Assembly: GCA_017453485.1 (NCBI GenBank)
Contig: JAFTEW010000028.1
Span: 1 to 46,622 of the forward strand
Direction: 5' to 3'
Source of the DNA: Alphaproteobacteria bacterium
Lineage (GTDB): Bacteria > Pseudomonadota > Alphaproteobacteria > CAAHEQ01 > UBA3637
Length of the DNA: 46,622 bases
Shown: one piece after another, positions 1-46,622 of the stretch
Layout of the letters: the number at the start of each line of letters is the position of its first letter
Numbering within the stretch: the stretch's first letter is position 1
The notes under the pieces: model-generated
Told to the model about the DNA's origin: nothing
Databases searched by the model: none
What the model saw: the letters and a program-made list of their open reading frames with translations, nothing else
Made by a program: the position numbers and the translations under genes

Positions 1-14
1 ATATTTTTAAAAAT

Positions 15-54
15 GTAATTACTTAGTAATTATAAAATAAATAAGTAATTACTT
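15..54. repeat. AT-rich palindromes, possible operator
   Basis: The core GTAATTACTT occurs at 15-24 and again at 45-54, a 30-base period. The first copy is part of an inverted repeat (TAATTACT at 16-23, AGTAATTA at 25-32), and the second lies in the perfect palindrome AAGTAATTACTT at 43-54. The sites sit 75-115 bases upstream of the first gene, as an operator would. I found no convincing -35/-10 pair with good spacing here, and the window begins here, so the repeats could instead belong to something further left. Confidence 0.4.
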
Positions 55-129
55 TGTTATTATTTTCTTGCTTTTTATTCCGGATCCTTGTATAACTTTA
101 AAGTGTTTGATGCTAAACAGGAGGTCTCT

Positions 130-1665
130 ATGAGAAAAAAAGCACAATTGGATAGTCCGATTATCTTTGAAAATGAAAATCCGAAAAGAGTTTGGTGGAA
201 AAATAAGTATTTTTGGATTTCCGCTTTATTCGGAATGGGGTGGTTTACCTTTATTATTCATTATTTAAGCGTTTCAGCATGGTGGCAAAATCGATTTGAA
301 TTAGCACCGGCTGAGTTAATTGGCGGACTAAGCGGATTGGCGCTGCCAATGGTTGTTTTTTGGCTTATTTGTGCTTATTTTGATAGAACGGATCAAATGG
401 AATCGGAGGCCCAAACATTAAAAGCTTATTTAAATGAATTGGTTTATCCGACGGAAGAGGGGGCTATTTATACCCGAACACTAACGGATGCATTGCGACT
501 TCAAATTAAGGAATTTCGTTCTGTTTTTCAGGAAGTGAATGAAGAAACACAAGCCGTTCGTGATGATTTAAAGCGGTGGGTGCGTGATTTAAGTGCCATT
601 ATCAAACACGCAAATACAAAAACGATTGCTTCCATTCGGGAAATTGCCCGTCATATTCAAAATATTGCGGCGGCTACGGAAATGGCCAATCAGCAAGCAG
701 AAAAAAGTTCTAATCTTTTCTCGGAACAGGCCGCTATATTAGAACGGGTTGTCGGTGGAACGGTTCGGTCAACACAGGCCTTAACACAAACGCTTGAAAA
801 TAATATTCAAGATATGAAATCATTATCCGGTGAAATCAATAATATAAATGCTCAAACAACCAAATCTGTTGAAAAATCAACACAGGTGATGATGAATTTG
901 AATCAAAGTGGTGCTAAAATAGAAGAAGCCATTAATTTATATGAAAATAGTGCCAGACAACAGAATGCCCGATTGTTTGGTAATTTAGAAAAAGTTTTAT
1001 CTGTCTTTCGGGCTCATGGTGATTTGTTGGAACAAGAAGTAGAGCGCACAACCAATCGATTAACAACTGTTGAAGGTATTTTGAAAACGCAAGCAACAAC
1101 CCTTTTCGGTGTTGCCGATAAGGCTATCCAAAAAGTAGATGAAACCGCTTTGGCTCTCGGGACGACACGGGAAGAATTATTGGGGGCTCTGGATACTTTT
1201 AAGAGTGAAGCCAAGCAGGTCACACAACAAATTGAAAAGGCCGGTGAAAAGGTCACCTATGCTCCGGTTGTTAGGCAAATTCAAACAGATAATTTATTGC
1301 AGGAAGCCAGTTCTATTTTGGCACATTTACAAGAATATTCGGTGGATATGGCTCATTTATTTACACCAAAAGCGGAAGAAAATCTTTGGGAACGGTACTA
1401 TAATGGTGATAAAACAGTCTTTATGCGGCATATTAAATCCGAATTAAGTGCTTCAAAATACAAAAAATTAAAAGAACTATATCAGTCTGATCCGGCTTTC
1501 CGGGAATCGGTAGATAAATATATGGAAGCCTTTGAAACAATGACGCAAACATTGGATAAAGAAGATGACAGTAAATTGTGGATGAGTATTGTCATCGGAT
1601 CAGATGTCGGCCGTCTTTACATGGTTTTAGCCGATGTTTTGAAAGGAAAAAACAATGCGCATTAA
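130..1665 (+). CDS. membrane-anchored coiled-coil protein, unknown function
   Basis: This is a 511-residue protein. The ATG at 130 is chosen because AGGAGGT lies at 119-125; an in-frame TTG at 88 has no such site. Two hydrophobic segments at about residues 27-50 and 60-83 look like a transmembrane hairpin. Residues from about 90 to 380 are rich in heptad-like A/L/I and Q/E/K and should form a long coiled coil. The C-terminal 110 residues look globular, with many Trp, Tyr and Leu. The layout recalls methyl-accepting or other membrane-tethered coiled-coil scaffolds, but I see no HAMP or chemoreceptor hairpin tip. The gene overlaps the next one (mazE-like) by 11 bases, so the two are very likely co-translated. 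I do not recognise the family. Confidence 0.8.
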   Translation: MRKKAQLDSPIIFENENPKRVWWKNKYFWISALFGMGWFTFIIHYLSVSAWWQNRFELAPAELIGGLSGLALPMVVFWLICAYFDRTDQMESEAQTLKAYLNELVYPTEEGAIYTRTLTDALRLQIKEFRSVFQEVNEETQAVRDDLKRWVRDLSAIIKHANTKTIASIREIARHIQNIAAATEMANQQAEKSSNLFSEQAAILERVVGGTVRSTQALTQTLENNIQDMKSLSGEINNINAQTTKSVEKSTQVMMNLNQSGAKIEEAINLYENSARQQNARLFGNLEKVLSVFRAHGDLLEQEVERTTNRLTTVEGILKTQATTLFGVADKAIQKVDETALALGTTREELLGALDTFKSEAKQVTQQIEKAGEKVTYAPVVRQIQTDNLLQEASSILAHLQEYSVDMAHLFTPKAEENLWERYYNGDKTVFMRHIKSELSASKYKKLKELYQSDPAFRESVDKYMEAFETMTQTLDKEDDSKLWMSIVIGSDVGRLYMVLADVLKGKNNAH

Positions 1666-1873
1666 GTTGGTAAAAATCGGTAATTCAATCGGAATCCGTC
1701 TACCGAAAAGTGTTTTGAAAGCCTGTGAATTTGAATCCGAAGTTGAATTAACTGTTCAGGATAAAACCGTTTTATTATCGGTGCCGAAAGAAGGACGAAC
1801 AGCGTGGTTTGAACTATTTCAGGAAAGCGTGAAGCAAAAACCGATTAAGGAAAAAGGAGAATGGGAATGGTGA
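1655..1873 (+). CDS. mazE: MazE-like antitoxin, AbrB fold
   Basis: This 72-residue protein has the swapped-hairpin AbrB/MazE DNA-binding signature. Its N-terminus has the LVKIGNSIGIRLPKSVL pattern (VKxGNSxGxRLPK), followed by a short acidic and Trp-containing tail (WFELFQES, GEWEW) that would wrap the toxin. In this family the antitoxin neutralises the MazF ribonuclease and represses its own promoter. It overlaps the upstream membrane protein gene by 11 bases and the toxin gene by 7, so all three are translationally coupled. The family assignment is strong; the operon's physiological role is unknown. Confidence 0.88.
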   Translation: MRIKLVKIGNSIGIRLPKSVLKACEFESEVELTVQDKTVLLSVPKEGRTAWFELFQESVKQKPIKEKGEWEW

Positions 1874-2166
1874 AACGGTTTGACGTGTATGCTTGTGAGA
1901 CAAAAAATCAGATCCGCCCTTGTGTTATTTTATCACCGGATGAAATGAATGCAACATTACCATATGTTTTGGTCGCACCGATTACAACGGTCGAGCGATT
2001 GTTTCCCTGCCGGGTTGGGGTTCGATTAAAGGGAAAGCAGGGACAGGTTGCTTTGGATATGATACGTAGTATTTGGAAAGCGCGTTTAAAAGAAAAAATG
2101 GGAACGCTACCGGACAATTCCCGACAGGAAATCGGGGATATATTGAAGCGTATGTTTGAACTTTAA
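1867..2166 (+). CDS. mazF: MazF/PemK-type toxin, endoribonuclease
   Basis: The product is 99 residues. Family hallmarks are the N-terminal KRFDVYACE strand, RPCVILSPDE (the usual RP-vvvS loop), the VAPITT strand and VALDMIRSIWKARL, which matches the conserved LDQIRTVDKxRL segment. MazF enzymes cleave single-stranded RNA at short motifs and stop growth when the antitoxin is lost. GGAG at 1856-1859 is 7 bases from the ATG at 1867 but only 1 base from the ATG at 1861, so I prefer 1867; the longer form would add two residues. The gene runs convergently into rsmE with a 4-base overlap of the stop regions. Confidence 0.87.
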   Translation: MVKRFDVYACETKNQIRPCVILSPDEMNATLPYVLVAPITTVERLFPCRVGVRLKGKQGQVALDMIRSIWKARLKEKMGTLPDNSRQEIGDILKRMFEL

Positions 2167-2852
2167 TGATTGAAACGATAACAGGCTATTGCGGCAATTG
2201 CTGCTGTTTCGGCTCTTAAAATTGTGTTTCCCATGTGCCAAAATGATGTTTGATGACGACTAAACAAGTCTAATTCATCCGGGGACCAGCCCCCTTCGGG
2301 TCCGATACATAAAGCCGGTGTTTTTTCAGAAAATTTCGGTGTTTGTTCTTGACCGCGTTCGGCCAGGCAAATCGGCTGAGCAGACGAGGGTAGGGTATGC
2401 CATAAATCGGTTAATTTGATCGGTTCATGAAGTGTCGGAATGGTCAGACGTTCACATTGTTCGGCCGCTTCAATTAACAATCGGTTGGTCCTTTCCGAAT
2501 TTATTTTGGAAACGACCGTTCGTTCCGTTATCAAAGGGTAAATATCGGAAACACCTAATTCCGTTGCCTTTTGAAAAACAAAATCCATCGGTTCTTTTTT
2601 AATCAAGGCCGGACAAAGTATCAAAGATTCATTTATTATTTGAGGTTTAGTTTGCTTGGTTAAAATTAATTGATTCTTCTTTTTTTCAAGAAGTTGTATG
2701 GTTGCTGACCATTCACCATCTCGACCATTGAAGAGCAGAACAGAATCACCAATCTGTCGGCGCATTACATGCAGCAGATAATGTGCTTGTAATTCAGAAA
2801 GTTGAATAGTTTCTTTTTCGGAAAGATTTTGGGATACGAATAATCGAATCAT
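2163..2852 (-). CDS. rsmE: 16S rRNA m3U1498 methyltransferase RsmE
   Basis: RsmE methylates N3 of U1498 in 16S rRNA using S-adenosylmethionine. The 229-residue protein has the N-terminal PUA-like segment (HYLLHVMRRQIGD, FNGRDGEW), the KKEPMDFVFQKATELGV helix and the SPOUT trefoil-knot motifs CIGPEGGWSPDEL and LRAETAAIAAI. Length and motif order are typical. The start overlaps the stop of the upstream signalling gene (ATGA at 2849-2852), so it is the second gene of a two-gene minus-strand operon. The partner has no obvious link to rRNA modification. Confidence 0.95.
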   Translation of the reverse strand: MIRLFVSQNLSEKETIQLSELQAHYLLHVMRRQIGDSVLLFNGRDGEWSATIQLLEKKKNQLILTKQTKPQIINESLILCPALIKKEPMDFVFQKATELGVSDIYPLITERTVVSKINSERTNRLLIEAAEQCERLTIPTLHEPIKLTDLWHTLPSSAQPICLAERGQEQTPKFSEKTPALCIGPEGGWSPDELDLFSRHQTSFWHMGNTILRAETAAIAAIACYRFNH

Positions 2853-4852
2853 TTGTCGCTTATCCGTAATAAAATAGATGTCACATCATCCGGCGGTGGC
2901 GGCGGAGCAAATTCAAAAAAGGCGTTCATAATTTCTCGAAGTGCTACTTGAACATTCGGATTTTTTACATATTTATCAACGATTTTTTTGAAACCGACTT
3001 CCCCTAGGCGTTCCCCATTGACAGAAGGAGATTCTGTTAAGGCGTCGCTATACAGAAATAAGGTATCCCCCGGCGCCATTTGAATGGTGTGTTCAGCGTA
3101 GGATGCTTCACGCATAATACCGAGTGGAATACCGGATGTATCCAACAATTTTGTTTTACGGCCCGAATGCCAAAATGGGGAAGGTGCATCTGCCCCGGCA
3201 TAGTGAAGTGTTCGTTTTTTCGGGTCATAAATCCCAAAAAAGAAAGTAGCAAATTGTCCGCGCGGCAACAAATCAAATAAGCGACTATTAAGTGTTTTTA
3301 AAAATTCGGCCGGTGAATTGATCTTCTTTTTATCCATTTGGGCAATAATTCCATGTAAACGGAACGTATTTAAGGCTGAAGCCACCCCATGTCCGGAAAA
3401 ATCACACAAATAGATTCCCAATAATTCCCCCCGAATGGGAAACATTTGCCAATAATCCCCCCCAAGCATGGAGGATGGCTCAAAATACTGAGCAAATTTA
3501 ATATGGAACTGTTTACCAAATTCAGCAATATGATCCGGATGCGGGAGCATATCAACCTGCATTCGGCGAGCGCTTTGCATTTCTGTTTCAATCTGATCTA
3601 ATTGATGGCGCAGATTGTAAATTAAAATTCGGTTTTCCAAATGAACCTTAACCCGGGCAAAAAATTCCAAAGGATTGATGGGTTTTGTAATGAAATCCGT
3701 AGCACCGGAACTAAATGCTTTCTCACGCATTTCCCGCGTGTCAGAGGCTGTTTGAACCAATACCGGAATATGTTTTGTTTCTGGGGCAGATTTCAGGTGG
3801 TATAAAACTTCCTGACCATTCATCCGGGGCATGGTAATATCCAAAATAATTAAGTCCGGCTTAAATGATAAAACTTTGTGGAGGCCTTCTATCCCATCTG
3901 CTGCCAGTTGAATTTGAGTGATCCCGGCTACATTTAGCAACCGTGTCAAAACGGCTTGATTGCTGGGATTGTCCTCCATTACCAATACACGACATTGGGA
4001 TAAGTCCGGATCATCCATCGGGGTGTCCGATTCATAGCGATCTTCGGCCATTGATTCGGCAGCCACCGGATGTTCAATGCGATCATGCAGTAAAAATGAT
4101 AGAGTCACCTCACGGCCAAAATCATCAATGGTGCAAGAATCCGCAATACCGGCAATCAAGCGTAATCCTCGGCCGGATTTTGCCTGAGGGGCTGGTTGAT
4201 CTGTTCTTTGAACTGTTGGAACGGATGTATAACCGGCCCCCTCATCTTTAATTTTGATTTCCAGGCGTTCATCGTTCCAACTAGCCCAAAGACTCATGGA
4301 TTTTTGAGCATAAGTCGGGTCATTTAATCGTTCGTTCAGAAGATGAGCATACTCAATAAAATCACGGGCTGATTGACGTAAATTACTGGATAATTGTAAA
4401 TTACCATGAATCAGACCGTTGACAATTGACTCATGTAGAGCCAGATGAATACTTTCGGCCAACGTTTTGGAAAAGAATAGGCGCTTTTGCAGGGCTGTTG
4501 TAAAAATACGAGCAATGTCACAAGCGTAAATAATGGGACAGGTCATCAATAAGCCCAAGACCTCTAAATCATCTGTATGGGTATGTTGAACGGCAAAATT
4601 AACAATCGAATCATCCAAAGCATTCGCATCTATGACGCTGCTGATTGGCGCATTCATCAGGTGTAACAAATTTTCCTCGGACAAAGAACCTGATAAGACG
4701 GACAATTGTTCCGGAAAGACATTTCGGTGAAGCATCCCTTCGGTCAAAAAAGGCTTTTTGGAATCGGGCCATGGCGCAAAATCAGCCAGTTGTGCAATCC
4801 GCAACACATGGTTCAGCGTGACATCCTGACCGATTAAAAATGTATTTTTCAT
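2849..4852 (-). CDS. HATPase-receiver-PP2C phosphatase signalling protein
   Basis: The protein has 667 residues and three signalling modules. Residues about 125-255 form an RsbW-like HATPase: N-box LALHESIVNGLIHGN at 137-151, G1 box KDEGAGY at 202-208 and GRGLRLI at 228-234. Residues about 287-403 form a receiver domain with acidic pair E293/D294, phosphoacceptor D338 and K390. A coiled linker follows, then a SpoIIE/RsbU PP2C phosphatase (about 450-667) with GGDYW at 464-468, D484 in CDFSGHG, D603 and D655/D656. The likely job is phosphorylation-controlled partner switching on an anti-sigma-antagonist protein. The first 120 residues match nothing I know. AAGGAG lies 8 bases before the start. 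No anti-anti-sigma factor or histidine kinase is adjacent. Confidence 0.9.
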   Translation of the reverse strand: MKNTFLIGQDVTLNHVLRIAQLADFAPWPDSKKPFLTEGMLHRNVFPEQLSVLSGSLSEENLLHLMNAPISSVIDANALDDSIVNFAVQHTHTDDLEVLGLLMTCPIIYACDIARIFTTALQKRLFFSKTLAESIHLALHESIVNGLIHGNLQLSSNLRQSARDFIEYAHLLNERLNDPTYAQKSMSLWASWNDERLEIKIKDEGAGYTSVPTVQRTDQPAPQAKSGRGLRLIAGIADSCTIDDFGREVTLSFLLHDRIEHPVAAESMAEDRYESDTPMDDPDLSQCRVLVMEDNPSNQAVLTRLLNVAGITQIQLAADGIEGLHKVLSFKPDLIILDITMPRMNGQEVLYHLKSAPETKHIPVLVQTASDTREMREKAFSSGATDFITKPINPLEFFARVKVHLENRILIYNLRHQLDQIETEMQSARRMQVDMLPHPDHIAEFGKQFHIKFAQYFEPSSMLGGDYWQMFPIRGELLGIYLCDFSGHGVASALNTFRLHGIIAQMDKKKINSPAEFLKTLNSRLFDLLPRGQFATFFFGIYDPKKRTLHYAGADAPSPFWHSGRKTKLLDTSGIPLGIMREASYAEHTIQMAPGDTLFLYSDALTESPSVNGERLGEVGFKKIVDKYVKNPNVQVALREIMNAFFEFAPPPPPDDVTSILLRISDK

Positions 4853-4879
4853 AAAGGCTCCTTAACCAAACAAGTAAGG

Positions 4880-4908
4880 AGTATAACGGTCGAAACAGTG
4901 TGTGTCAA
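4880..4908 (-). promoter_or_regulatory. promoter of the HATPase-REC-PP2C/rsmE operon
   Basis: On the minus strand TTGACA (4903-4908) and TATACT (4880-4885) are separated by exactly 17 bases, close to the sigma70 consensus. The predicted start leaves a leader of about 20 bases containing AAGGAG. Confidence 0.75.
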
Positions 4909-4946
4909 GCAAAAAGAATACTCTGTTCCCGGCATAAAAAAAGATG

Positions 4947-4975
4947 TTGCAAAAAAAAGAAAAAATAGATATAGT
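4947..4975 (+). promoter_or_regulatory. promoter giving a probably leaderless mRNA
   Basis: TTGCAA (4947-4952) and TATAGT (4970-4975) are 17 bases apart. A start about 7 bases downstream falls at 4982, which is the A of the likely initiator ATG. No Shine-Dalgarno sequence precedes that ATG, which fits a leaderless transcript. Confidence 0.6.
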
Positions 4976-4981
4976 GCCCGC

Positions 4982-5740
4982 ATGTATAGAATCTTCTTGT
5001 TTTTGGGAATGATATTAGTTGTCGGTAAAGGATATGCCGCTGATATTCAATGGCCGACGGTGGCTAATATAAAATCAACCGGTGTTGCAGATATGTATGA
5101 ACGTCCCTATTCTTTGATGGAAAATGAGGTGGATAAGACAAAATTATATCGTAATACGGGTGCATTGGTTGGTGTCGGTATCGGCACAATGGCTTTTTTA
5201 TACACGATGCCGTCCAGTTTCACAAATTGGGATAATGATGACCATAAAAGTCCCGGTTCTAAATGGTGGGACAATGTATCCCGTGAACCTGTTTGGGATA
5301 AAGATGACATCTTCCTGAATTATGTGACACATCCTTATGCCGGTGCCATTTACTATATGGGGGCTCGTTCTGCGGGTGCCAATGCCGGATATTCATTTTT
5401 GTATTCATTCGCTTTGTCAACATTCTTTTGGGAATACGGAATAGAGGCTTTTGCCGAAAGACCATCTGTTCAAGATTTAATCGTGACCCCGGTTGCCGGG
5501 TCTTTATTGGGCGAAGGGTTTTATTTGGCCAAGCGCCATATTCGGGAAAATGATAATCAGTTATGGGGATCAACAAAATTAGGGAAAACAGCCGTCTTTT
5601 TGATGGATCCGATTACGGAAATAACAGATTGGTTGTTTGATCCATCAATGCAAAAGAAATCTCTTTCCTTTTCATCACAACCTCTTATTACTCGTCACGG
5701 CGGTATTGGATACGGGTTGCAAATGCAGGTTCCGTTTTAA
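4982..5740 (+). CDS. DUF3943-like envelope protein
   Basis: The product is 252 residues from the ATG at 4982. A longer form from 4898 would put 28 hydrophilic residues in front of a good signal peptide (YRIFLFLGMILVVGKGYAA) and would start upstream of the apparent promoter, so I reject it. The central region contains HPYAGAIYYMGAR, followed by FALSTFFWEYGIEAFAERPS and the DLIVTPVAGSLLGE segment, a pattern I associate with DUF3943 proteins of the Gram-negative envelope. Function is unknown. It stands as a single unit, with a separate promoter before the next gene. Confidence 0.75.
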   Translation: MYRIFLFLGMILVVGKGYAADIQWPTVANIKSTGVADMYERPYSLMENEVDKTKLYRNTGALVGVGIGTMAFLYTMPSSFTNWDNDDHKSPGSKWWDNVSREPVWDKDDIFLNYVTHPYAGAIYYMGARSAGANAGYSFLYSFALSTFFWEYGIEAFAERPSVQDLIVTPVAGSLLGEGFYLAKRHIRENDNQLWGSTKLGKTAVFLMDPITEITDWLFDPSMQKKSLSFSSQPLITRHGGIGYGLQMQVPF

Positions 5741-5746
5741 TTCGGT

Positions 5747-5775
5747 TTGACTTTTGTCCGGATATGCTTTACCAT
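5747..5775 (+). promoter_or_regulatory. promoter of the 5795 gene
   Basis: TTGACT (5747-5752) and TACCAT (5770-5775) are 17 bases apart, in the short gap between the DUF3943-like gene and the next gene. GAGGAGGT at 5783-5790 follows as the ribosome-binding site. Confidence 0.5.
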
Positions 5776-5794
5776 TTTGGTAGAGGAGGTGCCT

Positions 5795-6859
5795 ATGGAA
5801 AGCAAAATTAAAGATGAAGTTGATACATCGGATACTGGTCATCAATTGATGGATTTATATAATAAAAATAAATCAAGCGATCATTTAAGAGCACCCTGTT
5901 CCGTATTTTCTTCACGGGATAAAACACCGAAAGAAAAATGGATAGAAGCCGAACAAAAACGATTGGCTGCCCGGCTGTTGGAACCTGCTCAAATCAAGAA
6001 AATAGAACGGTTAAGACCGGATAAAGTTTTCGAACAAAAAAAGATAGAAGAGTTAATCGGACATCCGCATGAAGATCCGACCTGTTTTACCATGGCAATG
6101 GCGGGTTCTCCGTTTATCGGGACGGTTGAAATGTCCAACGGTTTGAATTTATCCGTCAATATGGGATTAACATGCCATATTCATTGGTCCGGCGGAGCCT
6201 TGCAGGCACTTTCCTATTCCTTGGGGGAGGCAGAGCCGGTTTACCAATTTAAATCGAATCAAGTTTCCGTTGAAATTACCAACTTGAAAACAAAAGAACA
6301 ATGTCATGTATTACATCCGGAATATCAATTGATGGTTCGACCGATTTATGCGGACGGAAAAACAAGGGAAGGATATTTGGTTTCTTGGGCAGATACGTTT
6401 AAAATGGGGGCATATCCCTGGGAGAACGGGTATCAGGAAAATTTTGAAATTCGCAATGTGACCCCGCCGGACGGAGCCTTTCAATATCTGAAAACCCGTG
6501 GAGAACTTGGCCATGTTATTTGGCCGCAGCATATGAGGCAGGTTTTTGCCGCTATTCAAAAAGAATATGATGTCAGCCAACAAAGCGGACAAAATGGATT
6601 GCCGATTTTTACCCGCTTTGATCCATCCGGTAAAACCAGGGGTAAAATGCATGCAACGGCCTATGCCGACGGAATATCCCGTTTTGCCGGCGGTTGGTTT
6701 GAAATTCCGAATGTGGTCTATGTGCGGGGCGGTATGCGCAAGGCTCTTGGCAATATCAATCCTTTTCCGGCACTGCCGAAACCAAATCCGTTAACACTGA
6801 TCCGACAACCAGTCAGACAAATATCCGCCATCGGAAAAGAAAGACAGAGAGATACCTAA
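5795..6859 (+). CDS. uncharacterised cytoplasmic protein
   Basis: The product is 354 residues. The ATG at 5795 follows GAGGAGGT by 4 bases; an upstream in-frame TTG at 5747 lies inside the promoter. There is no signal peptide or membrane segment. Residues 1-100 are charged and probably helical. The middle is rich in aromatic and beta-forming residues (CHIHWSGGALQALSYSLG, GAYPWENGYQENFEI), and the last 40 residues are Pro/Arg-rich (PFPALPKPNPL). I do not recognise the family and see no catalytic motif. It ends 2 bases before the stop of the convergent phosphatase gene. Confidence 0.75.
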   Translation: MESKIKDEVDTSDTGHQLMDLYNKNKSSDHLRAPCSVFSSRDKTPKEKWIEAEQKRLAARLLEPAQIKKIERLRPDKVFEQKKIEELIGHPHEDPTCFTMAMAGSPFIGTVEMSNGLNLSVNMGLTCHIHWSGGALQALSYSLGEAEPVYQFKSNQVSVEITNLKTKEQCHVLHPEYQLMVRPIYADGKTREGYLVSWADTFKMGAYPWENGYQENFEIRNVTPPDGAFQYLKTRGELGHVIWPQHMRQVFAAIQKEYDVSQQSGQNGLPIFTRFDPSGKTRGKMHATAYADGISRFAGGWFEIPNVVYVRGGMRKALGNINPFPALPKPNPLTLIRQPVRQISAIGKERQRDT

Positions 6860-6861
6860 AA

Positions 6862-7986
6862 TTATTTAGAAATAATCATTAACGGCACAATCATTTCTTT
6901 GGCGGTTAATCCGGCATGAGAACTGAGAAATTCTGGACCGGAAACGCCCTCAAGCACCCGATGGCGCAAAACTTTATCGGCAGTTGCAATGATCAGATAA
7001 TCCCCTAAAAATTCAGTTATTTTAGGATGTTGTTTTCCGGGACCAAACAAACCCTTTTGCCGTGCTATATCACTTTTAATCAACATAAAATCATCGGAAA
7101 AATAACGGTGGAATGAATCAACTAATTGTTGCTCTTTATTCGGCTTTAAGAAAACAGAATAAACCCGGTCATCCATGTTAAGCGGAACTGCCAAGCAATC
7201 CGTAAAATCCGGGTAATCATTGATGTAAATAATTTTCTTAATCGGGGTGTGTCCGTGATCAGCCGAAATAATGACGGTTGTATCCGATAAAGAAGCGCAA
7301 AGATTTCGAATAGCCAGGTTTATTTGTTTTATCAAAGAAAGGCTTTCGGGGCTGTAAGTGCCGGTATGGTGGCAGGTATGGTCCGGTTCCGGCCAATATG
7401 CCAGAATAAATTGTTGTCCGGGTTGCCTCGTTTGTTTTCGAATGCGGGCGCACTGTTCAGTGAAGGTGACCGCCCCGGTCTGTCGGATTTTCTGTGGGAA
7501 GATTTCAGTGCAGGTAACAGATGTTTTTCCTTGGAGAATTTGTTTGAAAATATGGGTATAGGGTAGTTCTTTTTCTCCCGTGATTTGTGTCTGTTCTCCG
7601 GTAAAACTATCCCGGCCGGTAAACAGTTCAATATAACGATTTTGATTGGCAAAGTAGGGTGACCAACCGACCCATCCGTGACAGACCGGCGGTAAAGCAG
7701 AATAATAAGTTGTTGTAGCGGCTGTTGTTGTTGGTGGAAAAACGGATGACAGTGAATCAACTATGTGCCGACGTAAAAAGGCATTTTTAGGTAGGGCCTG
7801 TTGAATCAGGTCTAATCCTAAACCGTCCAAAATCCATAACACAACATTTTTGGGTTTGTGCCGAAGTGATTTTTTTAAGATGGGTAGAGCCGTATAACTT
7901 GTTGGAATACCATAATAATTTAAAATAGTATTCGGAATTCCCAAGATGGAGTGTGTGTAATCGGGCCAAAAAACAGACTGAGACAT
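6862..7986 (-). CDS. alkaline-phosphatase-superfamily phosphodiesterase
   Basis: The product is 374 residues, starting at the ATG at 7986, which has GGGAGG 8 bases upstream; a longer in-frame start has no ribosome site. The type I phosphodiesterase/nucleotide pyrophosphatase metal sites are visible: VLWILDGLGLDL (Asp54), the Thr-rich nucleophile segment VFPPTTTAATTTY (about 82-94), PDHTCHHTGTYSPES, IISADHGHTP, and a C-terminal SSHAGLTAKEMIVPL that supplies a metal-binding His. Such enzymes hydrolyse phosphodiester, pyrophosphate or phosphonate bonds. There is no signal peptide, so it is probably cytoplasmic. The substrate cannot be told from sequence. Confidence 0.85.
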   Translation of the reverse strand: MSQSVFWPDYTHSILGIPNTILNYYGIPTSYTALPILKKSLRHKPKNVVLWILDGLGLDLIQQALPKNAFLRRHIVDSLSSVFPPTTTAATTTYYSALPPVCHGWVGWSPYFANQNRYIELFTGRDSFTGEQTQITGEKELPYTHIFKQILQGKTSVTCTEIFPQKIRQTGAVTFTEQCARIRKQTRQPGQQFILAYWPEPDHTCHHTGTYSPESLSLIKQINLAIRNLCASLSDTTVIISADHGHTPIKKIIYINDYPDFTDCLAVPLNMDDRVYSVFLKPNKEQQLVDSFHRYFSDDFMLIKSDIARQKGLFGPGKQHPKITEFLGDYLIIATADKVLRHRVLEGVSGPEFLSSHAGLTAKEMIVPLMIISK

Positions 7987-8008
7987 AGATGATACCTCCC
8001 AACATATT

Positions 8009-8037
8009 ATCGTATCTGTTGAAAATAAAAAATTCAA
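8009..8037 (-). promoter_or_regulatory. promoter of the phosphodiesterase gene
   Basis: On the minus strand TTGAAT (8032-8037) and TACGAT (8009-8014) are 17 bases apart, just upstream of the GGGAGG ribosome site. It is divergent from the promoter at 8049-8077. Confidence 0.6.
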
Positions 8038-8048
8038 GAAAAATATGA

Positions 8049-8077
8049 TTGTATTTTGTAAAAGATTTTTATATGAT
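8049..8077 (+). promoter_or_regulatory. promoter of the GNAT gene
   Basis: TTGTAT (8049-8054) and TATGAT (8072-8077) are separated by 17 bases. The predicted transcript start leaves a leader of about 13 bases containing AGAGGT. Confidence 0.6.
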
Positions 8078-8096
8078 AACCTCCCAGAGGTAAATA

Positions 8097-8618
8097 ATGA
8101 TGAATTTTAAATTAAAAACCGGTAAGTCTGTCACTTTGCGTCAGGCAGAGATGTCGGATTACGAATCGGTAAATCTGTATCTGAATAAGATAGCAACCGA
8201 AACAATCTATACACAATACTATCCGGGACGGTCGGTTGCAACGCCGGATCAGTTTCAAAAAGATATTCAAAATAATTTATACTGTTTGGCCCGGGATGAG
8301 GAAAAAATCATCGGAGCCGTTTCTGCCAAAGTTTTAGAGCCAAATCACCCATGGAAAAATAAAATCTGTCGATTTGGTGTGCATGTTTTAAAGGCCTATC
8401 AAAATCAAGGATTGGGTAATCAATTGATGGTTGTTTTGGAGGAATGGGCTAAAAATCGGCAATTACATAAGATTGAAGCCGTTGTTAGAGATGAAAACAG
8501 GCAGGCGTTGGCCCTATATATCAAACATGGTTTTATTATAGAAGGATTTCGCCATGACACAGCCCTGATTGATGGGGTATGGCATGGCGATTATGATATC
8601 GGTAAGGTTTTGGATTAG
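8097..8618 (+). CDS. GNAT-family N-acetyltransferase
   Basis: This 173-residue protein carries the acetyl-CoA-binding signature of GNAT enzymes: the FGVHVLKAYQNQGLGNQLM segment with Q-x-x-G-L/G (residues about 98-116) and the C-terminal ALYIKHGFIIEGFRHD, which matches the A-x-x-x-Y-x-x-x-G-F motif of RimJ/RimL- and SpeG-like members. The acceptor is unknown. AGAGGT at 8086-8091 could serve either of two adjacent ATGs (8097 or 8100). The gene is monocistronic and ends 6 bases before the stop of infB on the other strand. Confidence 0.9.
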   Translation: MMNFKLKTGKSVTLRQAEMSDYESVNLYLNKIATETIYTQYYPGRSVATPDQFQKDIQNNLYCLARDEEKIIGAVSAKVLEPNHPWKNKICRFGVHVLKAYQNQGLGNQLMVVLEEWAKNRQLHKIEAVVRDENRQALALYIKHGFIIEGFRHDTALIDGVWHGDYDIGKVLD

Positions 8619-8624
8619 GGGTTC

Positions 8625-11021
8625 TTATACACCGTCAAATTTAATATCAACGGCAACGGCCTCCATTTCAAAGCATTCGATGACATCCCCGACTTTGATG
8701 TCATCATAATTTTCAAAACTGACACCACATTCAAAGCTTTCTTTGACCTCTTTCACATCATCTTTAAAGCGTTTGAGTTGAGACAAGGCCCCTGTGTAAA
8801 TGACGATATCATTGCGTAAAATCCGGACTTTGGCTCCGCGTTTAATCAAGCCTTCCTTAACCATACAACCGGCAACCTTGCCGACCTTGGAAATCGAAAT
8901 AACCTGACGCACTTCGGCATAGCCCAAAATCTTTTCTTTCATTTCGGGTTCCAATAAACCGGCAACTGCTTTTTTCATATCGTCAGCGACATCATAAATA
9001 ATTGAATAATAACGAATATCAACATTATCTCGTTTGGCGATTTCACGTGCACCGGCGTTGGCCCGCACATTAAATCCGATAATAATGGCGTGTGAAGCCC
9101 GCGCCAATGTCACATCAGATTCATTAATGGCACCGACGCCGCTATGTAAAACATGAACCTTAACTTCGTTATTTTTAATGCGGCCTAAAATACCATTTAA
9201 AGCCTCAACAGATCCTTGAACATCACCCTTAACCAAAACGGGCAATTCTTTGATTTCACCGGCCTTGATTTGGGCCAACAGGTTTTCGGCAGTGCTGATC
9301 TTTTTGACCTGCAAAGATTCACGATATTTGCGTTCCCGATAGGCGGAAACTTCGCGGGCTTTGCTTTCATCATCCACGACAATGAAATCATCACCGGCAG
9401 ATGGGACTCCCTGCAAGCCAATAACCTCAACCGGTTCGGCCGGGGTGGCTTCTTTGACACGTTGACCTTTATCATTGAATAGAGAACGAACCCGTCCCCA
9501 TTCCCGACCGCATACAAAAACATCTCCGATTTTAAGAGTTCCTTTTTGAATCAAAACGGTTGCAACCGATCCGCGGCCTTTTTCCATACGGGCTTCAACC
9601 ACGACACCTTCGGCAGAACGATGAGCCGAAGCCTTTAAATCCAAAATTTCGGCTTGCAATAAGATGGCTTCAATTAATTTTTCCAGATTGAGTTTCTGTT
9701 TAGCAGATACTTCAACTTCCAAAACATCACCACCCATAGATTCAACGACGACTTCATGTTGTAATAAATCCATGCGGACTTTCTGTGGATTGGCCCCCGG
9801 CACATCTATCTTGTTGATAGCAACAACAATCGGAACACCGGCCGCCTTAGCATGGTGGATAGCCTCAATTGTTTGGGGCATGACGCTATCATTGGCCGCA
9901 ACAACAAGCACCACCAAATCGGTCACTTTGGCTCCGCGGGCCCGCATGGCTGTGAAGGCTTCATGACCCGGTGTATCAATGAAGGTCACCTTTTGCCCGT
10001 TGGCCAGTTTAACCTGATACGCACCGATATGTTGGGTAATCCCACCGGATTCACCGGCTGCCACATGAGTAGATCGCAAAGCATCCAGCAAGGAGGTTTT
10101 ACCATGGTCAACATGACCCATAACCGTCACAACCGGTGGTCGAGTCGCCATATCAGCCGGATCATCATCGGTGACTTTTAAATTGTCTTCCACATCGGAT
10201 TCGGAAACGCGTTTGGCTTTATGGCCCAAATCAGCCACAACCAATTCCGCCGTATCGGCATCAATTGTTTGTGTAATTGTGACCATCATACCCAGTTTCA
10301 TCAACGTTTTAACGACGGTTGCTCCTTTCTCACTCATCCGGTTGGCTAATTCTTGGACCGTGATTGTTTCCGGAATGATGACTTCACGTACGATTTTTTC
10401 CTGTGGTTTCTGAGCTGCCAAGAATTTTTGACGTTCTTTTTCTTGGGCACGCCGAATGGATGCTAAACTTCGACGATGCGGACGCATACCGTTGTTATCG
10501 TTGTCATCATCATCATCACCGCCCATTGGAACATTGCGCAGAGAACTCATATTAAACTTGTTGGCACGGCGTTGTTCAAAGGTATTTTTGTGTGGGCGTT
10601 CTTCCACATCCCGACGGGAAACGTCTTCCCGATCTGAAAACTTTTTGTCATGCCCGGTTTCTTTTAGGGAATTATCTGCTTCCGCTTTAGCCGCTTTTTT
10701 GGCTTCCTTTTCGGCCTTGGCCTTGGCATCGGCTTCTTCTTTTTGGCGGCGTTTTTCATTTTCCAAACGGAGTTGTTCGGCTTTTTGACGACGGGCTTCC
10801 TCTTCCTGACGGGCGTGTTCGGCAACCCGTTGGGCTTCTTGAACCAATTTTAATTTTTGGGAGGCATTTTGCGTCATGACAGCCGGTTTTTGTTCAGTAT
10901 TAAAAACCCGTTTTTTACGGACCTCAACCTGAACACGACCGGGCCCGGCCGCCGGTCGGACTTTGTTTCCCAGGGAAAGCGTTTTTCCCGATAATGTTAA
11001 TGTTTTCTTTTCTTCTGCCAT
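8625..11021 (-). CDS. infB: translation initiation factor IF-2
   Basis: IF-2 is the GTPase that brings initiator tRNA to the 30S subunit and promotes subunit joining. The 798-residue protein has a long charged Lys/Glu/Ala-rich N-terminal region to about residue 190, an IF2_N helix region around 215-265, and then the G domain with GHVDHGKT at 302-309, DTPGH at 349-353 and NKID at 403-406. The usual domains II-IV follow. The ATG at 11021 is preferred to 11045: it has GAAAGGAT upstream and lies 4 bases after the ylxR-like stop. It is the last gene of rimP-nusA-ylxR-infB; rbfA and truB, often next, are absent and a convergent GNAT gene follows instead. Confidence 0.98.
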
Positions 11022-11025
11022 AGTT

Positions 11026-11655
11026 TTATCCTTTCTGTTCCGCACTTTTTAAGTAAAGATCCAGTTTATGGGCGACCGATGCCGCCTGTGTTGATAATGT
11101 TCCATTCAAGAGAGCAATATGTACGATATCTCCGCCGCCGATGATCTGTCCCATCTCCGATCGATTTAAAAAAGTATAAATCGGAAAAGCATCATCAGAT
11201 CTGAAAATTTTACTTTGTTCCCGCTCGGAGGCATCCGATGCTTCAAAGGCCACCGTGATTGATTGTTGTTCAACGGCTTTTTTAACGGCTTCGAAGCCGA
11301 AAACGAGTAATCCCGCTTTGCGGCAAAGAGACATCAAATTTAAACAACGCCCCTTTAACAGAGCTACGACCTTATCTTCCAAATCATCGGGAATGGTGAC
11401 CGTTCCTTTGGCGGCCTTATAAAAAAGGCGTTTGGTAATGGCTTGGTGCAAAAGCAATTTATCTGCTTTGAGCCAAAAGCCGCGGCCCGGTAATTTTTCT
11501 GCTACGTCAAAAACGATGATCCGACCGGGTGCAGATACAAATCGCAGCATATCCGAACGAGGTGTTTCCTCTTTGGTGACAAAGCAAGTCTTCGTGCCGG
11601 TGTCCCCGGCACGTCGCCTGTTTTTGTGATTGTGTTTAAAGTTTTCCTTCTTCAA
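11026..11655 (-). CDS. YlxR-like RNA-binding protein with L7Ae-like C-terminus
   Basis: The product is 209 residues. Residues about 20-95 are the DUF448/YlxR domain, with [17 protein letters not shown] and the hallmark LPGRGFWL (GRGxxL) segment. Residues about 100-195 resemble an L7Ae/L30e-like fold ([21 protein letters not shown]). Such two-domain proteins sit between nusA and infB in alphaproteobacteria and are thought to bind nucleic acid. The likely start is a TTG at 11655 that overlaps the nusA end by 20 bases; no in-frame ATG or GTG precedes the conserved Cys, and GGAG about 8 bases upstream fits. Translation is therefore probably coupled to nusA. Confidence 0.88.
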
Positions 11656-13147
11656 ACCAATGCTCCCGTGCTTTCATAATCAAAGCATTTGCCGTGTCGG
11701 TATCCATATTTTTTTCACCGACGATTTCAAGTAATTCGTCGCTGGCCAAGTCGGCAAAATCATCCAGTGTTTTAATACCGGCATTGCCCAAAGCGGCAAC
11801 CATATCCAGCGTCAGGCCTTCCATATTTTTCAGGTCATCACTGATATTTTGTTCTTCAATTTGTTTGGTCAGAGTATCTTGTTTGGCCACCAGGTAGGCC
11901 TTGGCTCGATTTTGTAATTCTTCGGCTAAACTTTCATCAAAGCCTTCAATACCGGCCAGTTCATCCAAAGCAATATAGGCGATATCTTCAACCTTGGCAA
12001 AACCTTCTTGAATCAGAATACGAGCCATCATATCATCAATGTCCAAAGCCTGCATAAACAAGTCAACCCGTTCTTTTGTTTCGGCTTCACGATGCTCTGC
12101 TTCCTGGGCTTCGGTCATCATATCAATATGCCAACCGGTCAATTGACTGATCAATTTAATGTTTTGTCCCCGACGACCGATAGCCAATGATAATTGCTCT
12201 TCATTTAAAACAACTTCAACGTTGCCGGCTTGTTCATCAATAACGATTTTCAAAACTTCGTTTGGAGCCAAGGCGTTGATAATGAAAGTTGCCGGATCGG
12301 CAGACCACAAGACAACATCCACTTTTTCCCCCTGTAATTCGGTGACAATGGCCTGTACCCGGACACCTCGCATACCGATACAAGCGCCGCGAGCATCCAC
12401 CGTCGAATCCTTGGAGTAAACGGCGATTTTAGCCCGAGACCCCGGATCGCGAGCCACCCCTTTAATCTCAATTGTTCCATCGTAAATTTCGGGAACTTCT
12501 GCCGTAAACAGAGCCGCTAAGAATTGCGGATGCGAACGGGTTAAGAAAACCTGCGGCCCGCGTACTTCACTGCGCACATCCAAAACCAAAGCCCGAATAC
12601 GATCGCCAACGCGGTATGTTTCCCGGGGTATCAATTCATCCCGGCGAAGCATAGCTTCCACGTGGCCGGCTTCAACGATCAAATTACCGTTTTCAACCCG
12701 TTTAACAATTCCGTTGACGATTTGGCCTTTTTTATCCTTCATTTCATTGTATTGACACATCCGTTCGGCATCACGCACTTTTTGGGTAATGACTTGTTTG
12801 GCGGTTTGAGCCGCAATGCGTCCGAAATCCATCGGGGGTAATAAATCAATAATTTCATCCCCTATTTTCAAGGTTTTATCTTTTTTATGAGCCTCAGCCT
12901 CAGAAATTTGGGTAAATTCATCTTCAACCGTTTCAACAACCGTCAAATAACGAGCCATTTGAATGGCACCGGTGTTCGGATCAATTTTGGTGCGAATATC
13001 ATATTCCGGACCGTATTTTGAACGACCGGCCTTAGAAATACCTTGCTCCATAGCCTCTAATACTGCGGCTTTATCGATGTTTTTTTCGCGGGCGAGAATA
13101 TCCGCCATTTGAATTAGTTCCGGTCTGGGTAAAGTTGAAACTTGCAT
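11636..13147 (-). CDS. nusA: transcription termination/antitermination factor NusA
   Basis: NusA binds RNA polymerase and nascent RNA to control pausing, termination and antitermination. The 503-residue protein has the N-terminal polymerase-binding domain (LIQMADILAREKNI at about 11-24), an S1 domain around residues 135-200 (GQIVNGIVKRVENGNLIVE), two KH domains (DARGACIGMRGVRVQAI and LSLAIGRRGQNIKLISQLTG) and two C-terminal helix-hairpin-helix repeats around 365-500, the extended form found in proteobacteria. It lies 2 bases after rimP. In other bacteria NusA represses its own operon by acting on the leader, which is relevant to the hairpins at 13669-13705. Confidence 0.98.
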   Translation of the reverse strand: MQVSTLPRPELIQMADILAREKNIDKAAVLEAMEQGISKAGRSKYGPEYDIRTKIDPNTGAIQMARYLTVVETVEDEFTQISEAEAHKKDKTLKIGDEIIDLLPPMDFGRIAAQTAKQVITQKVRDAERMCQYNEMKDKKGQIVNGIVKRVENGNLIVEAGHVEAMLRRDELIPRETYRVGDRIRALVLDVRSEVRGPQVFLTRSHPQFLAALFTAEVPEIYDGTIEIKGVARDPGSRAKIAVYSKDSTVDARGACIGMRGVRVQAIVTELQGEKVDVVLWSADPATFIINALAPNEVLKIVIDEQAGNVEVVLNEEQLSLAIGRRGQNIKLISQLTGWHIDMMTEAQEAEHREAETKERVDLFMQALDIDDMMARILIQEGFAKVEDIAYIALDELAGIEGFDESLAEELQNRAKAYLVAKQDTLTKQIEEQNISDDLKNMEGLTLDMVAALGNAGIKTLDDFADLASDELLEIVGEKNMDTDTANALIMKAREHWFEEGKL

Positions 13148-13149
13148 AA

Positions 13150-13647
13150 TTATTTTCCTTTCTTTTCGTTTTGATGTTTTGCAATCAGTTCATCCGTTAA
13201 AATTAACTTAGCTTTGGCAATGTCGGCAAACGGAACCGTCATTTCGTGCCCTTCAAATTCAAAAACAACAGATTCGGTTTCTGTTAATCCCTTTAACCGA
13301 CACTTAAAACGTTTGCGTCCGTTGATTTCATGAAACAATTCGATTTTAGCCTCATCGCCGGCAAAGCGGGCATAATCGGATGCACGAAGCAATGGTCGAT
13401 CCAAACCTGGAGAAGAAACTTCCAGCGTATAACGGCTATTAATCGGATCTGATACGTCCAGCAAAGCCGAAACTGTGCGGCTGATATCCGCGCAATCATC
13501 AACCGTCATATCAACCCTATCTTTTCGTTCGGCCATAACCTGCAATACTTTTGTTTCGTTCCCGATCAGGGCTACACGAACCACTTCATAACCCATATCG
13601 GCCAATGAAGGCGTGATTTCCCGTTCTATCTGTTGACATATGTCCAT
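13150..13647 (-). CDS. rimP: ribosome maturation factor RimP
   Basis: RimP assists 30S subunit maturation. The 165-residue protein starts with DICQQIEREITPSLADMGYE and carries the conserved DDCADISRTVSALLD and YTLEVSSPGLDRPL (EVSSPGLdRpL) motifs of the family, followed by an SH3-like C-terminal domain. The ATG at 13647 is chosen: it gives the usual length and lies downstream of the leader promoter, whereas an in-frame extension to 13842 would run through the promoter and hairpins. It is the first gene of rimP-nusA-ylxR-infB. Confidence 0.96.
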   Translation of the reverse strand: MDICQQIEREITPSLADMGYEVVRVALIGNETKVLQVMAERKDRVDMTVDDCADISRTVSALLDVSDPINSRYTLEVSSPGLDRPLLRASDYARFAGDEAKIELFHEINGRKRFKCRLKGLTETESVVFEFEGHEMTVPFADIAKAKLILTDELIAKHQNEKKGK

Positions 13648-13668
13648 CCTGTTGTCCCTTTTTCTAAT

Positions 13669-13705
13669 AAAAAAAGCGGGGCTTTTCAGTCCCACCCTCT
13701 GAAAA
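13669..13705 (-). terminator. candidate attenuator in the rimP leader
   Basis: In the minus-strand leader AGGGUGGG (13698-13691) can pair with CCCGCUUU (13680-13673) around a 10-base loop, and runs straight into a U tract, the shape of an intrinsic terminator. An alternative stem, UUUUCAG (13705-13699) with CUGAAAA (13689-13683), uses the same bases and would exclude it. No coding sequence lies between the promoter and this terminator, as expected for attenuation. The stem includes U-G pairs, so strength is uncertain. Confidence 0.5.
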
Positions 13706-13725
13706 CTTTTTGAGAATGTGGACTC

Positions 13726-13754
13726 TTTATACACCATTACCAAATGAAAATCAA
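13726..13754 (-). promoter_or_regulatory. promoter of the rimP-nusA-ylxR-infB operon
   Basis: On the minus strand TTGATT (13749-13754) and TATAAA (13726-13731) are 17 bases apart. The predicted start near 13719 gives a leader of about 72 bases. Confidence 0.7.
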
Positions 13755-13866
13755 GTCTTTTTTTGTTTTTTTCCATTTTTTTTGCGATTCGATGAAATTT
13801 TATTGCAAAAAAGATTTCTTTGTGCCACAAATAAGGCATCATTGTTTTAGATAAAGGAGAAATACT

Positions 13867-15525
13867 ATGCCATTACCCAAACCGCCAAAGTTGTTCCGTA
13901 TTCGATCAGAAGCAACGGTTTCTGAGCCCAAAGCAGAAAATACCATTTCTGAACCGATAACTGAGGAAAATCGGGTATGGTCTCCATCTTCAATGCCGAC
14001 ACCGCCGGTCACGGATTTTGTGCCGGAACCCGTTGAGGCCAAAGAAGAACAAACAGCTTTTGTGCCGGAACCGGCTGAGGAAACGGCGACAGAACAAGTG
14101 TCGGAATCGGAACAAATCGCTTCGGAAAATGTGACCGAACAGGCTTTTGTCCCCGAACCGACAGAAGTTCCGTCTCCAAATTCTTTCACATCGTCGGAGC
14201 AGAATGCACCGCAAACGCCGCCGGAACCGGAAGATTTTTCCCGCTACGCCAGACCGACCATCACTCAAATGACAGAGGTAGAATCTGTGCCGGAGCAATC
14301 TGTTGCAACAGAAGAGGATGTATCTGAAACGGTTAGTGAGTCAACCGAAAATGATGCCATTGTGGCGGAAAAAGCACCGGAAGAAGAAACAGAAGTACCG
14401 GAAACTTCTGTGAAAGCGGATTCCGTTGAGGCTACCGAAGTTGTTGAAAAATCAGTAGAACAAACAGATGGGGAAGAAACAAAGGCGGAAGATTTGGGAA
14501 ATGATTCGTTCAGTCCGATTGAACGTTATTTCCCGCCCAACCAAAAAGTGGTGCGGGCACCATCCGTTAGCTCCGTTCCGTTTTCAGATATTTGGTATAC
14601 GGCTGAAAAAATTGCCTATATTCGGGATAAGTCAACCAAATTTGCTTTGGTGCCGTTTGTGACGGATGACCTGGAAGAATTCTATAAGGCTTTGGAACAA
14701 GGCTATACCGGTCAATCCAGTTATGCCATTCGTTTCGCCGGTGAGTCCTATCGTGTGGAACGGATTATTACGTTAAGCGGTGCTCAGTATAACTGCCGTA
14801 AAATGCCGGGGAGTGTGCCGGATATTTATACTTTGGGATTACCGAAACATGTGGTGGATTACTTATTAACCTTAACACATGAATCCGGATTGATTTTGTT
14901 TGGCGGTCCGACGGGTATGGGAAAAACAACATCGGCATCGGCATTGATGAAAAAGTTCCTGGAAATGGAAGGTGGCTTTATGTACACGATTGAGGATCCG
15001 CCGGAAATGCCTTTGGACGGTTTATATCATGCAAAGAATGGTGGTTTGGGTCTTTGCAAGCAATGCCCCGTGGATAATGAACGGTGGGGGGATGGTATTA
15101 AGTCTGCTCTCCGGTCTCGGCCGCGATATATTTTGGTCGGTGAAATCCGGACGCCGGAAACAGCATCACAGGTGCTGCGGGCTGCAACATCGGGACACTT
15201 GGTGTTTTCGACTATTCACGCCAGCACGGTGGAGGATGCTTTGGAATCTCTGATTAAATATGCTTCGGGTGCCGGTTTGACGGAAAGTTTGGCGGCGGAC
15301 TTATTGGCGCGCGGTATTTTAGCGGTTATCCATCAAAAATTGGAAGGTTCAACCGTTTTACGGCCGGTCCTGACAACAGCATTTGCTAATCCGCATCTGA
15401 CGGGTGGTGACCAAATGCGCAGTTTGATTCGAAGTAATAACATCAATTTACAAACTTTGGTGGAAGCCCAATCCAGTCGGTTGTTCCAAGGACGTCCGTT
15501 ATTTGGGGACGGGGAAGCCGATTAA
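13867..15525 (+). CDS. PilT/VirB11-superfamily ATPase with acidic tail
   Basis: The product is 552 residues. Residues 1-220 are acidic low complexity (Glu, Pro, Thr, Val) with three FVPEP repeats beginning at residues 51, 65 and 94. Residues about 230-540 form a secretion/pilus ATPase: Walker A GGPTGMGKTT at 346-355, Asp-box YTIEDPPEMP around 373-382, Walker B ILVGEIRTPETA with E426 and His-box FSTIHA with H451. These enzymes are hexameric motors of type IV pili or type II/IV secretion. No pilus or secretion gene is nearby, so it is an orphan here, and I do not assign pilT, dotB or virB11. AAAGGAG precedes the start. Confidence 0.85.
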   Translation: MPLPKPPKLFRIRSEATVSEPKAENTISEPITEENRVWSPSSMPTPPVTDFVPEPVEAKEEQTAFVPEPAEETATEQVSESEQIASENVTEQAFVPEPTEVPSPNSFTSSEQNAPQTPPEPEDFSRYARPTITQMTEVESVPEQSVATEEDVSETVSESTENDAIVAEKAPEEETEVPETSVKADSVEATEVVEKSVEQTDGEETKAEDLGNDSFSPIERYFPPNQKVVRAPSVSSVPFSDIWYTAEKIAYIRDKSTKFALVPFVTDDLEEFYKALEQGYTGQSSYAIRFAGESYRVERIITLSGAQYNCRKMPGSVPDIYTLGLPKHVVDYLLTLTHESGLILFGGPTGMGKTTSASALMKKFLEMEGGFMYTIEDPPEMPLDGLYHAKNGGLGLCKQCPVDNERWGDGIKSALRSRPRYILVGEIRTPETASQVLRAATSGHLVFSTIHASTVEDALESLIKYASGAGLTESLAADLLARGILAVIHQKLEGSTVLRPVLTTAFANPHLTGGDQMRSLIRSNNINLQTLVEAQSSRLFQGRPLFGDGEAD

Positions 15526-15542
15526 AGGACAACGGTTCTTTC

Positions 15543-15570
15543 AAAAAAAGGGGGACTTCCCCCTTTTTTT
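15543..15570. terminator. bidirectional intrinsic terminator
   Basis: A7-GGGGG and CCCCC-T7 flank the loop ACTT, giving a strong hairpin with a U tract in either direction. It lies between the convergent ATPase gene and HNH gene and overlaps the HNH stop codon by one base. Confidence 0.9.
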
Positions 15571-16025
15571 CAATCCCGACGCCATTGGCGCAGGTAGGCA
15601 TAAAAGCGATTTCTGTCCTTGGCATGCGCCAGTTTACGATCAATAAAACCGTTATAGTCGCGACGTAAGGCTATCGGGCCGAAATCCGGTAATTCAATAT
15701 CGACGCTTTCGCCGACGCGAATGTTCCGTAAAGCCGGATCAAAGCACTTTTTATTGATAAATTTATGTAATGACCGTTCAATCAAGCAAAAGTTGGAAAA
15801 AACATTTCGGCCCCCGCCGGACAGCGGAATAATATGATGCACGTCAAAGCCGTGAGGAACCCGTCCTTTGGCAGCCCGATCCAGGTTAATGACATCGGCA
15901 TATTTGTCTAATAACCCCTGTTTATACAGCCAACGCACAAAGACCTGATTTAATTTACGATGCGTAAACTGTTTGCGTAATTGCTTGGTTATTTCCGGCG
16001 GTTGTAGGGTAAAATGGATTGTCAT
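15570..16025 (-). CDS. HNH-nuclease-like protein
   Basis: The product is 151 residues. Residues about 58-95 carry an HNH-type beta-beta-alpha metal motif: DVHHIIPLSGGG (His63, His64), Asn at 74/78 and ERSLHKFIN with His87. The rest is basic and helical (LRKQFTHRKLNQ, RFYAYLRQWRR). HNH enzymes usually nick or cut DNA or RNA, but no companion modification or phage gene is present. It starts 2 bases after the recG stop, so it is co-transcribed with recG, and ends the lexA-side run of minus-strand genes. A repair-related role is only an inference from context. Confidence 0.75.
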   Translation of the reverse strand: MTIHFTLQPPEITKQLRKQFTHRKLNQVFVRWLYKQGLLDKYADVINLDRAAKGRVPHGFDVHHIIPLSGGGRNVFSNFCLIERSLHKFINKKCFDPALRNIRVGESVDIELPDFGPIALRRDYNGFIDRKLAHAKDRNRFYAYLRQWRRD

Positions 16026-16027
16026 GT

Positions 16028-18112
16028 TCAGCCAGCTTTCAATGTTTGTAATTCCGTATCTTTTCGGAATAAATACAGCAAAATACGAAGGGCCTGTCCC
16101 CGCGGACTGGTTAAAGTGGGATCAAGGGATAAAACGGTTTGAGCATCTTTGGTTGCTGTCCACAATAGGTCATTTTGAATGGTTGGGTCCGCCATTTTAA
16201 AAGACAGTGCCCCGCTTTGGCGAGCACCCAATAGTTCCCCGGCACCACGCAATTTTAAATCCTCTTCCGCCAGGATAAAACCATCATCCGTTTCCCGCAT
16301 AACGGCCAGTCTTTTTCGGGCGGTTTCCGTTAAACGGGGACCGTGTAATAAAATGCATTGAGAAGCGGTTGATCCCCGGCCGACCCGGCCCCGTAACTGG
16401 TGTAATCCGGCCAAACCGAAACGTTCGGCCTGTTCAATGACCATAATGGTCGCCGTTTTAACATCAACGCCGACTTCAATGACGGTCGTTGCAACCAAAA
16501 CATCTAAATCTCCACGGATAAAGTGATTCATAACCGAATCTTTTTCCGGTCCCTTCATTTGTCCGTGAATTAAGCCGACCCGGTCACTAAATGTTTTTTG
16601 AAGTTCCTGAAAGCGTTTTTGTGCTGCCATCAGGTCAGAGGCCCGGGATTCTTCCACCAAGGGACAAATCCAGTAAGCCTGAACACGGGAAGGGGATGTT
16701 TCTATGCGTTTCTTTAATCTGTTTACTAATTCTGAAATTTTAGAAGTCGGCATGACGCTTGTTTCAATCGGTTGTCGGCCGGACGGTTTCTCATCCAGAC
16801 GGGAAACATCCATATCACCATAAACGGTTAATGCCAGGCTGCGTGGGATAGGGGTTGCCGTCATAACAAGTAAATTAACACCCTTTTCTTTTTGAACCAG
16901 TGATAAGCGTTGGCGAACACCGAATTTGTGTTGCTCATCAATAATAACCAGGCCTAAATTTTTAAAGCGAACCGTTTCCGTCAACAAGGCATGTGTCCCG
17001 ATTAAGATATTAATTTTTCCGCTTTCTAAATCGCTTAAAACGGATAAACGCTGTTTTCCTTTTTCCCGGCCGGTCAACAAACCGACAGTCAGGCCCAGCG
17101 GTTGACACAGGCGAGCAATTTTATCAAAATGCTGACGGGCCAAGATATCAGTCGGTGCCATTAAAGCCGATTGGATGCCGGCTTCGGAGGCGGTTATCAT
17201 CGCCAACAAGGCCACAATGGTTTTGCCACTGCCGACATCACCTTGCAGCAAGCGGGTCATCCGTTCGGAAGAATCCATATCCCGTTGAATTTCAATCAAA
17301 ACACGTTCCTGGGCAGATGTCAGTTGAAAGGGCAGTTGTTCACGTAATTTGGCTGTCAAATTGCCGGTACCTCGAATCGGCAGACCGGCATACTTTTTAT
17401 TTTGTGCCCGAACCAAAAGTAAGGCCAATTGGTTGGCTAAAATTTCGTCATAGGCTAACCTAAGCCGAGCCGGGTGAGTCGGTAATAAATCCGATTGATT
17501 CTTAGGGGAATGAACCTGCTCTATCGCATTTTTCCAAAAGGGTAGGCGGTGTTTGGCCTGAAAAGCCGAATCAAGCCACTCGGGTAATTCGGGCAATGTG
17601 GTCAATAGGGGAGTTAGTAAGTGACGGATACGCTTGCTGGTGACACCTTGGATCTGCGGATAAATAACCTCAAATTCCGGAATCTGATTTCGATTTTCTG
17701 CCATATAGTCGGGATGTAGTATTTTTAGACCGAAGGCTGTCCGATCAATTTTACCGGATACCCAAAGTGTTTTACCGATGGGGTATTTTGTTTGCAGATA
17801 ACTTTTGTGGTAATTGAAAAAGATTAATTCCAAAGGGTGATCAAAAGCTTGGCATTGAATACGATAGGGAACCCGTTTATTCGCTGGAATCTGATGTGTT
17901 ATAATCGTGACTGACAGGGTGCCGTATGTACCGGAAATGACATCCGATAAATGCCTGATTTCAGGGCGGTGTATGACTCCTGTCGGCAAATGCCATAGAA
18001 CATCCGCCATTGTCGGTCCGCACAGGCGCTCAATCAATTTACCTAATTTCGGACCGATACCGGGTTGGGCCGTTACGGAAGCAAACAAGGGATTCAAAAC
18101 GGCCGGTCGCAT
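16028..18112 (-). CDS. recG: ATP-dependent DNA helicase RecG
   Basis: RecG reverses stalled replication forks and processes branched DNA. The 694-residue protein has the N-terminal wedge/OB region (about 1-190, including GIGPKLGKLIERL), then helicase motifs: GDVGSGKT at 291-298, IDEQHKFGVRQ with DEQH at 392-395, TATPIPRSLALT, and VIEVGVDVKTATIMVIE followed by QLRGRVGRG. Length and order are typical. It starts 2 bases after the stop of the upstream secreted-protein gene; AAAAGG precedes the ATG. Confidence 0.97.
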   Translation of the reverse strand: MRPAVLNPLFASVTAQPGIGPKLGKLIERLCGPTMADVLWHLPTGVIHRPEIRHLSDVISGTYGTLSVTIITHQIPANKRVPYRIQCQAFDHPLELIFFNYHKSYLQTKYPIGKTLWVSGKIDRTAFGLKILHPDYMAENRNQIPEFEVIYPQIQGVTSKRIRHLLTPLLTTLPELPEWLDSAFQAKHRLPFWKNAIEQVHSPKNQSDLLPTHPARLRLAYDEILANQLALLLVRAQNKKYAGLPIRGTGNLTAKLREQLPFQLTSAQERVLIEIQRDMDSSERMTRLLQGDVGSGKTIVALLAMITASEAGIQSALMAPTDILARQHFDKIARLCQPLGLTVGLLTGREKGKQRLSVLSDLESGKINILIGTHALLTETVRFKNLGLVIIDEQHKFGVRQRLSLVQKEKGVNLLVMTATPIPRSLALTVYGDMDVSRLDEKPSGRQPIETSVMPTSKISELVNRLKKRIETSPSRVQAYWICPLVEESRASDLMAAQKRFQELQKTFSDRVGLIHGQMKGPEKDSVMNHFIRGDLDVLVATTVIEVGVDVKTATIMVIEQAERFGLAGLHQLRGRVGRGSTASQCILLHGPRLTETARKRLAVMRETDDGFILAEEDLKLRGAGELLGARQSGALSFKMADPTIQNDLLWTATKDAQTVLSLDPTLTSPRGQALRILLYLFRKDTELQTLKAG

Positions 18113-18114
18113 TC

Positions 18115-18573
18115 TTACCTTTTCTTTCCAGCGGATTTTTTAGCGGATTTTTGCGCTGGTTTATTTGGTTTTTGTTGTACGGGACGAAGTGGTTTTAAAT
18201 ATGTGCCATCATACATTTTTAAACCACCGTCTGCAAAAACGACAGACCGAAAAATCGGTAAGTGCGTAAATGAATCTAACACGGCCCCGCAAGATTCCTG
18301 GGGATTACTTCGTTGTTCAGAATAGGCCCGAAATTTTGATTCGGCATATTCACGATAGCCTTGCTGTTCGGCTTCGGCCGTCAGGGCTTTATTGGCAATA
18401 ATGCGGCTGGCAATCAATTCAAAATCATCCAATTTTCCGCCGGCATTACAGGCTAATGCCGTGCCGGCCGTGATACCTAATTGTTGGGCTTCGGTTAAAC
18501 CCTCCGTCGTGCGATCTTCTGCCCAGGCGTATCCCGCAAAAAGGATCCATAAGCAAAACAATATCTTTTTCAT
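18115..18573 (-). CDS. small secreted protein, unknown function
   Basis: The product is 152 residues with a clear signal peptide (KKILFCLWILFAGYAWA, cleavage probably before Glu). The mature part is helical, with two Cys (in ALACNAGG and ESCGAV) that could pair in the periplasm, and ends in a very basic Lys/Pro tail (SAKKSAGKKR). I do not recognise the family. GAGGAATT precedes the start. It lies immediately upstream of recG with a 2-base gap although it is exported, so shared transcription may be incidental. Confidence 0.7.
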   Translation of the reverse strand: MKKILFCLWILFAGYAWAEDRTTEGLTEAQQLGITAGTALACNAGGKLDDFELIASRIIANKALTAEAEQQGYREYAESKFRAYSEQRSNPQESCGAVLDSFTHLPIFRSVVFADGGLKMYDGTYLKPLRPVQQKPNKPAQKSAKKSAGKKR

Positions 18574-18592
18574 GTTTTAATTCCTCCATGAT

Positions 18593-18622
18593 ATCAAATC
18601 ATATTCTCTATCAAACCATATT
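18593..18622 (-). repeat. tandem 13-base direct repeats upstream of a secreted-protein gene
   Basis: On the plus strand ATCAAATCATATT (18593-18605) and ATCAAACCATATT (18610-18622) match at 12 of 13 positions with a period of 17. They lie in the 72-base gap between lexA and the secreted-protein gene, where a promoter would be. Paired direct repeats of this kind often bind a dimeric regulator. Confidence 0.4.
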
Positions 18623-18645
18623 TTTGGCGAGATTTCAAGGGGATT

Positions 18646-19272
18646 TTAATACTGGCGCATCAGGCCGACCAAAATACCTTGAACCTCAACCCGATCGGCG
18701 GAAAAGATGCGAGTCTGATAGGCTGGGTTTGCTGGTTCCAAAGCAACGGAATGTCCCCGTGTATGAAGACGTTTTAAGGTGACCTCAAAACCGTCAACCA
18801 AGGCGACGACAATGGTTCCGTCCGGGGCACGATCAGCCCGCTTAATAATCACGGTATCGCCATCCATAATGCCAACGCCCTGCATGGAGTCACCTTCGAC
18901 CGTCAAGGCATAATGTTCCCCCATACCCATCATTTGCGGCGGTACGGAAACAGTATCTTGTGTGCGGACGGCCTCAATCGGATAACCGGCGGCAATCTTA
19001 CCGACCAAAGGGATCGAAACGGAATCGTCGTTGGCAATCGGATAAAAAGCGGCAATGTTATTTTGGCGCGGCACAATTTCTAATGCCCGAGCCTGATTGG
19101 GTAGATGTCGAATAAAGCCTTTGCTTTCCAAACTGCTTACCAAACGATGAATACCGGATTTTGATTTCAGGCCCATGTATGCCTTCATCTCTTCAAAGGA
19201 TGGTGAAACACCTTTCTCGGTCAATGTCTTTTCAATGAATTGAAATAATTTATGTTGTTTGGGTGTCAGCAT
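18646..19272 (-). CDS. lexA: SOS repressor LexA
   Basis: LexA represses SOS genes and is inactivated by RecA-stimulated self-cleavage. The 208-residue protein has an N-terminal winged helix ([29 protein letters not shown]), the Ala95-Gly96 cleavage site in [10 protein letters not shown], nucleophile Ser129 in GDSM and general base Lys167 in TLKR. All residues for self-cleavage are present. Its own promoter carries a LexA box that overlaps the ribosome site. Downstream are the secreted-protein gene, recG and the HNH gene on the same strand. Confidence 0.97.
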
Positions 19273-19279
19273 GTTTTTT

Positions 19280-19294
19280 GTTCTCCTTTTGTTC
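19280..19294 (-). promoter_or_regulatory. LexA (SOS) box overlapping the lexA ribosome site
   Basis: The plus strand shows GTTC (19280-19283), 7 bases, GTTC (19291-19294), the alphaproteobacterial SOS box GTTC-N7-GTTC. On the coding strand it reads GAACAAAAGGAGAAC, so the spacer includes the Shine-Dalgarno AAAAGGAG. It lies 1 base downstream of the -10 box, over the transcript start. Confidence 0.85.
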
Positions 19295-19295
19295 C

Positions 19296-19324
19296 ATTTT
19301 ATAAGAACTTCTGGTAAATGTCAA
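19296..19324 (-). promoter_or_regulatory. lexA promoter
   Basis: On the minus strand TTGACA (19319-19324) and TAAAAT (19296-19301) are 17 bases apart, directly upstream of the LexA box. Confidence 0.8.
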
Positions 19325-19379
19325 ATACTTTTTTACTATCATTTTTTATTTTAAAATCAAACGGATAATGTGGCAATAC

Positions 19380-19408
19380 TTGACAAAAAACAAAAAATGT
19401 GTTAGAAT
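19380..19408 (+). promoter_or_regulatory. nadK promoter
   Basis: TTGACA (19380-19385) and TAGAAT (19403-19408) are 17 bases apart, close to the sigma70 consensus. This places transcription start near 19415 and rules out the longer nadK starts upstream. Confidence 0.8.
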
Positions 19409-19439
19409 GAACCCAATTTCAGCAAAGGACAAAATTAAA

Positions 19440-20243
19440 ATGGATTTGATTTATTTTTACAAGAACCCGAACAGTTCTCGGGAAAAGGCAACAGCGGCCG
19501 CAGCCAGAAAATTGGCAGAAGCCCGATATGCCAGTCAACGGACGGGTGATTTAAGGCAAGCCTCTTATGTTTGTGTATTTGGCGGAGACGGGACGATGTT
19601 AGGGGCACTGAAAACTATTGCTGAATATCAACGGAAACATCCGCAATGCCAACCAAAAGTCATCGGCTTTAATTATGGCGATGTTGGGTTTTTGATGAAT
19701 CAGCCGATTGCTGATTTGCATACATTGTTTAAAAAAGCCGATACGGTTGTGCTACATCCGTTGGAAGCCCATATCACAGATGAAAACGGGGAACAATATA
19801 AACGATTGGCCTTTAATGAGGTTGTTGTGCGTCGCAGCAGTGCCAGCGAGCAAAGTTGCCAATTGGATGTTTTGACAAAAGGAGAACGGCCGATTCATGA
19901 TATAGTCAAGGGTGATGGTATTATGGTTTCGGCACCGGTTGGCAGTCATGCCTATTATTACGATGCCGGCGGGGAACCGTTTGATATTCGGGCACCGATG
20001 ATCGGATTGCAACCGATTTGCGATCGGGCTTCGGCTAGGAAAATTGCCGGAACCTATCCGGATACGCAAAAAATCCAAATCAACGTATTAAATCATAATC
20101 AAAAACGGCCGGCTTATGCCAATACGGATAATGACGAACGGATTGATAATGTATTTCGCTGCGATGTGGTTGTGAATAAAAAAATCTCTATTCCGTTGTT
20201 AATGGGACCATTGTGTCCGGCACGGGGCGGATATTCTCGATAA
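19440..20243 (+). CDS. nadK: NAD kinase
   Basis: NAD kinase makes NADP from NAD and ATP. The 267-residue protein has GGDGT at 48-52, the Asn126-Glu127 pair (AFNEVVVRR) and GDGIMVSAPVGSHAYYYDAGG around 158-178. The usual T-P-T-G-S-T-A-Y motif reads APVGSHAY here, a notable divergence, but the overall order is that of NadK. The ATG at 19440 follows AAAGGA by 10 bases and lies downstream of a consensus promoter. It is a single gene, convergent with the next one, with no terminator visible between them. Confidence 0.88.
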   Translation: MDLIYFYKNPNSSREKATAAAARKLAEARYASQRTGDLRQASYVCVFGGDGTMLGALKTIAEYQRKHPQCQPKVIGFNYGDVGFLMNQPIADLHTLFKKADTVVLHPLEAHITDENGEQYKRLAFNEVVVRRSSASEQSCQLDVLTKGERPIHDIVKGDGIMVSAPVGSHAYYYDAGGEPFDIRAPMIGLQPICDRASARKIAGTYPDTQKIQINVLNHNQKRPAYANTDNDERIDNVFRCDVVVNKKISIPLLMGPLCPARGGYSR

Positions 20244-20251
20244 GAGAAAAA

Positions 20252-20776
20252 TTATTCCGACTTTCTTGCTTGTGATAATTCTTGTTTGAGTGCTTCAATT
20301 TCTTGTTTGAGATCGGTCAGAATCGGTATGACTTCGCGACAGATTGCGTTGGAAATAGTTTTTTCCTGTGTCCGGTTATGATAAAATTGACGGGTTTTGG
20401 AAAAGGCACGAAAGACAGCCAATATACCGGCTGTGTAAAGAATCAAGTTCCCGATGCCGGCAATCAGTCCGGATAGAGCAGCCAGGCTGTATGCTTTTGC
20501 CGTTGCGGTCATACTGAAAAGGGAAACTTTTGCAAAGACGGCCATTGTGCCTGGGTTCCAAACAACGGGATTGCCGAGCTCGGCACTTTGACGGGTCAGA
20601 CGCTCGGCAAAGGCACGAGCCTGATTGACGCCAAAGTAAGAATCACACCAGGCCGTCATGTGCGTATGAGCATACCAACCGGCGATACCCAAAGGAATAA
20701 GCCATAATAACTGCCAAGCAACGGCCGCGATAAAACGCACCCCCTTTTTCTTGATTGTATCCTGATAAGATTTCAT
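20252..20776 (-). CDS. membrane protein with C-terminal coiled coil
   Basis: The product is 174 residues. Hydrophobic stretches at about 13-35 (FIAAVAWQLLWLIPLGIAGWY) and about 95-122 (LAALSGLIAGIGNLILYTAGILAVF) are likely membrane segments, with a moderately hydrophobic stretch near 78-92. The last 35 residues form a charged helix (LKQEIEALKQELSQ). AGGAGG precedes the ATG. It starts 9 bases after the priA stop and is probably co-transcribed with it. I do not recognise the family. Confidence 0.7.
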   Translation of the reverse strand: MKSYQDTIKKKGVRFIAAVAWQLLWLIPLGIAGWYAHTHMTAWCDSYFGVNQARAFAERLTRQSAELGNPVVWNPGTMAVFAKVSLFSMTATAKAYSLAALSGLIAGIGNLILYTAGILAVFRAFSKTRQFYHNRTQEKTISNAICREVIPILTDLKQEIEALKQELSQARKSE

Positions 20777-20785
20777 AAAACCTCC

Positions 20786-22744
20786 TTAAAAGAAACTATA
20801 CGGATCAATATCCAGGCGCACATCAACCGATGTCGGTATCTTTTGTTGATGAAGCCAAGTATGCAAAATGTTTTGTATTGGTGTTGCTTTGTCTGATTTA
20901 ATTAACAGACGGAAACGATATTTGCCCCGTAAAACAGCCAAAGGAGCCGCTACCGGCCCTAAAACGGTGATAGTCGGTAAAACAGGAAACGTTCTGGCTA
21001 ATTGTCGGGCGGTCTGATAGGCTTGCTCTTGATTTTTGCTGCTGACAATAACGGCAGCCAGCCGACCAAACGGCGGCATTTGCAACAGTTTTCGGGATTC
21101 AATCTCTTCGGTTAAAAATCGGGATCGGTCATTTTTTTGCAAGGCTTGAATAATCAGATTATCGGGGCTATATGATTGCAAAATGGCACGGCCGCTTTTT
21201 TGCTGACGACCGGCCCGACCCATAACCTGATGCAACAGTTGAAAGGTTCGCTCACCGGCTCGTAAATCACCGCCGGCCAATCCCATATCGGCATCAATAA
21301 CCCCGACTAAGGTCAGGTTAGGAAAATTATGACCTTTGGCCAATATCTGTGTGCCGATTAAAATGTCAACTTCGTTTGCCAAGATGCGTTCGGATAGTGC
21401 TTGAAACAATTTTGGATTTGTCATTGTTTCCGAAGAAGTCATTTCAGTGCGGGCATTCGGGAACAGGGATAAAACTTCTTCATAAATTCGTTCTACGCCG
21501 GGGCCGCAGGAAATCAGGCTGTCTTTTTCATGACAGGTTGGGCACTCTGTCGGAATGGGGCGTGTGAAACCGCAATGGTGACACTGCAAAAAACCGGACC
21601 GACGATGCTCTACCAACCAGGCGGAACAATGGGGACATTTGATGCGTTCGCCACAGGCACGACATAAAACCAAAGGGGCATAACCGCGGCGGTTGATGAA
21701 TAACAGGCTTTGCTCCTTACGAACCAAATTTTCCATCAGAGCCGATTTCAAATCGGAAGAAATAAACCGAACGGGGCCTTTTTCCCGATGACGCATATCG
21801 GCAATTTGAATATCGGGGAAAGAAGCCCCGGCAAAGCGTTCCGGTAAAATCACATGATGAAAACGACCGCTTTGCACATTACAGTAGGTTTCCACAGACG
21901 GGGTGGCCGAAGCCAATATAATCTGGCAATTCGCCAATTTCGCCCGAACAATGGCCATATCGCGCGCCTGATACAGGATACCGTCTTCCTGTTTATAAGA
22001 GGGATCGTGTTCCTCATCAACCACAATCAGGTTCAACCGTTGAAACGGTAAAAACAGAGCTGAGCGTGCTCCGACAACCACCCGCGCCTGTCCGGATAAA
22101 ACAGCACGCCAAGTATCCCGTCTTTGGTGTGGTGTTAAAGCAGAATGCCAAACGGCCGGTGCAACCCCGAATCGATCACGAAAGCGATTGAGCCAGGCAG
22201 TCGTTAGGGTAATTTCGGGCAGCAAAACAAGAATCTGTCCCGGGGTTTGTAAGGCTTGGGCTATCCGTTCAAAATAGACTTCTGTTTTACCAGAACCGGT
22301 GACACCGTCCAGTAAGGAAACATCAAAACCGTTTTGCCCGTATTGTTGTAGAGATTGAACGGCAACCTGTTGTGCCGGTGAAAAAGTCACGTTAGTGTTT
22401 TTGGGGTTAGGAGAAGCAAAATCCAGGGGATGACGACTGACTTTATTCGGATCCGGGATAAGGGCCATTTTCAAAACCATACCCATCGGTGAAACGGTAT
22501 AACGGGCAACCCAAGATATAAAAGTCAAGTTATCCGGTGAAAGCGGTAAAAAATCGGGAGCCAGAATAATGGATTTTAGTTTTGATTCGGGAACGGTTAA
22601 ATCCGGTTTCTGATTCCAAACAACCCCCCATGGTTGGCGTCGTCCGAACGGAACCTGAACCAACCGACCCGGTGACAAAGGTTCGGTTGATAAATAATCG
22701 TAGCACCCGTTCGGTGTCGGTAAAAGGACAGATAATCGTTGCAT
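20786..22744 (-). CDS. priA: primosomal protein N', helicase PriA
   Basis: PriA reloads the replisome at repaired or collapsed forks. The 652-residue protein has an N-terminal DNA-binding region, Walker A GVTGSGKT at 147-154, DEEH at 243-246, and a zinc-binding insertion with paired cysteines (CRAC, CPHC, CHHC, CPTC) that should hold two zinc ions. Helicase motifs V-VI follow (GTQILAKGHNFPNLT, LLHQVMGRAGRQ). Start choice is uncertain: ATG at 22744 or GTG at 22750; neither has a strong Shine-Dalgarno sequence. It is divergent from xerC across a gap of about 40 bases. Confidence 0.95.
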   Translation of the reverse strand: MQRLSVLLPTPNGCYDYLSTEPLSPGRLVQVPFGRRQPWGVVWNQKPDLTVPESKLKSIILAPDFLPLSPDNLTFISWVARYTVSPMGMVLKMALIPDPNKVSRHPLDFASPNPKNTNVTFSPAQQVAVQSLQQYGQNGFDVSLLDGVTGSGKTEVYFERIAQALQTPGQILVLLPEITLTTAWLNRFRDRFGVAPAVWHSALTPHQRRDTWRAVLSGQARVVVGARSALFLPFQRLNLIVVDEEHDPSYKQEDGILYQARDMAIVRAKLANCQIILASATPSVETYCNVQSGRFHHVILPERFAGASFPDIQIADMRHREKGPVRFISSDLKSALMENLVRKEQSLLFINRRGYAPLVLCRACGERIKCPHCSAWLVEHRRSGFLQCHHCGFTRPIPTECPTCHEKDSLISCGPGVERIYEEVLSLFPNARTEMTSSETMTNPKLFQALSERILANEVDILIGTQILAKGHNFPNLTLVGVIDADMGLAGGDLRAGERTFQLLHQVMGRAGRQQKSGRAILQSYSPDNLIIQALQKNDRSRFLTEEIESRKLLQMPPFGRLAAVIVSSKNQEQAYQTARQLARTFPVLPTITVLGPVAAPLAVLRGKYRFRLLIKSDKATPIQNILHTWLHQQKIPTSVDVRLDIDPYSFF

Positions 22745-22767
22745 TTTCACTTTTTATTTGTTATCCT
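22739..22767 (+). promoter_or_regulatory. candidate xerC promoter inside the priA start
   Basis: TTGCAT (22739-22744) and TATCCT (22762-22767) are 17 bases apart. The -35 box overlaps the priA start codon on the other strand, so the two divergent genes share control DNA. Confidence 0.5.
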
Positions 22768-22779
22768 GCCGACAGGATA
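22762..22779. promoter_or_regulatory. palindrome between priA and xerC
   Basis: TATCCTG (22762-22768) and CAGGATA (22773-22779) are a perfect 7-base inverted repeat around CCGA. It covers the candidate xerC -10 box and the AGGAT ribosome site, and fits an operator for the divergent pair or an RNA hairpin that hides the ribosome site. Confidence 0.45.
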
Positions 22780-22785
22780 CACAAA

Positions 22786-23736
22786 ATGAAAACAGAATAC
22801 AAGCCCATATCCGAAACATGTGAAAAAAAAGTCAATGACGTTATTCAAAGTTGGTTGGATAACCTGTTGTTAGAACGGCGTTTTTCTATTAAAACACAAG
22901 AGTCATATGCCTTTGATATACAAGATTTTATGACTTTTTTGCAGGAGCATCTGGGACAGCAGGTATCCTTGTCAGATTTAAAGAAATTAAAAGTGACCGA
23001 TTTCCGATCTTTCCTGGTGTGGGAAACAAAACAAAAAAAATCACGGTCCAGTATCGCCCGGCATTTATCTGCTGTGCGCAGTTTTTTTAAATACATGACA
23101 CGAACAGACATATTGGAAAATACGGCAGTGATGGCTATCCGAACCTCCCGAAAAGCCAAAGTATTGCCTAAACCCTTATCTGTTGTTGATGCCGGCCGTT
23201 TTTTGGAGGCGGCAAAATCAATGAATAAAAAATCATGGGAAGCCAAACGTGACGTTGCCCTTTATACCCTGTTATATGGGGCAGGGCTCCGAATTGCGGA
23301 GGCGTTAAGTTTGAATGTGAGAGACTTTCCGATGAATGCTGATGCCATGGTTATTACCGGGAAAGGGAATAAACAACGAATAGTTCCTTTGCTGCCGGCT
23401 GTTCATAAGGCCATGAAGGCGTATTTGAAAGTAAATCCCTATATGCAGGCGGATGCTCCTTTGTTTGTCGGTGCACGCGGTGATCGCATTAATCCCGGTG
23501 TGGTTCAACGGAACGTGCGCTTTATCCGGCGGCTTTTAAATTTACCGGAAACGGTGACACCCCATGCTTTACGGCACAGTTTTGCAACCCATTTATTGCA
23601 GGGCGGAGGAGATTTACGCAGTGTGCAGGAATTGTTGGGGCATTCTTCGCTATCTGCAACGCAACGATATACCGAAATTACCACAGAATATCTACAAGAC
23701 GTTTACCGACAGGCTCATCCGCGGGCAAAAGGGTGA
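22786..23736 (+). CDS. xerC: tyrosine recombinase XerC
   Basis: With XerD this enzyme resolves chromosome dimers at the dif site. The 316-residue protein has an N-terminal SAM-like DNA-binding domain (about 18-110) and a catalytic domain with all expected residues: Arg169 (GAGLRIAEAL), Lys193 (TGKGNKQR), His260 and Arg263 (PHALRHSFATHLL), His286 (LGHSS) and nucleophile Tyr295 (QRYTEI). The family could also be XerD; the priA neighbour and sequence feel favour XerC. The ATG at 22786 follows AGGAT; an in-frame extension to 22582 lies inside priA and is rejected. Confidence 0.9.
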   Translation: MKTEYKPISETCEKKVNDVIQSWLDNLLLERRFSIKTQESYAFDIQDFMTFLQEHLGQQVSLSDLKKLKVTDFRSFLVWETKQKKSRSSIARHLSAVRSFFKYMTRTDILENTAVMAIRTSRKAKVLPKPLSVVDAGRFLEAAKSMNKKSWEAKRDVALYTLLYGAGLRIAEALSLNVRDFPMNADAMVITGKGNKQRIVPLLPAVHKAMKAYLKVNPYMQADAPLFVGARGDRINPGVVQRNVRFIRRLLNLPETVTPHALRHSFATHLLQGGGDLRSVQELLGHSSLSATQRYTEITTEYLQDVYRQAHPRAKG

Positions 23737-23766
23737 GGCCTGATTGAAAAATTTATCTTTTCCCCC

Positions 23767-23795
23767 TTGTCTTTTGTTTTTTTTATGAGTATAAC
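23767..23795 (+). promoter_or_regulatory. promoter of the BI-1/F0 ATP synthase operon
   Basis: TTGTCT (23767-23772) and TATAAC (23790-23795) are 17 bases apart. It is the only good promoter before a run of seven closely spaced genes that includes the F0 genes. Confidence 0.65.
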
Positions 23796-23820
23796 AAGAA
23801 AGAGAAAGGGAGAGTTTTCA

Positions 23821-24546
23821 ATGTCATTTCAAATCGGAAATCGTTCTGTTGAGCCCATTGAACAAATGGCGGAAGGATTAAAGGCTTATTTTGGAAAAAT
23901 TTATAACTATATGGCCGGCGGTTTGGCCGTGTCTGGCGCAGTGGCCTATGCGGTAGCGCATACCTCTTTACGCGAATTGTTTTACCGCACATCTGTAAAC
24001 GGAGTCGGATATTCGTTGTTGGGTTTTATCGCTATTTTATCACCGTTGGCCTTAATTTTTATGATTTCATCGGCGGTTAATCGATTGAATACGGCCCGGG
24101 CACAAGGGTTGTTTTGGCTGTTTTCAGCGTTGATGGGCGTATCACTGTCTAACATCTTTCTGTTTTATCCGCAGGCGATGATTTTTCAAGCCTTTCTGGT
24201 GACGGCCGGTATGTTTGCAGCACTAAGCCTATACGGCTATACCACAGGACGGTCATTGGCATCTTGGGGCAGTTTTCTGTTTATGGGATTAATTGGTGTT
24301 ATTTTGGCGTCAGTTGTCAATCTGTTCTTGCAATCAGGGGCGGTTGCCTGGGGAGTATCGGTCCTGTCCGTCGTGATTTTTGTGGGGTTGACAGCCTATG
24401 ATACACAAAAATTAAAGTATATGTATGATGGTGCCGATACAGAAGAACGGCAACAAGCCAAAGCCATTTCGGGGGCATTAAGTCTGTATTTGGACTTTAT
24501 CAATCTGTTTCAGTTAGTGTTGTATTTTATGGATAATCGGAGATAA
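23821..24546 (+). CDS. Bax inhibitor-1 (YccA/YbhL) family membrane protein
   Basis: The product is 241 residues and almost entirely hydrophobic after residue 30, with about seven membrane segments. Typical BI-1 features are YNYMAGGLAVSGAVAY near the start, the PLALIFMIS segment, and the C-terminal GLTAYDTQKLK followed by GALSLYLDFINLF. Members are calcium-leak channels or modulators of membrane proteolysis. The ATG at 23821 has AGGGAG upstream; an earlier in-frame start lies in the promoter. The next gene begins 2 bases after the stop. Confidence 0.9.
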   Translation: MSFQIGNRSVEPIEQMAEGLKAYFGKIYNYMAGGLAVSGAVAYAVAHTSLRELFYRTSVNGVGYSLLGFIAILSPLALIFMISSAVNRLNTARAQGLFWLFSALMGVSLSNIFLFYPQAMIFQAFLVTAGMFAALSLYGYTTGRSLASWGSFLFMGLIGVILASVVNLFLQSGAVAWGVSVLSVVIFVGLTAYDTQKLKYMYDGADTEERQQAKAISGALSLYLDFINLFQLVLYFMDNRR

Positions 24547-24548
24547 TT

Positions 24549-25145
24549 ATGAGATTTTATGCTTTGTTATTAGGGGTTTTGGTTGGAACATCGGTTTGTG
24601 CCGAAACGGTGGTGGATGCCGAAAAATTAAGGACATACGGTGCCGAAAATCCGACATTAATTTATGTGTTTACATCACCGGCCTGTCCCCATTGTGCCGC
24701 CTATCATGCGGAAATATTACCGATCATAAAAAAACAATTTTCGGATACCGGTTTGGCCCAAATCAAGATTGTGGATATGGTGGGGGATAAACGGTCAATG
24801 AAGGTGGCACAATTGGCCCGGTGTATGACTGATTCCCAGTATACAAAATTTATGGAAACAGTTTATCAAAAGCAAAGCGATTGGGCTTATGGAGATGCAG
24901 ATACCTATGAAGAAAAAATTATTTCGTATGCGACTGATGCAGGGTTGAATGCCAAAAGTCAGAAAGCATGCTTAGATAATGAAAAATTGGCAGATAAAAT
25001 TATTGATCAACGTAATAATTTAGCCAAAATGTATCGTATTCAAGCTATGCCGACAACGGTTGTTGTGCGCGGTATTAAAAGCAAAATGTTTTTGGGGGCG
25101 GATGAAAACCTGATCCCCGAATTGGAAAAAGTGGTTAAAAAATGA
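24549..25145 (+). CDS. periplasmic thioredoxin-fold protein, DsbA/DsbC-like
   Basis: The product is 198 residues with a signal peptide (residues 1-18, cleavage after VCA). The redox motif CPHC is at 46-49 (TSPACPHCAAYH), and the cis-proline loop is QAMPTTVVV near the C-terminus. Such proteins form or shuffle disulfides in the periplasm. A further Cys pair (LARCMTD and KACLDN) could be structural. It is sandwiched between the BI-1 gene (2-base gap) and atpI (4-base overlap), so it is co-transcribed with the ATP synthase genes. Confidence 0.85.
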   Translation: MRFYALLLGVLVGTSVCAETVVDAEKLRTYGAENPTLIYVFTSPACPHCAAYHAEILPIIKKQFSDTGLAQIKIVDMVGDKRSMKVAQLARCMTDSQYTKFMETVYQKQSDWAYGDADTYEEKIISYATDAGLNAKSQKACLDNEKLADKIIDQRNNLAKMYRIQAMPTTVVVRGIKSKMFLGADENLIPELEKVVKK

Positions 25146-25426
25146 CCCAAGAAACGGAACAGCTTGATTCGGAAATTCAGTCTTTGAAAAAAAAGACAAA
25201 ACGCCCGATATCTATCGGTTCCGGAATTAGCGGGTATAATATTGCCATTACTATCTTAACAGATTTATTGGGATGCATCTTTATCGGATGTGCCATTGGA
25301 TTTTTCCTGCAAAAAGTATTTCATACATCCGCATTGTTGACAGCGGGATTGACCTTGTTAGGGGGAATTGCCGGTCTTTATTCAACAGCCCGGTATGCCA
25401 TTCGTCAGGAGAGGAAATCAAAATGA
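25142..25426 (+). CDS. atpI: ATP synthase assembly protein AtpI
   Basis: AtpI helps assemble the c-ring. The 94-residue protein has a charged N-terminus and two membrane helices (about 30-57 and 67-86) separated by a short loop, the usual AtpI layout. Its place just before atpB, with ATGA overlaps at both ends, supports the call more than sequence does, since the family is poorly conserved. Confidence 0.85.
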   Translation: MTQETEQLDSEIQSLKKKTKRPISIGSGISGYNIAITILTDLLGCIFIGCAIGFFLQKVFHTSALLTAGLTLLGGIAGLYSTARYAIRQERKSK

Positions 25427-26145
25427 ATCCGTTGCATCAGTTCACCGTTCGGCCGATTGTTCCATTCCATGTTGACGGAATCAATTTATCTTTTACGAAT
25501 TCGGCTTTGTTTATGGTGTTATCGGCTGTTGCCGGTGTATTTATTCTGTGGGCAATGATCCGACCGCAAAAACAAATTCCCGGCACGGGCCAGGCTTTGG
25601 TTGAAGCACTCTATCGTTTTATTGCCGCAACGGCCCGTGATACCATCGGTGGACAATATCAGGCCTATATTCCCTTTGTATTCAGTGTTTTTGTGATGAT
25701 ATTTATGGGAAATTTATTGGGATTATTTCCGTATAGTTTTACTTTCACCAGTCAGTTGGCCCCGATCGGTGCTTTTGCCTTGATGGGATTATTGATATCA
25801 GCCTGTGTCGGGATTTATCATCATCGTTGGCATTGGTTTCGGACATTTTTACCCAAGGGAATTCCGGTTGCGATTGCCCCGGTTGTGATACCGATTGAGG
25901 TTATTTCGTTCGTTGCCAAGCCGTTCAGCCTGACTGTCCGATTGGTGATGAATATGATTGTCGGACATATTTTATTGAAGATATTGGCGGGTTTTGTATT
26001 TTCATCGGGATTGGTCGGTGCTTTCCCGCTGTTGTTTGTTATGATTATGATTTTATTTGAAATGGGAATTGCGTTTTTGCAAGCCTATATTTACACCATT
26101 TTAACCAGTATCTATTTGGGGGAAGCCCTGAATATGCACGAATAA
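25423..26145 (+). CDS. atpB: ATP synthase F0 subunit a
   Basis: Subunit a forms the proton half-channels beside the c-ring. The 240-residue protein has five to six membrane helices, the essential arginine at Arg173 (FSLTVRLVMNMIVGH) and the C-terminal AYIYTILTSIYLGEA helix. The ATG at 25423 overlaps the atpI stop and has a GGAGAGGA site; a longer in-frame reading to 25273 lies in atpI and is rejected. Confidence 0.96.
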   Translation: MNPLHQFTVRPIVPFHVDGINLSFTNSALFMVLSAVAGVFILWAMIRPQKQIPGTGQALVEALYRFIAATARDTIGGQYQAYIPFVFSVFVMIFMGNLLGLFPYSFTFTSQLAPIGAFALMGLLISACVGIYHHRWHWFRTFLPKGIPVAIAPVVIPIEVISFVAKPFSLTVRLVMNMIVGHILLKILAGFVFSSGLVGAFPLLFVMIMILFEMGIAFLQAYIYTILTSIYLGEALNMHE

Positions 26146-26161
26146 AGAAAGGAGTCGGAAA

Positions 26162-26407
26162 ATGGAACAAGAATCTTTGCAATATATCGCTGAGGCAGCC
26201 AAGTATTTATCTGTGGGGTTGATCAGTTTGGTCATGTTTGGGGTCGCCAAAGGGGTATCTCAAATTTGGGTGACTATCATTTCGGCAGTCAGTCGTAATC
26301 CCGGTGTTAAAAATGACGTGAGTTTGTTTGCTTGGGGTGGAGCGGCTATTACGGAAGCGATTGCTTTATATGCTCTGGGTTTGGCTATCATTATGCTGTA
26401 TATGTAG
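26162..26407 (+). CDS. atpE: ATP synthase F0 subunit c
   Basis: Subunit c forms the rotor ring. The 81-residue protein is a helical hairpin with the conserved RNP loop (45-47) and proton-binding Glu65 in AAITEAIALYALGL. The helix-1 glycine ladder is degraded: aligned on RNP, the usual G-x-G-x-G-x-G becomes GVAKGVS (27-33), with Lys30 inside the helix. The position equivalent to the sodium-ligating Gln is Val32, so it is probably proton-driven. AAAGGAG precedes the start. Confidence 0.93.
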   Translation: MEQESLQYIAEAAKYLSVGLISLVMFGVAKGVSQIWVTIISAVSRNPGVKNDVSLFAWGGAAITEAIALYALGLAIIMLYM

Positions 26408-26413
26408 GGTTCT

Positions 26414-26860
26414 ATGCCACAATTTGATACATCGGTTTATTTGGCGCAAATCTTTTGGTTATTCATCAGTTTCGGATTCCTGTATCTGATGATGAGTCGG
26501 TTGATATGTCCGATGATTGAAGAAGTTCTTTCAGAACGGGAACGGTGCATACAGCAAACCCTTAATCAAGCGGAGGTATTGACGGCTGCCGCCGATGATT
26601 TGAATAATCGCTATCAAGCCTATATCCAAATTGCCGAAAAGGAAAAGAATGAGAAAATCCAAGCCGCCTACACACGCTTACAAAAGAAAAGTATTACTCA
26701 GGAAAACAGACAGGAGGCTCTTTTGCGGCGACGGATTCGGACAATGGATCAAAAGATCAAAGCAACCTCAACCCTGCTCCGTCAAGAGTCAGATAAATTA
26801 TCGGGGGTATTGGCGGCGCAGTTGGCAACACAAATTGAGCGTATGGGAGATGACGTATGA
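26414..26860 (+). CDS. atpG: ATP synthase F0 subunit b'
   Basis: The 148-residue protein has one N-terminal membrane helix (about 8-28, LAQIFWLFISFGFLYLMMSRL) and a long charged helix, the form of a peripheral-stalk subunit. The conserved P-x-I-E-x-V-L-x-x-R element is present as PMIEEVLSERE. Together with the next gene it makes the b'/b heterodimer seen in alphaproteobacteria and phototrophs. It overlaps the next gene by 4 bases. Naming varies (atpG, atpF2, atpX). Confidence 0.9.
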   Translation: MPQFDTSVYLAQIFWLFISFGFLYLMMSRLICPMIEEVLSERERCIQQTLNQAEVLTAAADDLNNRYQAYIQIAEKEKNEKIQAAYTRLQKKSITQENRQEALLRRRIRTMDQKIKATSTLLRQESDKLSGVLAAQLATQIERMGDDV

Positions 26861-27372
26861 TACACATTCTGCAATCCCCGGAATTTTGGACGGCTATGGC
26901 TTTTATTTTTGTTGTCGGAATGGCTTCACGACCGGTTTTACGAGGATTAAATCATTGGGCAGAGCGGCAAGCCCAAAAAATTCGTTCGCATCAGGAAGAG
27001 GCTGAGGCTGTTCTAAAAAAAGCCAAAGATTTGAAACAAACATATGAAAAAAACTACCGTCATCGGTTTGTGGAACGTCAGAGAATTATGCGGGCTGCCG
27101 ATGATGAAATTGCAGCCCTGACCGCACAAACGGAACAGCGTATGCGGGATCGTCAAATCCGTAAAAAACAGGAAGTGGAATTACGATTAAAAATGATGGC
27201 GGAAAACGGGCGTCAGGATATCAAGCGTCAGATGCTGAACCGTGTGATCCGTCAAACCGCAAACCTGTTGGAAGAACGGCGAGACCATTCAACCGAGCAG
27301 TCCTCCGATTTATTGAAACAGGCATTTGTCGCTTTGGACCGATATGCCGGCGTATTGGATCAATCCAAGTAA
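26857..27372 (+). CDS. atpF: ATP synthase F0 subunit b
   Basis: The 171-residue protein has a short N-terminal membrane helix (EFWTAMAFIFVVGMASRPV, about 9-27) followed by a long charged coiled-coil stalk of the b-subunit type. With b' it connects F0 to F1. It is the last gene of the F0 cluster; the F1 genes (atpHAGDC) are not in this window. It runs convergently into mutY, overlapping its end by 13 bases. Confidence 0.9.
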   Translation: MIHILQSPEFWTAMAFIFVVGMASRPVLRGLNHWAERQAQKIRSHQEEAEAVLKKAKDLKQTYEKNYRHRFVERQRIMRAADDEIAALTAQTEQRMRDRQIRKKQEVELRLKMMAENGRQDIKRQMLNRVIRQTANLLEERRDHSTEQSSDLLKQAFVALDRYAGVLDQSK

Positions 27373-28355
27373 ATATGTTTATGAATCACTTTTCCCATCA
27401 GGGTTGAAAAGGGATATTTTTCAAACTTTGCCGGCGGAACAAAAAGACCGTTGGGAATAGGGGGGATTTCGGCTTCAATCCGATTGATGATTAAAGTCAA
27501 TTTAAAATGAGTAAATGTGTGAGTAATCTTATCCGCAGAGGAATGAATCGGAAAAAGAGGATTTTCTTCCCGATAGCGCCAAGGAAACTCGTACAGGCCG
27601 GATAAAAGTCCTTTTTCCGTTCGCTTGCGAATGCAATATTCATTTCTGTGATTTTTAATTAGCCAAACATATCCGGTTCGTTCCTGCTTTTCGGGTTTAC
27701 TTATCAGCGGAATTTTATCGGTAATCTGTTTGATGTGTGCTTGGCAATCTTTCGCCCAAGGGCACAAATGACATAACGGATGCTCCGGCGTGCAAACGGT
27801 TGCCCCTAAATCCATAATGGCCGAGGCATAGTCTGCCCCCTGTTTTTTTGGGGTCAGCGGTTTGGCCAAGGCATATATTTCTTCCTTTGTGACGGCATGT
27901 GTTAATCCGTAGAGGCGTGCAATTACCCGAATAACGTTCCCATCCACAACCGTTTCTGGCAAATTAAAGGCAAAACAACAGATACTGGATGCCGTATAGG
28001 GACCTATGCCGGGTAATTTTAACAGTTCAGTTCGGTCAGCCGGTATTTTGCCTTGATACTTATCCATCAAAACACGGGCACATTCGTGCAGTTTACGGGC
28101 GCGAGTATAATATCCCAGTCCCTGCCATTGCAACAGTACATCCTGAATGTCGGCTGCCGCCAGTGTTTGAATGTCTGGAAAACGACCCATCCAACGGGGA
28201 AAATAATCCAAAACCGTTTTGACGGTCGTTTGTTGCAACATGATTTCGGAAATCCAAACGGCATAGGGATTTTCATGTGCACGACCCTTGACCCGCCAAG
28301 GCATATCCCGGCCATTTGCCTGAAACCATGTCAGTAATTTGTTGGACAGATTCAT
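27360..28355 (-). CDS. mutY: adenine DNA glycosylase MutY
   Basis: MutY removes adenine paired with 8-oxoguanine. The 331-residue protein has catalytic Glu37 (SEIMLQQTTV), helix-hairpin-helix LPGIGPYTA, catalytic Asp138 (VVDGNVIRV) and four iron-sulfur cysteines at 188, 195, 198 and 204 (C-X6-C-X2-C-X5-C). A NUDIX-like C-terminal domain for 8-oxoG recognition follows. Its start overlaps the upstream Clp-like stop by one base, so it is co-translated with that gene. Confidence 0.96.
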   Translation of the reverse strand: MNLSNKLLTWFQANGRDMPWRVKGRAHENPYAVWISEIMLQQTTVKTVLDYFPRWMGRFPDIQTLAAADIQDVLLQWQGLGYYTRARKLHECARVLMDKYQGKIPADRTELLKLPGIGPYTASSICCFAFNLPETVVDGNVIRVIARLYGLTHAVTKEEIYALAKPLTPKKQGADYASAIMDLGATVCTPEHPLCHLCPWAKDCQAHIKQITDKIPLISKPEKQERTGYVWLIKNHRNEYCIRKRTEKGLLSGLYEFPWRYREENPLFPIHSSADKITHTFTHFKLTLIINRIEAEIPPIPNGLFVPPAKFEKYPFSTLMGKVIHKHIYLD

Positions 28356-30466
28356 CAGATATCCAAATCTTCTTCCGGTGTCAGCTCATGTGGCTGTTCA
28401 GGGGTAGATTCTCCCTGAGCCAATTGTTCTATGGCATCATCCAAGGAAGCAGGTTTGTCCGCAAGTATTTTTTGCTCAGGCTTTTGGGCCGTTTCTGTTT
28501 CGGTCGCCGTTGTTTCTGCATCGGAGTTTGAGGGAGGTGTCATCTGTTCATCCATATCCGCCGGCGGACGAATATCGGGAATCGGATCTTCATCAGCATC
28601 TCCTTCATTTATTGATTCGGAAGGAACAGAGATATCTGTCGGTTGTTGCGTGTTCGGTTCGTCTTCTTCAATCGGTGCTTCCGGAACAGAAAGAGGAACA
28701 ACCTCTTCCTTTTGGACGGTTTGAACCGTTCGGGCCAATACCTGCAATTTACGTTTAGAGTTCGGATCAACCCGTAAATAGACATCTTGACCGGCCTTAA
28801 TTTTACCCTGCATCACTAAAAGAGATAGAGGTGTTTCTACCTGTTCTTGGATTAAACGCTTTAAGGCACGGACACCGAATTTAGAGGTAAAGACTTCCTC
28901 AACAAACCAATCTTTGGCCCGTTCATCAACAACAACGTTCAGGTTGACGGCTTTGGCCCGCTTTAACAACTTATTCAAATGAATATCAACAATGGCACGT
29001 AAGTCTTCTTCCTTTAACTGGTGGAAGGAAACAATGTCATCCAAACGGTTTAAAAATTCGGGCCGGAAATATTCGGTTAATTTTTCAACCCGCTGATAAC
29101 TGGGTAGGTTTGCCCCGACGTTTGATGTTAAAATAATAATTGTGTTTCGAAAGTCAACGGTCACACCCTTACTATCAGTTAAGCGGCCTTCATCCAACAA
29201 TTGCAACATCAAGTTTAAAATATCCAAGTGGGCTTTTTCAATTTCATCGAACAAAACGACTTGGAATGGTTTTAAGCGAACCGATTCCGTCAGTAAACCG
29301 CCGGCTTCAAACCCTGGGGACCCCGGTGGCGGACCAATTAATCGGGTGACAGATGTGCGTTCCATATATTCGGACATATCAATACGCAGTAAAGCCGTTT
29401 CGTCATTAAACATAAAATCTGCCAACGATTTGGCCAATTCTGTTTTACCGACCCCTGTCGTTCCGATAAACAGGAAAGAACCGATGGGACGATTGGGGTC
29501 TTGCAGCCCTGATCTGGCTCGGCGTAAAGCATCGGCAACAACTTTAACAGCATTGTCTTGGCCGACAACCCGCTTGCGGAGGAGTTCTTCGGCTTTGGCC
29601 AAGCGATGACGCTCTTCGGCATCAACTTTTTCAACGGGGATGCCTGTCCAATTGGCGATGGTGCGATTGCAAAAATCAACATCCAGAACATCTGTGTTTT
29701 CGTCAATTTCACCGCGCGCAATATCCATTTTCAAAAGACTGGCCGAATCATCCAGCAAATCCAGTGCTTTTTCCGGAAAATAACGGTTTTTGATATAACG
29801 ATGGGTCAATTGGCAGGCCGCTTTTACCGTTTCAGTTGGAATTTTAATGCCATAGTGGTCTTCCAGTTTTCCTTTGCGACCGTCAACGATTTCAATGCTA
29901 TCATTTAGGTTAGGTTCTTCCAATAATAGCGTTTGAACACATCCCATAACGGCGGTGTCTTTTTCCATATAACCGACATAATGCAGAGTATCTGTTTCAA
30001 TGATACAGGATAATTCACCGGCCAACAGTGCTAATTTTAAAAATTTGGCCGGCTCTTTGTTTTCAGGATTTGTATCAACATACACCAAGAACGAGATGTC
30101 TTTTAAGTAAAGAACCTGTTTATGATGACTGTCCAATACGGATTGCATGACCCGTTTGGTCAATTCGGCATATTCTTCCTCGGACTTTGTATCCAACATC
30201 AGGCGCGGAACATCCAGGCCGACAACTTCTCGACGTAATTCATCCGGGGCGTTTTCGGAAGAAATAAAAGCAATTAACCCTTCAATTAACGCCGTTTTAC
30301 CGATACCGGACGGCCCGACAACAACAGGGTTGCTTTTAGAACTGCGCAGCATAATGTGAATCAGGCGCTCTAACTCTGTTTCCCGGCCGACTAATTCCGT
30401 TAACTGACCGGCTCGCGCCATCGCCGAATAATTGATTAGATATTTGGAAACATCAGGTGTCGGCAT
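28355..30466 (-). CDS. degenerate two-ring Clp/Hsp100 AAA+ ATPase
   Basis: The product is 703 residues. It has two AAA+ rings like ClpA/ClpB but lacks the N-domain, the ClpB middle domain and the ClpP-binding loop (the D2 segment before FRPEFLNRLD is very short). In D1 Walker A is intact (GPSGIGKT, 51-58), but the Walker B Asp-Glu is Lys122-Asp123, the Arg-finger pair is Gly175-Cys176 and the pore-loop Tyr is Ser95. D2 keeps GTTGVGKT (335-342), Asp407-Glu408, Arg474 and Arg533, but its pore aromatic is also lost (GSPG, 382-385). Residues about 585-703 are an acidic Pro/Glu/Thr tail. It is neither clearly ClpA nor ClpB. GAGGA precedes the start. Confidence 0.85.
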   Translation of the reverse strand: MPTPDVSKYLINYSAMARAGQLTELVGRETELERLIHIMLRSSKSNPVVVGPSGIGKTALIEGLIAFISSENAPDELRREVVGLDVPRLMLDTKSEEEYAELTKRVMQSVLDSHHKQVLYLKDISFLVYVDTNPENKEPAKFLKLALLAGELSCIIETDTLHYVGYMEKDTAVMGCVQTLLLEEPNLNDSIEIVDGRKGKLEDHYGIKIPTETVKAACQLTHRYIKNRYFPEKALDLLDDSASLLKMDIARGEIDENTDVLDVDFCNRTIANWTGIPVEKVDAEERHRLAKAEELLRKRVVGQDNAVKVVADALRRARSGLQDPNRPIGSFLFIGTTGVGKTELAKSLADFMFNDETALLRIDMSEYMERTSVTRLIGPPPGSPGFEAGGLLTESVRLKPFQVVLFDEIEKAHLDILNLMLQLLDEGRLTDSKGVTVDFRNTIIILTSNVGANLPSYQRVEKLTEYFRPEFLNRLDDIVSFHQLKEEDLRAIVDIHLNKLLKRAKAVNLNVVVDERAKDWFVEEVFTSKFGVRALKRLIQEQVETPLSLLVMQGKIKAGQDVYLRVDPNSKRKLQVLARTVQTVQKEEVVPLSVPEAPIEEDEPNTQQPTDISVPSESINEGDADEDPIPDIRPPADMDEQMTPPSNSDAETTATETETAQKPEQKILADKPASLDDAIEQLAQGESTPEQPHELTPEEDLDI

Positions 30467-30469
30467 GGT

Positions 30470-31552
30470 CTAATCCTCATCCGACGGGGTACCGAATGTA
30501 AAGGTATGACGATAGTGTAGATCACCCTTTTGTTCATCTGCATCTTGGTAGTCCCCATCCGGAATTTCTTTGTCTTCCAGGACAATGTAGGCATTATAGT
30601 TAGAACCCTGCATCCGCGCCTGCATATAGGCTTTTTGCGGATCACCCCAAATTAATAATTCCTTATCATCCGGATAACCGTATGTTTCATACATCATGTT
30701 CCAAAAGGCATCTCTACGGCGAACTTTTTTGGCCAGGTTGCGACGTGTAAAATTCAAAGAATTATCGCCCTTGTTTTCATAAAAAATCTTATAAGCGACA
30801 TTGTCTGTCGCATGGGTAGAAAATAAAACCTGCATATATTCGGCCGTTGCAGGTTTTGCCATCGTCATTGAGGATATGTAATAAACCTCATCGTCCTTGG
30901 CTTGATCAATAATACAATCTTTGATGACCTCTACCCGATGAAGGCCGGCATTGCGGCAGTTATGTTCATAAAACGATGTTCGATGTAAAGGAATCCCATG
31001 TTCAACGCGGGTTATCACATAATCATTGTCAGTTGCGATTTCGGCCACCTCATCCGGTGTCATCCCCAATTCAATCCCCGAAACATCAAATAAGTGAACG
31101 TCATGCATTTGGCCGAACAGTTTTTCCAAAGATGTCGGCATTTTAGGCGCTTCTGTTTTTGCCGGTTGCTTAGTTTCCGGCTGCTTTGTTTGGGCCTTTT
31201 CGGCTTCGGCTTTGGCCCGTTCGGCCTGATATTTTTGAATTTCTTCGTTCAATTGGCGGGACATCTCGTTTGATTTTTCGTCGGACAGTCGATATTCAAC
31301 GGCAATATCCGAACGCGTTTGTTTTTGTGTTTTTGGTGCCAGTTTGTTGGAACGCGGTAAAGGAGTCTGTTTTTGTGTGTTATCCAAAGAAACTGTCACA
31401 TCCGGTAATTCATCCGGGGTCAGGTAAATCTTATCTTTTGGTTTTGCTTGTCGCCCCAAATTAGGGGTATCGTCATCAAATAGTGGAACTTGCGCCATTG
31501 ATCCGACAGAGAATAAAATAGAAAAAATGAAAGCACAAAACTTAAAATTCAT
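30470..31552 (-). CDS. exported protein with unknown C-terminal domain
   Basis: The product is 360 residues. A signal peptide (NFKFCAFIFSILFSVGSMA) is followed by a low-complexity Pro/Lys/Gln region with a helical Glu/Lys/Ala stretch (about 85-140), then a folded domain from about residue 150 (HLFDVSGIELGMTPDEVAEI, similar in style to SmpA/OmlA-like 'G-M-T-x-D-E-V' starts) with two Cys (NCRNAG, KDCIID). The ATG at 31552 has GAGGT 7 bases upstream; a GTG at 31561 is less likely. It ends 3 bases before the Clp-like start and heads that operon. The role is unknown. Confidence 0.75.
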   Translation of the reverse strand: MNFKFCAFIFSILFSVGSMAQVPLFDDDTPNLGRQAKPKDKIYLTPDELPDVTVSLDNTQKQTPLPRSNKLAPKTQKQTRSDIAVEYRLSDEKSNEMSRQLNEEIQKYQAERAKAEAEKAQTKQPETKQPAKTEAPKMPTSLEKLFGQMHDVHLFDVSGIELGMTPDEVAEIATDNDYVITRVEHGIPLHRTSFYEHNCRNAGLHRVEVIKDCIIDQAKDDEVYYISSMTMAKPATAEYMQVLFSTHATDNVAYKIFYENKGDNSLNFTRRNLAKKVRRRDAFWNMMYETYGYPDDKELLIWGDPQKAYMQARMQGSNYNAYIVLEDKEIPDGDYQDADEQKGDLHYRHTFTFGTPSDED

Positions 31553-31573
31553 TACAGACACCTCTTTTTTAAC

Positions 31574-31602
31574 TTGACCTTTCGGAAATATACCGTTAAT
31601 AT
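31574..31602 (+). promoter_or_regulatory. promoter of the LOG-family/mlaA genes
   Basis: TTGACC (31574-31579) and TAATAT (31597-31602) are 17 bases apart, giving a leader of about 43 bases before the ATG at 31652. Confidence 0.65.
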
Positions 31603-31651
31603 AAATATATCTTATGTTCTAACGGAAATAAAAACTAAAAGCAAGGAAAAA

Positions 31652-32242
31652 ATGAGTCAAATCAAAACAGTTGTTGTTTTTTGCGGCGGATCAACCGGAA
31701 AAAAAGAAATTTTCATGAAGGAAGCCTTTGCCGTCGGTAAAACGCTGGCAGAAAATAATATCCGCTTGATTTATGGTGCCGGCGGTCAGGGGATGATGCG
31801 TGCCGTCGCCGAAGGGGCTTTATCCGAAGACGGCTATGTCATCGGGACAACCATTCAATCTTTGTTCGGTATAGAGCGGCCGGATTTGGCGACTAAGGTA
31901 TCCAAAATGGAAATTTTCCAAACGATGTATGAACGAAAAGTGTCCATGACCAAACAGGCCGATGCGGCTGTTGTTTTACCCGGCGGATTGGGAACGATGG
32001 ACGAATTGTTTGAATTGGTGGTGTTGCGCCAGTTGGGTATCAGCAAACAACCGATTATTGTTCTGAATACGGACGGATATTATAATACCTTGCGTCAGTG
32101 GTTGTTTGAAATGACGGGTATGGGTTTTGCCAAACCCCATCAGTTAAAGTTAATTCATTTTGTTGATACGGTTGAAGAAATTGTTCCCGCCCTCCGGTTT
32201 CAGAAGAAGTTGATCGAGCAGGAGCCTCAAAAAGATGCCTGA
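31652..32242 (+). CDS. LOG-family nucleoside 5'-monophosphate phosphoribohydrolase
   Basis: The 196-residue protein is a Rossmann-fold LOG ('lonely guy') enzyme. The diagnostic motifs are PGGLGTMDE at 110-118 and the MYERKVSM segment near 92-99 (usual M-H-E-R-K). These enzymes release a base from nucleoside 5'-monophosphates; in plants this activates cytokinin, while in bacteria the substrate is often unclear. The ATG at 31652 follows AAGGA and lies after the promoter; longer forms start inside it. Its end overlaps mlaA by 8 bases. Confidence 0.9.
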   Translation: MSQIKTVVVFCGGSTGKKEIFMKEAFAVGKTLAENNIRLIYGAGGQGMMRAVAEGALSEDGYVIGTTIQSLFGIERPDLATKVSKMEIFQTMYERKVSMTKQADAAVVLPGGLGTMDELFELVVLRQLGISKQPIIVLNTDGYYNTLRQWLFEMTGMGFAKPHQLKLIHFVDTVEEIVPALRFQKKLIEQEPQKDA

Positions 32243-33017
32243 ACAGTGGCAAAAACGGATTGGTGTTTTATCGGTGTGTGTCCTGTTGTGCGGATGTGCC
32301 ATCAAGCCGACGGATCCGGATGAATTAGCCGCATATTACCAAAACAATGATCCGTTGGAGCCGATGAATCGGGCTGTTTTCAGTTTTAATCAGGTAGCGG
32401 ATGAATATGTCATGGCTCCTGTTGTGCGCGGATATCGAAACGTTGTACCGTCACCGGTTCGGGAAGGCGCTGATAATTTTTTCACAAATCTGAAACAACC
32501 GGTGTATTTGGTCAATTCGGTCCTTCAAGGGGATTTCAAAGCTGCCGGTCAGGTTGGTGGCCGGTTTGTTGTGAACACGTTTTTGGGCTTTTTCGGCCTT
32601 TATGATACAGCTTCCGAATTGGATATGCCGATTGTTAAACGGGATTTTGGACAAACATTGGCTGTATGGGGAGTTAAAGACAGCGGCCCCTATGTCATGT
32701 TGCCAATTTTGGGGCCTTCAACCGTTCGGGATACGATCGGTATGGGGGTTGATGCTTTTGCAGATCCGGTTGATTGGGTATTATATGAGCATGATCCGTG
32801 GTTGGCTTGGGGGCGGGCCGGGGCCAATGGGTTTATCGCATTGGATCATTCGCGTGACCTGATGGATGATATGAAGAAAAATTCAACGGATTATTATGCG
32901 ACGATGCGAAGTATGTATCAGCAAAATCGTCAAAAAGAAATCAATCATGTTCGGGGAGAGGCTCAGGAAACGCAGGCAGCCTATGATTTTGACTTCCCTG
33001 ATGATGAAGATGAATGA
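32235..33017 (+). CDS. mlaA: lipid asymmetry lipoprotein MlaA
   Basis: MlaA removes misplaced phospholipids from the outer leaflet of the outer membrane. The 260-residue protein has a lipobox ending at Cys21 (VLLCGC), then NNDPLEPMNRAVFSFN, RGYRNVVPSPVREG, NFFTNLKQPVYLVN and DFGQTLAVWGVKDSGPYVMLPILGPS, all typical of MlaA/VacJ. The C-terminus is acidic. It is translationally coupled to the LOG gene and followed by mlaC under its own promoter; mlaD-F are not here. Confidence 0.96.
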   Translation: MPEQWQKRIGVLSVCVLLCGCAIKPTDPDELAAYYQNNDPLEPMNRAVFSFNQVADEYVMAPVVRGYRNVVPSPVREGADNFFTNLKQPVYLVNSVLQGDFKAAGQVGGRFVVNTFLGFFGLYDTASELDMPIVKRDFGQTLAVWGVKDSGPYVMLPILGPSTVRDTIGMGVDAFADPVDWVLYEHDPWLAWGRAGANGFIALDHSRDLMDDMKKNSTDYYATMRSMYQQNRQKEINHVRGEAQETQAAYDFDFPDDEDE

Positions 33018-33037
33018 AATCATTTATCTGTTTTTGA

Positions 33038-33066
33038 TTGCCAAAGGCACTTTTTTGTGGTAAAAT
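33038..33066 (+). promoter_or_regulatory. mlaC promoter
   Basis: TTGCCA (33038-33043) and TAAAAT (33061-33066) are 17 bases apart, between mlaA and mlaC. Confidence 0.6.
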
Positions 33067-33102
33067 GCCCCAACACGAAAGAATGTTGAAAGGAAAATTG
33101 AT

Positions 33103-33705
33103 ATGAAAAAACTGTATGCCGTTATTTTAGGATTATTGTTTGTGCCGGTAATGGCGTTGGCCGAAAATCCAGCAATAGATTTTGTCAACAATACAGCAGA
33201 TAAGGTTATCAATGAAATTCTGACGGCAGATGTGTCTCGGGATGAAAAAATAGAACGTTTTCGGGAAACATTCACGAATGCCTTGGATTTAAAAAATATC
33301 GGACAATTTGTCTTGGGTGTTCATTGGCGGAAAGCCAGTCCCGAAGATCGGGAAGCTTTTTTGAATGCTTTTATGGATTTTACGACTAAGACATGGGCCG
33401 ATCGGTTTGATTCTTATCAGGGGCAAAAAATTGTCTTTACCGGTGTCAGAAATGCCGAAAAGAATCAATTCTATGTTGACAGTACCATTCAGAATAATCC
33501 GCCGGTGGAAGTTATTTGGCGTTTAAAGCAAAAAGATAATTCCTATCGTATTATTGATATTATTGTTGAAGGTGTCAGTATGGCGATGAGCTATCGCAAC
33601 GAATACAGTTCTTTCCTGCAAAAGCATGATGGAAAAGTATCTGTTTTGACGGCAGAGTTGAAACAAAAAAGCGATAACTTTCAATGGGGCAGCAGCCAAA
33701 AATAA
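33103..33705 (+). CDS. mlaC: periplasmic phospholipid-binding protein MlaC
   Basis: MlaC ferries phospholipid between MlaA and the inner-membrane transporter. The 200-residue protein has a signal peptide (KKLYAVILGLLFVPVMALA) and Tol-Pal/MlaC features: FVNNTADKVINEIL, FVLGVHWRKASPEDREAFLNAF and the later EVIWRLKQKDNSYRIIDIIVEGVSM. AAAGGA precedes the start. The partner mlaA lies immediately upstream. Confidence 0.93.
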   Translation: MKKLYAVILGLLFVPVMALAENPAIDFVNNTADKVINEILTADVSRDEKIERFRETFTNALDLKNIGQFVLGVHWRKASPEDREAFLNAFMDFTTKTWADRFDSYQGQKIVFTGVRNAEKNQFYVDSTIQNNPPVEVIWRLKQKDNSYRIIDIIVEGVSMAMSYRNEYSSFLQKHDGKVSVLTAELKQKSDNFQWGSSQK

Positions 33706-33758
33706 AAAATCTTGATTCAATAAAATCAACAGGTTAAAAAGAGAATTTTTGAAAAACA

Positions 33759-33786
33759 TTGACATTTTTTCAATTCGTGATACAAT
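33759..33786 (+). promoter_or_regulatory. promoter of the MORN-like gene
   Basis: TTGACA (33759-33764) and TACAAT (33781-33786) are 16 bases apart, giving a leader of about 26 bases containing GGAG. Confidence 0.6.
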
Positions 33787-33818
33787 AACCCTTATAGAAA
33801 GTATCGGAGTTATTTTTT

Positions 33819-34919
33819 ATGTTACAAGTCAGAAAATCATATTATCCTTATGTTCCCGGTTTTGGGAAGCGTTTGAAATCATGTCGTGTCGTAGATGAAA
33901 ACGGTGTTGAAAACGGCCTATATCGTGTTTGGGATTGGTCGGGCAAGGAAATTGAAACAGGCACAAAAAGGAATGGTGTTCTGTGCGGAAAGCAGATCAT
34001 TCGTCACGCCAATGGTCAGGTTGCCACCGTCTGTACGCGGGATGAAGGCGAATTAGAGGGTGCGTATGCTCAGTATTGGCCCGACGGTTCACACAGAACA
34101 TTAGGATTCTTTAAGCAAAATAAGCCGGTCGGGGATTTTCTGCAATGGAATTGTGACGGTGTTTTATTGTCACACTACCGGTATGATGAACACGGAAAAA
34201 TGCACGGGGAGTGTGTATCCTATACATATAATGAGGTGGAACGGGCTATCTATTCACATGGAGATGCTCAGACCGTGACGGGTTCTTCGGGGCATGTGAT
34301 TAAAACAATTCAGGTTATGGAACATGGTAAGTTGATCCAACAGTGCAATTTGGAATATAATGCCGAGAACCAATTAATTGAACGGGATATTTTCTCGGCA
34401 GATTATGTGCATTCTCATCATACAACTTATTATCCGGGATCACAACGTATGGCACAGGATTACACTTGTGTCAATATGAAAAAAGAAGGGATTTTCATTC
34501 GGTATTTTGAAAGTGGGCGTGTGGCGGAAAGGGTCCAAATGTGCCAGGACAAAAGAGTCGGATGTCGGACGTTGTATTATGACAATGAAAGTAGTACTGT
34601 TTTTGAAACCTGTGATTATGATAAAAACGGTCTGCCGCATGGTATGTGTGTCCAATATGACGAACAGGGGACGGTTATTTCACGTATTCGTTATCATCAT
34701 GGGAAGCAGATGGTTCAACGCCATATGGCCGAAATCGTATTCAATAAGGATGCTGACAGAGAAGTTCGTGAACAGCAGGCGATTGTTTTGAAAAATATGC
34801 GTGGTAAAGGGGAACGGGCTCAGGCCTTATTGCTGGCACGCCAGTTTCATTTGGAAAAAACAGGAATTTCGCAACGGACAGCCTTGAAATTAGGACAAGA
34901 AAAGGTTCGCACCGCTTAA
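33819..34919 (+). CDS. MORN/YwqK-like repeat protein
   Basis: The product is 366 residues. Residues about 25-290 are a chain of short beta repeats of the form N-G-x-x-G-x-x-x-x-W/Y...G (for example ENGLYRVWDWSGKEIETG, EGAYAQYWPDGSHRTLG, GMCVQYDEQG), similar to MORN or YwqK-type repeats, which form elongated beta sheets. The C-terminal 70 residues are helical and basic (RGKGERAQALLLARQFHLEK). There is no signal peptide. Function is unknown; such proteins often act as scaffolds, and annotation as a toxin immunity protein would be unsupported here. It stands alone with its own promoter and terminator. Confidence 0.75.
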   Translation: MLQVRKSYYPYVPGFGKRLKSCRVVDENGVENGLYRVWDWSGKEIETGTKRNGVLCGKQIIRHANGQVATVCTRDEGELEGAYAQYWPDGSHRTLGFFKQNKPVGDFLQWNCDGVLLSHYRYDEHGKMHGECVSYTYNEVERAIYSHGDAQTVTGSSGHVIKTIQVMEHGKLIQQCNLEYNAENQLIERDIFSADYVHSHHTTYYPGSQRMAQDYTCVNMKKEGIFIRYFESGRVAERVQMCQDKRVGCRTLYYDNESSTVFETCDYDKNGLPHGMCVQYDEQGTVISRIRYHHGKQMVQRHMAEIVFNKDADREVREQQAIVLKNMRGKGERAQALLLARQFHLEKTGISQRTALKLGQEKVRTA

Positions 34920-34924
34920 TGATT

Positions 34925-34946
34925 AGCCCCGGGAACGGGGCTTTTT
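34925..34946 (+). terminator. intrinsic terminator after the MORN-like gene
   Basis: AGCCCCG (34925-34931) and CGGGGCT (34936-34942) pair around GGAA and are followed by a T run. It overlaps the stop of the convergent YejA-like gene. Confidence 0.9.
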
Positions 34947-36735
34947 ATTTCATCCACCAATTTAAAACATCCGTTCCTTTGATCGGTGTCACATCCGGGA
35001 TACCGAATTTATCCCAATACAGATAACGATGCTCGGGCGTGAACCAATGAGGCACAACCAAGTGTGAATGGAGTAAAACCCGGTCCAAAGCATGCACGGC
35101 CGTCAGGTGTTCTTCCCGGGATTGTGCACGGATGATTTTTTCTATTAAAGCATCAATAGCCGGATTTTTAATGCCGCTGTAATTCCAACTGCCGGGTGTA
35201 TCGGCGGCTGCGGATCCCCAAAAGTATTGTTGTTCGTTCCCTGGGGAAAAAGATTGCCCCCAAACCGTCACAATCATGTCGTAATCATAATTATCTAATC
35301 GGTTTTTGTATTGCAATGTATCAACTGTCCGAACGGTTGCGGTAATACCCAATCGCTTCAATCGATCAATATAGGGCAAAACAACCCGTTCCCAAACCGG
35401 TCCGGAAGCACTATCCAATAAAATTTCAAATTGGACCGGTGTGCCGTTAGGATGGTGTAATGTGCCGAATGGATCAACCTGATAGCCGTTTCTTAACAAC
35501 AAAGCTAAAGCCGTGTCCAAATTGACCCGCATCGGTTTATTATCGCCAGGGGCGTGATAGACCTGTGTCCAAACAGACGGCGGAATTTGATTACGGAATG
35601 GTTCCAATAATTTTTTCTCGGCTTCATCCGGTAGAGGCGGGGCTTTTAAAAATGAGTTTTCAAAATAACTTTCGGTTCGCCGATAGGAATCATAAAAAAG
35701 GCTGTGATTCGTCCATTTAAAATCAAATACCATCCCCAAGGCTTCTCGCAACTTTGGGTCCCGAAAAACGGGTCGGCGCAGGTTAAAAACAAATCCCTGC
35801 ATACCAGCCGGCATACTATGTTTGAAAATCCGGGCTATCATTTTACCTGATTTAACAGGTTCTGATTGGGATAGAACCGCCCATTTTTTCGCTTCATTTT
35901 CCAGGCGAATATCCAATAAACCAGCTTTAAATGCTTCAACCGCAACGGTCGTGTCACGATAAACATCATATTTGATTTCATCAAAATTATATGCTCCTCG
36001 GTTGACGTTTAAATCCCGTGCCCAATAATCGGGATTACGCCGATAGGTGACGGATCTGTTCGGGATAATTTTATCAATCAGGTAGGGGCCGGATGATATG
36101 GGTATGTCAAATGACGTTTTGGTAAAGTCACGATTTTCCCACCAGGTCTTAGACAAAATCGGCAACTCTCCCAAAATTAAAGGTAGTTCTCGGTTTGTTT
36201 TCTCGGACAGACGAAATACAACCGTATCAGGTGTCGGAGTATCTACGGATTCAACATCCCGATAATAGGCCCGATACATCGGAATACCTTTATCCCGCAA
36301 AATGTTAAATGAAAACAAAACGTCCTGTGCCGTAATGGGGGATCCGTCCGAAAAACGGGCCCGTGGATTTAATTTAAATGCAACCCTGGTTCTGTCATCG
36401 GAAATATCAATACTTTCCGCAATTAAGCCGTATAGAGAAAAAGGCTCATCCGCGCTTTGTTTCATCAATGTATCATGGGTCAGTCCGATTCCGGGGGCGG
36501 CAACCCCTGTTATGACGAATGGATTAAGGGTATCAAAAGTCGAATAAGCCGCTTCATGAAGCGAACCGCCCTTTGGAGCGTCGGGATTGACGTAATCAAA
36601 AGTCGTAAAACCGGCGGCATATTTTGGTTCCCCATACAAAGCAACCCCGTGTTCCGGTTTGGCTGATGCGGATACAACAAGCCCAAAGGATAAAACAAAC
36701 AGATTAGCGATCCACAAAGTTGATGTCAATTTCAT
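34945..36735 (-). CDS. YejA-like family 5 extracellular solute-binding protein
   Basis: The product is 596 residues with a signal peptide ending near ASA (KLTSTLWIANLFVLSFGLVV). The mature start HGVALYGEPKYAAGFTTFDYVNPDAPKGG is typical of the YejA group that binds peptides or microcin C-type substrates for an ABC importer; FSFNILRDKG and YRRNPDYWA motifs also fit. The permeases and ATPase are not adjacent. Starts at 36756 and 36774 are also in frame; no start has a clear ribosome site, so translation may be coupled to the upstream small-protein gene, which it overlaps by 32 bases. Confidence 0.88.
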   Translation of the reverse strand: MKLTSTLWIANLFVLSFGLVVSASAKPEHGVALYGEPKYAAGFTTFDYVNPDAPKGGSLHEAAYSTFDTLNPFVITGVAAPGIGLTHDTLMKQSADEPFSLYGLIAESIDISDDRTRVAFKLNPRARFSDGSPITAQDVLFSFNILRDKGIPMYRAYYRDVESVDTPTPDTVVFRLSEKTNRELPLILGELPILSKTWWENRDFTKTSFDIPISSGPYLIDKIIPNRSVTYRRNPDYWARDLNVNRGAYNFDEIKYDVYRDTTVAVEAFKAGLLDIRLENEAKKWAVLSQSEPVKSGKMIARIFKHSMPAGMQGFVFNLRRPVFRDPKLREALGMVFDFKWTNHSLFYDSYRRTESYFENSFLKAPPLPDEAEKKLLEPFRNQIPPSVWTQVYHAPGDNKPMRVNLDTALALLLRNGYQVDPFGTLHHPNGTPVQFEILLDSASGPVWERVVLPYIDRLKRLGITATVRTVDTLQYKNRLDNYDYDMIVTVWGQSFSPGNEQQYFWGSAAADTPGSWNYSGIKNPAIDALIEKIIRAQSREEHLTAVHALDRVLLHSHLVVPHWFTPEHRYLYWDKFGIPDVTPIKGTDVLNWWMK

Positions 36736-37018
36736 CGGGCAAATTAACCGTTTCATATTTGGATATGGGTTCATTTTTATCAATGGTTATCATTGTTTCA
36801 GGTGTTGATTTAATCAATTGTTCGGCAGATGAAGCCGAAGAGGAAATCCGCTTTTCGGTTGTCGGTGATAACTTTTTATCAATGGCAGCTAATCGCTCGG
36901 CAATATATCGTAGGATTTGCTGTTGGCGCGCCTGAACAATCCAGGCATATACAATAAAACCTACTGCCGATAGCCATAATGTTCCGGATAAAACCAATAT
37001 TTTTTCCATGAAAGACAT
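36704..37018 (-). CDS. small single-pass membrane protein
   Basis: The product is 104 residues with one N-terminal membrane helix (ILVLSGTLWLSAVGFIVYAWIV, about 6-28), a short coiled segment (LRYIAERLAAIDKKL) and a polar Ser/Thr tail. GAGG lies 8 bases before the ATG at 37018. It starts the minus-strand operon with the YejA-like gene, and its stop lies inside that gene. I do not recognise the family. Confidence 0.65.
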   Translation of the reverse strand: MSFMEKILVLSGTLWLSAVGFIVYAWIVQARQQQILRYIAERLAAIDKKLSPTTEKRISSSASSAEQLIKSTPETMITIDKNEPISKYETVNLPDEIDINFVDR

Positions 37019-37040
37019 TTTTGTTTCCTCTATTTTAAAC

Positions 37041-37069
37041 TGGACTTTTTAAATTATACCTTGTATAAT
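37041..37069 (+). promoter_or_regulatory. accA promoter
   Basis: TGGACT (37041-37046) and TATAAT (37064-37069) are 17 bases apart. The -10 box overlaps the spacer of the opposing promoter at 37053-37081. Confidence 0.55.
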
Positions 37070-37081
37070 AAAAAAAATCAA
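37053..37081 (-). promoter_or_regulatory. promoter of the small-membrane-protein/YejA-like operon
   Basis: On the minus strand TTGATT (37076-37081) and TATAAT (37053-37058) are 17 bases apart. The two -10 boxes face each other in the palindrome ATTATAC-CTT-GTATAAT at 37053-37069. Confidence 0.65.
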
Positions 37082-37098
37082 ATTGAAAAGGAAAAAAA

Positions 37099-38052
37099 AT
37101 GCAATATCTGGATTTTGAACAAACCTTAATGGAAGTTGATTCAAAAATTGAAGCATTAAAAGTCAGTCAGGCTCAACGCGGTATTAATGTAGCGGCCGAA
37201 ATGGAACGGTTGACGGCTAAACGGTTACGCGTGTTAAAACAGGCGTATAAGAACTTGACTCCCTGGCAAAAGGCCGGCGTAGCCCGGCACGAAAATCGCC
37301 CCCATACACTGGATTATATCGGGGCTATTTTTACCGATTTTTGCGCTTTATCCGGGGATAGGGCTTTTGCAGATGACCCGGCCGTTATTGGCGGGTTCGC
37401 CAAATTAAATGGTCGGACGGTTATGGTGATTGGTCATGAAAAGGGACATGATACGGATTCGCGGTTATATCACAATTTTGGCATGGCTCGACCGGAAGGC
37501 TATCGTAAAGCCATTCGTTTAATGAAATTAGCCGAACAATTTGCCGTTCCTGTCATTACTTTGGTGGACACGGCCGGGGCCTATCCAGGTATGGATGCCG
37601 AGGAACGGGGACAGGGACAGGCCATTGCCTTATGCACGGAAACATGCTTGGATTTACGGGTGCCTCTTGTTTCCTGTATTATTGGAGAAGGTGGCAGTGG
37701 CGGGGCTATTGCTTTTGCAGCCGGTAATACGGTTTTGATGTTGCAAAATGCTATTTATTCGGTTATTTCGCCGGAGGGATGCGCTTCCATCTTGTGGAAA
37801 GATTTTAAGTATGCCCCGAAAGCAGCTGAAATTTTACATCTAACGGCAGATGATTTATTGAAGTTAAAGTTAATTGATGAAGTTATACCGGAACCGATTG
37901 GCGGGGCTCATCACTTCCCGCAGGAAACCATGAAAGCCGTTGCAGAGGTGTTGGACCGATATATGATTAAGTGGGCTGAAACACCGGCGGATGATCTGGT
38001 TCGGTTGCGTCATGAAAAATTTTTGAATATGACGAAATTGGGAGAGAAATAA
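37099..38052 (+). CDS. accA: acetyl-CoA carboxylase carboxyltransferase subunit alpha
   Basis: AccA with AccD transfers carboxyl from biotin to acetyl-CoA to make malonyl-CoA for fatty acids. The 317-residue protein has the N-terminal helical region and a crotonase-fold core: TPWQKAGVARHENRPH, GRTVMVIGHEKGHDT, MARPEGYRKAIRLMKLA, TLVDTAGAYPGMDAEERGQG and the oxyanion-hole glycines of IGEGGSGGAIAFA. AAAAGGA precedes the start. lptG follows 5 bases later, so both are probably one transcript. accD is not in the window. Confidence 0.98.
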   Translation: MQYLDFEQTLMEVDSKIEALKVSQAQRGINVAAEMERLTAKRLRVLKQAYKNLTPWQKAGVARHENRPHTLDYIGAIFTDFCALSGDRAFADDPAVIGGFAKLNGRTVMVIGHEKGHDTDSRLYHNFGMARPEGYRKAIRLMKLAEQFAVPVITLVDTAGAYPGMDAEERGQGQAIALCTETCLDLRVPLVSCIIGEGGSGGAIAFAAGNTVLMLQNAIYSVISPEGCASILWKDFKYAPKAAEILHLTADDLLKLKLIDEVIPEPIGGAHHFPQETMKAVAEVLDRYMIKWAETPADDLVRLRHEKFLNMTKLGEK

Positions 38053-38057
38053 GGTCA

Positions 38058-39158
38058 ATGAATAAGATTCTGTTTCGATATGTATTAAAACAGTTTGCTC
38101 TTATTTTTGCAGCGACATTGTTTGTTTTAACGGCGGTTGTTATGTTGTTTGATGCTATTGAATTATTGCGAAATGCGTCTAAACATGAAGCGATTTCTTT
38201 TTGGGATATCGGGTTGTTGGCTCTATTAAAATCACCGCAAATGATACATATTATTCTGCCTTTTGTGACATTGATTGCCGGATTGGTATTTTTATTTAAA
38301 TTTGATAAATCTTCTGAGTCTGTTGTGATGCGGGCAGTCGGACTGTCAGCTTGGAACTTTATGTTGCCAATGATTTTATTTATTGCCTTTATCGGCGTGT
38401 TTGATGTGACTGTTTTTAACCCGATCGCTGCGATGACGGCGCGTCGATACGAACGATTGGAAGAGCGAATCGGGTTGACAAGTTCCACGCCTTTTGTGTG
38501 GTCTTCCAAGGGGTTTTGGTTGCGGGATGTACGACCGGATAAAGTATTGGTAATACGGGCAGCCCGGGTGCGTCAGGAAGATAAAAATGTATTGTTGGAT
38601 AACGTATCTGTTTTTGAAATGGATGAAGAAAACCATTTTAATCGGCAAAATGAAGCCCAAATCGGTACGTTAAAAGATGGTATATTAACATTAAAAAATG
38701 CTTTCGTGATTGATCCGAAAGCGGAAACGGGACAGACGGTCAGTGTCTTGCCGTTTGAAACAGATTTAAGTTTAGAACGTATTTTGGAAAAATTTGATGA
38801 ACCGCAAACGATGTCATTTTGGCGTTTTCCCAGGTTTATTCGATTTTTAAAAGAATCCGGATTTACGGCGGCGACGCATGAAATGTATTGGCATGAATTG
38901 ATTGCTTTTCCGGCCATTTTGGTGGCGATGCTTTTAATCAGCACTGTTTTTGCTTTGCCGCCGACCAGTCGTCAGGGGAAGGCCTTGATTCGTGTTTTGA
39001 TGGCTGTTTTAAGCGGATTTTTCCTCTATTTTTTAACGCGGGTGACAAATGTGTTGGGCCAGTCCCAAAGTTTGCCGATGATATTGGCGGCCTGGGGACC
39101 GGCTTTGGTAGCCATCCCATTGTGTCTGTCGGCGTTATTGCATTTGGAAGATGGTTAA
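38058..39158 (+). CDS. lptG: LPS export permease, LptF/LptG family (probably LptG)
   Basis: The protein is one half of the LptFG channel that extracts LPS from the inner membrane. The 366-residue protein has about three N-terminal membrane helices, a periplasmic beta-jellyroll domain (about 125-260) and three C-terminal helices. FDAIELLRNASKHEAIS, LLKSPQMIHIILPF and SESVVMRAVGLSAWNF favour LptG over LptF. The usual lptF partner is not adjacent. It follows accA by 5 bases. Confidence 0.85.
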   Translation: MNKILFRYVLKQFALIFAATLFVLTAVVMLFDAIELLRNASKHEAISFWDIGLLALLKSPQMIHIILPFVTLIAGLVFLFKFDKSSESVVMRAVGLSAWNFMLPMILFIAFIGVFDVTVFNPIAAMTARRYERLEERIGLTSSTPFVWSSKGFWLRDVRPDKVLVIRAARVRQEDKNVLLDNVSVFEMDEENHFNRQNEAQIGTLKDGILTLKNAFVIDPKAETGQTVSVLPFETDLSLERILEKFDEPQTMSFWRFPRFIRFLKESGFTAATHEMYWHELIAFPAILVAMLLISTVFALPPTSRQGKALIRVLMAVLSGFFLYFLTRVTNVLGQSQSLPMILAAWGPALVAIPLCLSALLHLEDG

Positions 39159-39176
39159 CGGTATTATCAATTTAGC

Positions 39177-39199
39177 GCGTAAAACCGAAAGGTTAACGC
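39177..39199 (+). other. weak hairpin with GAAA loop after lptG
   Basis: GCGT (39177-39180) pairs with ACGC (39196-39199), and AACC (39183-39186) with GGTT (39191-39194), around a GAAA loop with a small internal loop. No U tract follows, so a classic terminator is not supported. Confidence 0.3.
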
Positions 39200-39200
39200 C

Positions 39201-39229
39201 TTGAAAATATCTTGTAAAACGCGTATAAA
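39201..39229 (+). promoter_or_regulatory. upstream valS promoter
   Basis: TTGAAA (39201-39206) and TATAAA (39224-39229) are 17 bases apart, giving a leader of about 64 bases before valS. Confidence 0.6.
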
Positions 39230-39233
39230 CACC

Positions 39234-39262
39234 TTGACTTTTGATGGGGAAAAGAGTATAAT
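39234..39262 (+). promoter_or_regulatory. downstream valS promoter inside an inverted repeat
   Basis: TTGACT (39234-39239) and TATAAT (39257-39262) are 17 bases apart. The inverted repeat GGGAAAA (39247-39253) / TTTTCCC (39262-39268) brackets the -10 box, a plausible operator position. Confidence 0.7.
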
Positions 39263-39299
39263 TTTCCCATTATTTTTTTGTTTTGATGGAGTCTGAATA

Positions 39300-41939
39300 A
39301 TGCAACAAATAGAAATGGATAAGTATTTTGAACCGGCCGAAGCCGAAACCAAATGGTATCGTTTTTGGGAAGAAAACGGTTATTTTCATACGGAACGGGA
39401 TGCTGGTAAAACCCCCTATACCATTATGATTCCGCCACCGAATATTACCGGAAAATTGCATATCGGACATGCATTGAATATGACGCTTCAAGACGTGACT
39501 ATTCGAATGAAACGGATGCAGGGATACAGTGCCCTGTGGGTGCCGGGAACCGATCATGCCAGTATTGCTACCGAAGCAAAAATTGTGGATATGTTAAAGA
39601 AAGAAGGTTTGACAAAGGATGCTTTGGGGCGTGAAGGGTTTTTAAAGCGTGCTTGGGAATGGCGAGATGAATACGGTGGAACAATCATTAAACAACTTAA
39701 AAAATTAGGGTCATCCTGTGATTGGAAACGGGAACGGTTTACACTGGATGAAGGGTTGAGCCAAGCTGTTCGTAAAGTCTTTATTGATATGTATAATGAA
39801 GGCTTGATTTATCGGGGGGAGCGGTTGGTGAATTGGTGTCCGTGTTGTCATACTTCCATTTCGGATGCTGAGGTAGAGTATGAAGAGGAACAGGGTTCGC
39901 TGTGGTATATTCGTTATGATTCACCGGATAAATCTTATTCAGTGGAAGTAGCGACAACGCGTCCGGAAACAATGTTGGGGGATACTGCCGTTGCCGTTAA
40001 TCCGAAAGATGAGCGGTTCGCGCACATGATTGGAAAAACCGTTGTTGTGCCGATTGTTAATCGGGAAATACCGGTTATTGCCGATCCGTTTGTAGAAATG
40101 GAATTCGGAACCGGTGCCGTGAAAATTACACCGGCCCATGATTTTAATGACTTTGCGGCCGGGAAAAAATTCGGTCTGGAAATCATTAAAGTTATTGATG
40201 AAGACGGTAAAATGCTGCCATTAGTTGAAAAGTATGCCGGGCAAGATATTCTAACCGCCAGAAACGGTATTGTGGAAGAATTAAAGACTCTGGGTTGTTT
40301 GACAAAAATTGAACCCTATATGCATAAGGTCGGCAAATGTTATCGGTGTCATCATACGGTGGAACCGTTGATATCCAAACAGTGGTTTGTTAAAATGGAA
40401 TCTTTGGCTAAGCCGGCTATTCAAGTTGTTAAAGATAAAGAAATTACCATTATCCCCGAGCGAGATGAAAAGGTTTATTGCCATTGGATGGAAAATATCC
40501 AAGATTGGTGTATTTCTCGTCAATTATGGTGGGGTCATCGAATCCCGGCTTATTATTGCACAAAATGCGGTGCTGTTCATGTCGGGGAAAGTATGCCGAC
40601 GGAGGCCTGTTCCTGTGGTCACAACGGTTGGGTGCAGGATGAGGATACATTGGATACTTGGTTTAGTTCGGCTTTGTGGCCGTTTTCTACGTTGGGGTGG
40701 CCAACAGAAACAGAGGATTTAAAGTATTTCTATCCGACAACAACGCTGATTACGGGTCGGGATATTATCTTTTTCTGGGTGGCGCGGATGATTTTTTCAG
40801 GTCTAAAACAAACAGGAAAAGTGCCGTTCAAAAAAGTTGTTATGCACGGATTAGTGCGGGATGCTTTGGGGCGGAAAATGTCAAAAAGTTTGAATAACGG
40901 TGTTGATCCGTTGGAAGCCATCGCCGAATTTGGTGCTGATGCATTGCGTTTTTCATTGATTCAAGGATTGAATTTGGAAACAGACATCAAATATTCAACT
41001 GACAAATTAACGGTTGCCAAAGCCTTTATCAATAAACTGTGGAATTCGGCCAAGTTTGTGTTCGGGGCGATTGCCGATACAGATTTTCAATCTTGTGATA
41101 CGGTACGGTTGCAACCGGAAGATAAGTGGATGATAACCAAGTTGAATGGGGTTATTCAGGCTGTCACCGAGGAATTGGATAAATTTGAGTACGGGTTGGC
41201 GTTACAGAAGTTATATGACTTTTTCTGGAATGATTTTTGCAGTACCTATATTGAAATGATTAAACCGCGATTGATGAATGAAGGGGCTGTCGGAAAAGCA
41301 GAAGCTGCCCATACCCTGTATCGGGCGATGGTGACTGTTTTAAAATTATTGCATCCGTTTCTACCGTTTGTGACCGAAGAGTTGTATGCTAAGATGAATG
41401 ACGGGCATAAAGAACCCTTAATTATTACGAAATGGCCGGTGGCAACGGATGAAAATTATTCGGCAGATTATGAAAACATTGAATTGTTAAAATCATTGAT
41501 TTCCGGGATTCGTAATGTGCGGGCCAATATGAATATCCAGCCGAATCGTAAAACAAATCTGATTGTTGTGACGGCTACAAAGGCTGATTTTATTCAAAAT
41601 GCGACGCCGATTTTACAAAAATTGGCTTTCGCCAAAGAAGTATTTGTCCAACCGACCAAAGACGGTATTCCAACAAATGCCGTGACGGTTGAAACGGTTG
41701 AAGCGACCGTCTATATTCCGTTTGAGGATTTGGTGGATGTCGCTGCCGAGATTGAGCGCTTAACCGCTGAGAAGGCCAAGTATCAGGAATTGATAGATCG
41801 GGTGGATCGGCAATTGTCCAACGAGCAATTTGTCGCAAAGGCCCCCAAAGCAAAGGTGGATGAACAGCGACAAAAGCGGGCAGATTACCAAAAATTATTG
41901 GCCGCTACGGAAGAACGATTAGCTGCTTTAAATAAATAA
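39300..41939 (+). CDS. valS: valyl-tRNA synthetase
   Basis: ValS charges tRNA-Val. The 879-residue class I enzyme has HIGH at 54-57 (GKLHIGHALN), an editing domain with TTRPETMLGDTA, and KMSKS at 526-530 (GRKMSKSLNNGVDP). The W-F-S-S-A-L-W-P-F motif lies before it. The C-terminal coiled-coil arm is present (EIERLTAEKAKYQELIDRV). It is the first gene of an operon continuing through two small membrane protein genes into pheS and pheT. Confidence 0.98.
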   Translation: MQQIEMDKYFEPAEAETKWYRFWEENGYFHTERDAGKTPYTIMIPPPNITGKLHIGHALNMTLQDVTIRMKRMQGYSALWVPGTDHASIATEAKIVDMLKKEGLTKDALGREGFLKRAWEWRDEYGGTIIKQLKKLGSSCDWKRERFTLDEGLSQAVRKVFIDMYNEGLIYRGERLVNWCPCCHTSISDAEVEYEEEQGSLWYIRYDSPDKSYSVEVATTRPETMLGDTAVAVNPKDERFAHMIGKTVVVPIVNREIPVIADPFVEMEFGTGAVKITPAHDFNDFAAGKKFGLEIIKVIDEDGKMLPLVEKYAGQDILTARNGIVEELKTLGCLTKIEPYMHKVGKCYRCHHTVEPLISKQWFVKMESLAKPAIQVVKDKEITIIPERDEKVYCHWMENIQDWCISRQLWWGHRIPAYYCTKCGAVHVGESMPTEACSCGHNGWVQDEDTLDTWFSSALWPFSTLGWPTETEDLKYFYPTTTLITGRDIIFFWVARMIFSGLKQTGKVPFKKVVMHGLVRDALGRKMSKSLNNGVDPLEAIAEFGADALRFSLIQGLNLETDIKYSTDKLTVAKAFINKLWNSAKFVFGAIADTDFQSCDTVRLQPEDKWMITKLNGVIQAVTEELDKFEYGLALQKLYDFFWNDFCSTYIEMIKPRLMNEGAVGKAEAAHTLYRAMVTVLKLLHPFLPFVTEELYAKMNDGHKEPLIITKWPVATDENYSADYENIELLKSLISGIRNVRANMNIQPNRKTNLIVVTATKADFIQNATPILQKLAFAKEVFVQPTKDGIPTNAVTVETVEATVYIPFEDLVDVAAEIERLTAEKAKYQELIDRVDRQLSNEQFVAKAPKAKVDEQRQKRADYQKLLAATEERLAALNK

Positions 41940-41954
41940 AGAGGATATATTTCT

Positions 41955-42389
41955 ATGAATCAACATCTTCAAGAAAGGATAGCCCGTCGTCGCAAAGCAA
42001 GTATTATTGAATGTTCCGTTCTCTGTGGAGTGGTTGCGTTATTGGGAATCGGTGGTTATTTCAGTATTGTGGACGGTGTTCGTAAAAAGCGACAGGAATC
42101 CGTTCAAACAAAATTGGATCAAAAAACATCAGCAACACTGATTGAAAAAAAAGAAAGTGTGACAGCAAACGGTTATGCCGGATTGATGTTTTTTGACATG
42201 GACGGGGATACGAATACGGCTGAGGCCGTCGTTCACTTTGTCACACAATATCCTGAAAAAATGGAAGAAATCAGGCGGTTGAAGATAGGGGATATTCGCC
42301 TTGTTTCTAATTGGAAAAATGTCTTTTTTGATGATAGGTGTCGCCAATTGAAAATAAGAAATTGGGTTGAATTAAAAAGGGAACAATAA
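41955..42389 (+). CDS. small membrane protein with DMDG motif, paralog 1
   Basis: The product is 144 residues. A basic N-terminus precedes one membrane helix (about 18-38). The outside or C-terminal part contains ATLIE (60-64), then FDMDGDTNTAEAVV at 80-93 and a short tail with a Cys in DDRC. The same elements occur in the next gene, so the two are tandem paralogs. The acidic DxDGDxN stretch resembles a calcium-binding loop or, less well, a HAD nucleophile motif. GAGGA precedes the start 15 bases after valS. I know no named family. Confidence 0.75.
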   Translation: MNQHLQERIARRRKASIIECSVLCGVVALLGIGGYFSIVDGVRKKRQESVQTKLDQKTSATLIEKKESVTANGYAGLMFFDMDGDTNTAEAVVHFVTQYPEKMEEIRRLKIGDIRLVSNWKNVFFDDRCRQLKIRNWVELKREQ

Positions 42390-42390
42390 T

Positions 42391-42870
42391 ATGAAAATAA
42401 AGGAAAAATTTAAAAAAATAAAAGACCAATATCAACAATTTATGTTTAGACATCGGACAATGGATAAAATTGCAAACGGTGCTGCTAGAGTGGCAAAAGT
42501 CAGTGTCGGTGTTGCGGCAGTCGGTGCGGTTTCCTTGGGAGGGTTGTGCGCCCTCGGGTATGTGATTCAAGGGTGTCAGAAGGTCCATCGTAATCATGTT
42601 TTGCGTCCGGATGATCGGTCGGCCACGTTGATTGAACATCAACCGGCAGTACAAGCACTTTATTTTGATATGGATGGAAACACCAATACGGCCGAAGCCG
42701 TTGTGAAATACGAAACGGAGTGTGACTCTATGTTAGAAACTGTGCGTCAATGTCGAATTGGTGACGCAAAAAAAGTAATGGAATGGAAAAAACATTTGAT
42801 GGCAGACGGATGCTTTGCCACCCATTTTGCGTGGACAGATTTAAAAACAAGAGAAAGGGATTCCTTATGA
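42391..42870 (+). CDS. small membrane protein with DMDG motif, paralog 2
   Basis: The product is 159 residues. A basic helical N-terminus precedes a Gly/Ala/Val-rich membrane helix (about 35-60). ATLIE (78-82) and FDMDGNTNTAEAVV (92-105) repeat the motifs of the previous gene, and the tail RIGDAKKVMEWKKHLMADGC corresponds to RLKIGDIRLVSNWKN...DDRC there. Overall identity outside these blocks is low, so the duplication is old. The gene begins 1 base after its paralog and overlaps pheS by 4 bases. Confidence 0.75.
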   Translation: MKIKEKFKKIKDQYQQFMFRHRTMDKIANGAARVAKVSVGVAAVGAVSLGGLCALGYVIQGCQKVHRNHVLRPDDRSATLIEHQPAVQALYFDMDGNTNTAEAVVKYETECDSMLETVRQCRIGDAKKVMEWKKHLMADGCFATHFAWTDLKTRERDSL

Positions 42871-43934
42871 TGGAAGAAATTGAAAAATTGAAGCCGGAAT
42901 TGCTGTCGGCAATTGAAAAGGCTGATACATTGACCGTATTGGATGAAATTCGGGTCAGTGCTTTGGGAAAAAATGGGCGTATTACGGCCCTAATGAAAAC
43001 CTTAGGCAGCTTGGCCCCGGAAGAGCGCAAAACAGCCGGGCAGGTCTTGAATGTTTTTAAGACAGAAATTGCAACGGCGTTAGATGCTAAAAAAGAAGCC
43101 TTGGAAACGGAGGCTCTGAATGCCAAGTTAGCTGAAGAAAGTGTTGATGTCACGCTCTCTTGTCGGCCGGAAACTGCGGTCGGTCGTATTCATCCGATTG
43201 CGCAGGTAATAGAGGAAACGCTGACTATTTTTGCCCAAATGGGATTTGATTTAGCCGAAGGTCCGGATATTGAAGATGATTGGCATAATTTTGAAGCCTT
43301 GAATATTCCGCCAGCCCATCCGGCACGGCAAATGCAGGCAACCTTTTTCTTTCCCGGCGGCAGTTTACTCAGAACCCAGACATCGGGGGTTCAAATTCGA
43401 ACCATGGAAAAGAAACAACCGCCCATTAAAATTGTGTGCCCGGGTCGAACATATCGGCGGGATTATGATGCAACACATACGCCAATGTTTCATCAGATTG
43501 AGGGCCTTGTTATTGATGAAAAAACAAACTTGGCTAATTTAAAAACGGTGTTGGTGGAATTCTTTAAATTATTTTTTGAAACCGATGATGTGCAGGTGCG
43601 TTTCAGACCCAGTTATTTTCCCTTTACCGAACCGTCTTATGAAATGGACCTAGGGGGTGCAATGGCCCGGAATATCGGTAAAGAGTGGTTGGAATTGTTG
43701 GGATGTGGTATGGTTGATCCGCGTGTTTTGAAAAATTGCGGTATTGATCCGGATAAATATCAGGGCTTTGCTTTCGGTATCGGATTAGATCGACTGGCTA
43801 TGATGAAGTATGGTATTAAGGACTTGCGCCCGATGTTTGAAGCCGATATGAAGTGGATTAAACATTATGGATTTTTGCCCTTGGATGAACCGACAGTGAC
43901 CAGTGGACTTTCAATGAACGGAGGCAGAAAATGA
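42867..43934 (+). CDS. pheS: phenylalanyl-tRNA synthetase alpha subunit
   Basis: PheS holds the catalytic core of the heterotetrameric enzyme that charges tRNA-Phe. The 355-residue protein has the N-terminal coiled coil, RIHPIAQVIEETLTIF, motif 2 (CPGRTYRRDYDATHTPMFHQIEG), FRPSYFPFTEPS and motif 3 (GFAFGIGLDRLAMMKYGI). The ATG at 42867 overlaps the upstream stop and follows AAAGGGA; an extension to 42783 lies inside the upstream gene. pheT follows with a 4-base overlap. Confidence 0.98.
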   Translation: MMEEIEKLKPELLSAIEKADTLTVLDEIRVSALGKNGRITALMKTLGSLAPEERKTAGQVLNVFKTEIATALDAKKEALETEALNAKLAEESVDVTLSCRPETAVGRIHPIAQVIEETLTIFAQMGFDLAEGPDIEDDWHNFEALNIPPAHPARQMQATFFFPGGSLLRTQTSGVQIRTMEKKQPPIKIVCPGRTYRRDYDATHTPMFHQIEGLVIDEKTNLANLKTVLVEFFKLFFETDDVQVRFRPSYFPFTEPSYEMDLGGAMARNIGKEWLELLGCGMVDPRVLKNCGIDPDKYQGFAFGIGLDRLAMMKYGIKDLRPMFEADMKWIKHYGFLPLDEPTVTSGLSMNGGRK

Positions 43935-46291
43935 AATTCAGTTTGACAACTTTAAAACAATACTTAGATACCTCAGCAACCGTTGCCGAAATTGCCGATA
44001 AATTAACAATGATCGGTTTGGAAGTTGAAGAGGTGCAAGATTTGGCTGCTAATTTAAAGGGCTATATCGTCGGTGAAATTCGGGTGGTTGAGCAGCATCC
44101 TAATGCCGATAAATTGCATGTTTTACGTGTTTTTAACGGAAAAGAAGATGTGCAAATCGTTTGTGGAGCCCCGAATGTGCGGGTCGGATTAAAATCGATA
44201 TTAGCCCAGCCGGGATGCTATGTGCCTTTGTTCAAGGAAACCATTCAGATCAGTAAATTGCGTGGTGTTGAATCCAATGGAATGATGTGTGCAGAAGATG
44301 AACTCGGTGTCGGGACAGATCATCAGGGTATCATTGAATTAAATGCCGATATACCGGCTGGGACACCGGCGGCGGAAGCCTTGAATGCCGATGTAATTTT
44401 TGATGTTAACGTCACACCGAACAGGCCGGATTGCCTGGGTGTTAAAGGAATTGCCCGTGACTTGGCGGCCACCGGTATCGGCACGTTGAAGGAAGAATCT
44501 GTTTCCGAAATTCCCGGCACGTTTTCATCACCCATCAGTGTGAGCATTCAAGATAAAACCTGCCCGATTTATACCGGTCGGTTTATTCGTGGTGTAAAAA
44601 ATGGAGACAGTCCCGATTGGATGAAAAAAGCTTTAATTGCGGCGGGGCTCCGTCCGATTTCGGCATTGGTGGATATTACGAATTACTTGAACATTGCCGA
44701 ATGTCGGCCGTTGCATGTCTTTGATGCCGATAAATTAACCGGTAATATTACTGTCCGTCCGGCACAGGAAGGCGAAAAAATGATGGCTTTGGATGATAAA
44801 GAGTATACATTATCGCCGGCGGTTTGTGTGATCGCCGATGATAAATCTGCCCAAAGTATCGCCGGTGTGATGGGGGGTGTGGATACCTGTGTGTCGCGGG
44901 AAACAACCAATGTCTTTTTGGAAAGTGCCTATTTTGAACCTGTTGCGATTGCTAAGGCCGGCGTATTGACAGGAGCTATGTCCGATTCACGCAGTCGTTT
45001 TGAACGGGGGATTGATCCGGCAAGCAGTATTTCTGATAATGTTCGGGCAACCCGTATGATTTTAGACATTTGTGGCGGGGAAGCCTCGGAAATCGTTATT
45101 GCCGGTCAGGAACCGGATTGTCACCGGGTGATTGACTTTGATTTTGCCGAAGTGAAACGTTTAACCGGTTTGGATATCCCGCAGCCCAAAATGGAAGAAA
45201 TCTTAAAAACATTGGGTTTTGGGGTGAATGGTTCACAAATTTCGGTGCCGTCCTGGCGGATTCATGATATAAGTCTGCCGGCCGATTTAGTGGAAGAAAT
45301 TGTGCGCATTTATGGGCTTGATTCTTTGCCGGATGCGCCGATGCGTGCTGATGTTTTACCGACAGGCACATTATTGCCGCATCAAAAGAGGGAAGTAGCG
45401 GTTCGCCGGGCCTTGGCGGCACGGGGATTATGTCAGGCCATTACATGGTCATTTATGGATTCAAAATTGGCCAAATACTTTGGGTCCAAAGGAATCCGTA
45501 TTGCCAATCCGATAGCATCAGATTTGGATGAAATGCGCCCGAGTTTGGTGCCGAATCTGTTGTCTGCCGTGAAACGCAATCAGGATCACGGCACACCGGA
45601 TGTTCAGTTGTTTGAGGTCGGTCCGGCATTTTATTCCGATAAACCCGGCGAACAACGGTTGGTGGCTTGCGGTGTTCGGGCAGGGGCCTGGACGCCGAAG
45701 CATTGGTTGCAACCTTCACGAAATGTAGATGTTTTTGATGCCAAGGCAGATGCTTTGACGGCTTTGGCGGCTGTTGATGCCCCGGTGAATACGCAAATTT
45801 TCCGTAATGCGCCGGTTTGGTATCATCCGGGACGGTCGGGCAGTATTCAACTGGGTAAGAATATTTTGGCTGTTTTCGGAGAGATTCATCCGGCGGTTTT
45901 GAAAGCCTTTGACATAAAAACGCCCGTTTGTGCGTTTGAGGTTTATATGGATGCTGTGCCGGCCGGAAAAGTTAAAGGAAAAATTCAGAAAGAATTTACG
46001 GCTTCGGCCTTTTTACCGTTAACACGCGATTTTGCATTTGTGATGGACCAATCCGTTGAGGCCGCTAAGGTTATCGGAACCATTCAAAATGTTAATAAAG
46101 AATTGATTACCGGTGTTTCCGTGTTTGATGTCTATCAGGGTGAACACTTGCCGGCCGGAAAGAAATCGTTGGCGGTTCAGGTGACAATTCAACCGCGGGA
46201 GAAAACCTTAACCGATACGGAAATTGAAACATTGTCCACGCAAATTGTAAACTTTGTGACCAAAAACACCGGGGCGGTGTTGCGGTCATAG
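43931..46291 (+). CDS. pheT: phenylalanyl-tRNA synthetase beta subunit
   Basis: The 786-residue beta subunit has an N-terminal tRNA-binding EMAP-like domain (about 40-150, VEQHPNADKLHVLRV), the B3/B4 editing domain (DVNVTPNRPDCLGV; GRFIRGVKN; ALVDITNYLN), the B5 domain, a catalytic-like domain and a C-terminal FDX-ACB anticodon-binding domain (FLPLTRDFAFVMD). Length is typical. It is the last gene of the operon, followed by a strong terminator. Confidence 0.98.
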   Translation: MKFSLTTLKQYLDTSATVAEIADKLTMIGLEVEEVQDLAANLKGYIVGEIRVVEQHPNADKLHVLRVFNGKEDVQIVCGAPNVRVGLKSILAQPGCYVPLFKETIQISKLRGVESNGMMCAEDELGVGTDHQGIIELNADIPAGTPAAEALNADVIFDVNVTPNRPDCLGVKGIARDLAATGIGTLKEESVSEIPGTFSSPISVSIQDKTCPIYTGRFIRGVKNGDSPDWMKKALIAAGLRPISALVDITNYLNIAECRPLHVFDADKLTGNITVRPAQEGEKMMALDDKEYTLSPAVCVIADDKSAQSIAGVMGGVDTCVSRETTNVFLESAYFEPVAIAKAGVLTGAMSDSRSRFERGIDPASSISDNVRATRMILDICGGEASEIVIAGQEPDCHRVIDFDFAEVKRLTGLDIPQPKMEEILKTLGFGVNGSQISVPSWRIHDISLPADLVEEIVRIYGLDSLPDAPMRADVLPTGTLLPHQKREVAVRRALAARGLCQAITWSFMDSKLAKYFGSKGIRIANPIASDLDEMRPSLVPNLLSAVKRNQDHGTPDVQLFEVGPAFYSDKPGEQRLVACGVRAGAWTPKHWLQPSRNVDVFDAKADALTALAAVDAPVNTQIFRNAPVWYHPGRSGSIQLGKNILAVFGEIHPAVLKAFDIKTPVCAFEVYMDAVPAGKVKGKIQKEFTASAFLPLTRDFAFVMDQSVEAAKVIGTIQNVNKELITGVSVFDVYQGEHLPAGKKSLAVQVTIQPREKTLTDTEIETLSTQIVNFVTKNTGAVLRS

Positions 46292-46316
46292 GTTGTGCGG
46301 TTGCAGATTTGGAAAG

Positions 46317-46347
46317 GTGGCCGGGAAATTTTCCGGCCGCTTTTTTT
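46317..46347 (+). terminator. intrinsic terminator after pheT
   Basis: GTGGCCGG (46317-46324) pairs with CCGGCCGC (46333-46340; one G-T pair) and is followed by seven T residues. It ends the valS-pheST operon. Confidence 0.92.
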
Positions 46348-46356
46348 ATTTCGACT

Positions 46357-46431
46357 GTCATCTTTGCGCAGGTGAGGATCCATCAGATACGCAAAACCTA
46401 TATGTCATCCCTCGCTTGACGGGGGATCCAT
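46357..46431. repeat. two copies of a GTCATCCC...GGGGATCCAT intergenic repeat
   Basis: One copy spans 46357-46383 (GTCATCTTTGCGCAGG...GGATCCAT) and a better one spans 46404-46431 (GTCATCCCTCGCTTGACGGG...GGATCCAT). Both begin GTCATC and end GGATCCAT, and the second can form a hairpin ATCCC/GGGGAT. They resemble the small palindromic repeats scattered in many proteobacterial genomes. The first copy is degenerate. Confidence 0.65.
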
Positions 46432-46539
46432 GAATACGCTGGGTCAATATCCATCGGGGTTGTTAAAGGGGACATAAAGCAAGGTTTAAAGTAAACATTT
46501 TTTTTCATTTTTTTGAAAATTTTTTATTTTATCGTTTTT
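46432..46539. other. intergenic AT-rich stretch, no gene seen
   Basis: Beyond the repeats the DNA becomes very A/T-rich, with long T runs. I see no open reading frame, tRNA or other RNA gene. TTGAAA at 46513-46518 is 21 bases from the next -10-like box, too far for a standard promoter. Confidence 0.5.
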
Positions 46540-46545
46540 TATAAT
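46540..46545 (+). promoter_or_regulatory. TATAAT -10-like box at the right edge
   Basis: A perfect TATAAT lies about 27 bases before a LexA-box match. No good -35 box is seen at 16-18 bases, so this is tentative. Confidence 0.35.
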
Positions 46546-46560
46546 CTTTTCAGAATGTAA

Positions 46561-46586
46561 GAACGGATTTTGTTCCAAATCCGTTC
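46561..46586. promoter_or_regulatory. second LexA-box match inside a 10-base inverted repeat
   Basis: GTTC (46572-46575), 7 bases, GTTC (46583-46586) matches the same GTTC-N7-GTTC pattern as the lexA box. The larger sequence GAACGGATTT (46561-46570) / AAATCCGTTC (46577-46586) is a perfect 10-base inverted repeat with loop TGTTCC. It could be an SOS operator for a gene beyond the window, an RNA hairpin, or both. Confidence 0.5.
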
Positions 46587-46622
46587 CTTTCGTTTTTCCT
46601 AATTTTTCAAAATTTCAGGGGG

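Follow-up and report, generated by a model that had tools for sequence, protein, structure and literature searches.

Organization of the locus

The window, by which we mean the whole stretch of 46,622 nucleotides analyzed here, contains an open reading frame in which an RsbW/SpoIIAB-like ATPase domain, a receiver domain (REC), and a SpoIIE/PP2C phosphatase domain follow one another in a single polypeptide (Table 1). The plus strand across this frame is riddled with stop codons and the coding strand is the minus strand, a point on which an earlier note on this DNA, made from the sequence alone, was silent. All three domains score above the curated Pfam cut-offs: HATPase_c_2 (PF13581) with an E-value of 8e-11 and 42.4 bits against a gathering cut-off of 27.4, Response_reg with 1e-24, and SpoIIE with 2e-39. 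The combination of the three domains in one chain, as read in the earlier note, is therefore confirmed, and so is its remark that the N-terminus belongs to no assigned domain, since no Pfam family matched approximately residues 1-112.

Table 1. Coordinates in the window of the tripartite gene, the parts of its product, and the adjacent features
Feature	Residues	Position	Strand	Evidence or remark
Tripartite protein gene		2849..4852	-	667 aa, ATG at 4852; N-terminal region, HATPase_c_2, receiver, helical linker, SpoIIE/PP2C
N-terminal region matching no Pfam family	1-112	4517..4852	-	Family motif around W28-P29...P34
HATPase_c_2 (RsbW/SpoIIAB-like serine kinase)	115-252	4097..4510	-	Pfam and profile matches
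N-box (E141xxxN145xxxHGN151)	E141-N151	4400..4432	-	Family alignment, HATPase profile
G1 box (D203EGAG207)	D203-Y208	4229..4246	-	Family alignment
G2 box (S226GRG229)	S226-L230	4163..4177	-	Family alignment
Receiver domain	289-401	3650..3988	-	Pfam
Phosphoacceptor codon	D338	3839..3841	-	Translation, family alignment
Predicted helical linker	402-440	3533..3649	-	M431-Q432...P437 invariant in alignment A2
SpoIIE/PP2C phosphatase	478-664	2861..3421	-	Pfam
rsmE (16S rRNA methyltransferase)		2163..2852	-	Start codon overlaps the stop codon of the tripartite gene; conserved operon neighbor, not part of the switch
Promoter-like site TTGACA-17-TATACT (11/12)		4880..4908	-	Just upstream of the tripartite start codon; the whole scan was no richer in sites than shuffled sequences

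The fusion was found as a long tripartite match in 32 of the 33 genomes of the window's family (f1), among them two Alphaproteobacteria metagenome-assembled genomes from sheep rumen and yak omasum; the remaining genome (G009, 85% complete) gave a match to the receiver only. Because the fused frame is unbroken across many independent genomes, it is not an assembly artefact, and the fusion of HATPase, receiver, and PP2C is genuine. In this group rsmE is the next gene after the tripartite gene in 33 of the 36 loci, the exceptions being two loci of family f22 and one that is cut by a contig end. On the plus strand of the window, a MazE-like antitoxin frame (1655-1873, assigned by sequence only) overlaps a gene for a PemK/MazF-type toxin (1861-2166; PemK_toxin, 6e-17), and a gene for a DUF3943 protein (4898-5740) diverges from the switch gene.

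Conservation of domains and catalytic residues

The N-box, G boxes, phosphoacceptor Asp338, and phosphatase metal aspartates listed in the earlier note are all present and nearly invariant in an alignment of 32 family rows (L003-L032, L082, and L083; L033 and L034 repeat L004 and L013, and rows L026 and L018 end at contig ends). In the ATPase boxes, E141, N145, H149, G150, N151, D203, G205, G207, G227, and G229 are conserved in 32/32 rows. The receiver of the window protein has E293/D294, D338, T368, and K390, and its phosphatase has D466, D484xxGHG, D603, and D655/D656; D338, K390, D466, D484, and G487-G489 are found in every row, D603 in 31 rows with one gap, and D655 and D656 in 30 rows with two gaps each.

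Losses were observed at two places. The family row L082 lacks the receiver acid pair, and in L072, a relative from outside the family, the Asp and the second Gly of the G1 box are lost (HVGEP), hence not every member need have all three activities. L072 nevertheless keeps its N-box and PP2C residues, as expected if only one enzyme of the chain were active, either a phosphatase joined to a dead kinase or the reverse, and the remaining domain acted as a platform for binding. For the window protein we regard this explanation as improbable, because its own family retains all tested ATP-box and metal residues, mostly in 32/32 rows, with gaps confined to the C-terminal aspartates.

The HATPase profile (A3) was built from 25 ATPase segments, 10 of them from the family (the window protein among these) and 15 drawn from 24 context segments; L119, L125, L126, L130, L132, L134, L135, L073, and L074 were excluded for being divergent, incomplete, or nearly identical to others. 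Among solved structures, its best match was LvrC (9qih, named "SenB" in the PDB list; 1.8e-9), followed by SpoIIAB (1e-7) and RsbW (2e-5), and its N-box, G1, and G2 line up with those of SpoIIAB. Structure models were too weak to weigh for or against the ATP pocket: AlphaFold2 with a three-sequence input gave a pLDDT of 55.6 for the whole chain, with residues 1-281 below 50, and a weak model (64.5) for residues 89-258 alone. With this weak ATPase model, the best Foldseek row was again LvrC 9qih (E-value 6e-4), the TM-scores to ATPase chains were 0.17-0.39, and VIA-align returned unrelated folds among the top rows and no Z above 3.

The N-terminal region is conserved within the family, but less so than the other domains (mean top-residue frequency of 0.49 versus 0.71 for the HATPase domain and 0.79 for REC). 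It is not always needed, since the split kinase of locus L128 begins just 38 residues ahead of its ATPase match. The idea that this region is a degenerate receiver was unsupported by HHalign comparisons with receiver, receiver-like, and STAS profiles (probabilities of 0.1-0.4%).

A single STAS protein in the genome

The genome that contains the window (1,166,094 bases, 98.6% complete) has exactly one STAS match, a protein of 100 aa encoded on the minus strand of contig C21 (3734-4036); a STAS protein elsewhere in the genome was the check proposed in the earlier note, and this one has an intact Asp-Ser motif. Within its FIDSAALG motif, Asp54-Ser55 is invariant in 20/20 rows of alignment A4, and all 30 family copies retain the DSA motif. 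The STAS profile matches TM1442, SpoIIAA, and RsbV. In the same genome, the only HATPase_c_2 match is the tripartite protein, and the two SpoIIE matches are the tripartite protein and a Cache-HAMP-PP2C protein on contig C62. The partner-switching set found in this 1.17 Mb genome is thus very small, with one STAS protein, one kinase, and two PP2C proteins. A gene for an EGF-like cysteine-repeat protein, cut by the contig end, lies near the STAS gene on C21 (L002 9071-9940, minus strand).

Among the 33 family genomes, 30 have a STAS match; none was obtained in G009, which lacks both genes, or in G024 (98% complete) and G026 (96%), which have the tripartite gene. The STAS gene is placed after trmB in 29 of the 30 genomes, away from the tripartite gene. 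With one gene next to rsmE and the other next to trmB, position alone does not tie them together in this family.

Fused and split loci in related genomes

The family profile is matched at 1e-30 in 99 of 385 genomes of the class, many of which have REC-PP2C only, and full-length fused matches occur in more than 10 families of the class. In a draw of 398 genomes from the phylum, full-length fused matches at E-values of at most 1e-50 were confined to the window's own class.

Outside the family, 25 REC-PP2C genes were analyzed, 14 of them fused to the kinase and 11 not, which gives a series, spread over the class, in which the same triad is fused in some loci and split in others. A STAS gene adjoins the module in 18 of the 25 loci. 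Both kinase and STAS genes adjoin REC-PP2C in 10 of the 11 split loci, the exception being L081, a second copy in genome G042, with neither. Among the fused loci, STAS adjoins in 8/14 (seven on the same strand; divergent in L125), and 6/14 have no STAS gene nearby. The commonest gene order, STAS, kinase, REC-PP2C, is also the order of domains within the fusion; in L074, L132, and L134 the order is STAS, REC-PP2C, kinase, and the kinase is of a different, longer type. In the genome G072 (L133 6062-8583, plus strand), a tandem pair of REC-PP2C genes stands behind STAS and kinase genes.

These counts carry the marks of their sampling. The split loci were hand-picked from match lists, and kinase adjacency in L073, L123, and L128 is a product of selection, because the match already spanned the stop between kinase and REC-PP2C. 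The second batch of split loci was chosen without regard to STAS; for L072-L074 and L076, STAS and module matches in the same genomes were already known when the loci were retrieved. The STAS profile for the neighborhood scan was trained on 24 of the 30 family copies together with L072, L073, L074, and L076. Among 24 genomes of the class that fall outside the family, the five with STAS are exactly the five with a module match at E-values of at most 1e-50, and the probability of such co-occurrence by chance is 2e-5, or 1e-4 at the 1e-30 cut, both cuts having been picked after the data were known. In related genomes, the kinase/receiver/phosphatase module has STAS as its genomic partner.

This partnership bears on the possibility that the C21 protein is not the substrate, so that the tripartite enzyme has a different target or the STAS protein depends on the C62 phosphatase and an unrelated kinase alone. 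The distance between the STAS and tripartite genes and the two high-completeness family genomes with a tripartite gene and no STAS match favor such an arrangement, which is nonetheless hardly probable given the strong co-occurrence and adjacency of STAS and the module outside the family and the lack of a second HATPase_c_2 kinase in the genome.

In a tree of 36 REC-PP2C rows, the family forms one fused group with f39, f22, and f70 (support 100/99), with f39 placed inside f1. A single fusion event was considered and set aside: parsimony counts seven changes between fused and split states (versus a mean of 9.6 for shuffled states), yet the well-supported branches force only one.

Comparison with known systems

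The earlier note had taken kinase and PP2C phosphatase to be normally separate proteins. This does not hold in general, since according to the available descriptions SypE and HsbR/CrsR already fuse all three domains; with these precedents, the fusion in the window is no departure from what is known. SypE, a biofilm regulator of Vibrio fischeri, is described as starting with a serine kinase, followed by a receiver in the middle and a phosphatase at the C-terminus, the same order as in the window protein, and by this architecture the predicted window protein is of the SypE type. SypE controls the STAS protein SypA at Ser56; likewise, the genome of the window holds one STAS protein, and both STAS proteins have a phosphorylatable Ser. 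The differences are that SypE is located in a polysaccharide locus, whereas the window gene precedes rsmE, and that the window protein has an extra N-terminal region of approximately 110 residues before the kinase, compared with SypE as described. A relative of SypE was also sought by tblastn of a plasmid collection, in which no place covered 80% of the query.

HsbR/HsbA of Pseudomonas aeruginosa and CrsR/CrsA of Shewanella oneidensis are described as systems in which a single response regulator, combining REC and PP2C with a kinase/anti-sigma domain, acts on one STAS protein; their order is REC-PP2C-kinase, in contrast to kinase-REC-PP2C in the window. The RssB/RssC system of Pseudomonas, in which REC-PP2C has a STAS partner, shares REC, helical linker, and PP2C with the window protein, but the kinase domain is absent there. 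Residues 287-607 match the NCBIfam model RR_RssB_Pseudo (NF045505; 4e-34), and the protein also matches PDB 3eq2; at 118.3 bits against a cut-off of 700, the window protein is not an RssB. The receiver and RsbW-like ATPase are also combined in LvrC of Leptospira and TciR of Vogesella, in which, as far as their accounts go, REC precedes the ATPase and no PP2C is described. The SiaABC/SiaD and stas_STYK sets of Campylobacterota have HATPase kinase, PP2C, and STAS in common with the window, including a REC-PP2C-kinase fusion, but belong to another phylum and consist mostly of separate proteins; links to c-di-GMP enzymes and chemoreceptors have been proposed for them in the accounts available. No paper on a tripartite protein from the window's family was found in the literature search, most subscription papers being beyond its reach.

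Proposed mechanism

The tripartite protein is probably a SypE-like bifunctional regulator that sets the phosphorylation of one STAS protein, as its domain content and motifs indicate. The earlier proposal that a single chain could work as kinase and as phosphatase, switched by its receiver, is supported by these domains and motifs and by D338. In the proposed scheme, the HATPase domain would use ATP to phosphorylate Ser55 of the STAS protein encoded on C21, and a histidine kinase or phosphotransfer protein would phosphorylate D338. Of the two HisKA kinases of the genome, the one encoded on contig C23, with no regulator beside it, is a candidate for this role, and the other, on C50, has a regulator of its own. 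Phosphorylated D338 would then tip the chain, via the helical linker before PP2C, to the phosphatase state, in which the PP2C domain would strip the phosphate from Ser55. The direction of this switch is carried over from HsbR, reported to be a kinase when unphosphorylated and a phosphatase when phosphorylated, and linker-coupled activation of PP2C has been described for RsbU/RssB. The ratio of phosphorylated to unphosphorylated STAS would set which partner it binds. The membrane Cache-HAMP-PP2C protein, whose gene is cut by the contig end of C62 (L077 15-1511, plus strand), may be a second phosphatase that removes phosphate from this STAS protein in response to an outside signal.

The output of the switch could in principle be a sigma factor. 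If the HATPase domain worked chiefly as an anti-sigma factor, as it does in CrsR and RsbW, it would hold a sigma factor until STAS binding freed it. Its profile matches SpoIIAB, RsbW, and LvrC, the last of which was crystallized with ADP-Mg and is proposed by its authors to be an anti-sigma factor, and domains of CrsR and HsbR are reported to bind RpoS. However, the Sigma70_r2 search of the genome yielded two sigma factors only, in open frames of 689 and 304 aa, which we take for RpoD and RpoH by size, and no dedicated stress sigma factor was found; moreover, no sigma factor target is known for SypE, which has the same domain order, in the accounts available. We therefore consider a main role in sigma factor binding unlikely and prefer the bifunctional regulator of STAS phosphorylation. 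The genome also has two GGDEF matches, and no sigma factor or GGDEF gene is tied to the STAS gene by position. The protein lends itself to the study of how an opposed kinase and phosphatase in one chain are balanced by a receiver, and of what a STAS protein regulates with neither an apparent stress sigma factor nor CheW.

Chemotaxis genes near the module

Pfam-confirmed chemotaxis genes were found near the module in 6 of the 25 loci outside the family (L072, L074, L129, L132, L134, and L135), the Pfam check being confined to loci already suspected. In L129, the order is CheY, CheA, CheR, CheD, CheB, STAS, and the fused protein; the other five loci have CheB, CheD, CheR, or a chemoreceptor close by. 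In the window's family, CheW was found in 0/33 genomes and GGDEF proteins in 32/33. CheS of rhizobia, as described, is the product of a STAS-only gene from chemotaxis clusters and binds CheA. In view of this precedent, the chemotaxis genes beside the module in relatives, and the CheW count, the module may have outlived chemotaxis in the family.

A broader scenario can be put forward tentatively, and we hold it with some doubt. A chemosensory triad of STAS, serine kinase, and REC-PP2C, which in several relatives stands at the end of a chemotaxis cluster, would have been fused in a genome-reduced gut and rumen family in which no CheW was found, and would persist there on its own as a bifunctional switch that has one STAS protein and a non-motility output, kinase and REC-PP2C having been fused or split repeatedly in the class. 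What is somewhat novel here is that the module can adjoin chemotaxis genes in relatives and is kept by a gut and rumen family with no CheW match. In the chemotaxis cluster of L072, the STAS gene and the fused switch are followed by a gene for a PAS protein (6449-7084, plus strand) that carries the motif GRNCRFLQG and resembles a LOV photosensor, which would make a light input possible.
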